A program made the position numbers and the translations under genes. Under the pieces are notes generated by a model. The model saw only the letters and a program-made list of their open reading frames with translations. It was not told the origin of the DNA and made no database searches. From a virus: 46,344 nucleotides of DNA. This document shows positions 1 through 46,344 of the stretch, piece after piece. The stretch lies in the IMG/VR virus record IMGVR_UViG_3300025131_000078, positions 1-46,344 of that record. One strand, given 5' to 3'. Positions within the stretch are counted from its first letter, which is position 1. Every line of letters begins with the position of its first letter.

Positions 1-41
1 GTAGCTAGCCATTATGATAATTTAATTTGTAAATAAGAGAT

Positions 42-1385
42 ATGAAATATAAAGAAACAGAAAATTTAAAAAGGTTACAGAAATTTGTAGATGAGATGAA
101 AGCCACTTCATCACTTAATGAGAAAAAGGTTATTATTGATTCAGTAAAGGATGATGAGTTCATTACAGAGGCGTTAAATTATACATATGACCCTTATAAG
201 AAGTATTATGTAACTAGTAAGACTTGTAAAAAGATGAGTCATTTAGCCGATGATGTACTTACTTCTATAGTAGGTGATAATCCAAATGATTCTTTCTTTA
301 GTTTATTAGATCATTTAAATGAAAGGTTGTTCACCGGTCATGATTCAATTACCAATGTTGTTTCATATATAAATGCCTATCCGGAATTTGAAGATTTGTT
401 TTATTCTATAATTGATAGAAATTTAGAAATTAGAGCTTCTGAATCGGTTATTAATAAAGTTATTCCAAATTTGATTCCAACCTTTGATGTTGCTTTAGCA
501 ACTAAGTATGAACCTAAATTTTGTGATTTTGAAAATGAAGTTTGGATGGCATCTAGAAAATTAGATGGCGTAAGATGTATTATCAGAAAAGAAGGAGATA
601 GTATTACTGCTTATTCTAGACAAGGAAATGAGTTTACGACCTTGCAAAAAGTATTGGATGATGTTTTATATATCAGCGATGAAATAAGTTGGCATAATGA
701 TTTTGTATTAGACGGAGAGATTTGTTTAATGGATAAAAATGGTAATGAAGATTTCCAAGGTATAATGAAACAAATCAAAAGAAAAGATCATACTATTGAA
801 AATCCAAGATATATTATATTTGATTGTATAACAATTGAAGAGTTTGATTCGAAAGAAGGGTATATTTCATTAACAGAAAGATTACAAAGATTACCGGAAT
901 TAGATGGAATATTTGGCGATGTAAAAACATTAAGTATATTAGATCAGCATCTAATTGAAGATGAACGACAATTATTAAGTATGATTGCAGATGCTGAATA
1001 CCAAGGATATGAAGGAGTTATGTTGAGAAAAGAAACTTGTTATGAAGGTAAGAGATCTAAAAACTTATTAAAGTGTAAAAAGTTTCATGATAATGAATAT
1101 AAAGTATTAGATGTTGAATTTGATGACCATAGAGTTATCCGAAATGGTGCAGAGGTAGTAATGCCAATGTTAGCCAATGTTATTATTGAACATAAAGGAT
1201 ATAAAGTTTCAGTTGGGTCCGGATGGAGTCAAGACCAAAGAATTCGTTACCAAGCCAATCCGGAAGAGTTAATTGGTAAAACAATTACCGTTCAATATTT
1301 TGAAGAAACAAAAAATCAGCAAGGAGAATTGAGTTTAAGGTTTCCAACCGTAAAACATGTTTATGAAAATGGCAGAAGTGTTTAA
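42..1385 (+). CDS. ATP-dependent DNA ligase (T4 gp30-like)
   Basis: It seals nicks in duplex DNA during replication and recombination through an enzyme-AMP intermediate. The 447-residue protein has the ordered nucleotidyltransferase motifs: motif I KLDGVR with the AMP-accepting lysine at K173, motif III near VLDGEI, motif IV EGVMLRK, and motif V LLKCKKF. The C-terminal ~100 residues look like the OB-fold domain (GKTITVQYFEE, then LRFP close to the end). Its length is close to T4 gp30 (487 aa). The N-terminal ~150 residues are mostly helical and acidic, as in phage ligases. The ATG at 42 is the first in frame and lies just after an A-rich leader. It is the leftmost complete gene, followed by two small ORFs. 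The family call is secure; DNA rather than RNA ligase is favoured by the OB domain. Confidence 0.93.
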   Translation: MKYKETENLKRLQKFVDEMKATSSLNEKKVIIDSVKDDEFITEALNYTYDPYKKYYVTSKTCKKMSHLADDVLTSIVGDNPNDSFFSLLDHLNERLFTGHDSITNVVSYINAYPEFEDLFYSIIDRNLEIRASESVINKVIPNLIPTFDVALATKYEPKFCDFENEVWMASRKLDGVRCIIRKEGDSITAYSRQGNEFTTLQKVLDDVLYISDEISWHNDFVLDGEICLMDKNGNEDFQGIMKQIKRKDHTIENPRYIIFDCITIEEFDSKEGYISLTERLQRLPELDGIFGDVKTLSILDQHLIEDERQLLSMIADAEYQGYEGVMLRKETCYEGKRSKNLLKCKKFHDNEYKVLDVEFDDHRVIRNGAEVVMPMLANVIIEHKGYKVSVGSGWSQDQRIRYQANPEELIGKTITVQYFEETKNQQGELSLRFPTVKHVYENGRSV

Positions 1386-1403
1386 TGAGAATATATATTA
1401 TTA

Positions 1404-1532
1404 ATGGAAGAAAAAATCATTATATCAAAAGAAGAAAAAGAGCGTATATCACAAATAGTTAATCGATATATGCGTATGAGGCTTAAACGCAATCTAAAAA
1501 AAGTTTATAAAATATTGATACCTATTAGGTAA
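1404..1532 (+). CDS. small basic ORF, 42 aa, unknown
   Basis: This 42-codon frame starts ATG GAA GAA AAA and ends at the TAA at 1530-1532. The product begins acidic and ends strongly basic (RMRLKRNLKK), suggesting a helical nucleic-acid or membrane-surface binding peptide. It lies 18 bases after the ligase stop and just before an AT-rich regulatory stretch. Support is only its length, good placement and codon use like its neighbours, and I recognise no family. It could be non-coding. Confidence 0.4.
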   Translation: MEEKIIISKEEKERISQIVNRYMRMRLKRNLKKVYKILIPIR

Positions 1533-1555
1533 TACGAGATTTTTTTATTATATTA
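1533..1555 (+). promoter_or_regulatory. AT-rich recurrent intergenic element, copy 1
   Basis: TACGAGA is followed by a run of seven T and then ATTATATTAA. Similar strings occur at 3343, 24896, 35723 and 41211, each in a short intergenic gap. Here it precedes the ATATTTAT element at 1565. The TATATTA part could serve as a -10 box. It could instead be a U-tract of a terminator, but there is no strong stem upstream (only CCTA-T-TAGG). Confidence 0.4.
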
Positions 1556-1564
1556 AGATAATGT

Positions 1565-1572
1565 ATATTTAT
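1565..1572 (+). promoter_or_regulatory. candidate late promoter core ATATTTAT, copy 1
   Basis: ATATTTAT is followed by AAAAAAAGG, with 16 bases between the core and the ATG at 1589. It is one of ten similarly placed copies in the window. The downstream AAAGG can act as the ribosome binding site. Confidence 0.5.
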
Positions 1573-1588
1573 AAAAAAAGGTTTTAAA

Positions 1589-1768
1589 ATGAGCGGTTTA
1601 AAAGACAAAGACAACGTGTTAAGAACATTAGACGAAGCAGACAATATGATAGCTATAGTAATTGAATTAGCAAAAAAACAATCGATTGATACTAATGAAG
1701 CATGTCGAAGATTAATTGAAGTTCGTAGGAAACTAAAATTTGTCGGTGACCGCGCAGCCGTGAGTTAA
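1589..1768 (+). CDS. small acidic-to-basic protein, 59 aa, unknown
   Basis: The ATG at 1589 follows an ATATTTAT element and an AAAAGG ribosome site. The frame runs to the TAA at 1766-1768, whose last A is the first base of the next gene (TAATG), so the two are probably translationally coupled. The 59-residue product (MSGLKDKDNVLRTLDE...) looks fully helical and soluble with no Cys or membrane segment. No family is recognised. Its own promoter-like element and the coupling make it a likely real gene. Confidence 0.6.
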   Translation: MSGLKDKDNVLRTLDEADNMIAIVIELAKKQSIDTNEACRRLIEVRRKLKFVGDRAAVS

Positions 1769-2829
1769 TGAAAATCATATTACCATATTTAGTCGCACTA
1801 TCCGCACTCGCCTTGGCTAGTTGCGCAGCATATTACTCTATATTTGGACTATCAAAATTTTATGCAGGGGCAGCCGAAGCAGTAATTATTATGGGTATTT
1901 CCATTGAAGTTGCTAAGTTAGTAGCGACATCTGTATTGCATCAATACTCCAAAGTGTTACGTTGGCCAATTAAAATCTATCTAACTTTGGCTATTGTATT
2001 TTCAATGGCAATCACTAGTGCTGGTATATACGGGTTCCTAGTTTCTGCTTTTCAGACCACATCTAATGAGTTAGTTATCATGGAAAAACAATCTAATGTT
2101 ATTGAAATGAAGAAAGAAAGGTTCCAGGGACAATTTGATGATTATAAAATTGAAAAGGAATCCTTAAATAAAAATATTACAGAATTAGCAACAGGTCTTT
2201 CAAATAACGTCATTCAATATAAAGATAGAGAGACTGGACAGATTATAACTACAACGTCATCCTCTACCAGAAAAGTATTACAAGGTCAATTAGATGATTT
2301 TAAATTACAACGAGATAAGGTATCCGGGAGAATGGAGTCTTTAGCGGATTCAATTACTAAATTAGATATTCAAATATTAAATGTCCAGACAAATAATGAT
2401 CTCGCTAGTGAGATAGGTCCGTTAAAATATATAGCAGAAATAACTGGAAAATCTATAAACGAAGTAGTTAATTATTTCACATTGATATTGATTTTAATAT
2501 TCGATCCTCTAGCGGTTGCTTTGGTAATAGTTTTAAATAATATTACTAAAAGGAATCCAAAGATAGGTCCTGTCGTAGCAAACAGAGACCAGTTAGGAGA
2601 TCAACCGGAGGAGAGTAAAGCCGAGAGGGTTAAAGCCCCAACTCCGGATGCTCCTAATCCTAATGAAGTTAAAATGTCAAAGCCTCCTGGACTAGAATTT
2701 GATACTCCTTATACAATAGAAGAAATTACAGAGGCATTTGCAACACAAGATGAAAAAGAAGATATTTACAAAGAAGATAAACCGGTAAAGAATCCGGAAC
2801 AACCCAGGCCTGGTGCATACCGGTCATAA
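1768..2829 (+). CDS. membrane protein with central coiled coil
   Basis: The 353-residue protein has hydrophobic segments near residues 3-25, 35-55 and 70-92. A long charged helical region follows (~105-215), rich in K, E and Q and probably coiled coil. Another hydrophobic segment lies near 234-256, and the C-terminal tail is hydrophilic and Pro/Glu-rich. This resembles the 'membrane coil' proteins of marine T4-like phages, whose role is unknown. It starts on the last base of the preceding stop, so expression is probably coupled. Possible jobs include inner-membrane association or superinfection control, but nothing in the sequence picks one. It is not an obvious holin because it is too long and has a large soluble coil. 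Confidence 0.7.
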   Translation: MKIILPYLVALSALALASCAAYYSIFGLSKFYAGAAEAVIIMGISIEVAKLVATSVLHQYSKVLRWPIKIYLTLAIVFSMAITSAGIYGFLVSAFQTTSNELVIMEKQSNVIEMKKERFQGQFDDYKIEKESLNKNITELATGLSNNVIQYKDRETGQIITTTSSSTRKVLQGQLDDFKLQRDKVSGRMESLADSITKLDIQILNVQTNNDLASEIGPLKYIAEITGKSINEVVNYFTLILILIFDPLAVALVIVLNNITKRNPKIGPVVANRDQLGDQPEESKAERVKAPTPDAPNPNEVKMSKPPGLEFDTPYTIEEITEAFATQDEKEDIYKEDKPVKNPEQPRPGAYRS

Positions 2830-2840
2830 ATTAAAATACC

Positions 2841-3332
2841 ATGAGTTATAAAACAAAAACAAATAATGGCAAGCGTTTGATGATTTGCATGAACAGTAAA
2901 CCAGAGACATCAAAATATTATCGAGGTAAGGAATGTGATAATTGGACAGTTGTAGGACATGATGCCACCGGAGTATTATGTTGGAAATGCACATCTGCAA
3001 TGGTTCCTCCTCCGGATATCACATCTGGATATAAATCACAAGGATTTCCGCGCGGTTGGCAATTCCGTAAAGAATTTGTACATGAAGACGGAACTGTATA
3101 TCATAAAGGAGTTGAACAACCTAAACTTAAAGGCACATTAGATGCCACTCCTATAGATAATACAAAAAAGAAAAAATTATCAAAAAAGGAAAAGGAAGAA
3201 TTAAAAGATCAATTGTTACAACAAATGGTTTTTGTTCGTGGTGAGTTATCCAAAGCCAAATGGAAAAAAGATATTAGATCAAATCAAGTACAATTAAGGC
3301 GAATTGAAAGAAAGATAAAAAAGCTTAAATAA
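2841..3332 (+). CDS. Cys-rich putative zinc-ribbon protein, unknown
   Basis: This 163-residue protein has cysteines at 16, 32, 47 and 50, the last two as CWKC. The spacing suggests a small zinc ribbon in the first third. The segment GFPRGWQFRKEFVHEDGTVYH follows, and the C-terminal third is highly basic and helical (KKKKLSKKEKEE ... RRIERKIKKLK). Zinc ribbon plus basic tail suggests nucleic-acid or ribosome/RNA-polymerase contact, but that is inference. It begins 11 bases after the upstream stop and is followed by a promoter-like gap. I do not recognise a named family. Confidence 0.65.
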   Translation: MSYKTKTNNGKRLMICMNSKPETSKYYRGKECDNWTVVGHDATGVLCWKCTSAMVPPPDITSGYKSQGFPRGWQFRKEFVHEDGTVYHKGVEQPKLKGTLDATPIDNTKKKKLSKKEKEELKDQLLQQMVFVRGELSKAKWKKDIRSNQVQLRRIERKIKKLK

Positions 3333-3342
3333 CATTTGTGTT

Positions 3343-3366
3343 TATGAAAAAAATTTATTATATTAA
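3343..3366 (+). promoter_or_regulatory. AT-rich recurrent intergenic element, copy 2
   Basis: TATGAAAAAAATTTA is followed by TTATATTAA, ending three bases before the protease ATG at 3370. If TATATT is a -10 box, the transcript would start almost at the start codon, giving a leaderless or near-leaderless message. It matches the copies at 1533, 24896, 35723 and 41211. Confidence 0.4.
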
Positions 3367-3369
3367 TAT

Positions 3370-3975
3370 ATGAGTATATATGAAGAAAAACATGTCCCGG
3401 ACGAGATAGTAGGTACATCTGATCCTTATAGTTCAGTATCGGAACAATTAGCGACATTAATGGATTTTAATGATTCGGTAATTTATCTTACTAATGATAT
3501 TGAAGATGATACGTTAGTTGATTTTATGATTCGAGTTAGAGCAATAATTGGTAACAGAACAGAACAAGAAAAAGATATGCCAATTAATATTATAATAAAT
3601 TCATTGGGCGGAGACATACATGCCATGTTAGGTATAATTGATTATATAGAATCATTGTCAGTTAAAGTTAATACAATATGTAGAGGAAAAGCTTTTTCAG
3701 CAGCTGCTATAATATTAGCATGTGGTACTGGCTCTAGAATGATGAGTAAAAGATCCTCTGTGATGTTTCATCAATCATCTAGTTTTTTAGATGGAAAGAT
3801 GAGCGACATTGCAGCATATTTAGATAACATTAAAAATTTAGAAACAACTATATACGACTTGTTAGCAGACCGTACAAAAAAAGATGCGGATTGGTGGCGA
3901 GATAAAATGAAATCCGATTTATTTTTATCAACTAATGATTTAATTGAATACGGAGTAATTGATCAAATAATATAA
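3370..3975 (+). CDS. ClpP-like serine protease (S14 family)
   Basis: The 201-residue protein aligns by eye with the ClpP fold over its full length. INSLGGD (cf. ClpP SPGG) is the oxyanion-region strand, and GKAFSAAA holds the nucleophile S110. VMFHQSS holds H134, and KSDLFLSTNDLIEYGVID near the C-terminus holds D183, equivalent to the third triad residue of ClpP. The complete triad implies an active peptidase. Phages use ClpP-like enzymes as prohead proteases or as partners or modifiers of host Clp machinery. Here it sits with an HD hydrolase and the late sigma factor, far from the portal, so a regulatory or host-takeover role is plausible. It may lack its own unfoldase, since no Clp ATPase is in the window. 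It has a promoter-like element immediately upstream and is three bases from the HD gene. Confidence 0.88.
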   Translation: MSIYEEKHVPDEIVGTSDPYSSVSEQLATLMDFNDSVIYLTNDIEDDTLVDFMIRVRAIIGNRTEQEKDMPINIIINSLGGDIHAMLGIIDYIESLSVKVNTICRGKAFSAAAIILACGTGSRMMSKRSSVMFHQSSSFLDGKMSDIAAYLDNIKNLETTIYDLLADRTKKDADWWRDKMKSDLFLSTNDLIEYGVIDQII

Positions 3976-3978
3976 AAT

Positions 3979-4743
3979 ATGAGTTTAACAGCAGAAGAAA
4001 TACAAAAAAATTGGGAAGATTTTTTAGAAGTTATCGAAACGCATTTCCATGGAGAGCGTAGAGAAAAATTATTAACAATGTACGGTGAATTAGAAGATAG
4101 GGCATCTATGGCCCCTGCCTCTTCCGTAGATCATTATCATAATGCCTTTATAGGAGGATATATTGACCATGTACTACGAGTCATTAAATGTGCTAAATCA
4201 GTATATGAATTATGGACTAATATGGGTGCAGATATGTCTGGTTATACAGAAGAAGAATTAATATTCGTTGCTTTAAACCATGATTTAGGTAAATTAGGAT
4301 TTCCAGGAGATAATGGAGAAATATATACTCCAAACGATTCAGATTGGCATATAAAAAATATGGGAAAGATATTTAAAATAAACCCAAACAATCCATTTGC
4401 GTTAGTTAATGATTTATCAATATGGTTATTACAACACCATGATATTAAAATATCTTTTAATGAAATGATAGGTATTAAATGCACCGATGGATTATATGAT
4501 GAATCAAATAAACCTTATTTTATTTCGAGGTCAAAGGATTCTAAATTAAGAACTAATATGCCTTATGTAATGCATCAAGCGGATTCAATGGCTGCTAGAA
4601 TAGAATATGAAAAATGGGCTAGTACAGAAGAACGTCCATTACCGTTAAACGGAGTTACAAAAAAGCCAAAGAAGGCTGTTACATCATCTTCTCAAAAAGT
4701 TGATGCAACTAAATTATTTGGTGAATTATTTGGAGAGAAATAA
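3979..4743 (+). CDS. HD-domain phosphohydrolase
   Basis: The 254-residue protein has the metal-binding signature of the HD superfamily. H64 lies in GGYIDHVLRV, H101-D102 in LNHDLGK, further histidines in LLQHHD (153-155), and the distal D202 in MHQADSMAARIEYE. These residues would bind one or two divalent metals and hydrolyse a phosphoester, probably of a nucleotide, but the substrate cannot be read from sequence. The C-terminal ~40 residues are basic and Ser-rich and look disordered. Three bases separate it from the protease gene, and its stop overlaps the next start by one base. Related HD proteins are common in T4-like marine phages. The family call is firm, the function is open. Confidence 0.85.
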   Translation: MSLTAEEIQKNWEDFLEVIETHFHGERREKLLTMYGELEDRASMAPASSVDHYHNAFIGGYIDHVLRVIKCAKSVYELWTNMGADMSGYTEEELIFVALNHDLGKLGFPGDNGEIYTPNDSDWHIKNMGKIFKINPNNPFALVNDLSIWLLQHHDIKISFNEMIGIKCTDGLYDESNKPYFISRSKDSKLRTNMPYVMHQADSMAARIEYEKWASTEERPLPLNGVTKKPKKAVTSSSQKVDATKLFGELFGEK

Positions 4744-5027
4744 TGGAAATAGCATTTTATATAGCTTCCGGTTTGTTACTTATATCAATATTTTTAAATA
4801 TAAATTTATTGCGTAAAAATGAATTAGGAGAAGATTATATTACAGAATTAGAAGAATCTAATATAGAATATAATTTATTTTTTGAGCGTATGAAAACGTT
4901 TTTGAGTCAGTCAAATACACATCTTAAAAATTTAGATAGAATAGGTTCATTTGAATCTGATGACGAAACTGGTTTTATATTTAAAGAAATGAAAAAAATT
5001 ATAGAACAATTAAATCAAAGGTTTTAA
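4743..5027 (+). CDS. small membrane-anchored protein, unknown
   Basis: The 94-residue product has one N-terminal hydrophobic segment (about residues 3-22, IAFYIASGLLLISIFLNI). A charged helical tail rich in Glu and Leu follows. It overlaps the HD gene by one base and the sigma-factor gene by one base (TTTTAATG), making a tightly coupled trio. No family is recognised. The likely topology is a single span with a soluble helical domain. Confidence 0.65.
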   Translation: MEIAFYIASGLLLISIFLNINLLRKNELGEDYITELEESNIEYNLFFERMKTFLSQSNTHLKNLDRIGSFESDDETGFIFKEMKKIIEQLNQRF

Positions 5028-5809
5028 TGATTGAAGATGTCGAACAAGATATAATATTTAATGTAAAAGAATTTTATAAGTGGTTAAAAATAGAAGAGAG
5101 TGCAGAGCCTAAAGCACGTAGAGGTCGTAAGCCAACCAAGAAACAATATTTTACATATATTACAGAAAAGGCTATCGTAGCTTATAATAACGAGCCAGAT
5201 GACGACCAACGGAATAAAGTTTATAGAGAACATATAGATTATCCATTTAATAAATTAGTTGAAAATATTTATCACACATTTAAATTTAGTTATTTTGATG
5301 TTCCATATGAAGATGTTAAATGTGAAGTAGTAGCGTTCTTAAATGAAAAGATAGATAAGTTCACAGAAGGCAAAGGTAAAGCATTTTCATATTTTTCTAT
5401 TATAGCTAAAAATTATCTTATCATACAAAATAATGCAAATTATGCCAAACTAAAACGTAGGGCTGATACTAGTTTATTAGATGAATCCCGGGATGTCATG
5501 AATGAAGTTGCATTATCTTCATACCAAGAATCATTACGTGATTTTGTAGAATTATGGTGCGAATGGTATGATAAAAATATGAATATGGTATTCAGTAATA
5601 AACGAGATATATTAGTAGCTGATACTATCCTAGAATTATTCCGGACAGCTGATAACATCGAAAATTTTAATAAGAAGGCATTATACATTTTAATAAGGGA
5701 AAGAACAAGTCTAAAGACCCAAAACATAACTAAGGTAATCAATGTTATGCGAAGAGACTTTGAAAAAATGTTCCGTGCTTATAACCAAACCGGACACTTA
5801 CTAGCCTAA
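5027..5809 (+). CDS. late transcription sigma factor (T4 gp55-like)
   Basis: This would redirect host RNA polymerase to late promoters. The protein is 260 residues, longer than T4 gp55 (185 aa). The core carries the family-typical stretch GKGKAFSYFSIIAKNYLI (about residues 121-138), equivalent to the sigma region 2 helix that binds polymerase and the -10 DNA. The N-terminal extension contains ARRGRKPTKK at 30-39, with RGRKP matching an AT-hook core. This could suit the very AT-rich candidate late promoters in this genome. The C-terminal part (NITKVINVMRRDFEKMF) is helical. It overlaps the upstream stop by one base. The family assignment rests on the region-2-like motif, size and the context of recurring late-type elements. 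Confidence 0.8.
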   Translation: MIEDVEQDIIFNVKEFYKWLKIEESAEPKARRGRKPTKKQYFTYITEKAIVAYNNEPDDDQRNKVYREHIDYPFNKLVENIYHTFKFSYFDVPYEDVKCEVVAFLNEKIDKFTEGKGKAFSYFSIIAKNYLIIQNNANYAKLKRRADTSLLDESRDVMNEVALSSYQESLRDFVELWCEWYDKNMNMVFSNKRDILVADTILELFRTADNIENFNKKALYILIRERTSLKTQNITKVINVMRRDFEKMFRAYNQTGHLLA

Positions 5810-5823
5810 ACATAAGATCTTTT

Positions 5824-5831
5824 ATATTTAT
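5824..5831 (+). promoter_or_regulatory. candidate late promoter core ATATTTAT, copy 2
   Basis: ATATTTAT is followed by TATAAAGGG, ending 14 bases before the ATG at 5846. It lies in the 36-base gap after the sigma-factor gene and heads the baseplate block, a logical site for a late promoter. Confidence 0.55.
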
Positions 5832-5845
5832 TATAAAGGGTTATT

Positions 5846-6262
5846 ATGAGTAGTGACTTCGAATTATTTAAAGGTACATCATTCTCTGATTTAATGCGCG
5901 ATGTGTATCATAACTCAAAAAAGAAATCACGTCAAATAGATATGTTAATTAAAGAATTACAACCTTTAATTAAAAATGTTGGCGATGCAACCGTCATTGT
6001 TCCATTAATAAAAGATTATTTAGATGTGGCTGTTAAAAATGACGATGCACTAGTTAAATTAGCAGCAATCGTACAAAGAATAATTTCTTCGTCTGGTAAA
6101 GATGATGATGGAAATGAATTCGGGATGACAGAAGACGAACGTCGACAATTATTAGAAGAGGCTGAAAACGAAATAAGAAGTATTCAGAAAACTGTTAAAG
6201 TTCCAGACTCAAAAGAAATTACAAAAAAGGATTTAAATGGCACAGGGGATATTTGTAGCTGA
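5846..6262 (+). CDS. unknown protein heading the baseplate block
   Basis: The 138-residue, mostly helical and charged protein has no Cys before its last residues and no membrane segment. It has an acidic patch (DDDGNEFGMTEDERR) near residue 95. It follows a late-type element and an AAAGGG ribosome site. Its last 26 bases overlap the next gene in another frame, an overlap that argues for coordinated expression. By position it may be a baseplate or hub assembly factor, but I recognise no family. Confidence 0.65.
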   Translation: MSSDFELFKGTSFSDLMRDVYHNSKKKSRQIDMLIKELQPLIKNVGDATVIVPLIKDYLDVAVKNDDALVKLAAIVQRIISSSGKDDDGNEFGMTEDERRQLLEEAENEIRSIQKTVKVPDSKEITKKDLNGTGDICS

Positions 6263-7514
6263 AGTTATTGATGATCAAACCGGATATGGTGGACAGGCAT
6301 CTGCACAGTTATCTAACATGGCAGCAACCCTAGGGTTAGCTCCGGAAGTTCCGATTGGAACAGTACAATTCCGTACGGCCGGGCAGAGTCCAACTGAGCC
6401 TTCCGGAGAAGGATATGCCTCGCCTTTATTGCCACAACATACTAAAATACCATTAGTAGGAGAATTCATAGTTGTTATTCCAGGACCAGCAAAAAATGCA
6501 ACACATATTGTTAATTCAACTTTTTATTATTTAGGTCCTGTAGCATTAGCTAATAATAAAAATCAAAATAAAATGGAAGGCGCTTTAAAACGTGCTACAC
6601 AAGCCGTTGGAATAGGACTTCCAACAAATTTAATTCCAAAAAAGAAGGTACTTCCATTACAACCAACTGGCGGTGATGTTTTATTCCAAGGACGTAACGG
6701 AGGCTCGATTAGATTTACATCGACACAGTCCTCAGGCATGTTTGGAGAGTATGTCCCATCCGGAAAAGATTTTCCATGGAAAAAATCAAGTGCAGCAATA
6801 CCAGGTGTTGGCGCAATAACTGGAAATGGACAATATGATAAAGGTGCAGTAGGAAATCCTTTAATAGCTATCACATGTGGGTTAGGAAAGGGCAGTAAGA
6901 CATTAGTTGAAAATAATGTAGAAGATAAAAGTTGTATATATCTAACTACCGATCAGAAATTAGAAAAAGTAAAATTAGCTCAAAAAGATGTTGGCGGAAA
7001 ATATCCAGCAAACCATAGAACATCATTAGCAACAGCTCCAGTCGGTGGTGTTGCAATATTAAATGCAAACCATCAAATAAAAATGCCAAATGCATTTGAT
7101 GATTCACAGGTGTTTATTAATGGTGATAGAATATTATTAAATGCCAAAAAAGATAGTGTGATTTTAGTAGCAGAAAAAGATATAAAAATGTGCACTAAAT
7201 ATTGGTCTGTAGATCTTGACCCATTAATGGGGACAGTACAAACATTACAAGCAGAATATGAGGCATTAGCTAATCATACGAAAAAACATATTGAATTGAC
7301 AAATGCATTAGTACGTGTAATATCACAAATACAATTCCCTACAGCTGTAGGACCTACCGGTCCGTGTTTAGATACATATTTCCAGCAATTAAAATCTATT
7401 AGTGATGCATTAGTAGGCGGAAAAAAGTTATGGTCTAAAGTAGATGATAGAGAAAATGAAGTTCATTCATTAAGAAAAAAATACGAAAAAATGAAACGGA
7501 AGAAAGGTAGATAA
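6237..7514 (+). CDS. gp5-like baseplate hub/spike protein without lysozyme
   Basis: The N-terminal ~115 residues look like an OB-type beta domain (IGTVQFRTAG ... HTKIPLVGEFIVVIPGP ... FYYLGPV), as in the gp5/gpV spike family. A beta-rich middle follows (GGDVLFQGRNGGSIRF, near 150). Around residues 285-320 there is a regular strand pattern (FINGDRILLNAKKDSVILVAEKDIKM) like the gp5 beta-helix region. The C-terminal ~100 residues are helical and basic. T4 gp5 carries a lysozyme between OB and helix, and no such domain is visible here in 425 residues. It overlaps the upstream gene by 26 bases and the next by one. The role, puncturing the outer membrane at the tail tip, follows from the family. 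The assignment is moderate, based on strand pattern and context. Confidence 0.6.
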   Translation: MAQGIFVAEVIDDQTGYGGQASAQLSNMAATLGLAPEVPIGTVQFRTAGQSPTEPSGEGYASPLLPQHTKIPLVGEFIVVIPGPAKNATHIVNSTFYYLGPVALANNKNQNKMEGALKRATQAVGIGLPTNLIPKKKVLPLQPTGGDVLFQGRNGGSIRFTSTQSSGMFGEYVPSGKDFPWKKSSAAIPGVGAITGNGQYDKGAVGNPLIAITCGLGKGSKTLVENNVEDKSCIYLTTDQKLEKVKLAQKDVGGKYPANHRTSLATAPVGGVAILNANHQIKMPNAFDDSQVFINGDRILLNAKKDSVILVAEKDIKMCTKYWSVDLDPLMGTVQTLQAEYEALANHTKKHIELTNALVRVISQIQFPTAVGPTGPCLDTYFQQLKSISDALVGGKKLWSKVDDRENEVHSLRKKYEKMKRKKGR

Positions 7515-9568
7515 TGGGCGAATGGAGATGGATGAAACCGTTGACTATAACAGCTACAGATAAAGTTGAAACTAGTTTGCCTGGATTTTTAAAGTGGAAA
7601 ACTGATACATTGTCTCAACCGCCGTTCATGAAAGGTCTTAAAGCTATGGGTAGCTTATCTGCTGCTAAACGACCACTCGGTAAAAAACAAGCCGTAATTA
7701 AATTAGCAGCAAAGTATCCGGAGGTGGGTAACGCTGTAGATGGAATTTCTACTATATTATGGAAAGTGTATTCAGGCGATATTATCGGCTCTACTCCGCC
7801 ATTGTGTTATCCACAAAAACAAGGCGTAACTTTTTTGTTAGTTGGCGCAATGGGTAAAGGAAATCCGGGTAGTACCGGCGATAACGGAGCTGGTGCTAAA
7901 GGGAAGCTTCAAAAGGGTTGGAAAAAATGGTTCGCAAAAAATTGGGAAGATGCTGTTGAAGCTGGAAAGTCTAAAGTTAATGTATTTCCTGGTGTCTCCG
8001 GAGATCATGCAGCTAATAACCGTGCTTTAATACCGGGTATCCTACCGGGGCTCCCTAAATCTCCAGGCATTAACAGTAAACAAAAAAAAGTATTTGAAGA
8101 TTTTAATAAACATATAGATCTGTATTGGGCTAAAATGATATTTGGTTCTCTAGCAGCAGTAGATCCATCGATGAGGCCTCCAGTTCCAGATGAAAGGCTA
8201 CCTCCAAATAATGAATATTTTAAATACCTGGAGCCTCAAAATAACAAAGGACTAAGCACCGGTGCCGATGGCAGTATTGATAACAATGGTAAAAGAAAAG
8301 GCAAGCCGGGATGGGTGATGGGGCCATGGGTAAGGGATATACAGGTAGAACCAGTAAGCAATGGATCAGAGACATATCAGGAAGTCGCTGGACCGTTGGA
8401 TGAAGAAGAATGGGTTTTGGATGATGAAACCGGATTACCTTATAATGGTGGCCAGGAATTATTAATGCCGATATATGCCGACCCGCCGGAAGTCGATCCA
8501 CAAACTCAAGAAATAATTCCGGAACGACAGGTGTCCATGGACCCAAAAGTATATGGATTGAAGCCAGCAAAGCCAAACCCGAATAAAGGTAAACCACTTC
8601 CGGAGTATGGAAAGGCTGAAATGGATGAAAATTCTATTTTAGATACAGAAGATCCAGAACAAGTATCTCATAAAAAAATATTTGGTACTCAACATCCTAC
8701 ATCTAGAAGACAATTAGTAGATAAAAATATATTAGATGGACCGCCTCTAGATCTTTGTTATTATTATAAAGCCAACTCTGGTTCTAATTTTGAAACATGG
8801 GGTCCATACGAAGAAGCGCCTAAAAGCTCTAATTGGAACTATATAGTCCCTACTGGTTTACAGTCCGGACTAGCTAATGCTGGCACCACTGAAAGGAATC
8901 CAAATGGACCGTCAGCTGACGGTGGAACCGGAGATGCCGGATATTCATTGCCTTTAAAAAATTCTGAATATTGGGGTATACGTATAGCGTCTGCAAAAAA
9001 ACAAGACGGTACACCTTGCTCCCCAGCAGATATAGCAGCCGGAATACCGTTGCCCGGTGGTGGTGGATGGATTACAACTACGGGAGAGACTATTATGGGA
9101 CCAGTACCGCCGGCAAGGTTTGGCATGAAAGGTTTTAATTCAGGCGCTAAAGCTAGGAAGATACATAAATGTTTTAAGTCAAAACGCGGTTCTGGGTGTT
9201 TTAATGACGATGTAAAGAGATCTCAGTCCGGAGGAAATTCATTTAAGAAAAATACATCAGATGGTTTGAGCGGAGGTTATGCGCAGAAACGTTCTCCCAA
9301 TCCAATAAGTAACAAAAAGGGAGCTAGGGATGTAAAATGGAAATCAAAAAAGAAATATTATACTCAGATGGGAGACCATTTACGTAAAACATGTTTGAAA
9401 CATATTAAAGGTACTGTTAAGAATGGTAAATATGGCGGCGGTATGGTACTTATATCTCCCAAGAAACAAATAATTCCTCCTTATGCACCTCCTCCATTAA
9501 AACCGCCGATGCCCAATACTAAAAAAGGGAAATTTACTAAACTAGATGGATGGTTCCGGAAACCTTAA
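7514..9568 (+). CDS. large Gly/Pro/Lys-rich protein, probable baseplate component
   Basis: The 684-residue protein is rich in Gly, Pro, Asn and Lys throughout. It has low-complexity stretches (PEVDPQTQEIIPE, PPYAPPPLKPPMP near the C-terminus) and a basic tail ending GWFRKP. The first ~100 residues look folded and helical. No enzymatic motif is recognisable. It overlaps the gp5-like gene by one base and precedes gp25, so it is probably part of the central hub or a spike-associated protein. A lysozyme or peptidase cannot be seen despite the gp5-like neighbour lacking one. The function is unknown. Confidence 0.6.
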   Translation: MGEWRWMKPLTITATDKVETSLPGFLKWKTDTLSQPPFMKGLKAMGSLSAAKRPLGKKQAVIKLAAKYPEVGNAVDGISTILWKVYSGDIIGSTPPLCYPQKQGVTFLLVGAMGKGNPGSTGDNGAGAKGKLQKGWKKWFAKNWEDAVEAGKSKVNVFPGVSGDHAANNRALIPGILPGLPKSPGINSKQKKVFEDFNKHIDLYWAKMIFGSLAAVDPSMRPPVPDERLPPNNEYFKYLEPQNNKGLSTGADGSIDNNGKRKGKPGWVMGPWVRDIQVEPVSNGSETYQEVAGPLDEEEWVLDDETGLPYNGGQELLMPIYADPPEVDPQTQEIIPERQVSMDPKVYGLKPAKPNPNKGKPLPEYGKAEMDENSILDTEDPEQVSHKKIFGTQHPTSRRQLVDKNILDGPPLDLCYYYKANSGSNFETWGPYEEAPKSSNWNYIVPTGLQSGLANAGTTERNPNGPSADGGTGDAGYSLPLKNSEYWGIRIASAKKQDGTPCSPADIAAGIPLPGGGGWITTTGETIMGPVPPARFGMKGFNSGAKARKIHKCFKSKRGSGCFNDDVKRSQSGGNSFKKNTSDGLSGGYAQKRSPNPISNKKGARDVKWKSKKKYYTQMGDHLRKTCLKHIKGTVKNGKYGGGMVLISPKKQIIPPYAPPPLKPPMPNTKKGKFTKLDGWFRKP

Positions 9569-9607
9569 TATATATTCTATATAAATCACCAGATTCATAT
9601 TATCCAT

Positions 9608-9615
9608 ATATTTAT
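9608..9615 (+). promoter_or_regulatory. candidate late promoter core ATATTTAT, copy 3
   Basis: ATATTTAT is followed by TATAAAGGG, ending 15 bases before the ATG at 9631. It is in a 62-base gap between two structural genes. The whole segment through AAAGGG matches the copy at 5824. Confidence 0.55.
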
Positions 9616-9630
9616 TATAAAGGGTAATTC

Positions 9631-10080
9631 ATGGAATCGAAATCATTTATAAAATTATTACGTAAGATAATAAGAGAAGAAGTTCGAACAGCTGTAAGAT
9701 CCGAAGTTAAACAGTTACTTTCAGAACAAAAACCAGATCATAATAAAGCAATTAAACATGGTATGGAACTTCATAATATAGTTAGCAAACAACGACCAGT
9801 AAAGAAGAAAAAATTTACTAAAGATGATATGTTAAATGACATATTAAACGAGACAGCAGCCACGGGTGCAGATTTAGGTTCTGAATGGGATTCGATGTCT
9901 TATAATTCTGAAATGGCTCGATCTTTTACAAGTCCTAGGACACCGTCAGTTGCTCCTACTACTGGTATTGATGGCCGGGCAGTGAATATGGAGAAAGAAG
10001 GTGTTCAAACTGCAGTTGCTGCAATGACAAAAGATTATTCAGCTTTAATGAAAGCAATAGATAAGAAAAAAGGTAAATAG
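9631..10080 (+). CDS. small structural-region protein with L-x-E leader-like N-terminus
   Basis: The 149-residue protein begins with an amphipathic basic helix (FIKLLRKIIREEVRTAV) followed by LLSEQ (E32). This resembles the N-terminal capsid-targeting leaders of T4 internal proteins cut after L/I-x-E. The middle is basic and the C-terminal half is Ser/Thr/Ala-rich. It has its own late-type element and AAAGGG ribosome site. Its TAG stop shares a base with the GTG start of gp25. It could be a packaged head protein or simply a small baseplate assembly factor, and the context (next to gp25) favours the second. Confidence 0.6.
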   Translation: MESKSFIKLLRKIIREEVRTAVRSEVKQLLSEQKPDHNKAIKHGMELHNIVSKQRPVKKKKFTKDDMLNDILNETAATGADLGSEWDSMSYNSEMARSFTSPRTPSVAPTTGIDGRAVNMEKEGVQTAVAAMTKDYSALMKAIDKKKGK

Positions 10081-10610
10081 TGGCTCAAGGAAGACCTATA
10101 TACAAATATGAACCAAACAATTCTAATCCGGATAAGGCAATTGGAATATTATTACCTTTTAATAAAGCTGCGGATGGACGTAATGATCAGCAAAATTACT
10201 CTTCTGGGTCTGTAGGCGGAGGCGGCGTATTTGATTCTTCTTACTCTACAGAAGAACAGTCAATAAGTAATTTACGTAATCTTCTTTTAACTATAAAAGG
10301 AGAACGTGTAATGCAACCTACATTTGGGACAGAAATTCGTGCTTCTTTATTTGAGCCTAACACAATAGAATTAAAAGAAACATTAGATTTGTCATTGAGA
10401 GAAGATATTGGAAAGTGGCTACCTTATATAAAAATCGATACTATTGATATAGTGAGCAATATTAATCAATATAGTATATCGATTCGTATAAATTATAGAG
10501 TATCAGAACATGGCGCAAATAGAGTTATTATTATATTAGCTAACGAGAATGAAATATTAGTAGAATCAGTGCCAGGAGAATTAGAATTACAGCAAGTTGG
10601 GTCATTTTAA
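10080..10610 (+). CDS. baseplate wedge protein gp25-like
   Basis: The GPW/gp25 family domain occupies residues ~60-165. It runs from SISNLRNLLLTIKGERVMQP through TFGTEIRASLFEP, then DIGKWLPYIKIDTIDI and a final beta strand pair. gp25 is the conserved wedge core that starts sheath polymerisation in contractile tails. The 176-residue length exceeds T4 gp25 (132 aa) because of a Gly/Ser-rich N-terminal extension (SSGSVGGGGVFDSS). Translation starts at GTG, overlapping the upstream TAG by one base. No in-frame ATG precedes the conserved region closely, which supports the GTG. The gp6 gene follows after nine bases with an AAAGGAG ribosome site. Confidence 0.9.
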   Translation: MAQGRPIYKYEPNNSNPDKAIGILLPFNKAADGRNDQQNYSSGSVGGGGVFDSSYSTEEQSISNLRNLLLTIKGERVMQPTFGTEIRASLFEPNTIELKETLDLSLREDIGKWLPYIKIDTIDIVSNINQYSISIRINYRVSEHGANRVIIILANENEILVESVPGELELQQVGSF

Positions 10611-10619
10611 AGGAGTATA

Positions 10620-12494
10620 ATGGATATAATTAAAAAGGATGTAAAATATTTAAATAAAGATTTTGGTCAATTCCGACAAAATTTAATAAATTTTTCACGA
10701 CAGTATTTTCCGAATACATATAATGATTTTAATGAATCATCACCTGGCATGATGTTTATTGAAATGGCTTCATATGTAGGCGATGTTCTATCATATTATT
10801 CAGACCAAACATTTAGAGAATCATTATTGAATAATGCACAAGAAAGTGCAAATATATTACAGTTATCACAATTATTTGGTTACCAAGCTAAAATGAATAC
10901 TCCGGCAACAACAATGTTAGATGTATTTCAATTAGTTCCTAGTATAGGAACAGGTGATAGTACAGAACCAGACTTTAGATATTGTTTATCTTTAACAAAT
11001 AACATACAGGTACAGACAAAAGAAGGAATAAATTTTACTACCACTCAAGCGGTAGATTTTTCTGTAGATACTCCAAATGACCAACGTGAAGTTACTGTAT
11101 ATTCTGTAGACTCAATTGGTAATATTGAATGGTATTTATTAAAAAAACAAGTTCCTGCTAAATCTGGAGAAATAAAGACTGTAGATTTTGATTTTGGAGA
11201 TCCTAAAGCATATGATAAGATAACATTAAAAGAAACAAATGTTATTGATATTTTAGATATTAATAGTGACACTGGAGATGAGTGGCATCAAGTAGACTAT
11301 TTAGCACAAGATACTATATTTCAATCGATACCTAACGTACCATTTAATGACAAGGCAATGTCGGATGATCGTAGTTCGGTCCCATATATTTTAAAATTAA
11401 AAAGGACTCCTAGGAGATTTGTTACTAGAGTAAGAGATGATAGTAAAATGGATATTCAATTCGGAGCAGGAGTTAGTTCAGACTCGGATGAAGAGGTAAT
11501 TCCAAATCCGAAAAATGTAGGAATGGGGTTAGAATATTTAACTAGAACAACTGTTACTAGTGTTGACCCAACTAATTTTTTAAGAACTAGTACTTATGGC
11601 TTAGCACCTAATAATGAAAAATTAACAGTAAGATATACAGTAGGAGGTGGAGTTAATGAAAATGTTCCAGCTAATACTTTAACTGTAGTCCCTAATTTAT
11701 ATTTTAATTCATTTAATGTTGGACAAGTTGATTTGACATTTGTTAAGTCGACGGTGGCTATGAATAACCCAGAGCCAGCTAAAGGCGGCAAGGCTAAACA
11801 AGATATTGAAGTTGTACGACAAAATGCAATTGCAAATTTTGCATCTCAAAATAGAATGATGACACGTGAAGATTATATAGCAAGGTGTTATATGATGCCT
11901 GCTAGGTTTGGAAGTATATCCAAAGCGTATATAATTGCTGATATGCAACAAGATTCGGAAGATAAAACATATCCTAGGGACACAATATCAAATCCAATGG
12001 CATTAAATTTATATACATTAGCATATAATGATGACAAACAACTAGTACCTTTAAATAATGCATTAAAACAAAATTTAAAAACATATTTAGATCAATTTAG
12101 GATGTTAACGGATGCTATTAATATTAAAACTGCGCATATTGTTAATGTTGGAATTAATTTTGAAATAATTCCGATGCCTAATATTAATAGCCAAGAAGTA
12201 GTTTTAAGATGTATTGAAAAACTTAAAAATATATTTCATGTTGATAGAATGCAAATAAATGGACCCGTAAATATATCAAATATCATAACTGAAATAGATC
12301 AAATTAAAGGCGTACAAAGTGTTGGGAACTTTGAACTTACTAACTTATACGATATGGATTTAGGATACGCAGGGAATGTATATGATTTAGAAAAAGCAAC
12401 AAAAAACAATATTATTTATCCTAGTTTAGATCCTTGTATATTTGAAATAAGATTTCCGGATTTGGATATTAAAGGAAGAACATTAGGAACATAA
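10620..12494 (+). CDS. baseplate wedge protein gp6-like
   Basis: The 624-residue protein is close to T4 gp6 (660 aa). The N-terminus (DVKYLNKDFGQFRQNLINFSRQYFP) and the segment SSPGMMFIEMASYVGDVLSYYSDQ are characteristic of the gp6/Baseplate J family. The C-terminal third holds NVGINFEIIPMPNINSQEV and INGPVNISNIITEIDQIKGVQSV, typical of this fold. gp6 forms the dimer ring that holds wedges together and changes shape on tail contraction. It starts with a good AAAGGAG site nine bases after gp25, the same order as gp25-gp6 in many contractile systems. Confidence 0.92.
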   Translation: MDIIKKDVKYLNKDFGQFRQNLINFSRQYFPNTYNDFNESSPGMMFIEMASYVGDVLSYYSDQTFRESLLNNAQESANILQLSQLFGYQAKMNTPATTMLDVFQLVPSIGTGDSTEPDFRYCLSLTNNIQVQTKEGINFTTTQAVDFSVDTPNDQREVTVYSVDSIGNIEWYLLKKQVPAKSGEIKTVDFDFGDPKAYDKITLKETNVIDILDINSDTGDEWHQVDYLAQDTIFQSIPNVPFNDKAMSDDRSSVPYILKLKRTPRRFVTRVRDDSKMDIQFGAGVSSDSDEEVIPNPKNVGMGLEYLTRTTVTSVDPTNFLRTSTYGLAPNNEKLTVRYTVGGGVNENVPANTLTVVPNLYFNSFNVGQVDLTFVKSTVAMNNPEPAKGGKAKQDIEVVRQNAIANFASQNRMMTREDYIARCYMMPARFGSISKAYIIADMQQDSEDKTYPRDTISNPMALNLYTLAYNDDKQLVPLNNALKQNLKTYLDQFRMLTDAINIKTAHIVNVGINFEIIPMPNINSQEVVLRCIEKLKNIFHVDRMQINGPVNISNIITEIDQIKGVQSVGNFELTNLYDMDLGYAGNVYDLEKATKNNIIYPSLDPCIFEIRFPDLDIKGRTLGT

Positions 12495-12503
12495 AGGAAT
12501 AAA

Positions 12504-13646
12504 ATGTATCAATTATATTTTGCTGAACGTGATACTACATTATACGAAAAATTTCCAGAACAAAATACTGGGATTGATCCTATAATAGAACTTATAAAAA
12601 TTACATCCGGCTCTAAATTAAATGGCGAAATACAGTCTAGTACATATAATACTAGAATATTATTAGATTTTGGGTCTCAAATAACAGATTTAACTACTGC
12701 AGTAACTGCAGGAAATATTCCACCACTAGGAAATGCTAATACATCTGCATCTGTTTATTTAAACTTACAAGCTTCTGTGGCTAATGACCTACCATTAACA
12801 TATACAATAAATGCATTTCCGATATCGGAGTCTTGGGATAATGGCAATGGGACTTATAGTGATACGCCTATTACTAAAATCGGTGCTTCATGGTATTATC
12901 GTGATGCAACTGACCCAGGAACAACATGGGACACAGGGTCTGCACCAAGTGGAGGGGAGCCAGGAGTATCTGTTACAACAGGTGGAGGAACTTGGATGAC
13001 AGGTTCTGGATATGAAGCTAGTCAATCGTTTGATAATCAATCACCAGACTTAAGAATAAATGTAACTGATATAGTTTCTAAATGGGTAGATGGTACTATT
13101 TCGAATAATGGATTTATAATAAAACGAAAATACTCAGAAGAAATTTCTGGTGAGATTTTAGGAACAATAAAATTCTTTGGTAGAGAAACTCATACAATAT
13201 ATGTGCCTAGGCTTGAAGTTGCATGGAATGATGCGGTATTAAGTGGAACAGGCTCTTTTACAGAAATTTCTGCTAATACATATGTTCCTTATTTTAAAAA
13301 TATTAAAAATGAATATAGAAGTTCTGAAAAAACAATGTTTAGAGTTGGCGTTAGGCCAGAGTTTCCTTCTAAATCATACGTAACTAGTTCCTTCTATATG
13401 TCAGATGAAAGGCTTCCTACATCTAGTTATTATAGCGTCCGAGATGCAATTACAGATGAAACTATAATTCCATTTGATACTAGTGCAACACAGGTATCAT
13501 GTGATAGTAACGGAAATTATTTTAGAGTTAATTTGAATACATTCATGCCAGAGAGGTATTATAAAATTTTACTTAAAGTTGAACGCACGGGTGGAGATGA
13601 TACACAAGTACATGATAATTCTTATTTTTTTAAGGTTGTTAAATAA
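12504..13646 (+). CDS. virion/baseplate protein with DNRLRE-like beta domain
   Basis: The 380-residue protein opens with YFAERDTTLYEKFPEQNTGIDPIIEL. It then has PISESWDNGNGTYSDTP...GASW, a pattern seen in DNRLRE-type beta-sandwich domains. An RINVTDIVSKWVDGTISNNGFII stretch near residues 182-205 also fits that family. The second half is beta-rich with a repeated Ser/Thr-rich character. It lies nine bases after gp6 and overlaps the next gene by one base. It probably decorates the baseplate periphery or attaches fibres. The domain call is by eye and moderate. Confidence 0.6.
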   Translation: MYQLYFAERDTTLYEKFPEQNTGIDPIIELIKITSGSKLNGEIQSSTYNTRILLDFGSQITDLTTAVTAGNIPPLGNANTSASVYLNLQASVANDLPLTYTINAFPISESWDNGNGTYSDTPITKIGASWYYRDATDPGTTWDTGSAPSGGEPGVSVTTGGGTWMTGSGYEASQSFDNQSPDLRINVTDIVSKWVDGTISNNGFIIKRKYSEEISGEILGTIKFFGRETHTIYVPRLEVAWNDAVLSGTGSFTEISANTYVPYFKNIKNEYRSSEKTMFRVGVRPEFPSKSYVTSSFYMSDERLPTSSYYSVRDAITDETIIPFDTSATQVSCDSNGNYFRVNLNTFMPERYYKILLKVERTGGDDTQVHDNSYFFKVVK

Positions 13647-16222
13647 TGGGCAAAAATGTTTTTACAAATAGACCTGAGGCTGAAGGTGAATTCCCGGAAG
13701 AGATAAATGAAAATGAGATCTTGTTACGTATAATGCAACAAGAATTTCCTAATGATATTTATTATAAAAATGGAACACTGGGTGAAGCTAAGGAGATAAC
13801 AGCACAAACAAATACAATTGTGCCGATAGTATCACCAACTTCATTAGGGATTGCTCCTCGTAATGAAATGGATATTCTACAAATAGATGCCGATGTGTCT
13901 CAATCTTATGCTAAATATGATATTAATAAATTATATCCATCGGTCCCTGATGATGATTTAGATGAAATATTGGATGATGAATTTTCTTATTTTTTACAAG
14001 ACGGCACGCCAACCCCTCCGGCAGTTGATGGATTATTTTTAATATCAGAAGAGACTAATCTTAATCCACCGGATTATCATGATATATACATAACAAAAGG
14101 ACCATCTAGGATTATGGAACGTATTGGTGCTGGAGAAGATCCGGTGACTGTAGTAAATAATACTTTTTGTGTATGGTTTATACAAAACTCCACAGCATTA
14201 CCTATTCCTAATTATAAAACATTGGAAGTGATGTTAGTAGAACGCGGAAAATCATATGATGCTGTTCTAGAAGCAACGCCAGAAGAATTATTAGAATTTG
14301 ATATGAAATTAGATGGCCGTTTCTCCGGAGATATGACAGAAGGACCTGCAGACCCAGTTGAAGAATTTAAGTATAGACAAGTTTTGGATAGGAGTGTTGA
14401 ATGGAGTTTATCAATAAGATTAGCTTCTGGATATTCAGTTGGGAATGATCCTAACGGAGTTCCATTTGAAAGAGATCCGGCAGATTATTTATTGCCGGCT
14501 GTAATGAGAGGAAGTTCAACAACATTACCAGGAGGGTGGAAAGCTTCACGTGAGTGGTATTTTCCTAAAGTGTATAATAAGCAGACAATTAAAGAAATAT
14601 TCCGAGCGCAATATGAAGGACAGTTAGTTATATTACAATGGCCAGCAAGGTATAATAATGATATTGTACAAAACTCTACATTTAATACTCTATCAGATGA
14701 TTTAATATTTGATGTGCGATTTATGATACATGGTTTTTGGAAACAAGTATTATCATTAAAGGTATTTAAATTAATTGCCAGAATGAATGGAATAGATATA
14801 GCATCATTTGATACTGATTTACAAAATCCGGTTGTGGAAGGAGAATTGAATCAAGTACAATATGACGCATTATCACTTCAGAATGGAATAATTAATACTA
14901 TGATCGAAAATGGTGGAATTTCAGTATTAGCGGAACAAGAAGATGTAGATGGCTCTGTATGGGAATCGTTTCCTCATATCGCGGAAATTGACCGATTAGA
15001 TTATGATGAATATGTAGATTATATCGAGAATTGGAGTAACGGAAGAGATCCTTATGCCATACCGGAACATGTTCCTTATGAGCCACCTGGGTCGATTGCT
15101 TATTTGCCACAAGAAAGAGTAAATATATTACAAGTACAAGCAAATGAACAAGCAAAGGTTGATGCTATTAAAGATCAAATTGAAGAACAATTCCCTCAGT
15201 TAGCTGTAGAATCTGCACAGCTCGAAGAAAAATTAAGTAATCAGCCTGATGGGTATCTAGACTATTGTATATTACATTTAGGAACAGACTCAAGCATACA
15301 TGATATATTCCATTCAGGAACAGGTAAATGGCAATATCTAAAACAGAAAAGAAATGGCAAGATAAAACATAAAGGTGAACAAACTGATTTTATGACGTTA
15401 TTAGAAAAAGAAAATGGTATATTTAGTAGGTTAAACAGAGGACAAGAAACTAGTATATTATTTGTTCCTGCTAGCAGGGGCGTTCATATCAATGTGAAGA
15501 AAGGCGCTAGTATTATAAATAATTTAAATCAAATGGGTGCTGATTCTGATACACCGTTGTTTGACTCGAATATGTTTAATGCTTTTGAAAAAGCCGGCAA
15601 TGTTAATACGTCTAAAGACGATCAGCGAAAATATGGATTGCCACGTGGCGCAGGAGGTGATAGACGCAACCAACAAATGAAAGACAGAAACTATTTCCGT
15701 GGAACATTAGCAACATGGCTTTTCATGAAACGAATAGGTAATGGTGCTGATGCATTACAATCAGCTCCTTTGGGACCGGATGGGGAAGATGATATTAGTT
15801 TTATGGAGCGGTGTAAAAGAATGGACCAAACATTCATTGATCTTAAATCAGATATTGCTGATATATCTGCTGCAATTGCAGCTATGGATAATAGAATAAT
15901 AAATGCAACATCACTAGTAGAATTCCAGGATATATTTAATACCATAGCTGAATCTAGAGCATTAATAGCCAGTTTTGATGAATATTTATTTGGATTAGCA
16001 GACTCTTATCGTGTATATGTAGAAGATACTAAAAACGAAGTTATTAAGACATTATATAATGATATTGAATATGCTCGAGCTAAAACATGGTCTGAGTCAA
16101 AAAAGAAGTATTTTATAATGTGGCCATCTGGAGCAGCAAATGCTGTTACAGCAACAATTAAAGGAAAAAGTTTTACAGGTCACCAGCCATCATCAGAATT
16201 ATTAGAAGCATATGCACAATAA
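13646..16222 (+). CDS. large probable baseplate protein, unknown
   Basis: The 858-residue protein has a very acidic, Pro-rich N-terminal ~150 residues. A mixed alpha/beta centre follows, including DYLLPAVMRGSSTTLPGG. The helical C-terminal third has a coiled-coil-like run (DLKSDIADISAAIAAMDNRI, near 735). It lies between the DNRLRE-like protein and the gp7/gpI-like protein and overlaps the former by one base. By position it may play the role of a wedge component such as T4 gp53, gp8 or part of gp7, but I see no motif to decide. No enzyme motif is visible. Confidence 0.6.
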   Translation: MGKNVFTNRPEAEGEFPEEINENEILLRIMQQEFPNDIYYKNGTLGEAKEITAQTNTIVPIVSPTSLGIAPRNEMDILQIDADVSQSYAKYDINKLYPSVPDDDLDEILDDEFSYFLQDGTPTPPAVDGLFLISEETNLNPPDYHDIYITKGPSRIMERIGAGEDPVTVVNNTFCVWFIQNSTALPIPNYKTLEVMLVERGKSYDAVLEATPEELLEFDMKLDGRFSGDMTEGPADPVEEFKYRQVLDRSVEWSLSIRLASGYSVGNDPNGVPFERDPADYLLPAVMRGSSTTLPGGWKASREWYFPKVYNKQTIKEIFRAQYEGQLVILQWPARYNNDIVQNSTFNTLSDDLIFDVRFMIHGFWKQVLSLKVFKLIARMNGIDIASFDTDLQNPVVEGELNQVQYDALSLQNGIINTMIENGGISVLAEQEDVDGSVWESFPHIAEIDRLDYDEYVDYIENWSNGRDPYAIPEHVPYEPPGSIAYLPQERVNILQVQANEQAKVDAIKDQIEEQFPQLAVESAQLEEKLSNQPDGYLDYCILHLGTDSSIHDIFHSGTGKWQYLKQKRNGKIKHKGEQTDFMTLLEKENGIFSRLNRGQETSILFVPASRGVHINVKKGASIINNLNQMGADSDTPLFDSNMFNAFEKAGNVNTSKDDQRKYGLPRGAGGDRRNQQMKDRNYFRGTLATWLFMKRIGNGADALQSAPLGPDGEDDISFMERCKRMDQTFIDLKSDIADISAAIAAMDNRIINATSLVEFQDIFNTIAESRALIASFDEYLFGLADSYRVYVEDTKNEVIKTLYNDIEYARAKTWSESKKKYFIMWPSGAANAVTATIKGKSFTGHQPSSELLEAYAQ

Positions 16223-16232
16223 ATAGGAAAAC

Positions 16233-19200
16233 ATGTCGTTAGAAAGATATTCAAATATAGATGAGATAAGAGAGAAAAAGGGACTGTCACGTGGCATCAC
16301 ATGGAAAACTGAGCAGCTAGGAGATTTAGTTTTAGATTCTATGATTGTTCGTCCGACAGAAACTCCAGTTGTTGAATTACATGTTTATACTCCATCAACC
16401 GAAACGTATTTGGGTGGAGATAAAATAACTGATTTTATAGTAAAGGAAGATAAACTCTATATAGATTATGTTGAAGCATTTAAGAAATTTAATTTAACAC
16501 GAGGATTGTTTAGAACTAATGTTAATGTTTTTAAAGAAGTTATAAGTTCTGTTGAAGAACCTATTTTACAGATAAAAGAAATTTCACCGGATAGGCGAGA
16601 AATATTAGTAGTTACCGTTCCGACTGTTGATGAAGGATTATATGATGGTATTATTCAAGAATATTTAGATACATATAGTTCCGGAATGAGTGCAGAACTA
16701 GCAATGAATTTTGGTAAAAATAATTTCATTAAAATAATAGGCCATAAAGATTGGATTTATGAAAATGATATGGTTTTAAGATTATATGAACCATTACCAG
16801 ATGATGTATTATTAAATGCTAGATTTTCGATAGTTGAAAAATTAGCTGATCCATATATTGATGATATAAGTTTAGATCTAGTTCCTATTCCAATAGAACC
16901 TAATATCCTTCAAGGACCTAATTGGGAAGTTGATTCTGGGTATACTACTTTAACAGAAACTGATTTTCGTAATTGGACACAATTACTAGATGCTAATACT
17001 AGTACTTCACAAAAAGTAATTGATAAAATATTCTCCGGATCTTTATCAGGCGCCGAATTAGGAATTGATTATACGGCCTTTGATAATTTTGTATATTATG
17101 GTTCTGCTGAAGAACGATTAATTAATTTTAAACAAAAATTACAAAACATAGAATATTATAATACAAGATTAGATACTTTAAATACCACTAGTGGTTCTAG
17201 TTCTGGCTCATTATCAAAAAATATTAAGCTTACCACAAAACGTAGAGATAATGTTATTGGCATGTTTACATCATTCGAACGATGGTTATATAACGAGCCA
17301 ACAGCTAGTATTTATACATTTGGAGAGACAGGAAGTTTTATAGGAGCCGATGGGTATGCTGTGACTCCATGGCCTAAATACATGTCTGCTAGTCGATATT
17401 TTCCGTATACAACAGATCATGCACGTAGTGAAGCTTGGTATAACGGATTTGTCGCTACAGCATCATTATATGATCAAGAGAATGCAAGTGCTTTAATTAA
17501 AACTATTCCTATGCATATTCGTCAAGATACTAACAATGATCAATATGAAAAATTTGTTAATATGATCGGCGAACATTTTGATATTCCATGGACATATATA
17601 AAAAATTCTTTAAAGGCTACTAAATTTGAAGAACATCCTAAGCGGGGAATAGATTCAGATATACTTCTAGAAGTTGCAAAATCAATGGGGTATCAATTAA
17701 CCAATGGTAAACAAGCAACGCAATTATGGCAATATAAATTAGGAACTGATTCAACTGGTTCTTTTGCTTCAACAGGAAGTATTTTTAGTGCAAGTGATGA
17801 AGAAATAACTGCAGAAGTATGGAGAAGAACTGTTAATAATTTGCCTTATTTATTAAAATCACGTGGTACATCTAATGCTATTAAAGCTTTAATGAATATA
17901 TATGGCATACCGCAGTCAATATTAAGTATACGAGAATATGGTGGACCTAAAGTAAGTAATTCTTGGCCGGCATTAATTGAAGATAGATATTCATATGCTA
18001 TACGTTATAATTCCGGATCGTATTTGAAATATAATGCAACCCATATAAGTTCTAGTATGAACGATTGGGGCATTGAAAGAGGTAATGGAGTTATCCCGGT
18101 TATGACTAGAGAATGGAGATTTAGACCTTACACTGGATCTTCAATGATAATGTATACTCAATTAAGTTCATCCGGAGACCCATTAACACAAATAGCGTTA
18201 GAATATACAGGTGCTTATTCTGGATCAGATACTTATGGTAGGGTTACATTAGCAATGGCGAATGGAAGTGGTAGTTTACCAATGACTGCTTCAACTGATT
18301 GGATACCATTATATAATGGAGAATTTTGGAATATAGCATATGACATTGGAGATGATAATTCTCCATATAACTCAGGCTCTAATACAGATACTACATATCG
18401 TATACGTGTACAGCATTCATCAGATTATATTAGAGGTAAAATTTCTCATTCAGGGAGTTTATCTTTAACGCCAACTGATAGTAGTCATTATTTATCATGG
18501 TCAAATCCAACAGTTGGTTCTACAAATGTAGTATATGTAGGAGGAAACACTGGGTCACGTGATGCTCGAAAAGTTAATATATATTTAACATCTTCATTAA
18601 ATACTACTATGCCTGGTTTGTTTTCTGGAAGTATGCAAGAGTATCGTGAATGGTTAGAAGTATTAACTCAAGACACTTTTGATATACATACAAAAAATCC
18701 TACATCATATGTTAGTGGCCTAGATCCTACAAGTTCTTATGATACATTAGTAAGACAACACACTTTAGGTTCTGAAACTATAGGGTTTGATTTAAGTACA
18801 AATGCAACTATAATATCTTCGAGTCATCCAAATCAAAATATTAAAGATTTTACTGGTGCAGCTGCGAATTCAACTAATATATCAGCTTATGAATTTTCAT
18901 CCCCGGACGATCCAGAAAGAGGTAATTTTATTCCGGTTGAAGAAGTTTATTATATTGATGGTATATCAATGGGAGCTACTAATTTTAGATCAAATAAAGT
19001 TCGATTAGAATCAAATACATTAGTGCGCGCTTTATCACCAATAGTGACAGCAGAACAGTCGAGTTATGATTATTCTCCGGTAGATTCTAATAAATTAGGA
19101 TTATTTTATAGTTTTGCAGACCAGGTTAATAAAGATATATTTAATCAAATAGGAAGAGTTGAATTAGATGATTATATAGGCGATCCAGATGATGAATTTG

Positions 19201-20642
19201 ATATGGATTATCCGGACTTGAAATTTTTTGCAAAAAATTATTGGAAAAAATATACAAATAGTAGTGATATAAATGCATTTATAAGAATATTTAGTCAATT
19301 TGATTTTTCATTATTCAACCAAATAAAACAAAATTTACCAGAACGTGTTGATGAAGCAACTGGAATGTTAATTGAACCGAATTCATTAGAACGTTCAAAA
19401 GTGTTAGTAACAAAAAGACCAGGTATAACAAATCCTCAATATGATGCTAGAGTAAATCAAATCCAGCCTACTGCAAGTGGCAAATATGAAGATATTAATA
19501 TTAATGGTGAAATTGACAGACAAGTGTTAATAGTATCTGGTACTTATCTAGATGAATATACAGGTAATACAATGTTAGGTCATGGTACTGGTAGTATGCA
19601 ATATTGTACAATCGCTAATTATCCGGCTGATGAAAGACCGATTGCAACAGCTTCTTTATTAGAGGTATCAAAAGATAAACATCCAAATATTGTTTTAGAT
19701 GAGCCAGATTGGCCAACTACTATTACTTCGAATAACTGGACTGTTGTCGCCGGCTCAAATTATACTGATACAGATCCTGCTGCATTATGGGATAATGATG
19801 ATGATGGAGGTGTTTTAAGAGTTAGTTTGAATGCAGGATTTCCTACTGCTAGTGGCGCCTATTCAAAACAAGTTCGATTAAAATATGATACGACTTCTAA
19901 CTTTGATGTAAAATATAATTTACATATGCATTGGGCTTGTACAGCATCAACTGCAGCAACGGTACGCGCTAAATTTAATTTTATAAAATTAGAAGATCCT
20001 ACAGATATTGATTCTAGAATTATTAATACATATGCATCTCATGAGGAACAAATAAGAGCAGTAGCAGCATCTAGTAATGTTTCTGGTTCATTTATAATTC
20101 CAAATGTCATCGTCCCTAGGGATGAAAATGTATATGTGGCTGTACAAGTACGACGAGGCACATTAACATGGTCCGGGCCTTTACCAGCTGGTACTACCAT
20201 GGTATTATTAAATGAAGTGCGATTAGAAAAAGAAATAGTAGAAGTCTGTCATTCTCCATTACAGCAATATGTGGATGGATGTCGAACTAGTGATATTTAT
20301 AAAAGAGTCGTCTATCATTATTCAGGTAGTAATGTATCAGATGATTTACAAAAAAGAAATGCATATCATGCTACAAGTCAATCTAAAGGAATGTTTTATA
20401 GTAGGAGTTTAGATGATGCTTGTTACCGAGATGATTTCTTTACACAAGAACAAAATATGTATTATAATGGAACCCAACTAGTTGGTCCGAGTATTAATGG
20501 AGCCACAAATATTGCGGCTCTAGGTAATTTGCCAGTAATTGAAGTTTTTGAAACAAATCCGAATCAAATCTTCTATTCTAAACGTCCAGCCCAGTCATCT
20601 GCTGGTAGAATTAGAGTTCCTGGTAATATATCGATAAGATAA
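16233..20642 (+). CDS. giant baseplate wedge protein (gp7 / tail protein I-like) with lectin module
   Basis: The 1469-residue protein has a helix-rich N-terminal half containing LPYLLKSRGTSNAIKALMNIYGIP near residues 536-560. This is the RGT...AL..L..IYG signature of the P2 gpI/T4 gp7-type wedge family. It is followed (~590-805) by an all-beta segment with LamG/concanavalin-like features (SYLKYNATHISSS, TREWRFRP, WIPLYNGEFWNIAYDI). Two helical segments resume near 990-1060. The C-terminal part is beta-rich with another jelly-roll-like region (~1150-1350). In gp7-type proteins the helical part clamps gp6 and gp25, and insertions project outward. The lectin module could contact sugars or fibres. 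It has an AGGAAAA ribosome site. Confidence 0.7.
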   Translation: MSLERYSNIDEIREKKGLSRGITWKTEQLGDLVLDSMIVRPTETPVVELHVYTPSTETYLGGDKITDFIVKEDKLYIDYVEAFKKFNLTRGLFRTNVNVFKEVISSVEEPILQIKEISPDRREILVVTVPTVDEGLYDGIIQEYLDTYSSGMSAELAMNFGKNNFIKIIGHKDWIYENDMVLRLYEPLPDDVLLNARFSIVEKLADPYIDDISLDLVPIPIEPNILQGPNWEVDSGYTTLTETDFRNWTQLLDANTSTSQKVIDKIFSGSLSGAELGIDYTAFDNFVYYGSAEERLINFKQKLQNIEYYNTRLDTLNTTSGSSSGSLSKNIKLTTKRRDNVIGMFTSFERWLYNEPTASIYTFGETGSFIGADGYAVTPWPKYMSASRYFPYTTDHARSEAWYNGFVATASLYDQENASALIKTIPMHIRQDTNNDQYEKFVNMIGEHFDIPWTYIKNSLKATKFEEHPKRGIDSDILLEVAKSMGYQLTNGKQATQLWQYKLGTDSTGSFASTGSIFSASDEEITAEVWRRTVNNLPYLLKSRGTSNAIKALMNIYGIPQSILSIREYGGPKVSNSWPALIEDRYSYAIRYNSGSYLKYNATHISSSMNDWGIERGNGVIPVMTREWRFRPYTGSSMIMYTQLSSSGDPLTQIALEYTGAYSGSDTYGRVTLAMANGSGSLPMTASTDWIPLYNGEFWNIAYDIGDDNSPYNSGSNTDTTYRIRVQHSSDYIRGKISHSGSLSLTPTDSSHYLSWSNPTVGSTNVVYVGGNTGSRDARKVNIYLTSSLNTTMPGLFSGSMQEYREWLEVLTQDTFDIHTKNPTSYVSGLDPTSSYDTLVRQHTLGSETIGFDLSTNATIISSSHPNQNIKDFTGAAANSTNISAYEFSSPDDPERGNFIPVEEVYYIDGISMGATNFRSNKVRLESNTLVRALSPIVTAEQSSYDYSPVDSNKLGLFYSFADQVNKDIFNQIGRVELDDYIGDPDDEFDMDYPDLKFFAKNYWKKYTNSSDINAFIRIFSQFDFSLFNQIKQNLPERVDEATGMLIEPNSLERSKVLVTKRPGITNPQYDARVNQIQPTASGKYEDININGEIDRQVLIVSGTYLDEYTGNTMLGHGTGSMQYCTIANYPADERPIATASLLEVSKDKHPNIVLDEPDWPTTITSNNWTVVAGSNYTDTDPAALWDNDDDGGVLRVSLNAGFPTASGAYSKQVRLKYDTTSNFDVKYNLHMHWACTASTAATVRAKFNFIKLEDPTDIDSRIINTYASHEEQIRAVAASSNVSGSFIIPNVIVPRDENVYVAVQVRRGTLTWSGPLPAGTTMVLLNEVRLEKEIVEVCHSPLQQYVDGCRTSDIYKRVVYHYSGSNVSDDLQKRNAYHATSQSKGMFYSRSLDDACYRDDFFTQEQNMYYNGTQLVGPSINGATNIAALGNLPVIEVFETNPNQIFYSKRPAQSSAGRIRVPGNISIR

Positions 20643-20655
20643 TTTAATCATGTAT

Positions 20656-20663
20656 ATATTTAT
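20656..20663 (+). promoter_or_regulatory. candidate late promoter core ATATTTAT, copy 4
   Basis: ATATTTAT is followed by TAAAAAG and then CGGAG, ending 18 bases before the ATG at 20682. It is in a 39-base gap after the giant wedge gene. Confidence 0.5.
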
Positions 20664-20681
20664 TAAAAAGCGGAGTTAAAC

Positions 20682-21362
20682 ATGGGATATTTAGATAACA
20701 GTACTATTACGGTGGATGCAATCTTAACTAAAAAAGGTAGAGAATTGCTAGCAAGGGGTCGTAATGAATTTTCAATTACACAATTTGCATTAGCAGATGA
20801 TGAGATAGATTATGATCTATACAATACAGAACATCCATTAGGGACAGCATATTATGGTGCTGCAATTGAAAACATGCCAGTGACAGAGGCATTGCCTGAT
20901 GAATCACAGATGATGAAATATAAATTAGTAACATTGCCTAAAGGAACTGCTAGAATTCCTGTAGTAAGAATTGGCCAAACATCATTATCATTAGAATCAG
21001 GCGAATCTACAGTTATCAGACCTAGTACAGTTAATTTCTCAGGTGGGAATACTAGATTTGGTTATACTGCAATATTATCTGATTCTGATGCAGCTGAAAT
21101 AGTTGCAACAAGATCTGCGCCACAACAAGGAGGAGCATCTGTTCCTCAGTTTATAGGTGATTCTGAAGCAGCACAGACTGTTACAGTAAGTGGAATGGAA
21201 TTTGAAATTGTTGCAAAAGAACAATTATTAGCTGATACAACAGTTACTATATTATTTATAGGTAATGAAACAGGTGGTAGAGCGACATTAACATTAACGG
21301 TTAATAAGCTTCAAGTTGCTACTGTAGCAGGAGCACCGGTTAGTAATGCTCCAGCAATGTAA
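20682..21362 (+). CDS. virion structural protein, unknown (tail/baseplate)
   Basis: The 226-residue protein starts MGYLDNSTITVDAILTKKGRELLARG and continues FSITQFALADDEIDYDLY. I associate this N-terminal pattern with structural proteins of marine T4-like phages without an assigned role. The second half is beta-rich, including a VTVSGMEFEIVAKEQLLADTTVTI immunoglobulin-like strand pattern. It has its own late-type element and a CGGAG ribosome site, and 20 bases separate it from the next structural gene. It may join fibres or tail parts. Confidence 0.6.
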   Translation: MGYLDNSTITVDAILTKKGRELLARGRNEFSITQFALADDEIDYDLYNTEHPLGTAYYGAAIENMPVTEALPDESQMMKYKLVTLPKGTARIPVVRIGQTSLSLESGESTVIRPSTVNFSGGNTRFGYTAILSDSDAAEIVATRSAPQQGGASVPQFIGDSEAAQTVTVSGMEFEIVAKEQLLADTTVTILFIGNETGGRATLTLTVNKLQVATVAGAPVSNAPAM

Positions 21363-21382
21363 AAAAATTAAAAGGAAAATAA

Positions 21383-22621
21383 ATGGCAACAGAAGGTAGA
21401 TTAGCAGGCGTAGGTAGATTTGGTCGTGCAGCAAGAGGCCGCGGCCAGGCTGGAGCACAAGTCGAAGGTTTAGCTAGAAACATTGCAAACCAAATCATTC
21501 GACAACGAGAAGAAGCCGCAAGAAGATCTCGTAACGGACGTACATATTCGGTATTTGATCCCGCTGATGATATATTACCTAATAATATTGAAACGGTTAC
21601 AAAAGGTTTGTTTTCCGGCAATACTGGAAGTTTGCAAAATTTCCATACATCATCAACGGCAACATCAACTCAGAATTCTTATTACCGAACTATTTATGAT
21701 GGTAATCCTGCATTAGCAACTTCAACGCCTCAATTTTCTATTGCTTATGGAAGTTACGGAGGGTCTGGATCATCTGATACAACTGGGAATTTAAATGATG
21801 ATACTCCATCACGAGCAATTTATAAACAATATGCTCAATTATTATTAGATCCATTAGATAAAAAATTTACATTTAACGGAGTTGATAGTGATAGTATATA
21901 TGTATTAAATTTTAATAGGGCAAGATTTAAAGAAAAATTAGATCCAGGAAATTTAGAAATTAATTTAGCACACTTATCAGGGTCGACACAAGCGAATAAT
22001 TCACATACAGGTTCAAATGTTAAAGTTAATGGCTTAGGCCATGTTTTAAAATTAATTGATGATTCATCAGTAACAAGCGGACAAGTTGGAGAAAATGCAT
22101 TAGTATATAATATCGTGTCCGGTACAATTGATGATGGTACTGTAATTTTTACCTCTACTAATCCTCAATATTTTGGGTTAATGTATCCTACATATGGTGT
22201 TGCAATATTAAATGGAGATACATTAGACATGTCTGCATCATTTGGAACAGTTTCTGGTTCCGGGGTACAAGGTGATAATTCAATGAAAGTTGTAAAATCA
22301 TTATCAGGCTCTACTGCAATAACACCTCCTTCTGGAGTTAATTATGGGTTACAAGCTCGTTCAAGTGAGCAAGTTAAGGCAACATATTATTTTGTAAGAG
22401 TAAAAAATGGTGATTATAATTATTCAAATAACCCATCATTTGTTACAGGTTCGTTAGGACAATTAGCATATAGTACATTTGTTACAGATCCACAAATTTT
22501 TGTTACCACGGTTGGATTATATAATGATAGGAGAGAGTTATTAGCAGTCGCAAAATTAAGTAAACCATTATTAAAATCGTTTACGAGAGAAGCACTTGTT
22601 AAAGTAAAATTAGACTTTTAA
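21383..22621 (+). CDS. fibre-network/baseplate protein with shared C-terminal module
   Basis: The 412-residue protein begins with a Gly/Arg/Ala-rich segment (GRLAGVGRFGRAARGRGQAG). A helical stretch follows (NIANQIIRQREEAARRSRNG), then a Ser/Thr/Asn-rich beta region. Near residues 373-394 it carries TTVGLYNDRRELLAVAKLSKP. An almost identical module (TTIGLYNDRAQLLAIGKLAEP) ends the next protein, so the two probably dock at equivalent sites. It starts after AAAAGGAAAA. Its function is unknown beyond a structural role. Confidence 0.6.
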   Translation: MATEGRLAGVGRFGRAARGRGQAGAQVEGLARNIANQIIRQREEAARRSRNGRTYSVFDPADDILPNNIETVTKGLFSGNTGSLQNFHTSSTATSTQNSYYRTIYDGNPALATSTPQFSIAYGSYGGSGSSDTTGNLNDDTPSRAIYKQYAQLLLDPLDKKFTFNGVDSDSIYVLNFNRARFKEKLDPGNLEINLAHLSGSTQANNSHTGSNVKVNGLGHVLKLIDDSSVTSGQVGENALVYNIVSGTIDDGTVIFTSTNPQYFGLMYPTYGVAILNGDTLDMSASFGTVSGSGVQGDNSMKVVKSLSGSTAITPPSGVNYGLQARSSEQVKATYYFVRVKNGDYNYSNNPSFVTGSLGQLAYSTFVTDPQIFVTTVGLYNDRRELLAVAKLSKPLLKSFTREALVKVKLDF

Positions 22622-22640
22622 AAATTAAATATAAGATGAT

Positions 22641-24440
22641 ATGCCAACTATACCTACAGTATTTAGAAATGTTCGTACAAACGATGTCCACCAACGACCA
22701 TTTAAAGCATATAAAAACTACAGAATATTAAATATAAATTATTCTGCTAGTGCGTTTCAAGTACAAAAAGCTAGCTTTAAATATTATCCGGCTCATGTAG
22801 GAGATGCATCATATAATTATCCAAACAATCCAGATGGAACAAATTGCCATAGTATATGGAAATGGATTGATCATAGATATTATAGACATCCTTATGACTC
22901 GGCTAAGTGTCATGAATTAACTAACGAAAATACTACACAAAAATTTCTTTTCAAAACTGCTTCAATTCTTACCATGCCTTATTTTGATGTCGGCGAACGT
23001 GTCAGGCCTGGCACTTTCTTGTTAACAAGTCAGCCAAGATCTAGTAGTAAAAATTATTATGATGATTATGATATTCGATTAGATGATGACGGGTATGGAA
23101 ATTTAAGAGACCAAAAAATTATATCTTCATCCTTTGCCACTTCTAGTTATTGTCAATGGTATTTAACATTTAATAATGAATTTCGTAGATTTGATGATCA
23201 TTATGGTTTGTTAGGTGACGGTAAAATGCATTATAAATTACGTAAATCTCATAAATATGATGCTGATGTTCATAATGTAAGAATGATCAAAGGAGTGTCA
23301 TTATATTTATCAGAAAGTGCTGCGTACAAAGTATCTGGCATGTCCGGAGCATTTACTGAAAGTTTAAATAGTCATATTAGGGTGCCTCATGATAGTACAT
23401 TTGAACATTTTGAGAGATGTGACCAATGGGGAATTTCATTATGGATCAATCCTAACTCAACTTCAGATACCGGAAGTTTAGTTTCTAAAGGCAAAGTAAC
23501 TAAAGAGTCATATTATGATTTAAACGATAAAAGTCAAAAAATTAGGACTGTAGAAGTATCTCGACCTATTCCTGGACTAGAGATAGAAGAATTTAATAAA
23601 TTTAGGACTCCAATTGAATTATCTTTAATCGGCGGAACAATACATTATCAAGCTAGTGATGGTACAAATCAATTACATATATCAGCAAGTGCAGGATATC
23701 GCGATGGATGGTGTCATGCCTTTTTAATGAATTCTGCTTCTATGTGTAAAATATATGTAAATGGTACTGAGTCAGGTACACAGGGTCCAATCCCATCTGG
23801 CATTACTAGTAATAAAGGAGATTTAATATTAGGTTCGGATTCAATATCATCTTCATTATCTTCTTTTAATGGTGATATTGCAGAAGTCCGTATGTATGAT
23901 TATATAGTATCAGATGAAGCTATTAAATCTTTAGCGAATCAAGATTTTTATTCTGGCTCTTTATATCAAACAAATGTAGTAGGAAATATATTTTATAAAA
24001 ACGGCCAAGCTGTTATTTCTTCACCTATGCCAAAATATGATGAAATATTTTTTACTTCTTCATTGGAAGATAAAAGTATATCACCTATACCAACAGAATT
24101 TACAGCTAGTTATAAAGGACAATATACAATATACGAAAATGAATGTATGGTGAGAGTTCCTAAAGGAACGTTTAATATTTCAATGAACCCATCATCTGTA
24201 TTCCGACCAGGCACTGGTATTAAAAATAATTGTAATACAGCTGGAGGTGGAGCTGAACAGACTAATGGCCCCGGACAATTCATTAAAACAATGTTTATCT
24301 CAGGATCAGCAAATCCATATATTACTACAATTGGTTTATACAATGATAGAGCACAATTATTAGCAATTGGAAAATTAGCAGAACCTGTACAAAAGCGCGA
24401 TGATATTGATATGAATTTCGTTGTTCGTTGGGATTACTAA
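22641..24440 (+). CDS. fibre/baseplate protein with LamG lectin-like domain
   Basis: In this 599-residue protein, residues ~243-432 form a clear LamG/concanavalin A-like domain. Its landmarks are WGISLWINPNSTSDTGSLVSKG, then a strand hairpin, DGWCHAFLMN..SMCKIYVNG, LILGSDS, and FNGDIAEVRMYDYIVSDEAI. These domains bind glycans or proteins. The N-terminal ~240 residues are Tyr- and His-rich and probably anchor it. The C-terminal module (~557-580, TTIGLYNDRAQLLAIGKLAEP) is shared with the previous protein. It is followed by a late-type element and an unrelated nuclease gene, so it ends the baseplate run. Confidence 0.7.
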   Translation: MPTIPTVFRNVRTNDVHQRPFKAYKNYRILNINYSASAFQVQKASFKYYPAHVGDASYNYPNNPDGTNCHSIWKWIDHRYYRHPYDSAKCHELTNENTTQKFLFKTASILTMPYFDVGERVRPGTFLLTSQPRSSSKNYYDDYDIRLDDDGYGNLRDQKIISSSFATSSYCQWYLTFNNEFRRFDDHYGLLGDGKMHYKLRKSHKYDADVHNVRMIKGVSLYLSESAAYKVSGMSGAFTESLNSHIRVPHDSTFEHFERCDQWGISLWINPNSTSDTGSLVSKGKVTKESYYDLNDKSQKIRTVEVSRPIPGLEIEEFNKFRTPIELSLIGGTIHYQASDGTNQLHISASAGYRDGWCHAFLMNSASMCKIYVNGTESGTQGPIPSGITSNKGDLILGSDSISSSLSSFNGDIAEVRMYDYIVSDEAIKSLANQDFYSGSLYQTNVVGNIFYKNGQAVISSPMPKYDEIFFTSSLEDKSISPIPTEFTASYKGQYTIYENECMVRVPKGTFNISMNPSSVFRPGTGIKNNCNTAGGGAEQTNGPGQFIKTMFISGSANPYITTIGLYNDRAQLLAIGKLAEPVQKRDDIDMNFVVRWDY

Positions 24441-24441
24441 C

Positions 24442-24449
24442 ATATTTAT
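24442..24449 (+). promoter_or_regulatory. candidate late promoter core ATATTTAT, copy 5
   Basis: ATATTTAT is followed by ATTAAAGG, ending 14 bases before the ATG at 24464. It lies in the gap separating structural genes from the endonuclease. Confidence 0.5.
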
Positions 24450-24463
24450 ATTAAAGGTTATAT

Positions 24464-24892
24464 ATGGCATGGAGGTCAAAATCTAAAATACGTGCGAATG
24501 CAATCAAACATGGATATCGAAGCGGATTTGAACATAAAGTCTCAGAACAATTATCAGAAGCCAAAATTAAATTTAGGTATGAAGATACAGTTATTAATTA
24601 CATTAAGCCAGAAACTCATCATAAATATACGATTGATTTTACTTTACCTAATGGGATATTAATTGAAACAAAAGGCCGGTGGGTAATTGAAGATCGTAAA
24701 AAACATTTATTGATAAAGAAACAACACCCAGAATTAGATATTAGGATTGTGTTTCAGTCAGCCCGGACGAAGATTAGAAAAGGCTCAAAAACTAGTTATG
24801 GCGATTTTTGTGATAAACATGGAATACAGTGGGCAGAAAAGGATATTCCAACAAAATGGCTACAAGAAAAAAAAAGCTTGATAAAAATTTGA
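24464..24892 (+). CDS. T7-type endonuclease I (Holliday junction resolvase)
   Basis: It cuts branched DNA such as four-way junctions before packaging. The 142-residue protein closely follows T7 gp3: SGFEHKVSEQL, then YTIDFTLPNGILIETKG, then a DRKKHLLIKKQHPELDIRIVF segment and KGSKTSYGDFCDKHGI. The catalytic set is intact: E23, D58, E68 and K70, matching E20, D55, E65 and K67 of T7 endonuclease I. The length is near the T7 protein (149 aa). T4 itself uses the unrelated endonuclease VII (gp49), so this is a non-orthologous replacement. It has its own late-type element, fitting a role in resolving concatemers at packaging. Confidence 0.95.
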   Translation: MAWRSKSKIRANAIKHGYRSGFEHKVSEQLSEAKIKFRYEDTVINYIKPETHHKYTIDFTLPNGILIETKGRWVIEDRKKHLLIKKQHPELDIRIVFQSARTKIRKGSKTSYGDFCDKHGIQWAEKDIPTKWLQEKKSLIKI

Positions 24893-24895
24893 GCT

Positions 24896-24920
24896 TACGA
24901 GTTTTTTTTAATATATTCAA
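24896..24920 (+). promoter_or_regulatory. AT-rich recurrent intergenic element, copy 3
   Basis: TACGAG is followed by eight T, then AATATATTCAA, four bases after the endonuclease stop. It is the closest match to the copy at 1533. An imperfect AAGCT...AGCTT stem overlaps its left edge, so a weak terminator is an alternative. Confidence 0.4.
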
Positions 24921-24956
24921 TATATAATAAATTTGTATGAATGAATGAATACAACA

Positions 24957-24987
24957 TTGACATGTTTGATTGTAAAGAAAATATGTA
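24957..24987 (+). promoter_or_regulatory. possible sigma70-type promoter upstream of primase
   Basis: A perfect TTGACA (24957-24962) is followed after 19 bases by TATGTA (24982-24987). The spacing is long and the -10 is poor, and AT-rich DNA makes chance matches likely. The position, in the 120-base gap before a replication gene, is suitable for an early promoter. Confidence 0.3.
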
Positions 24988-25012
24988 ATGATAATATTAT
25001 AATAATAATTAT

Positions 25013-25939
25013 ATGAGTAAATTTTCTATAATTACGTTACTCGAAAGTGTACTGGGAAAGGGTAAAGTAAATGCAAATGATAACATTGCATTTCACTGCC
25101 CATTTTGTCATCACAATAAGAAAAAATTAGAAGTTAATGTTATAAGTCAATATTGGCACTGCTGGGTATGTAATGCGGCCGGACGTAAATTAACAATACT
25201 ATTCAGAAAATTAAATGTAGAACGTAGTAAAATATCAAAATTAATTGGTTTATTAGAAGACGTTGAACATAGACCAAATTTCACAACAACCCTAACACCA
25301 GTATTAAATCTACCAGAATCATTCCGACCATTATGGAAATTTGATAAAGGAGCTCCAGAGTATAGAAATGCAGTATTTTATTTACAAAACCGCGGACTTA
25401 CTATTTATGATATTTTAAAATATAGGATTGGATATTGCGATTCTGGCCCATACTCCGGAAAAATAGTTATCCCAAGTTTTGATGCTAATGGCAGTTTAAA
25501 CTATTTTGTATCCAGGGCATATTATGAAGATGATGTATGGAAACATAAAAACCCGAAGGTTTCGAAAGATATTGTAGGATTTGAATTACATATAAACTGG
25601 AATATGCCAATTGTATTAGTCGAAGGGGCATTCGATGCAATTGCAATAAAACGAAATGTAATTCCATTATTTGGAAAAACAATTTCAAATACACTTAAAA
25701 AACGTATCGTTGAAAAAGGAGTAAAAGAAATTGTTATTTGTTTAGATAAAGATGCTAAAAAACAAGCAATAGAGGCAGCAGATTATTTTATGTCAAATGG
25801 ATTAAATGTATATCTAGTAGATCTACCAGAATCAGACCCTAGTGAATTAGGGTTTGAAAAAATACAAAAATTAATCGATTCGACTTTAAAATTGACATCT
25901 GAAGAATTAATGCAAGAAAAGATATTATGCGCGTTGTAG
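25013..25939 (+). CDS. DNA primase (DnaG/T4 gp61-type)
   Basis: It makes RNA primers for lagging-strand synthesis with the phage helicase. An N-terminal zinc ribbon uses C29-x2-C32 and C50-x2-C53 (CPFC ... CWVC). The TOPRIM domain has the catalytic glutamate E204 in VLVEGAFDAI and the metal-binding pair D245/D247 in LDKDA. The 308-residue length is slightly below T4 gp61 (342 aa). The gene opens a replication/recombination pair, and its last 13 bases overlap the gp47-gp46 fusion gene. The intergenic region upstream holds two promoter-like elements. Confidence 0.92.
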   Translation: MSKFSIITLLESVLGKGKVNANDNIAFHCPFCHHNKKKLEVNVISQYWHCWVCNAAGRKLTILFRKLNVERSKISKLIGLLEDVEHRPNFTTTLTPVLNLPESFRPLWKFDKGAPEYRNAVFYLQNRGLTIYDILKYRIGYCDSGPYSGKIVIPSFDANGSLNYFVSRAYYEDDVWKHKNPKVSKDIVGFELHINWNMPIVLVEGAFDAIAIKRNVIPLFGKTISNTLKKRIVEKGVKEIVICLDKDAKKQAIEAADYFMSNGLNVYLVDLPESDPSELGFEKIQKLIDSTLKLTSEELMQEKILCAL

Positions 25940-28900
25940 ATATTGGACTAACCCATATTGATAAAATATTTCACATTGCTGATGTACATGTAAGAAATGT
26001 TAATAGACATAAAGAATATGATTATGTATTTAAAAAATTATATTCTTATATTAAAAAGGCAAAAACTAATAATAGTATAATTTACGTTGCTGGAGATGTG
26101 GTCCATGCTAAAACGGATATGTCTCCGGAATTGGTATTAATGGTATCAGATTTCTTTAAATCATTGGCTGATATAGCTCCTACATTATTAATCACCGGAA
26201 ACCATGATTGCAACCTAAATAATTCTAATAGATTGGATGCCTTGTCTCCCATTGTTAAAGCCTTAAATCATCAAAACTTACACTATCTTAAAGACAATGA
26301 TATATATAGTATTTCGAATGTACACTTTAACGTAATGTCGGTGTTTAATAAGCCGGCAGATTATATCAAAGCAGGTGATTTTGAGGGAGATATAAAAGTA
26401 GCATTACACCACGGAGCTGTAAACGCAGCTACTACAGATACTGGATTTTTATTAAGTAATAGTCATGTTACAACCGGATTATTTACCGGACACGATCTAG
26501 TTTTATTAGGCGATATTCATAAAACACAATTTTTAGATGACGCAAAAACAATTGGATATCCTGGCTCCCTTATACAACAAAATCATGGCGAAGCATTAGT
26601 TCATGGAATATTTGAATGGGATTTAAATACAATGGAAGGAAAGTTTGTAAAAATTCCAAACATGTATGGATATTATACATTTGAAATTGAAAACGGAAAA
26701 ATAACAAACCCATCTAATAATATTCCAATTAAACCTAGATTAAGATTAAAAGTTAAAGAAACAACAGCATCAGAATTAAAACGTGTTATATCTGAAATCC
26801 GCAAACAGTATAAAGTTCAAGAAATTGCAATTCAAAAAATTCATTCATTAAACGAATCAAATGGAAAACAAAAAATATCATTTGGAGACGTCCGTGACGT
26901 AGAATGGCAAAATAACATCATCTCAGATTTTTTAGTTGATAAACATGGATTATCTGACAAGATGTTAGATGTAGTAAGACATATTAATCGTACTGTACAT
27001 TCCAAATTACCAGATTCAGAATTAACACGTAATATAGTTTGGGTGCCTAAATTATTTGAGTTCTCAAATATGTTTAGTTATGGAGAAAATAATGTTATTG
27101 ATTTTACAAACATTTTAGGAATAAATGGATTGTTTGCTGCAAATGCAACTGGTAAATCAACATTGTTAGATGCATTAGCGTTTTGTTGTTTTGATAGATG
27201 TAGTAGAACTGTTAAAGCTGCTCATGTACTGAATAATAAAAAATCTACATTCCATTGTAAATTTCATTTTGAATTAGACGGAAAACAATTTTTTATAGAG
27301 AGGAACGGAAAGAAAAATAATAATGGTCATGTTAAAGTAAATGTAGATTTTTGGAAATTGGACGAAAATGGAGATCAAGTATTATTAAATGGAGATCAAA
27401 GAGATACTACAAATAAAGTTATTCGTAAATATATTGGTTCTTATGATGACTTTATTTTAACTGCATTATCATTACAAAATAATAATACTGGGTTCATTGA
27501 TAAATCACAAAGAGAACGTAAAGAATTACTAACTCAGTTTTTAGATATCGATGTTTTTGAGAAACAATATCAAATCGCAGCAGATAATATAAGAGATACA
27601 GCAGCACTAATACGAGAATATAAACGTAATGATTATAGTACAACTTTATCAGAAGCAGAAAAAATAATAGATCGTTTAACAGCTCCTCGCGATCGTATGA
27701 TTAATGAAAAATCGGAACATGAAAAAATGTCTAATGATTTAAATGATATTATTGTTAATTTAACTTCTGAGTTAATAACAATTTCAGACGATGTATTGAC
27801 AATACAAGAGGCTCAAGATAAAGTCGATAAATTAAAAGTATCGCGTGAAGAATATGATAAATTTTTACAAGATAAACAAAATTTAATAGAATCTTATAAA
27901 AATACTTTAATAGAATTACAAGAACAAGAATCTGAATATAATAAAACTGAACTTGAAGCTGAACAATTAGAAATGGACCATCTTCGAAAATTAATACAAG
28001 ATATTCAAAACAATAAAATTCCAGTATTAGACGCGGAAATAAAGGCAGCAGAACGATTAGAGTCAAAACTAGGAGATCATAAATGGAACCCAGATTGTGA
28101 ATATTGTATGGCTAATCCATGGTTACATGAAGCCCAAAAGGCATCTGATGATCTACCTAAACTAAATAAACAGTTACTTAAATTAAAAAAAGAAGAACAA
28201 GATCATCATCATACAATATTATATTCAGAAGCACATAATCGATTAGTTCAATTAAATGAAATAGAAGAGTCAATTACTGATTCAGAACGTCATTTGGAAC
28301 AAGAAATTTTAAGATTAAAATCGTACGATAGTAAAACTCAACTACATAACACATGGATGAAGGCATCTGTATCTAAATTAGAAGAAGCCAAACAACATAA
28401 AAATGATATTGAATTTAATAAAACAAAACGTACAGAAATAGGAGATGTAATATCAGAACGTGATGATATTAATGAACAGATAAAGGAATTAGATGATAAT
28501 ATTCAATCAATAATAAATAAATTAAATTTAGGAGAAGCTTCAAAAAAAGAAGCTTTAGATGCAATACAACGATTATCTGACCTAGAAACACAATACAAAG
28601 GATATGAATATTATTTAAAATCTATAAAAAGAGATGGAGTTCCATATCATCTTATTACAAAAGCATTGCCTCAAATAGAATCTGAGATAAATAATATTTT
28701 GACACAGATTGTAGACTTTACAATGATATTACAAACAGATGGAAAAAATATTAATGGATATATCGTTTATGATGATGATAATTATTGGCCATTAGAATTA
28801 ACATCGGGTATGGAAAAATTTATTTCTTCATTGGCAATACGTACATCATTAATTAATATTACTAGTTTACCAAGACCAAACTTTTTAGCAATAGATGAGG

Positions 28901-29076
28901 GGTTCGGAGTATTAGATTCTGAAAATTTAAATAATATGTATTTGTTATTTGATTATTTAAAATCTCAATTTGGATTTATTTTATGTATATCTCATATTGA
29001 TGCAATGAGAGACATCGTAGACCGTTTAGTGGAAATTAAAAAGGTCAATGGATATTCTAAAATAAACTATTCTTAA
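25927..29076 (+). CDS. fused Mre11-Rad50 (SbcD-SbcC; gp47-gp46) recombination nuclease
   Basis: One 1049-residue chain joins two proteins that are separate in T4. Residues 1-~340 are the Mre11/SbcD phosphoesterase: D19 and H21 in IADVHVRN, D57 in AGDVVHA, GNHD at 91-94, LHHGAVN, and GDIHKTQ with GYPGSLIQQNHGE. Residues ~370-1049 are the Rad50/SbcC ATPase: Walker A NATGKST (K410), Q-loop SLQNNN, a long coiled coil, and a zinc hook at C724-E-Y-C727. The ABC signature-like LTSGMEK (near 958) and Walker B FLAIDEGFG (D990, E991) follow. The complex processes DNA ends and drives recombination-dependent replication. All catalytic motifs are intact and no stop or frameshift separates the halves. The ATG at 25927 overlaps the primase gene by 13 bases. 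Confidence 0.95.
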   Translation: MRVVDIGLTHIDKIFHIADVHVRNVNRHKEYDYVFKKLYSYIKKAKTNNSIIYVAGDVVHAKTDMSPELVLMVSDFFKSLADIAPTLLITGNHDCNLNNSNRLDALSPIVKALNHQNLHYLKDNDIYSISNVHFNVMSVFNKPADYIKAGDFEGDIKVALHHGAVNAATTDTGFLLSNSHVTTGLFTGHDLVLLGDIHKTQFLDDAKTIGYPGSLIQQNHGEALVHGIFEWDLNTMEGKFVKIPNMYGYYTFEIENGKITNPSNNIPIKPRLRLKVKETTASELKRVISEIRKQYKVQEIAIQKIHSLNESNGKQKISFGDVRDVEWQNNIISDFLVDKHGLSDKMLDVVRHINRTVHSKLPDSELTRNIVWVPKLFEFSNMFSYGENNVIDFTNILGINGLFAANATGKSTLLDALAFCCFDRCSRTVKAAHVLNNKKSTFHCKFHFELDGKQFFIERNGKKNNNGHVKVNVDFWKLDENGDQVLLNGDQRDTTNKVIRKYIGSYDDFILTALSLQNNNTGFIDKSQRERKELLTQFLDIDVFEKQYQIAADNIRDTAALIREYKRNDYSTTLSEAEKIIDRLTAPRDRMINEKSEHEKMSNDLNDIIVNLTSELITISDDVLTIQEAQDKVDKLKVSREEYDKFLQDKQNLIESYKNTLIELQEQESEYNKTELEAEQLEMDHLRKLIQDIQNNKIPVLDAEIKAAERLESKLGDHKWNPDCEYCMANPWLHEAQKASDDLPKLNKQLLKLKKEEQDHHHTILYSEAHNRLVQLNEIEESITDSERHLEQEILRLKSYDSKTQLHNTWMKASVSKLEEAKQHKNDIEFNKTKRTEIGDVISERDDINEQIKELDDNIQSIINKLNLGEASKKEALDAIQRLSDLETQYKGYEYYLKSIKRDGVPYHLITKALPQIESEINNILTQIVDFTMILQTDGKNINGYIVYDDDNYWPLELTSGMEKFISSLAIRTSLINITSLPRPNFLAIDEGFGVLDSENLNNMYLLFDYLKSQFGFILCISHIDAMRDIVDRLVEIKKVNGYSKINYS

Positions 29077-29083
29077 TATTTAT
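29076..29083 (+). promoter_or_regulatory. candidate late promoter core ATATTTAT, copy 6
   Basis: ATATTTAT begins on the last base of the fusion gene's TAA. It is followed by TATAAAGGAG, and the GTG start of the fibre gene lies 14 bases on. Confidence 0.55.
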
Positions 29084-29097
29084 TATAAAGGAGTTGT

Positions 29098-32000
29098 GTG
29101 CCACTAATAAAAAAAGGAACCTGGACAGGATTAAAGGATCATCCGAGTATACAAGTTCGTGATTCATCCCCCTTTTCTGATGGATTTTTCAACGTAGTAA
29201 AATTTCCTGATAAATTAACAGCCGGCAAGAACTTATTTAAAATACGAATGCAAAATCAACAGTTTGTTGATGATAGCGAAGTATTCGTAGAAGTGTTAGA
29301 CTACAATGAAAACGCTGTATACTATGAACCATTACAATATGTAGAAAAAGATGGCACGCGCGTCATCGCGATTTATATTTACCCAAATACATCACCTGGA
29401 ACGGCAACTGTATATCTAGCCGGCAGATTAGAATTTTTATCAACCGGCGAACGTATTCCGTTTAGTAATGAATGGGAAGATCCTAATTATAAAAATATTC
29501 CTAATATATTGTGGTCACGTGAAGTTCCAATAGCTCCATATCAAGCAAATGATACTGAAATAATTTTTACTACACAACCACAATTAACTATTTCAGAAGT
29601 TGTACAGCCATATCTTCAACCGGTTGAAATGTTTAATGTATTTACTGAATTGTCTGCTAGCGGCGCAACCGTAAACATTAACCCGATCCCATCTACAGTA
29701 CCAGGTGGTCCGATAGGACCTGGGCCGTCTAATCAAGGTGGAATGTCCGCAAACACTCCAAATGTTGGAGTACAGTTTTTTAATATAAGTGCTATACAAT
29801 CTGCATTACAAAATTCTGCAGGAAGTACAGCCGGCTCAGCTCCTCTGAGTACTATAATTGGAGAGTCACAATTAACTACTACTAATTTTCAATTATCACA
29901 ATCAATGGTCGGAGGGCTATTTACTGTAGTTAATCCAAATATAATAGTTCCGGAAGATACATTATTAAACTCATCAGGCAAAGCACTTCCGTCAAGTCAA
30001 TTATCACAGGCAACTCAAACTTCCGGAAAAAATCCTTCAACAAAACAATTATCAGGTTCTTATAATTTTGCTATAATGTCTGTACAAAATTCAACAACAG
30101 CTATGGTTGGCCAATATGCAGGATTTGCAAATAACAATGACAATACAAACGGTCCATTTTCTGTAACTGTGAATTCCGGAGATGTACCAATTGGAAACCA
30201 ATATCCTTTTGCAAACACAAATACTTCAATTAACATATCACATACTAACGCTAATTTTACAGCCAGTTTTATAAAAGCCTCGGAAGTAGTATATACACAA
30301 AATTCTTCTAGTTTTGCAGATATTATAATAGCCGATGCCGAACCAGATACGGGTGATGTTTATAGAATAAAAACATTATACAAGCCGAGTGGCTTCTTTG
30401 GAGATTTTATAGATTTAGGTGATACAATATTAGAACGCCAGGACATATTAATTGACACTGGGTCGTTAGAGACTAATATTGCAATTGGAGCATTTTATGA
30501 AAATTTCGGGCTCTTCGAAGATTATGCAGAGATAACTAAATATTGGTCCGGTAGTTTGATCGGAGATGTTAATGCAGTTACGTCGTCATATGATTTTGAA
30601 ACATTAATCGGAGCAGCTAATTTAGAAGTAGATTGGGGAGGACCGATAGATACTGCTAATCGATATATTTCAAAAGTCAATGCTGCGGCATGTTTTTCAA
30701 TTAAAGATGAATATAAGCCAACGGTTTATACAAACACCACATATATAGTTAAATTTCAAGCCGGCCTATCTCCAGATATAGCCTCATATTCTTCTGATGA
30801 TATAAATTTAACAAATGCACGTGTTGATGTATATGTACGTGGGGTAAATGTAACGCCTCAGTTATTACGTAATGTACAACTCGGAGATCTTAATATCGTA
30901 CCTAATTTTGAACATACTATTAATGGAGTATTTGAAGATGGAAAAGGTCTAGGAACACGTATAGGAACTATACAAGCCAGAGATATACCTGCGTTAACCG
31001 GTAATATAGAATTGACATTTAGAGCCGAAGGAACCGGTCCAGCAAATTTTATATTTGTTGTACGTCGTGGAGAGTGGCTGATTGGAAATATACGAGTATT
31101 AGCAGATAAACAAACTGGATTTAGCCCAGGTACAGTTAGAATATCAAAACGTATACCAACGGAACATTTACAAACACCACTTACATTTAAATTTCAATAT
31201 TATGATTACAGATCAAATAAAGCAGATTTAGAAACAGTTGCATATGGAGCTGTATTTAATGGCGGAAATTCATATACTGCGGGTACGAGTAATTTAATTA
31301 CTGGGTCTGTAACTATAGGAAGTTCTATCGGAGCAGGAATAGAAATGGCAGGTATGGCATCTGGATATCTCAGATCTATTGGATATGAAGGATATACTAG
31401 TGCGAGTTTAGGCAAGGCCGGAGGAGGATTTTTATTATGGTCTGGGTCAAATGCATTGGAATTAGGAGTTGATACATACCAAGGTGTTGGATTAGAATTA
31501 GTTGGACACGAAGATAAAAGTCATTTGATATTTAAAACTTCCGGAAGTGGAGAATTAGATATTAAAGCAGAAAGATTCTATATAGGAACATCTGGGTCAC
31601 AATTTATTAGTGGAGCAAATAGTAATATCGAAATATCATCATCTATATTTCATTTAGACCCACAAAATGATTTATTGGTAATTGGAGCCGATGCTATAAT
31701 TGAAGGTGATTTAACTGCAAACAGTATTAGAACTCCTGCTACTATAGGTGGATCACCTTCAACGGATTCTAATGCATCATCGTCTATTACATCTGATGGA
31801 TTTGCTTCATTTAAATCAGCATCAATTGCTGGATTTACAGTTAATACAGAAGAAATTAAATCTTCTAATGACTCATTAAGATTAAAAGCTATAGGTGAAA
31901 TTACAGGATCAGATGTATTTTTTACCGGTGGTAAAATAGCAAACTTTAATATTGATGGTCATAGTTTATCAACAACAGGTGTTGAAATAAATGACTCTAC

Positions 32001-34818
32001 GCAAGACATATTTATATCATCTTCTAATTTTAAAGTTTCACATCAAGGAGATATAACTGCTAGTAATGTAGATTTAGCAGGTAAAATATCAGCAACATCA
32101 GGAGATATTGGCGGATTCAGTATTGATACTGCTACTATATCATCATCAAATAATAATTTAATTTTAAGATCATCCGGCGTAATTACAGGATCAGATGTAT
32201 TTTTTACCGGCGGCGAAATAGGAGGATTTACTTTAACATCAGATAAAATTACCGGTAATAATATTATTATAGATTCTGCAGGTAGTATACAAACTAGCGA
32301 TTATACATCTGATCTTAAAGGATGGAAATTATCTGCAGCAAATAATGGATTCTTGGAAGTTGAAAATGCTAAAATAAGAGGAACATTATCTACTGCGGTA
32401 TTTGAAAAAGAAACTGTTAATGCGGTAGGCGGTCAATTATATGTTGCAAATTCAACTACATTAACATCTTCTGCATTACATCCAGCAGATAATTATCTGC
32501 CTACCGATTCAACAATGTCCGTCGTAAACGTTACAGGATTTGCTGTCGATGAAATATTAACATTAAAAAAAGTAACAAATACTGGGTTTAGCACTGAGTA
32601 TATAAGAATACAATCAGCATCTAGAAATGACGGTTCTAGCGAAAATGATTTTAGTGGTAATATATATGTATTGCGTGGATATAGTGGATCATTACCAACA
32701 AGTAATACATCTTCATTAGGAGGCATTGCTGGATCACCTCAATCATACAGTGGGTCTCAAGTAATTGTATCTACCGGAACTGTAGGTACAGGGTTTATTA
32801 GACTTAATGCAAATCCTAATAATCAAGCAACTCCATATATTGATATAGTAGAACGTACCGGTAGTGCTATATATGATGTTGATTTAAAAGCTAGATTAGG
32901 AGATCTATCCGGAATAACAGATACTTCATTTACAGATGGAGTTACTGGATTTGGTTTATATACATCAAAAGGATATTTTAAAGGAAAATTAGAAATAACA
33001 GATCCTACTGATAATAGTGCTAATTATAATTTTGGAGGTGTTTCTGGCTCTACAATACCAGTAACAAAACTAGTACCGGATAGCCAGTTAACAGGCTCGC
33101 AATGGAAAACAAACTTAAGTACAAAACATAGAGTAGAAAACGGAGTTTTATTTGTTTCATCATCCAACTCCGGGAGTTGGAATGGACAATTAAGGAGTAA
33201 TCAGCAATTCCATCGTACCGGCGATCATACATTAGTAGCTGACATAACAATTACCGATATCGGATGGTATCCAGTATCTGAACCTAGAATGATGATTGGC
33301 TTTAAAGATGCGGCTTTAAATAGTACTAATACATATGGTAATGGAGCACATTATATATATTTTGCTACAGATGATATTTCTATTTATCAAGGTACTACTG
33401 CTATAGGCTCATTAGTATCTAATGGAGTCGCGGAAGGCGATCAATTTAGACTATTAATAACACCACTTTTAGATGGCGGTGCAAGATATAGAGCGTTTAA
33501 ATATCCTAACTTATCTGGGTCTATAGGCGATGTTACTAGTACTAATGACGGAAGTCCAGGAGATTTATTTGAAATCGGTATAGCGGTATTAGCTGAGACA
33601 GAAACGTTTCATATTGATAATATACAAGTAACTGCTCCAGGCCAAAAAAGTACAGTAATAGATGGTAATAGTGTAACGACAGGTAAAATACGATCGTCAA
33701 ACTTTGGCGGTGCTGCTGGTTCGGAATTTGATTTAGATGAAGGTACATTCCAATTAGGTGGTAGTAGTAGTCCTAAATTGGAATGGGACGGGTCAGATTT
33801 ATCAGTAGATGGCACTGTGACAGCAACAGCTGGTTCGATAGGAGGATGGACAATTAATTCGACAAATCTAGTTGATGCTAGTAATAAATTAAAACTAGAA
33901 CCTGCAGGCACTTATATTATATCATCATCTGATTTTCAAGTTTCCACTACCGGTGAAATGACTGCATCAGCCGGCGAAATTGGCGGGTTCAAATTAAGTA
34001 GTACAGAAATAAGTGCTAGTAATTTAATATTAAAATCAAGTGGTCAAATAACTGGCTCAAATGTATACTTTGATGGAGGAAAAATAGGTGGGACTGAAAT
34101 TCAATCGACTAAATTATTATCCACGGCAAGTTTAGCTTCTCCGGATTTATCACCTAAATTTCAATTAGACGCAGATGGCACTCTCTCCGGATCAAATTTA
34201 TATATAAGACAAGTGATTGATTTAACTGGTTCACCTGAACGATATCCTTTACTGGATACAAGGGTGGGACTGTTAGACGGTAGAAATTTAGGAAGACAAA
34301 TAATATCAAATTACGACGAAATTTCACGTGGTAATGTTGATGATGGCGCTACTTACAATGTTGTCAATCAACATTATTTCCAACTGCTTCCATATGAAAA
34401 TGTATTAATGATTAGTTTTCAACATAGAGTAGATGTTGATGCAAATGGAATCCAAGGACACATTAGATTTCAACTTCAACATTCTCCCTATTCCGGATCT
34501 TTTACAGCAGATACAAATTGGGATAGTTGGACAGATTCTGCTAACGTAACTTCCACTGTTACTAGAACATCAGCCGGTACATCTTTATATTTATGGCAAG
34601 GAGGCACAGTAAAACAAATAGCAGTACCGACAGCGGCACAAGCCCAAACGTGTAGATTACAAGTAGAAATGTGTAATAATATGATACCTCCATCTGCAGG
34701 AATAAAGCCAGAAAATAAAACAACATTATTAGGATATTCAGTAGTAGCTACTAGAGCATTATCTGCTAATACTGCAGGTGCAGCTGCAGATTCACTAAAT
34801 CCGGATACTACATCATAA
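29098..34818 (+). CDS. giant repetitive tail-fibre protein
   Basis: The 1906-residue protein starts at GTG after a strong AAAGGAG site; the frame (PLIKKGTWTGLKDHPSIQV) is continuous from there. The first ~200 residues probably attach to the baseplate. Repeated beta units occur around residues 909, 934, 1002, 1029, 1577, 1624 and 1649. They carry the patterns ITGSDVFFTGGKI and GEIGGF/GSIGGW followed by L.S..I.SSN..L, typical of trimeric beta-fibre shafts. A jelly-roll-like domain lies between (~1345-1520, WYPVSEPRMMIGF ... FHIDNIQV). The C-terminal ~200 residues are another beta domain (RYPLLDTRVGLLDGRNLG). It is followed at once by a C1q-like protein that may form the tip. It resembles fibres of T4-like marine phages in style. 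The host receptor is not predictable. Confidence 0.8.
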   Translation: MPLIKKGTWTGLKDHPSIQVRDSSPFSDGFFNVVKFPDKLTAGKNLFKIRMQNQQFVDDSEVFVEVLDYNENAVYYEPLQYVEKDGTRVIAIYIYPNTSPGTATVYLAGRLEFLSTGERIPFSNEWEDPNYKNIPNILWSREVPIAPYQANDTEIIFTTQPQLTISEVVQPYLQPVEMFNVFTELSASGATVNINPIPSTVPGGPIGPGPSNQGGMSANTPNVGVQFFNISAIQSALQNSAGSTAGSAPLSTIIGESQLTTTNFQLSQSMVGGLFTVVNPNIIVPEDTLLNSSGKALPSSQLSQATQTSGKNPSTKQLSGSYNFAIMSVQNSTTAMVGQYAGFANNNDNTNGPFSVTVNSGDVPIGNQYPFANTNTSINISHTNANFTASFIKASEVVYTQNSSSFADIIIADAEPDTGDVYRIKTLYKPSGFFGDFIDLGDTILERQDILIDTGSLETNIAIGAFYENFGLFEDYAEITKYWSGSLIGDVNAVTSSYDFETLIGAANLEVDWGGPIDTANRYISKVNAAACFSIKDEYKPTVYTNTTYIVKFQAGLSPDIASYSSDDINLTNARVDVYVRGVNVTPQLLRNVQLGDLNIVPNFEHTINGVFEDGKGLGTRIGTIQARDIPALTGNIELTFRAEGTGPANFIFVVRRGEWLIGNIRVLADKQTGFSPGTVRISKRIPTEHLQTPLTFKFQYYDYRSNKADLETVAYGAVFNGGNSYTAGTSNLITGSVTIGSSIGAGIEMAGMASGYLRSIGYEGYTSASLGKAGGGFLLWSGSNALELGVDTYQGVGLELVGHEDKSHLIFKTSGSGELDIKAERFYIGTSGSQFISGANSNIEISSSIFHLDPQNDLLVIGADAIIEGDLTANSIRTPATIGGSPSTDSNASSSITSDGFASFKSASIAGFTVNTEEIKSSNDSLRLKAIGEITGSDVFFTGGKIANFNIDGHSLSTTGVEINDSTQDIFISSSNFKVSHQGDITASNVDLAGKISATSGDIGGFSIDTATISSSNNNLILRSSGVITGSDVFFTGGEIGGFTLTSDKITGNNIIIDSAGSIQTSDYTSDLKGWKLSAANNGFLEVENAKIRGTLSTAVFEKETVNAVGGQLYVANSTTLTSSALHPADNYLPTDSTMSVVNVTGFAVDEILTLKKVTNTGFSTEYIRIQSASRNDGSSENDFSGNIYVLRGYSGSLPTSNTSSLGGIAGSPQSYSGSQVIVSTGTVGTGFIRLNANPNNQATPYIDIVERTGSAIYDVDLKARLGDLSGITDTSFTDGVTGFGLYTSKGYFKGKLEITDPTDNSANYNFGGVSGSTIPVTKLVPDSQLTGSQWKTNLSTKHRVENGVLFVSSSNSGSWNGQLRSNQQFHRTGDHTLVADITITDIGWYPVSEPRMMIGFKDAALNSTNTYGNGAHYIYFATDDISIYQGTTAIGSLVSNGVAEGDQFRLLITPLLDGGARYRAFKYPNLSGSIGDVTSTNDGSPGDLFEIGIAVLAETETFHIDNIQVTAPGQKSTVIDGNSVTTGKIRSSNFGGAAGSEFDLDEGTFQLGGSSSPKLEWDGSDLSVDGTVTATAGSIGGWTINSTNLVDASNKLKLEPAGTYIISSSDFQVSTTGEMTASAGEIGGFKLSSTEISASNLILKSSGQITGSNVYFDGGKIGGTEIQSTKLLSTASLASPDLSPKFQLDADGTLSGSNLYIRQVIDLTGSPERYPLLDTRVGLLDGRNLGRQIISNYDEISRGNVDDGATYNVVNQHYFQLLPYENVLMISFQHRVDVDANGIQGHIRFQLQHSPYSGSFTADTNWDSWTDSANVTSTVTRTSAGTSLYLWQGGTVKQIAVPTAAQAQTCRLQVEMCNNMIPPSAGIKPENKTTLLGYSVVATRALSANTAGAAADSLNPDTTS

Positions 34819-34829
34819 AAGGATAAATA

Positions 34830-35318
34830 ATGAGCATAAATACAGGTACATTTAGAGTTACAGCAGCATCAGGCCAAGATATTGGATTTTATGTTGAACA
34901 TGACGGGACTACTGAACAACTAACAATAGGCACCGGCGTAACAGCGTTAGTACCATATAGTAATATAGATTACAACTATGGGGGTTGTTGGGATGCATCC
35001 ACTGAAAGATTTACGGCACCAATTGACGGCATATATCAATTTAACGTAAACTGCATGATGCAATCATATGCAATAGCAGCTAGTGATAGATTTGATAGTG
35101 GCTTGAAAATAAACGGATCTTATATCAAATATACATTACGAGAATTTGCAGCAATGACAGCATTTCCATCATGGGCTTATTCAGTCATGTATCCAATGAC
35201 TGCAGGCCAATATATAGAAAGTTATATAGTCAATCAAACTACTTTAACTAGATATACATACGCCGGTACTGGATATACAAATTTTTCTGGCTTCTTATTG
35301 CAATCCGGTATATGGTAA
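34830..35318 (+). CDS. C1q/TNF-like fibre tip protein
   Basis: The 162-residue protein forms a single C1q-like jelly roll. It has the hallmark GGCWDASTERFTAPIDGIYQFNVN (residues ~50-73), aromatic strands, and the C-terminal YTNFSGFLLQSG strand. Such domains trimerise and sit at the end of phage fibres or act as adhesins. It starts 11 bases after the giant fibre gene with AAAAGGA upstream. Whether it is a separate receptor-binding subunit or a fibre-associated decoration is open. Confidence 0.8.
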   Translation: MSINTGTFRVTAASGQDIGFYVEHDGTTEQLTIGTGVTALVPYSNIDYNYGGCWDASTERFTAPIDGIYQFNVNCMMQSYAIAASDRFDSGLKINGSYIKYTLREFAAMTAFPSWAYSVMYPMTAGQYIESYIVNQTTLTRYTYAGTGYTNFSGFLLQSGIW

Positions 35319-35330
35319 ATAAAGGTAATT

Positions 35331-35699
35331 ATGGACAATGAACATATTTTATATAAAATAAAAGCATATTTAGAATTAAATAATAGTGGTTCTATAGATA
35401 CTCGAGAACCTGGTGTTTTAGAAATATTGCAAGATGGTAGTAGCTACAATATAACTACCTGGAATATCAATCTACCGCAACCAACTCAAAACCAATTAGA
35501 TGCTAATAATAATTTAACTCGAGCTCGGCTTTTAATGAGTCAGTCATTATATGTAGAAAATAGAAAAATTAATTATCCTGAATTAGGAGAACAGTTTGAT
35601 ATGTTATATCATGAACTTGAAACTTCCGGCTCATTATCTGTATCAGGAAGTTGGTTCCAATCTATAAAAAATATTAAAGATAGTTATCCGAAAGTGTAA
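35331..35699 (+). CDS. fibre-associated / tail assembly protein
   Basis: The 122-residue protein contains ITTWNINLPQPTQNQLDA and then INYPELGEQFDMLYHELE...WFQSIKNIKDSYPK. This pattern (aligned W..P.P....L, YP..GEQ.D.LYH, and a final K..YPK) is common in small proteins encoded next to phage tail fibres. Some of those act as fibre assembly chaperones, others as structural parts. It is 12 bases after the C1q-like gene. The motif is clear, the exact role is not. Confidence 0.65.
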   Translation: MDNEHILYKIKAYLELNNSGSIDTREPGVLEILQDGSSYNITTWNINLPQPTQNQLDANNNLTRARLLMSQSLYVENRKINYPELGEQFDMLYHELETSGSLSVSGSWFQSIKNIKDSYPKV

Positions 35700-35706
35700 T
35701 ATTTAT
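35699..35706 (+). promoter_or_regulatory. candidate late promoter core ATATTTAT, copy 7
   Basis: ATATTTAT is followed by ATTAAAAA and begins on the last base of the previous stop. Unlike the other copies it lies 57 bases before the next ATG, with an element of the other class in between. Confidence 0.4.
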
Positions 35707-35722
35707 ATTAAAAAATTAGGAA

Positions 35723-35749
35723 TCGTGAGATTTTTTACTTATCTTTAAT
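35723..35749 (+). promoter_or_regulatory. AT-rich recurrent intergenic element, copy 4
   Basis: TCGTGAGA is followed by six T, then ACTTATCTTTAA. It is the most divergent copy but keeps the GAGA-T-run-TTAA plan. It lies 14 bases before the next ATG, after an ATATTTAT element, so the gene may have both promoter types. Confidence 0.35.
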
Positions 35750-35763
35750 TAAAGACAGGATAT

Positions 35764-38358
35764 ATGGATAATTTAGGAAATTGGTTAGCGGAACAGCTCA
35801 TAACAGAGCAACAAATAAAAACGGTTCTAGTAGTATACCCGGGCAGGTTCCAACCTATGGGGCAACATCATGCCGAAGTATATAAAAAATTAGCAAGTAA
35901 GTTTGGAAAATCAAATACATTTGTAGTAACATCTGATAAGGTTTCATTGCCTAAATCTCCTTTAAATTTTAAAGAGAAACAAATGGTAATGAAAAAACAT
36001 GGCATTACAAATGTTGTTCAAGTTAAGAATCCATACCAGGCTCAAGAGTTAACTAAAAATTATGACCCGGAAACAACTGCAATGTTATTTGCAGTAGGTA
36101 AAAAAGATATGCAAGAAGATCCGAGATTTAGGGTAGGATTAAAGAAAAATGGTGAACCATCATATTTCCAACATTACGACAAAAACCAAAATAATTTACA
36201 GCCATTTTCAAAACACGGCTATTTAGTTGTAGCACCTCATGTATCTTTAAACGTTCCAGGATTTGGAGAAATGTCCGGAACAACATTAAGACAAGCATTG
36301 GCAACAGCAGATGCACAAACATTTAAAGATATTATGGGATTTTATGACCCAAAAATTTATAATATGTTACAAACTAAATTTATGAGTTTACGTAATGAAG
36401 ACATCGAAAATTTTTTAGTTAAATTTAATATAATATCTTTATTAAAAGAATCATCATCTAATACCACTAACAGTAATACTGATGTTGATGATGGACCTAG
36501 GTATTTTTATGGAAGTCAAAAAGCATATGAGATTGATTCGAAGAGGATGGCGGAATCATTAGGATTTTCAGTGTTAAATTATATAATGGATGGAGGAATG
36601 TCTGAAATGAATAATACAACATTTCCAGATGGCCCTCCAATGGGAGTATCATATTTTCCTGTCGGCGCTGCCGGAGCAACGATGTCTGGTACAGATTATA
36701 CCGGTAATATAAAAGGAAAGCCAGCATATAAAAAATGGAGTGATTATATTAGTAATGTAGCTACTCAAGTAGGATATAAGTTCTTAAATTTCCTAGGAGC
36801 GGAAGATTCGATTGCAAGTACAAAAGATGCAAACATCTCTAAACCTGAATCATTAGTACAAGAACAGATTCAAAATAAAGAATGGTGGTCATCGTTAATG
36901 GAAGATATAACAATTCCTATTAATATTGGTGATACTGTTTTAATGGGCAAATTTAAAAATAAAAAAGTTGTTGTTAAATCAATTACTAAAAACGAAAAGG
37001 GTGATTATTTAATAAACGGACGCCCGGCAATGAAGTTTAGATTAATACCTCAAGTCGAAGAAACCATTAAAAAGGTGGATGGCAAATATGTTGTATATCC
37101 TAAAAAAGGCGGAAAGCGTTTAGGCACTCATGCAAGTCGTACAAAAGCTGAAAAACAATTACGTGCTATTCATGCTAATGAAAATATAATTAAAGAAGCC
37201 AAGGCCAATACTCATTTAACTCATTTAGAAGAGTTAATATTAACTCAAGGCCAAGATGGCTATAAACAAGCACGTGATGTCTTAATCGAACTTATAAAAA
37301 ATCTTAAAGGCAATTCTAATGCAAAAGTTAATACTACTGTTAAATGGGACGGCGCCCCGGCTCTGTTCGCAGGCATCAACCCAGAAAATGGAAAATTCTT
37401 TGTAGGAACAAAGTCCGTATTTAATAAAGTACCTTTAATTAACTACACAGATGAGGATATCGACCGTAACCATGGTGGAGCTCCTGGCTTAGCAGTTAAG
37501 CTTAAAAAAGCTCTTAAAGTGTTACCATCACTAGGAATACGAAATATTCTGCAAGGCGATTTTATGTTTGACGATTCTACATTAAAACTTAAAACAATAG
37601 ATGGCATTAAACATTATGTATTTAAACCAAATGCAATTACATATGCGGTAGAGGTAGATTCAGATCTAGGACGTCAATTAGAAAAGGCAGAACTTGGCAT
37701 TGTATTTCATACCGGATATAAAAGTTTAGATAGCGGCGCAGAATTTGGAGCTAATGTATCCGGATTAAACCGACCACCAGCAGTTTGGTTTGATGATGCA
37801 TTTTTTAAAGATACAACAGGTACTGTATTATTAACTAATGACGAGGCTAAGCAAGTAGCTGGTTTAATTAAAAAGGCCGATAGTATAAAAGTAGATTATG
37901 ATAAGTTACCGTCTGCATTATTGAATATATACATTAATAAAGAAATTAGAAGTAATGAATTTTTAAATAATCCTAAACAATCATATGATAAGTTTATTAC
38001 TTGGGTACAAAGTAGAATAGATACAAAAGTTGACAAATTGAAATCTGAAAGAGGCAAACAAAAAGCAATTATTGTTGGCCAAGAACAAATGGCAAAAATT
38101 AATGATGCCGAAAAAGATATTTTAAATGTATTTAATTTAAGTAAATTATTAGCAGAAGCAAAATTAGTATTTGTTAGAAAATATAACAATGCTGTTTATA
38201 ATACAAAACATTTTAAAGACGACGGTAAAGGCGGATTAGCTGTTACAGCACCAGAAGGATATGTAGCTATCGATAGATTTGGAAATGGCGTTAAATTAGT
38301 AGATAGATTAGAATTCAGTAGAGCTAATTTTGCAATGGACAAAGGTTTTACAAAATAA
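35764..38358 (+). CDS. fusion: NMN adenylyltransferase-like + ligase-like (DUF6267-like) protein
   Basis: The protein has 864 residues in several modules. Residues 1-17 form a short leader ending LITEQQ. Residues ~20-220 form an HIGH-superfamily nucleotidyltransferase: VVYPGRFQPMGQHH (27-36, with the first His of H-x-G-H missing), a VTSDK strand, and SGTTLRQAL (171-179). A linker region of unknown fold lies at ~240-370. A small beta domain (GDTVLMGKFKNKKVVVKSI, from ~388) and a basic repeat-like helix (KKGGKRLGTHASRTKAEKQL, ~445-465) follow. From ~480 onward it has ligase/nucleotidyltransferase features: KWDGAPALF with candidate lysine K527, then QGDFMFDD at 597. I associate this last part with DUF6267 of T4-like phages. 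The reaction is unknown; AMP or NMN transfer is a reasonable guess. It lies between fibre genes and head-type genes. Confidence 0.75.
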   Translation: MDNLGNWLAEQLITEQQIKTVLVVYPGRFQPMGQHHAEVYKKLASKFGKSNTFVVTSDKVSLPKSPLNFKEKQMVMKKHGITNVVQVKNPYQAQELTKNYDPETTAMLFAVGKKDMQEDPRFRVGLKKNGEPSYFQHYDKNQNNLQPFSKHGYLVVAPHVSLNVPGFGEMSGTTLRQALATADAQTFKDIMGFYDPKIYNMLQTKFMSLRNEDIENFLVKFNIISLLKESSSNTTNSNTDVDDGPRYFYGSQKAYEIDSKRMAESLGFSVLNYIMDGGMSEMNNTTFPDGPPMGVSYFPVGAAGATMSGTDYTGNIKGKPAYKKWSDYISNVATQVGYKFLNFLGAEDSIASTKDANISKPESLVQEQIQNKEWWSSLMEDITIPINIGDTVLMGKFKNKKVVVKSITKNEKGDYLINGRPAMKFRLIPQVEETIKKVDGKYVVYPKKGGKRLGTHASRTKAEKQLRAIHANENIIKEAKANTHLTHLEELILTQGQDGYKQARDVLIELIKNLKGNSNAKVNTTVKWDGAPALFAGINPENGKFFVGTKSVFNKVPLINYTDEDIDRNHGGAPGLAVKLKKALKVLPSLGIRNILQGDFMFDDSTLKLKTIDGIKHYVFKPNAITYAVEVDSDLGRQLEKAELGIVFHTGYKSLDSGAEFGANVSGLNRPPAVWFDDAFFKDTTGTVLLTNDEAKQVAGLIKKADSIKVDYDKLPSALLNIYINKEIRSNEFLNNPKQSYDKFITWVQSRIDTKVDKLKSERGKQKAIIVGQEQMAKINDAEKDILNVFNLSKLLAEAKLVFVRKYNNAVYNTKHFKDDGKGGLAVTAPEGYVAIDRFGNGVKLVDRLEFSRANFAMDKGFTK

Positions 38359-38380
38359 CAATGATATGACAATGTAAGGC

Positions 38381-38388
38381 ATATTTAT
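38381..38388 (+). promoter_or_regulatory. candidate late promoter core ATATTTAT, copy 8
   Basis: ATATTTAT is followed by TATAAAGGA, ending 16 bases before the ATG at 38405, in a 46-base gap. It is nearly identical to the copies at 5824, 9608 and 29076. Confidence 0.55.
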
Positions 38389-38404
38389 TATAAAGGAAAA
38401 TAAA

Positions 38405-38929
38405 ATGAATGAAGCACAACTAAGAACGATAATTCGTAAACAAATACGAAGAACGTTAAAAGAAGACGGCCCCAGTTTAGGAGCAGCGGGAGCAGCATTT
38501 AAACGCGGCTTAGGAAAAGTAAAATCAAGCAGGGTATCTAGATTTTCAAAAGCACAGAAGATTGCATCAATAGCACCGTTTCTTGATAAATTTGATCTTT
38601 CAGTATCAGATCTTCCATTAATTAAAAAGGCATTAGTTCATAATGCAAAAGCCAATGCAGATGCAGCAGCCGAAACAGAAGCACCGACTGAAGAAAATCA
38701 TACAGCCGGCGTAGATGATGGCGATGCTGGAGCATCATTACAAGAAGCAGGAGCACTTGATTCAAAAGGCGCAAAGTTAGAAAAGACACAAGCCTTTCAA
38801 ATGTTGCAAAAAGCATTAGCGTCAAAACCAGCTAATCAACAAGCTGAGTTTGTTATGGATTTAATTGGTAAATTAGGAATGGATGATAGTGCTAAGCGTA
38901 AGCTAAAGATGAAAGTAAAACAGATATAA
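38405..38929 (+). CDS. Ala-rich putative internal head or core protein
   Basis: The 174-residue protein begins with a basic amphipathic helix (QLRTIIRKQIRRTLKEDG). Its L18-K-E20 fits the L-x-E cleavage rule of T4-type prohead protease leaders. The remainder is Ala/Lys-rich with an acidic middle (ETEAPTEENHTAGVDDGDAG) and a helical C-terminus, a composition common in internal head and scaffold proteins. It has its own late-type element. It is one base from the next gene. Function is inferred from composition and leader only. Confidence 0.6.
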   Translation: MNEAQLRTIIRKQIRRTLKEDGPSLGAAGAAFKRGLGKVKSSRVSRFSKAQKIASIAPFLDKFDLSVSDLPLIKKALVHNAKANADAAAETEAPTEENHTAGVDDGDAGASLQEAGALDSKGAKLEKTQAFQMLQKALASKPANQQAEFVMDLIGKLGMDDSAKRKLKMKVKQI

Positions 38930-38930
38930 T

Positions 38931-39566
38931 ATGGCAGCAGAAGATAAGTTACAGAATGTAAAAGCTATTGAACAAATGATAGCCGGCACACATAAGTCCC
39001 AAACTCGAAAGACACATGGATTTAGTGATGCTGATTCAACGGCAGAACGTAATAAAAAACATGATGTTGGAGATGTATGGATTGAAGTAGATTCTAAAAC
39101 TGGTACAAAATGGAAAGTTGAGCAGAAAAAAGGATTTAGGACAAGAAAGCCAGCAAATAGTGTACGAGACCAAATAAAAAATCTTCTAACAATGCCAGAT
39201 GAATGTCCATGCTGTAAAAAACCTATGAAAGGTGAAGAAGAAGAAAAGCTCAATATGAAAATGTATTTCAAACTGAAAAAATGTTTTAGTTGTGTGGTTT
39301 CAGAAGAAACATTAATTAGAGCCAAAGGGAAAGAAGCATGGGAAGAGTATTCACGTAAAAAAATGAAAGCCAATGCAGAAGCATGGTTTAAAGATGCAGA
39401 TAAAGAAGTTGCAATGTTAAGAGAAGCTTTAAAAATGCAATTCGTACAAAATGCAGATGGAAAATTAGAAGATTGGGATATGACTAGTTTTTTAGAAAAA
39501 TTTGATACTGATTATAAAGAATTAAAATCTCGTGTATTTGAAAATGTAGGATTAGAAAATGGGTAA
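38931..39566 (+). CDS. putative zinc-binding protein, unknown
   Basis: The 211-residue protein has a Cys cluster: ECPCCKKPM near residue 90 and KKCFSCVV near 121. Two CxxC-like pairs about 28 residues apart would suit one zinc site. The N-terminal part includes HDVGDVWIEVDSKTGTKWKVEQKKGF, a beta hairpin. The C-terminal half is charged and helical. It starts one base after the previous gene and overlaps the next by eight bases. Location among head-related genes suggests a virion or packaging role, but no family is recognised. Confidence 0.6.
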   Translation: MAAEDKLQNVKAIEQMIAGTHKSQTRKTHGFSDADSTAERNKKHDVGDVWIEVDSKTGTKWKVEQKKGFRTRKPANSVRDQIKNLLTMPDECPCCKKPMKGEEEEKLNMKMYFKLKKCFSCVVSEETLIRAKGKEAWEEYSRKKMKANAEAWFKDADKEVAMLREALKMQFVQNADGKLEDWDMTSFLEKFDTDYKELKSRVFENVGLENG

Positions 39567-40527
39567 ATCTAATGTAAATAAAGTCGCAAAAGAATTAGAT
39601 AAATTGATCGATGAAATGACTAAATTGGCAAAACAATATGTTAAAGCCGATGGAAATAAGAAAGAGGGTATTCTCAAAAAACTTAAATCTAAAACAAAAG
39701 ATAAAACTAGATTAAAAGATGAACTAGAATCCGCGGTCGTTAAAGCCGAAAAAGACGTTCCATTACAGATTGAAAACAAAATTAATCAATTAGTTTCTCA
39801 AGAAATAAAACCTTTAATAAATGAGATTATATTACAGAGCCTACTAACAGAATCAGGTCTTAATGCCAGCGGCATAAAACAAGATACTCTGAAGTTGGGC
39901 AAAGAATTACAGGCAGCTGGATCTGATGCTTCTGAAGAAGAAGTACAAGCCGCAATGATGATCGCATTAGTAGATGCGGATGGAGATATAGATAACGTAG
40001 ATGTTTCCGATGTGGAAGCTGTTGCAAATCAAATAGAAGAAAGTAGATCATATACATTAAACGAAGCTCATGGCCCTGTAATTGTAATAGAAGCAATTTT
40101 AGGTATATTAGGTAATGCAGCATTATTAAATGCAATTGCAGAAAAGGTTGAAAAGGTCACTGGTAAAAAAATGAATGTGAGTAAAATTCAAACAAAATTA
40201 GATAAACGGTTAAAATGGATTAAAACCGTTACAGGACTTCCGGCCAAAGCAATGGAAAAGCTTTTTGCATGGATAACAAAAAAACTCGGCGGAGGAGCTT
40301 TTGCACAAAAAATAGGCGGTTATGCCGGCACATTCATAGCAACAGCGATTATGTTTATTATTGGATTGTATATATTTCCTTCTACTGCTAGTATAATTTT
40401 ATGGGTATTTTCAATAGGTGGATTGTTAGGAAAAGGCGCTGAAATGATTAAGATGGTGAAAGAAATTACGCATGCAGTTAAAGCCGAAATGGATTCATCA
40501 GCATCAGCAGCTGCAGCAATGGGATAA
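39559..40527 (+). CDS. membrane-interacting protein with helical N-terminus, unknown
   Basis: In this 322-residue protein the first ~110 residues are charged and helical (KELDKLIDEMTKLAKQY...), with LINEIILQSLLTES near 95-108. An acidic segment (DADGDIDNVDVSDVEA, ~135-150) is EF-hand-like in composition. Hydrophobic stretches follow near 175-195 and, more clearly, 255-300 (IATAIMFIIGLYIFPSTASIILWVFSIGGLL). Two membrane spans near the C-terminus plus an Ala/Ser-rich tail could fit a packaged protein that inserts in the host membrane during DNA entry, or a lysis-related protein. Its start overlaps the previous gene by eight bases. Confidence 0.55.
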   Translation: MGKSNVNKVAKELDKLIDEMTKLAKQYVKADGNKKEGILKKLKSKTKDKTRLKDELESAVVKAEKDVPLQIENKINQLVSQEIKPLINEIILQSLLTESGLNASGIKQDTLKLGKELQAAGSDASEEEVQAAMMIALVDADGDIDNVDVSDVEAVANQIEESRSYTLNEAHGPVIVIEAILGILGNAALLNAIAEKVEKVTGKKMNVSKIQTKLDKRLKWIKTVTGLPAKAMEKLFAWITKKLGGGAFAQKIGGYAGTFIATAIMFIIGLYIFPSTASIILWVFSIGGLLGKGAEMIKMVKEITHAVKAEMDSSASAAAAMG

Positions 40528-40528
40528 T

Positions 40529-40879
40529 ATGAAAAATAAAACTACATTAATATTAATTGCAATTATAATGTTAATGACTATTGCATTGACATATATGTTT
40601 ATGTCTAGAAACGATCAAGGAGTCATGATACAAGATAAACAATTACAACAACGTGTTGATAGTTTAACAGTAGAGATAGAAAAAGTTCAAAATGAACGTA
40701 TACTATTAGATAACAATATTATTAATTTAAATGATTCATTACATGTGTTACAAAACGATATTTTAGCTAAAGAAACTAAAATAAAAAAATTAAAAAGCGA
40801 ATATGCTAAAAAAATTAACTATATTAATAATTTTACTAGTAACGACGTTACCGAGTATTTCACAAACCGTTACGAGTGA
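40529..40879 (+). CDS. single-span membrane coiled-coil protein (i-spanin-like?)
   Basis: I start this at the ATG at 40529, just after the upstream stop with GGGA nearby. An in-frame ATG at 40472 would overlap the previous gene by 56 bases and lose the membrane-first layout. The 116-residue product has a span at ~6-24 (LILIAIIMLMTIALTYMF). A periplasm-suited coiled coil follows (~35-95, QQRVDSLTVEIEKVQNERILL). Size and topology match Rz-type inner-membrane spanins. Its last 77 bases overlap the next gene in another frame, as in Rz/Rz1-type pairs. The assignment is topological only. Confidence 0.55.
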   Translation: MKNKTTLILIAIIMLMTIALTYMFMSRNDQGVMIQDKQLQQRVDSLTVEIEKVQNERILLDNNIINLNDSLHVLQNDILAKETKIKKLKSEYAKKINYINNFTSNDVTEYFTNRYE

Positions 40880-41213
40880 TAGTCTTATATGCTTACCTAA
40901 ACATATTTTAGTTAAAGCGATACAAGATATAGAAGCCGGCGATTTAGCAACCAAACAGTTACTTCTAGAACAAAAAATTCAAGAAACTCTCAAACAACAA
41001 TTAACGGTTAAAGATAGTGTAATCACTACTTATGAAGAAAAGAACAAATCTTATGAATTAGAATTGGGATTACTTAACCAAACAGTTACAACAAAAGATC
41101 AACAAATTGATTTACATATGAAAAATGCAAAAAAATATCGTAGACAACGTGATGGGATATTAGCCGGTGCAGGATCTGCGATAGTACTTTTCTTGGTTTT
41201 AATTTTGAAATAA
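40803..41213 (+). CDS. exported coiled-coil protein with C-terminal membrane span
   Basis: The 136-residue protein has a signal-like N-terminus (LKKLTILIILLVTTLPSISQ). A helical, probably periplasmic coil follows (~40-115), then a C-terminal span (GILAGAGSAIVLFLVLIL, 118-135). It overlaps the preceding coiled-coil gene in another frame. The only nearby Cys (C30) is not in a lipobox, so it is not a standard outer-membrane spanin lipoprotein. The layout of signal peptide, coil and terminal span resembles proteins I have seen in Bacteroidota phages. A lysis role is an inference. Confidence 0.5.
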   Translation: MLKKLTILIILLVTTLPSISQTVTSDSLICLPKHILVKAIQDIEAGDLATKQLLLEQKIQETLKQQLTVKDSVITTYEEKNKSYELELGLLNQTVTTKDQQIDLHMKNAKKYRRQRDGILAGAGSAIVLFLVLILK

Positions 41214-41236
41214 GAAAAATTTTTTATATATTATAA
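41211..41236 (+). promoter_or_regulatory. AT-rich recurrent intergenic element, copy 5
   Basis: TAAGAAAAA is followed by a T-run and ATATATTATAA, ending just before the terminase ATG at 41240. It is the same plan as at 1533, 3343, 24896 and 35723. As at 3343, transcription from it would give a nearly leaderless message. Confidence 0.4.
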
Positions 41237-41239
41237 ATT

Positions 41240-42811
41240 ATGGCACAAAAATCACTTAAAGAGATAATCAGAGAAGAGTACAAAAAATGTGCTGTAGACC
41301 CGATACATTTCATGAAAAAGTATTGTATCATACAACATCCTACTAAAGGGAAGATGTATTTTAATTTATATGAATTTCAAGAAGAGACTTTAACAGATTT
41401 AAATAACCATAGATATAACATAATTCTTAAATCTAGACAGTTAGGGATTTCAACTTTAACTGCCGGATATGCATTATGGAAAATGATATTCCAGTCTGAT
41501 TATAATGTATTAGTTATTGCAACAAAACAAGACGTTGCTAAGAATCTTGTAACTAAAGTAAGAGTGATGCATGATAATTTACCATCATGGCTCAAAGGAA
41601 AAACATTAGAAGATAATAAATTAAGTCTTAGGTTTAAAAATGGATCACAGATTAAAGCAATTTCATCTAAATCAGATGCTGGTAGATCTGAAGCTTTATC
41701 ATTACTAGTATTAGATGAAGCTGCATTCATTGATAAGATTGATGAGATATGGACCGCGGCACAACAAACATTAGCAACTGGTGGAGGCGCTATTATGTTA
41801 TCGACACCAAATGGTACTGGTAACTTATTTCATAAAACATGGACCGACGCTGAAGCCGGAGGAAGATTCCATGCTAGGAAATTACATTGGTCAGTCCACC
41901 CAGAAAGAGATCAAGTCTGGAGAGATTCGCAGACGGAACTGTTAGGTGAAAAGGCAGCAGCACAAGAGTGTGATTGTGATTTTATAACTTCCGGACATAC
42001 TATAGTTGATGGTCCTATCATTCAATGGTATGAGCAGACATATGTAGAGGAGCCAAAAGAAAAAAGAGGCTTTGATGGAAATTATTGGATATGGGATTAT
42101 CCAAATTATGCAACATCATACGCAGTAATTGCTGATGTCGCCAGAGGCGATGGAAAAGATTATTCTGCTTTCCATGTTATAGACATTAAAAATTTAGTGC
42201 AAGTTGCTGAATATAGGGGAAAGATAGGAACTACTGAATATGGTAACATGTTAGTAGCAGTTGCAACCGAATGGAATAATGCACTATTAGTAATTGAAAA
42301 TGCAAACATAGGATGGGCAGTAATTCAGATTGCAATTGATAAAGGATATGAAAATTTATATTATTCTTATAAACAAGATGCATATGTAGATGAAGATGTG
42401 CATTTGGCAAAAGGATATGATTTAAAAGGAAAGGCCCAAAAAGTACCGGGCTTTTCAACAACAACAAGAACAAGGCCATTAATCATTTCAAAATTAGAAA
42501 CATATTTTAGAGAAAAATCGCCAATCGTAAAGAGTAAACGGTTGGTAGATGAATTGTATGTCTTTATATGGAATGGTAATAGGGCAGAGGCACAACGAGG
42601 ATATAATGATGATTTAGTAATGGCATTTGGAATAGGATTATGGGTAAGGGATACGGCATTACGATTACATCAACAAGGAATTGATTTGTCACGAAAAAGT
42701 TTAGGCCACATGGGCAAATCTCAAGGAATGTATACATCAAATGGTAATAAAAATGCATCATGGGATTGGAAAGCCGGCAAAGATAATGAAGGCCTGAATT
42801 GGTTATTGTAA
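41240..42811 (+). CDS. terminase large subunit (T4 gp17-like)
   Basis: It is the DNA-packaging motor and headful nuclease. The ATPase domain has a Walker A-like SRQLGIST at 65-72 (T4 gp17 has SRQLGKTT, so the usual Lys is Ile here). Walker B is LLVLDEAAF with D159 and E160, followed by a coupling motif region (MLSTPNGTGN). The RNase H-type nuclease begins at VIADVARGDGKDYSAF with D299. The 523-residue length is shorter than T4 gp17 (610 aa). It starts almost directly after an AT-rich element and is followed 24 bases later by the portal gene, without the sheath and tube genes that lie between them in T4. Confidence 0.95.
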   Translation: MAQKSLKEIIREEYKKCAVDPIHFMKKYCIIQHPTKGKMYFNLYEFQEETLTDLNNHRYNIILKSRQLGISTLTAGYALWKMIFQSDYNVLVIATKQDVAKNLVTKVRVMHDNLPSWLKGKTLEDNKLSLRFKNGSQIKAISSKSDAGRSEALSLLVLDEAAFIDKIDEIWTAAQQTLATGGGAIMLSTPNGTGNLFHKTWTDAEAGGRFHARKLHWSVHPERDQVWRDSQTELLGEKAAAQECDCDFITSGHTIVDGPIIQWYEQTYVEEPKEKRGFDGNYWIWDYPNYATSYAVIADVARGDGKDYSAFHVIDIKNLVQVAEYRGKIGTTEYGNMLVAVATEWNNALLVIENANIGWAVIQIAIDKGYENLYYSYKQDAYVDEDVHLAKGYDLKGKAQKVPGFSTTTRTRPLIISKLETYFREKSPIVKSKRLVDELYVFIWNGNRAEAQRGYNDDLVMAFGIGLWVRDTALRLHQQGIDLSRKSLGHMGKSQGMYTSNGNKNASWDWKAGKDNEGLNWLL

Positions 42812-42818
42812 TATTTAT
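42811..42818 (+). promoter_or_regulatory. candidate late promoter core ATATTTAT, copy 9
   Basis: ATATTTAT is followed by AAAAAACGGA and begins on the last base of the terminase stop. It ends 17 bases before the portal ATG. Confidence 0.5.
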
Positions 42819-42835
42819 AAAAAACGGAATATAAA

Positions 42836-44716
42836 ATGGCAGATAGGTCTTTAAGAGCTAGATTAGGACGACTTTTTTCTACAAATGTTGTAGTACGACG
42901 AATTGCAAAAAATCGTCTTAAAGTTGTAGACACAAATAAATTGCAGTCTAGTGGCGCATTATCTAGTAATTCATACATTGATAGGTTTTCAGGATTACAT
43001 AGAGGACAGAGTGGTTATGCTACATATAATCAAAATTACAACTTTCATCAGTCAAAGTTAGAATTATTTACTGATTATGAAGCTATGGACATGGACCCTA
43101 TTATAGCATCGGCATTAGATATTTATGCTGATGAATCAACCGTAAAAGATACAGACGGCAATACATTAACGATATCATCTCAGAACGAAGAAATTACAAA
43201 AGTGTTGAGAAATTTATTTTATGATATTTTAAATATTGATTATAATTTATGGCCATGGATTAGAAATGCATGTAAGTATGGAGATTTCTTTTTACATTTA
43301 GATATTGAAGAAGAAATTGGAATAGTTAATGTAACTCCATTATCTGCATATGAAGTCAGACGTGAAGAAGGATATGATGAAGCCAATCCTTATGCGTATA
43401 GATTTGTACTTGAAGGATCACATATGTCATATGCCGGCACCGGTGGCCAGGCTATGCAAGAATTTGAAAATTACGAAATAGCACATTTTAGGTTATTATC
43501 AGATACAAACTTTTTACCGTATGGAAAGGCAATGGTAGAGTCGGCAAGAAAAATATTCAAACAATTAATGTTGATGGAAGATGCAATGTTAATACAAAGA
43601 ATAATGAGAGCCCCGGAAAGAAGAATATTCAAAATAGATGTAGGAAATATTCCGCCTGCAGAAGTCGATACTCATATGCAAACCATTATGAGTAAGATGA
43701 AAAAGATTCCATATATGGATGAAGCGACCGGAGAATATAATCTTAAATTTAATATGGAAAACATGTTAGAAGATTATTACTTACCAGTTAGAGGAGGAGA
43801 GTCTGGAACATCTATAGAATCATTACCTGGATTGACAAATGAAGGCCAGATTGAAGATATAGATTATTTACGTAATAAGATGATGTCTGCTTTAAAAATA
43901 CCTAAAGCATTTTTGGGATATGATGAAGGAGTTGAAGGGAAGGCAACGTTAGCAGCAGAAGATGTAAGATTTGCTAGAACAATTGAAAGAATACAAAAAA
44001 TATTTGTTTCTGAACTTACAAAAATTGCAATTGTTCATTTGTATTCTCAAGGATTTAAAGATGGAGAATTAGTTGATTTCACACTAGAATTGACCAGTCC
44101 GAGTATTATATATAAGAAGCAACAAGTTGAGTTATTAGAATCTCAAATAGGATTAGCTAATAATATGAAAGAAAGCATGATGTTCTCTGAACAATGGATT
44201 TATGAAAACATATTTGGATTAAGTGCAGATGAATGGCAAGGACAACAAGAACAAGTGATCGAAGATCAAAAAGAAGCATTCAGAAGAGAACAAATTAAAG
44301 GTGAAGGCAATGACCCTAAAAAGACTAATATGAGTTTTGGAACACCGCATGATATTGCTTCAATGCATACTGCAACAAAAGAAGATGGATTATTGCCAGG
44401 GATGGAACAAGAACATGTTCCTGGCCCCGGACGTCCAAAAGATCCATCTACGTGGAGCACACATAAAAGTCCGCACGGAAGAGATCCTTTAGGCGCTAAA
44501 GAATTGGGAACTGCATTTAATACAGATAAGTCACCACTGCAACATAAATATAAAGGTGGTAGTCCATTGAGTACAGAGAACAAAGCATTTATAGATTCAT
44601 TACCAAATTTTACTAAAAAAAGTAATGGAATTTTACAAGAATCATTAAATACAAAGGATGAAAATGACAATGACTCTGGCACAATGTTGGACGAATCTCA
44701 ATTACTTGATGATTAA
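42836..44716 (+). CDS. portal protein (T4 gp20-like)
   Basis: It forms the dodecameric ring at the head vertex through which DNA enters. The 626-residue protein is longer than T4 gp20 (524 aa). Recognisable family segments include YEAMDMDPIIASALDIYADEST (near 81), IRNACKYGDFFLHLDIE, AHFRLLSDTNFLPYGKAMVESARKIFKQL, and IMRAPERRIFKIDVGN. DEATGEYNLKFNMENMLEDYYLPVRGG, followed by IEDIDYLRNKMMSALKIPKAFLGYDE, is strongly characteristic. The C-terminal ~120 residues are hydrophilic and low-complexity (GPGRPKDPSTWSTHKSPHG), an extension beyond T4. The gene follows the terminase and has a late-type element. Confidence 0.95.
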   Translation: MADRSLRARLGRLFSTNVVVRRIAKNRLKVVDTNKLQSSGALSSNSYIDRFSGLHRGQSGYATYNQNYNFHQSKLELFTDYEAMDMDPIIASALDIYADESTVKDTDGNTLTISSQNEEITKVLRNLFYDILNIDYNLWPWIRNACKYGDFFLHLDIEEEIGIVNVTPLSAYEVRREEGYDEANPYAYRFVLEGSHMSYAGTGGQAMQEFENYEIAHFRLLSDTNFLPYGKAMVESARKIFKQLMLMEDAMLIQRIMRAPERRIFKIDVGNIPPAEVDTHMQTIMSKMKKIPYMDEATGEYNLKFNMENMLEDYYLPVRGGESGTSIESLPGLTNEGQIEDIDYLRNKMMSALKIPKAFLGYDEGVEGKATLAAEDVRFARTIERIQKIFVSELTKIAIVHLYSQGFKDGELVDFTLELTSPSIIYKKQQVELLESQIGLANNMKESMMFSEQWIYENIFGLSADEWQGQQEQVIEDQKEAFRREQIKGEGNDPKKTNMSFGTPHDIASMHTATKEDGLLPGMEQEHVPGPGRPKDPSTWSTHKSPHGRDPLGAKELGTAFNTDKSPLQHKYKGGSPLSTENKAFIDSLPNFTKKSNGILQESLNTKDENDNDSGTMLDESQLLDD

Positions 44717-44720
44717 AGGT

Positions 44721-44736
44721 ATGATTAGTAAATCAT
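44721..44736. repeat. small perfect hairpin after the portal gene
   Basis: ATGATT-AGTA-AATCAT forms a 6-bp stem with a 4-base loop, four bases after the portal stop. There is no T-run, so it is not a standard terminator. It could stabilise the end of the portal message or be chance in AT-rich DNA. Confidence 0.3.
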
Positions 44737-44740
44737 AGGC

Positions 44741-44748
44741 ATATTTAT
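44741..44748 (+). promoter_or_regulatory. candidate late promoter core ATATTTAT, copy 10
   Basis: ATATTTAT is followed by TAAAAACATG, ending 32 bases before the ATG at 44781. A nearer ATG at 44755 gives only a very short frame, so the later start is chosen. Confidence 0.45.
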
Positions 44749-44780
44749 TAAAAACATGTGTACTAATAGGACGCGACTTC

Positions 44781-45623
44781 ATGAAACGAATTAAACATTC
44801 AAAAGTAAAAAATACGGGATTGATCTTTGAATTACTCGTACGACAGGTGGCAGTTGATACAATGAATAATAGACGATCCAAGTCGCTGACCATTCTAAAC
44901 AAACATTTTAAAAACTCTTCTGAGCTAGCTAAAGAACTTAAATTTTATCGAGCACTACAGGAAGAGAAGTTTGGGACTGAACCACGTGCAAATAAATTTG
45001 TAGATGCAATCATTTCTGCTCGTAAAGATCTTAATGAATCTTTACTAAAACGAGAAAAATATAATTTAATAAAAGAATTAAAATCTAATTTTAATATTGA
45101 TGAGTTTTTTAAGTCTCGTGTAAGTAATTATAAATTACAAGCAACTATATATAAAATTCTAGAACATGCACAAGCAGATGATCCTGCAGCATATTTGCAT
45201 AATAAATTTGCATTGTTAGAATATATTCAAGAAAAAAATATTACAGCACAGAAAACAAGATCATTAGTTTCAGAAAACAAAGATGTTCGTATTTTAGCTT
45301 CTAAAATGGTCATTGATAAATTTAATCAAAAATATTCTAATTTAAGTACTAATCAAAAGATAATGTTACGTGAATATATTAATAATGTTACAAATTCTGA
45401 AAAATTAAAAAAATATATTTTAATAGAAACTAAAAAAATTCAAAAAGAATTAATTTCTTTAAGAACAAATGTATCTAGTAAAGTAGTACGTATTAAAATT
45501 AATGAAGTAACTAAAATGTTATCTCAATTACAAAAAAAGCATTTGTTAGAAGATAAAGATATTTTAACTATGCTTAGATATTATGAGCTAATCAATGAGC
45601 TAAAAAATGTAAGGAATAAATAA
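44781..45623 (+). CDS. basic helical protein next to the portal, unknown
   Basis: The 280-residue, Lys-rich, all-helical protein starts KRIKHSKVKNTGLIFELLVRQVAVDT. I associate this opening with uncharacterised proteins encoded near portals in marine T4-like phages. No Cys, membrane segment or enzymatic motif is seen. T4 has the small prohead core genes at this position, so a head-assembly role is plausible. Its stop overlaps the next start by one base. Confidence 0.6.
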   Translation: MKRIKHSKVKNTGLIFELLVRQVAVDTMNNRRSKSLTILNKHFKNSSELAKELKFYRALQEEKFGTEPRANKFVDAIISARKDLNESLLKREKYNLIKELKSNFNIDEFFKSRVSNYKLQATIYKILEHAQADDPAAYLHNKFALLEYIQEKNITAQKTRSLVSENKDVRILASKMVIDKFNQKYSNLSTNQKIMLREYINNVTNSEKLKKYILIETKKIQKELISLRTNVSSKVVRIKINEVTKMLSQLQKKHLLEDKDILTMLRYYELINELKNVRNK

Positions 45624-45922
45624 TGAGTCAAGGACCATACTTAATATCGTCATCGCTTGTTAGTGATTTTGAACGAATAGGACATCCGGGAAAATATACC
45701 GAAACAATACGTTATATCAGTGGCCAAACAGACCTTACTGGATCAAATTATGGATATGGCTCATTGATAGTAAAAACACATGGAGCAACTACAGCTAGCT
45801 TATCCGGCGGTGGTGAAATTTATTGTGATGACTTATCAGCCGGCGTAGTTTATGATTTAAGCGTATCTAAATTATCAGGCGGGACATCTGCTATAGTATA
45901 TGTAATGAAAAGGCAACAATAA
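45623..45922 (+). CDS. small beta-rich protein, unknown
   Basis: The 99-residue product is rich in Gly, Ser, Thr and Tyr with alternating hydrophobic residues ([24 protein letters not shown]), suggesting a small beta sandwich. One base overlaps each neighbour (TAATG at both ends), so it is coupled to the helical protein before it and the core-like protein after it. It could be a head decoration or neck protein. No family is recognised. Confidence 0.55.
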
Positions 45923-46344
45923 TGAAATTACTTAATCAAATGGAAAAACGATTTAAACATTTAAATGAAGCCATGGACCCAGTAGGTAAAGAAGATGATG
46001 ATGTAGATAATGATGGAGATGTGGATAAGGCTGATGCATATTTAAAGAAGCGGAGAAAGGCAGTTTCTAAAGCTGTTAAGAACGAAGCAGTAATGGCATA
46101 TGGTGATGGTGAAGCAGCGAAAGAGATATTTGATAATTCTAAAATAGAGCGTGGACTTAAACGTGTGCGAGGATATGAATCAATAGCTCGTGGAGAAACA
46201 GAAGAAAGTGTATACATATATTTCACTAATGAATCTGGTGCAAGATCAGCTGTCAATGTGTTAGAGAAAATGCTTCCCGGTCCAAATTATGAATATTATG
46301 AAGAAGATGGGATGTTTGTAATTGCTGTTGGAGAAGGATTGAAC
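45922..46344 (+). CDS. putative prohead core protein, partial (runs off the window)
   Basis: The frame is open from the ATG at 45922 to the last base, giving 141 residues without a stop, so the 3' end is missing. It starts [19 protein letters not shown], an amphipathic leader with L14-N-E16 fitting the T4 prohead-protease rule. [22 protein letters not shown] follows, a D-x-D-x-D-G Ca-binding-like loop seen in core/scaffold-type proteins of marine T4-like phages. Further on there is [27 protein letters not shown], a small alpha/beta domain. Position after the portal matches the T4 gp67/gp68 region. Confidence 0.6.

Follow-up and report, generated by a model that had tools for sequence, protein, structure and literature searches.

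The window, i.e., the whole stretch of viral DNA analysed here (46,344 nucleotides, IMG/VR record IMGVR_UViG_3300025131_000078), encodes Mre11 and Rad50 in a single chain. The protein is composed of a complete Mre11/SbcD half (residues ~1-359) and a complete Rad50/SbcC half (371-1049) with its zinc hook. With a probability of about 0.88, it is a one-chain Mre11-Rad50 (SbcD-SbcC) nuclease by which the phage processes DNA ends, most likely for recombination-dependent replication of the T4 type. The fusion is real, but of a kind that has been known since 2011 and is common in this phage lineage. In that year, Yoshida, Claverie and Ogata described R555 of Mimivirus and twelve other Mre11/Rad50 fusions, from one Bacillus phage, plasmids, bacteria and eukaryotes (PMC3175470). 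An earlier note on this DNA had hinted that fusions in phages might be undescribed. This was wrong: they have been in the literature since that report, and the fused form is common in the lineage; what the note itself had named as speaking against it, many homologues already described as fusions, is to a large extent on record. Beyond 2011, the present analysis contributes a full-length family, whose neighbourhood is conserved and whose active-site signature is invariant, and shows that the gene is single-copy in four long relatives. The short scaffolds of 2011 were only suggestive; here the fused genes are full-length, and the tailed phages of aquatic origin that carry them make up a large lineage.

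Table 1. Position of the fused gene, its parts and its upstream neighbours in the window
Feature	Position	Strand	Basis
T7 gp3-type endonuclease I (Holliday-junction resolvase) gene	24464..24892	+	PF05367, E 2.4e-58; neighbour kept in most relatives
DnaG-type primase/Toprim gene, overlapping the fusion gene by 13 bases	25013..25939	+	PHROG 47, TIGR00646, Toprim; adjacent upstream in relatives
Fused Mre11-Rad50 (SbcD-SbcC) gene, 1049 aa	25927..29076	+	Open frame; Pfam, PHROG and NCBIfam matches; at least 582 IMG/VR relatives
Mre11 nuclease and capping domain, residues 1-310 (D19, H21, D57, N92, H162, D196, H198)	25927..26856	+	Metallophos match; motif conservation; structural match 7dog
Helix-loop-helix (Rad50-binding position), residues 325-359	26899..27003	+	Predicted helices; conserved position and sequence
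Inter-domain linker, residues 360-370	27004..27036	+	Lower-confidence unstructured segment from helix-loop-helix to first Rad50 strand
Rad50 N-lobe with Walker A (K410), residues 371-567	27037..27627	+	AAA_23 match; structural matches
Coiled-coil arms with CxxC zinc hook (C724/C727), residues 570-900	27634..28626	+	Predicted long helices; conservation of hook Cys
Rad50 C-lobe with signature TSGME, Walker B D990/E991 and D-loop, residues 905-1049	28639..29073	+	Conservation; structural match

Translation of 25927-29076 on the plus strand runs without a stop through 1049 residues. Two Pfam families match above cut-off, Metallophos (calcineurin-like phosphoesterase) at residues 13-198 and the ATPase family AAA_23 at 380-589. 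PHROG 77 (SbcC-like) covers residues 288-1048, and NCBIfam yields Rad50 and SbcC matches, both far under its cut-offs. Mre11 thus comes first and ends in a helix-loop-helix (325-359), a linker follows (360-370), and Rad50 starts at residue 371. That nuclease and ATPase share one uninterrupted frame had already been claimed in the earlier note; translation, domain matches and independent contigs confirm it.

Many phages have split SbcD and SbcC genes in just this order, and the relative L087 carries a stop precisely where the two halves meet. Such facts could suggest that adjacent gp47 and gp46 genes were merely joined by a missed stop or a frameshift in sequencing or assembly. This explanation is, however, exceedingly improbable. 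Over 13,147 bases, L005, a contig of its own in IMG/VR, deviates from the window at 3 positions (99.977% identity); a single open reading frame crosses the junction in 103 of 108 loci; and residues 321-376, when compared between the window and four relatives, differ mostly in third codon positions, as expected of coding sequence. The five exceptions comprise two contig fragments that end short of the junction (L039 and L108), two distant phages with split genes (L045 and L046) and L087. In the latter, the stop is due to a one-base difference from an intact neighbour (L088) of 99.5% identity. An assembly artefact is refuted by the independent contigs, and the frame at residues ~340-380, the very place where the earlier note had considered a missed stop or frameshift, is supported independently by L005 and by the 103 open loci, and further by the third-position changes. 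The in-frame stop of L087 (L087:554-3700) may itself be a sequencing error or a natural split.

The junctions of 88 sequences were also checked for a conserved internal ribosome site or start, and none was found (3/88). A single product is therefore expected, and an internal translation start that would yield free Rad50 was rejected.

A search of IMG/VR with the family alignment yielded at least 582 stretches encoding relatives, while about 85,000 prokaryote genomes yielded only 3 loci, all of them on metagenome-assembled contigs. The fused form is the rule in the phage lineage of the window, as judged from the loci examined. The window itself had no close nucleotide relative in the phage collection searched. 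With the window protein as query, the plasmid fusions of the 2011 paper did not reappear; there were only partial SbcC matches.

An AlphaFold2 model of the fused protein built from 74 sequences has a mean pLDDT of 83.7; by virtue of its deeper alignment it supersedes an earlier, poor model (pLDDT 67.6). Its overall pTM is low (0.45), which renders the relative placement of its parts unreliable. The parts themselves are the expected ones: nuclease and capping domain, helix-loop-helix (predicted helices 325-340 and 344-359, pLDDT 84-91), an unstructured segment (360-370), the N-lobe, two long arms flanking C724/C727, and the C-lobe. Residues 12-305 of the model match SbcD of S. aureus (7dog) with a Z of 24.7; residues 372-1049 match the head of E. 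coli SbcC (7yzo) with a Z of 30.4 (349 aligned, rmsd 3.4), and, overall, the model matches SbcC and Rad50 heads with Z values of 27-30. In domains, order and motifs the protein resembles gp47 plus gp46 of T4 and SbcD plus SbcC of E. coli. These systems differ in being encoded by two genes, in having GDxxD as motif II and GHxH as motif V, and in their arms, which are shorter in T4 and longer in E. coli: from Walker A to the hook there are 314 residues in the fused protein, 246 in T4 gp46 and 463 in E. coli SbcC.

The catalytic residues are conserved over 36 full-length proteins and over 74 sequences. The ABC-type head carries K410, S960-G961-M962-E963 and D990/E991, and K410, the hook pair C724/C727 and D990/E991 were all found where the earlier note had placed them. 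Residues S960 to E963 are invariant across the 74 sequences, and so are C724 and C727, with long predicted helices on either side. For the nuclease, the same note had claimed all phosphoesterase motifs. D19/H21, D57 and GNHD at 91-94 are indeed present as placed, but two motifs are not canonical. Of the metal-ligand motifs (DxH, GD, GNHD, H, GxH), D19, H21, D57, N92, H162 and H198 are present, while Asp196 replaces one His. Altogether, the protein departs from the canon in three positions: motif II is GDxxH instead of GDxxD, motif V is GDIH instead of GHIH, and the ABC signature reads TSGME. The first two departures are invariant in all 36 full-length relatives and, in consequence, have to be considered as a family signature, not as decay. 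With D196 in place of a metal-site His and the motif II His in place of the second Asp, nuclease activity could differ.

It might even be argued that the fused chain works unlike the two-gene complex, be it that the altered nuclease (GDxxH, GDIH) is specialised for resolving or trimming, be it that the link enforces a distinct head geometry. The invariance of both departures within the family points in this direction, as does R555, for which the same two have been reported, a His for the third Asp of the motif and an Asp for one His of motif V (PMC3175470). Also, most cellular genomes that have a fusion retain the canonical split genes (PMC3175470). Yet the Asp of GDxH is equally found in the split, T5-like D12 proteins, and in the structure model both halves match their canonical counterparts (SbcD; SbcC and Rad50). 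The copy number can be read both ways. In three long relatives (G002, G003 and G005) neither Metallophos nor SbcC matches occur outside the fused gene; the picture is the same in Microcystis phage Mel-JY01, save for two SbcC matches that are weak and partial. A second full gene of the SbcD or SbcC type was thus found in none of these four, which disposes of two separate genes elsewhere in their genomes and leaves the fusion as their only full copy. The 735-kb uncultured phage LR756501.1 (L004), however, shows a separate SbcC-type match elsewhere besides its fused protein, which is divergent and has 1202 aa. On balance, we regard a deviating mechanism as unlikely.

The separate match in LR756501.1 corresponds to a 618-aa open frame at 670999-672753, and the match region has in-frame TAG/TAA codons. 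Two other records, G001 and LR756508, carry further Metallophos open reading frames. In LR756508.1, a 484-kb uncultured phage, the fused gene (L003:3971-8196) is interrupted directly after the GDIHK motif by ~0.9 kb, which hold a 305-aa open reading frame with a TnsA-like endonuclease domain (PF08722). The interruption resembles a mobile intron, or a homing endonuclease that has inserted at the active site; when this copy was compared with Rfam, no intron matched.

Mre11-Rad50 complexes form an M2R2 head, in which ATP cycling governs the access to the nuclease. What is to be expected of a fused chain can be deduced from the biology of SbcCD and T4 gp46/47 (PMC6265447). Two chains would pair via their Mre11 nuclease domains, ATP-bound Rad50 heads and zinc hooks to build the usual M2R2 head. 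The linker, which comprises ~11 residues in the predicted structure, would bridge a short pre-existing gap between the helix-loop-helix of Mre11 and the start of Rad50. In the two-chain complex this gap was estimated to be bridgeable by 9-12 residues (PMC3175470). The predicted linker falls within this range; the covalent link, therefore, need not change the architecture, and the fusion probably leaves the geometry as it normally is and ensures that both parts are co-expressed at a 1:1 stoichiometry. Plausibly, the link could constrain assembly or simplify regulation. As ATP drives the heads open and shut, the nuclease would be able to trim or nick the ends of DNA to produce 3' tails, on which a UvsX-type recombinase could start recombination-dependent replication and repair. 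The reading as an end-processing nuclease is derived from the completeness of both halves, the conserved catalytic residues, the presence of a UvsX-like recombinase in 8 of 8 long relative records, and the primase and endonuclease I neighbours. A UvsX or SSB gene was not identified on the window, which is a fragment. The one-chain phage version could become a handy single-gene system for structural or single-molecule studies of a complex that normally consists of two subunits.

As to the origin of the fusion, a tree of 23 rows separates 16 fused proteins as one group from seven split pairs (SH-aLRT 99). It includes one distant fused protein (L004), excludes R555 and contains several very long branches; the placement of the long ones (T4, E. 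coli, L004, Moorella) is unsure. With such branches and a single distant fused protein, the tree fits one fusion event for the sampled rows, but there may have been others. For fusions overall, several events have been argued (PMC3175470).

In the viral structure library, the protein is matched best by full-length proteins of giant viruses (Tupanvirus A0A6N1NVE8 with 25% identity, Harvfovirus, Yasminevirus); next come other long proteins of phages, e.g., Tenacibaculum phage pT24 and Listeria phage LMTA-57. R555, by its published description (PMC3175470), shares with the window protein the full-length Mre11-then-Rad50 order and both GDxxH and GDxH; it differs in belonging to a giant virus and in having 1351 aa, whereas the window protein is that of a tailed phage and has 1049. 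Its relatives are among the commonest Mimivirus-like sequences of aquatic viral metagenomes and are probably in part derived from phages; their scaffolds carry phage primases and T7 gp3-like endonucleases (PMC3175470), as does the window near its fusion. The fusion of Bacillus phage 0305phi8-36 (A7KV18), reported in 2011, is likewise phage-encoded but, unlike the window protein, lacks one P-loop NTPase segment and the capping/helix-loop-helix region (PMC3175470). One may speculate that one large lineage of aquatic phages relies for end processing solely on the fused Mre11-Rad50, whose altered active site they share, and that these phages are the reservoir of giant-virus R555, or the reverse. 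We consider this proposal as doubtful. If true, the fused form would be an old, separately evolving branch of Mre11-Rad50 with a mechanism of its own.

Immediately upstream of the fusion lie the genes of the primase and of T7 gp3-type endonuclease I, and the order endonuclease I, primase, fusion is kept in those IMG/VR relatives that have enough flank. Mel-JY01 has a full-length fused homologue (WWT39521.1, 43.5% identity over 99% of the query), which is annotated as 'AAA domain containing protein', the nuclease half being absent from the annotation. Like the window, it has a primase gene just upstream; unlike the window, it has a GIY-YIG endonuclease where endonuclease I would be. Its UvsX-like gene sits between SSB and T4 RNase H/T5 exonuclease-like genes. 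The papers searched do not mention this phage.

The window also encodes a ligase, a head protease, baseplate proteins, a terminase and a portal protein. These genes point to a contractile-tailed phage, of which the window is probably a fragment. At 35764-38358 it encodes an 864-aa protein with a cytidylyltransferase-like N-terminus and a DUF6267 C-terminus; in several relatives, DUF6267 is matched again downstream of the fusion gene. A small protein with a C1q-like domain (PF00386; 34830-35318) adjoins a 1906-aa protein and is probably related to tail fibres. Just upstream of the endonuclease I gene, at 22641-24440, lies a gene whose 599-aa product has a lectin domain of the concanavalin A-like type (Laminin_G_3).

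What the first reader, a model, noticed from the sequence alone, without database searches (positions are those of the whole stretch)
35764..38358. Nucleotidyltransferase-ligase fusion with a head-targeting-like leader: a possible injected nucleotide-modifying enzyme
The chain joins an HIGH-type NMN adenylyltransferase-like domain (GRFQPMGQHH, SGTTLRQAL), small beta and basic modules, and a ligase-like domain with KWDGAP (K527). Its first 17 residues end in I-T-E, like the cleavable leader of T4 packaged proteins. T4 packages Alt, an NAD-using enzyme that modifies host RNA polymerase. An adenylyl/NMN-transferring enzyme coupled to a nucleic-acid or protein AMP-transfer domain would be a different way to modify host RNA, NAD pools or proteins at infection. 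The HxGH motif is altered, so the chemistry may differ from NMNAT.
Basis: partly seen in the sequence, partly recalled or inferred. Interest (0 to 1): 0.75.

Follow-up and report, generated by a model that had tools for sequence, protein, structure and literature searches.

The report
Phage-head enzyme polyprotein: adenylyltransferase plus RNA-ligase-like
A T4-like marine phage encodes one long protein joining a cofactor-making (NMNAT-like) enzyme to an RNA-ligase-like enzyme, with a packaging tag and apparent head-protease cut sites at every join, suggesting that the phage carries both enzymes in its head and injects them at infection.

Summary
ORF 35764-38358 (864 aa) has an N-terminal HIGH-superfamily adenylyltransferase whose predicted fold is closest to NadD/PPAT, and a C-terminal DUF6267 domain. 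DUF6267 shows every motif of the covalent nucleotidyltransferase (ligase/capping) superfamily: I K527-x-D-G, Ia, III, IIIa, IV E831-G-x-V, V K844. These are invariant in 150 non-redundant relatives. Its confident model's first hits outside its own family are RNA ligases.

An [LI]-x-E site, the form cut by the T4 prohead protease, lies before the first enzyme in 40/40 leader-bearing relatives. The same site recurs at each inner domain border (36/36, 26/26, 39/39). Stand-alone homologues carry T4-style capsid-targeting leaders, and four cyanophage NTases found in virions by others all do. The chain is therefore probably a packaged polyprotein cut into separate enzymes, not one coupled enzyme.

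Function is inferred: an injected nucleotide/RNA-repair kit (NAD-type synthesis plus strand sealing; some relatives add a kinase). Packaging of the ligase and both activities are untested. NMNAT-like virion enzymes are already published; the ligase assignment, the fusion in both orders and the border cut sites I did not find described.

The parts
35764..35808 (+). capsid-targeting-like leader MDNLGNWLAEQLITE, predicted cut after E15 (I-T-E|Q); E10 also fits
   Evidence: T4 ipI/ipII/ipIII/Alt leaders read
35809..36429 (+). HIGH-superfamily adenylyltransferase domain (GRFQPMGQHH at 27-36, SGTTLR at 171-176), NadD/PPAT-like predicted fold
36442..36450 (+). border site L-K-E (E229) between NTase and middle domain
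   Evidence: 36/36 relatives with this border carry [LI]xE-type sites
36451..36894 (+). middle domain (VDDGPRYFYG...FLNFLGAEDS), no Pfam family, low-confidence model
36895..36903 (+). border site L-M-E|D (E380) before the beta module
   Evidence: 26/26 relatives
36904..37185 (+). small beta module (NIGDTVLMGKFKNK...) and basic module (KKGGKRLGTHASRTKAEKQLRAI); matches phrog_3684
   Evidence: a separate gene (gp128) carries the GD.V.GGKFKNK module in pelagiphage HTVC008M
37189..37197 (+). border site I-K-E|A (E478) directly before the ligase-like domain
   Evidence: 22/22 fused relatives have the E exactly 5 residues before HLxH; 39/39 counting both ligase types
37198..38355 (+). DUF6267 (PF19782): RNA-ligase-like covalent nucleotidyltransferase domain; HLxH 484-487, K527 (motif I), K550 (Ia), GD 598-599 (III), PN..Y 622-627 (IIIa), EGxV 831-834 (IV), KLVDR 844-848 (V)

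Best explanation
This is a virion cargo polyprotein of a T4-like phage. The N-terminal leader brings the chain into the prohead core. The gp21-type (S77) prohead protease removes the leader after E15 and cuts at the domain borders (E229, E380, E478), leaving a NadD/NMNAT-like adenylyltransferase, two small accessory modules and an RNA-ligase-superfamily enzyme (DUF6267) loose in the head. These enter the host with the DNA. The most likely work is immediate nucleotide and RNA upkeep: the ligase uses K527-AMP to reseal broken RNA (for example tRNAs cut by host defence nucleases), while the adenylyltransferase makes a nucleotide cofactor, probably NAD. Directly shown: the domains, motifs, fold resemblance, border sites, gene linkage and leaders. 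Inferred: packaging of this protein, cleavage, injection, catalytic activity, substrate and purpose.
For: Ligase side: invariant motifs I-V in 150 non-redundant relatives, with motif IV-V spacing identical to T4 Rnl1 (13 residues). AF2 pLDDT 90.5, pTM 0.87. The viral fold search gives an RNA ligase as the first hit named as something outside the family (E 1.6e-3, prob 0.99), followed by many RNA ligases; 26 of the top 50 PDB hits are ligases or capping enzymes. NTase side: NadD E 5e-6, PPAT, FAD synthetase. Linkage: 251 of 308 DUF6267 loci have an NTase fused (111) or next door on the same strand (140). Fusion occurs in both orders and with several NTase types, and the same NTase is also fused to a second ligase-like family. 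Packaging: [LI]xE at leader and borders 40/40, 36/36, 26/26, 39/39; S77 protease gene in 8/12 long relative contigs; gp23 with LVTE|A or LVSE|A. Stand-alone NTases (89/117) and DUF6267 (120/194) have leader sites such as MFKSFSDYIVE|E, like T4 MKTYQEFIAE|A. Virion-detected NTases in four cyanophages all have such leaders. A Zeta-toxin/PNK-like kinase with a leader lies nearby in 41 loci.
Against: No PDB fold hit reaches E < 0.001 for DUF6267 (best 0.3) and profile-sequence comparison with T4 ligases is weak. The first His of HxGH is lost (GxHH). In S-SZBM1 the leaderless DUF6267 was not among 30 virion proteins although the NTase was, so the ligase need not be packaged in every clade. The window ends before any prohead protease gene. 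Border sites were chosen by eye before being counted, and relatives share descent.
Confidence: 0.55

Rival explanations
1. A coupled NAD cycle: DUF6267 is an NAD+-dependent nucleic-acid ligase that releases NMN, and the NMNAT-like domain re-adenylates that NMN to NAD+, which would explain why the two are so often fused or adjacent.
For: Persistent pairing with NadD-like enzymes. The NTase fold search gives adenylyl-, not cytidylyltransferases. An invariant H-L-x-H-x-E/D motif sits just before the ligase core, where NAD+ ligases carry their NMN-binding domain (own knowledge). NAD+ ligases are among the weak PDB hits.
Against: The NAD+-ligase domain Ia was not found. RNA ligases and capping enzymes rank above NAD+ ligases in the viral and PDB fold searches. 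Border cut sites would separate the two enzymes.
Confidence: 0.15
2. Not a virion protein: a cytoplasmic fused enzyme whose N-terminus and linkers merely happen to be rich in L/I and E.
For: No proteomics exists for this phage. Cyanophage homologues lie in the replication gene block. Shuffled linkers also contain such a site about half the time over wide windows.
Against: 100% presence at four borders, with P3 almost only L/I and P1 always E while P2 takes many residues. Homologous leader-bearing NTases were detected in four virions.
Confidence: 0.15
3. The NTase makes a nucleotide-sugar or other cofactor (as proposed for cyanophage HIGH NTases in PMC7824862), and DUF6267 caps or AMPylates a target instead of ligating RNA.
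For: HIGH-superfamily NTases of cyanophages were assigned to NDP-sugar pathways in that paper. Capping guanylyltransferase 3s24 is among the best PDB hits.
Against: No sugar-pathway gene was recognised beside the loci whose neighbours were read, whereas kinase and ligase-like partners recur.
Confidence: 0.12
4. Dead enzymes reused as head-filling internal proteins.
For: HxGH altered to GxHH throughout the window's NTase subfamily.
Against: All ligase motifs and the NTase SGTxxR motif are invariant or nearly so, which a structural filler would not need.
Confidence: 0.05

Closest known systems
T4-GC190 'cytidyltransferase'/NMNAT-like virion protein of cyanophages (S-SM1, S-SZBM1, S-CREM2, S-SCSM1)
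   Same: HIGH-superfamily NTase with a T4-style leader, next to DUF6267 (T4-GC71) in many phages and detected in virions by others
   Different: Those NTases that were read keep a T/H-x-G-H-type motif (GRFNPPTVGH, GRFNPPHAGH, GRYNPPHKGH); the window's subfamily has GRFQPMGxHH and is fused to the ligase-like domain
PF19782 DUF6267 / phrog_455 / T4-GC71
   Same: The window's residues 482-860 are a full-length member; phrog_455 itself is DUF6267 followed by NTase
   Different: Domain order is reversed in the window, with two extra modules; the family had no assigned function, here placed in the covalent nucleotidyltransferase superfamily
T4 RNA ligases Rnl1/Rnl2
   Same: Motifs I, Ia, III, IIIa, IV, V in order; motif IV-V stretch EGYVA...K closely resembles Rnl1
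   Different: About 230 residues between motifs III and IV (68 in Rnl1), an HLxH motif before the core, apparent head packaging; no significant sequence match
T4 Alt and internal proteins (IPI-IPIII)
   Same: N-terminal [LI]-x-E-type capsid-targeting leader; packaged proteins injected with DNA
   Different: Alt is an ADP-ribosyltransferase, reported to be trimmed at its two ends (PMC9026906); here internal sites at each domain border would yield several separate proteins
Phage RNA-repair cassettes (Pnkp + Rnl1; RNA ligase + RlaP Pol-beta NTase, PMC7824862)
   Same: Ligase-like enzyme linked with a kinase in some relatives and a Pol-beta-like stretch in one (L345)
   Different: Partner is a HIGH-superfamily adenylyltransferase, and the set carries head-targeting leaders

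Membership tests
Covalent nucleotidyltransferase (ligase/capping) superfamily | Motif I K-x-[DN]-G with nucleophile lysine | tested here: met
   K527-W-D529-G530, K/D/G 150/150 non-redundant; partly by construction, independent
Covalent nucleotidyltransferase (ligase/capping) superfamily | Motifs Ia, III, IIIa, IV, V in order on beta strands | tested here: met
   F546/K550, QGD597-599, PN..Y622-627, EGxV831-834, KxVDR844-848 invariant or nearly so; all on or beside predicted strands
Covalent nucleotidyltransferase (ligase/capping) superfamily | Significant fold match to a solved member | tested here: inconclusive
   PDB best E 0.3 though 26/50 top hits are members; viral library RNA ligase E 1.6e-3, prob 0.99
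Covalent nucleotidyltransferase (ligase/capping) superfamily | Lysyl-NMP intermediate and strand sealing | not testable with these tools
   needs biochemistry
NMNAT/NadD (HIGH superfamily) | Rossmann-like adenylyltransferase fold | tested here: met
   NadD 6kh2 E 5.2e-6 prob 1.00; PPAT and FAD synthetase also
NMNAT/NadD (HIGH superfamily) | [HT]-x-G-H motif | tested here: not met
   GRFQPMGxHH in all 52 aligned; first His/Thr replaced by Gly, second His kept
NMNAT/NadD (HIGH superfamily) | S-x-T-x-x-R motif | tested here: met
   SGTTLR 171-176; G172 and R176 invariant, S171 and T173 at least 90% in 52
NMNAT/NadD (HIGH superfamily) | NMN or NaMN adenylylation | not testable with these tools
   needs biochemistry
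PF19782 DUF6267 | Full-length profile match above cut-off | tested here: met
   325 bits against cut-off 27, positions 1-376/376
T4-type capsid-targeted (CTS) internal proteins | Short N-terminal leader ending [LI]-x-E | tested here: met
   ITE15; 40/40 relatives; T4 leaders read; IPIII processing depends on residues 8 and 10 (PMC9026906)
T4-type capsid-targeted (CTS) internal proteins | Same genome encodes the S77 prohead protease | tested here: inconclusive
   Window ends before that region; protease found in 8 of 12 relative contigs
T4-type capsid-targeted (CTS) internal proteins | Protein found, cut, in virions | not testable with these tools
   Only homologous stand-alone NTases have been detected, by others

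The most novel reading that the evidence does not exclude
Phages package multi-enzyme polyproteins that the capsid's own protease cuts into separate injected enzymes, with interchangeable modules (adenylyltransferase, two ligase-like families, and in relatives candidate kinase, Pol-beta-like and zincin-like modules): a modular, head-delivered RNA/NAD repair kit that acts at time zero against host nuclease or NADase defences.
Probability: 0.35. Interest if true: 0.85.

Novelty: new variant of a known kind. Interest (0 to 1): 0.62.

Why it matters
DUF6267 (T4-GC71) and its NTase partner (T4-GC190) are widespread in marine T4-like phages, yet DUF6267 has no published function that I found. Placing it in the ligase/capping superfamily gives a direct biochemical test. 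The border protease sites predict something I did not find described: a cargo polyprotein matured inside the phage head into several injected enzymes. If true, it shows how T4-like phages load and diversify enzymes that act before any phage gene is expressed.

Tried and rejected
Sequence search of the PDB with the whole protein or with the DUF6267 profile: nothing meaningful. hhalign of DUF6267 against T4 Rnl1, Rnl2, gp30 and the second ligase-like family: weak, though the alignments with the second family and Rnl1 fall on the expected motifs. Cytidylyltransferase as the NTase's chemistry: not favoured, since no CTP enzyme is among the 50 best fold hits. 'AMG for teichoic acid' (glycerol-3-P cytidylyltransferase), an annotation cited for S-SZBM1, not followed for the same reason. 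Structure of the middle region (230-460): model too poor to use. Pfam on the middle region and on the inserts of L012 and L345: no match above cut-off. Literature on DUF6267 or on NMNAT-RNA ligase fusions: nothing relevant. Searches failed on wrong coordinates or terms.

Full report
Observation. The ORF at 35764-38358 encodes 864 aa. It sits in a T4-like structural block: large terminase and gp20-type portal lie downstream, a long tail-fibre-like protein upstream. The record is a 46-kb virus contig.

The C-terminal domain. Residues 482-860 are a full-length PF19782 DUF6267 (E 8e-97). In 150 non-redundant relatives the following are invariant or nearly so: HxxH 484/487, KxDG 527-530, F546/K550, QGD 597-599, PN..Y 622-627, H649-T650, N725, K800, EGxV 831-834 and KxVDR 844-848. 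This is the order of motifs I, Ia, III, IIIa, IV and V of covalent nucleotidyltransferases. T4 Rnl1 has K99, E227 and K240 at the matching places, and its motif IV-V stretch, EGYVAVMKDGSHFKIK, closely resembles EGYVAIDRFGNGVKLV. The predicted model is confident (pLDDT 90.5, pTM 0.87), with these motifs on or beside predicted strands. Against solved structures no single hit is significant (best E 0.3), but 26 of the top 50 are ligases or capping enzymes. In the viral library the first hit named as something outside the family is an RNA ligase (E 1.6e-3, prob 0.99), followed by many RNA ligases. Some relatives were fetched with patterns that contain KWDGAP, so invariance of K527 is partly by construction. 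One search used other patterns and gave the same result, and motifs IIIa, IV and V were never used for fetching.

The N-terminal domain. The model of residues 1-220 is good (blocks mostly 73-96 pLDDT). It matches NadD (E 5e-6, prob 1.00), PPAT and FAD synthetase. GRFQPMGxHH is invariant in 52 sequences, so the first residue of [HT]xGH is replaced while the last His and SGTxxR remain. I therefore call it an NMNAT-like HIGH-superfamily adenylyltransferase and do not file it as an NMNAT.

Association. DUF6267 and a HIGH NTase are fused, or adjacent on the same strand, in 251 of 308 loci (loci are not independent). The order varies. In the window's group the NTase comes first. In L017, L019, L023, L026 and L037 the same NTase type follows DUF6267. 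In others the partner has GAFKPPHLGH, GGFKPPHKGH, GSMKPPTIGH or GRFNPPTTGH. In L290, L302, L308, L315 and L330 the NTase is joined to a different ligase-like domain (EKTDGQN ... ARNK ... SEGLVF ... YKLTG), and L338 has that pair in reverse order. In pelagiphage HTVC008M the pieces are separate genes: gp127 DUF6267, gp128 beta module, gp129 Zeta-toxin/PNK-like kinase, gp130 NTase. S-PM2 p141/p142 look like one DUF6267-NTase fusion split by a frameshift; a 591-aa fused S-PM2 entry exists.

Head targeting. T4 internal proteins begin MKTYQEFIAE|A and Alt begins MELITELFDE|D; the first ten residues of IPIII suffice for packaging, and processing depends on residues 8 and 10 (PMC9026906). Every leader-bearing NTase-first relative has [LI]-x-E 11-14 residues before GRFQP (40/40). 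Stand-alone DUF6267 proteins often start like MKSFRQFLGE|EKNTHMEHLE (120/194 have such a site), and stand-alone NTases like MFKSFSDYIVE|ETKEVVFTFGRFNPP (89/117). Published proteomics detected the NTase in virions of S-SM1 (PMC3037559), S-CREM2 (PMC10665884), S-SZBM1 (PMC9146016) and S-SCSM1 (PMC9602691). I read all four N-termini: MKKFSAFLNE|A, MKNFSSFLTE|A, MRFRQFIIE|A and MKSFLQFLKE|A. In S-SZBM1 the neighbouring DUF6267 has no leader and is not among the proteins that paper reports: a useful contrast, and a warning that the ligase is not packaged everywhere.

Borders. The same site form recurs at each domain border: NTase|middle 36/36, middle|beta 26/26, before the ligase 39/39, against 0.9-1.7% per residue inside the domains. 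In fused NTase-DUF6267 proteins the E lies exactly 5 residues before HLxH in 22/22 although the upstream sequence varies. Shuffling the linkers gives a site in about 55-60% of wide windows and never in all. P3 is almost only L or I, P1 always E, P2 many residues. The S77 prohead protease gene is present in 8 of 12 long contigs carrying this NTase or DUF6267, and two major capsid proteins read from that group have LVTE|A or LVSE|A at the place where T4 gp23 has LTE|A. The windows were chosen after reading some sequences and the proteins share descent, so this is strong but not proof.

Mechanism. Shown: domains, motifs, fold resemblance, linkage, leaders, border sites. Inferred: packaging of this chain, cutting, injection and chemistry. 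The most economical account is a cargo polyprotein giving an adenylyltransferase and an RNA-ligase-like enzyme at time zero. Nearby kinases (41 loci) and a Pol-beta-like stretch in L345 (by eye only) fit the RNA-repair sets described for phages (PMC7824862). An NAD+-dependent ligase recycling its NMN through the NTase is an attractive rival but has no direct support.

Known versus new. NMNAT-like proteins in cyanophage virions, and the idea that they are injected, are published (PMC9602691). I found no paper that names DUF6267 or describes an NMNAT-RNA ligase fusion. The ligase assignment, the two-way fusion and the border sites appear new within what I could search.

Noticed in passing
L290, L302, L308, L315, L330, L338 (C- or N-terminal 400 aa): A second ligase-like family (GGAxGHMxHPFDD...EKTDGQN...ARNK...SEGLVF...YKLTG) with no Pfam match above cut-off, sharing an HMxH motif before motif I, fused to the same NTase in both orders.
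   Followed up: partly
L012, L014, L299, between NTase and DUF6267: In these relatives the inter-domain insert is different; in L012 it contains HELEH (zincin-like HExxH). Pfam gives only a sub-threshold eCIS_core match.
   Followed up: partly
L345:5625-6329: A Pol-beta-type nucleotidyltransferase-like stretch (GKKDSSGDLDLAVDE) between the NTase and a divergent DUF6267 (KWDGSP); no Pfam match.
   Followed up: partly
L082:9619-10281 and 41 loci: Zeta-toxin/PNK-like kinase near DUF6267 with a leader-like start ending [LI]xE before G[LV]YD, possibly a third packaged enzyme.
   Followed up: partly
L371 and L372 (S-SCSM1 genes 89-93): The virion-detected NMNAT lies in a run of genes annotated as virion proteins without known function, as if the whole cluster were cargo; DUF6267 was not found in genes 89 and 90.
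   Followed up: no
window 38405-38929: The next gene starts MNEAQLRTIIRKQIRRTLKE|DG, another leader-like N-terminus; it has no Pfam or PHROG match.
   Followed up: no
window 42-1385: ATP-dependent DNA ligase (phrog_114, E 5e-78), so the phage also has an ordinary ligase.
   Followed up: no
window 34830-35318: C1q-domain protein (PF00386, E 7.6e-8) directly after the 1906-aa tail-fibre-like protein.
   Followed up: no
C-termini of DUF6267-first proteins (L023, L025, L029, L034, L074, L079): Conserved short C-terminal helix-like tail ([VI][ND]EVxxLI...GI..), of unknown role.
   Followed up: no
S-PM2 NC_006820 genes p141/p142 (L083): Annotated as two genes, but they look like one DUF6267-NTase fusion broken by a frameshift in that record.
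   Followed up: yes
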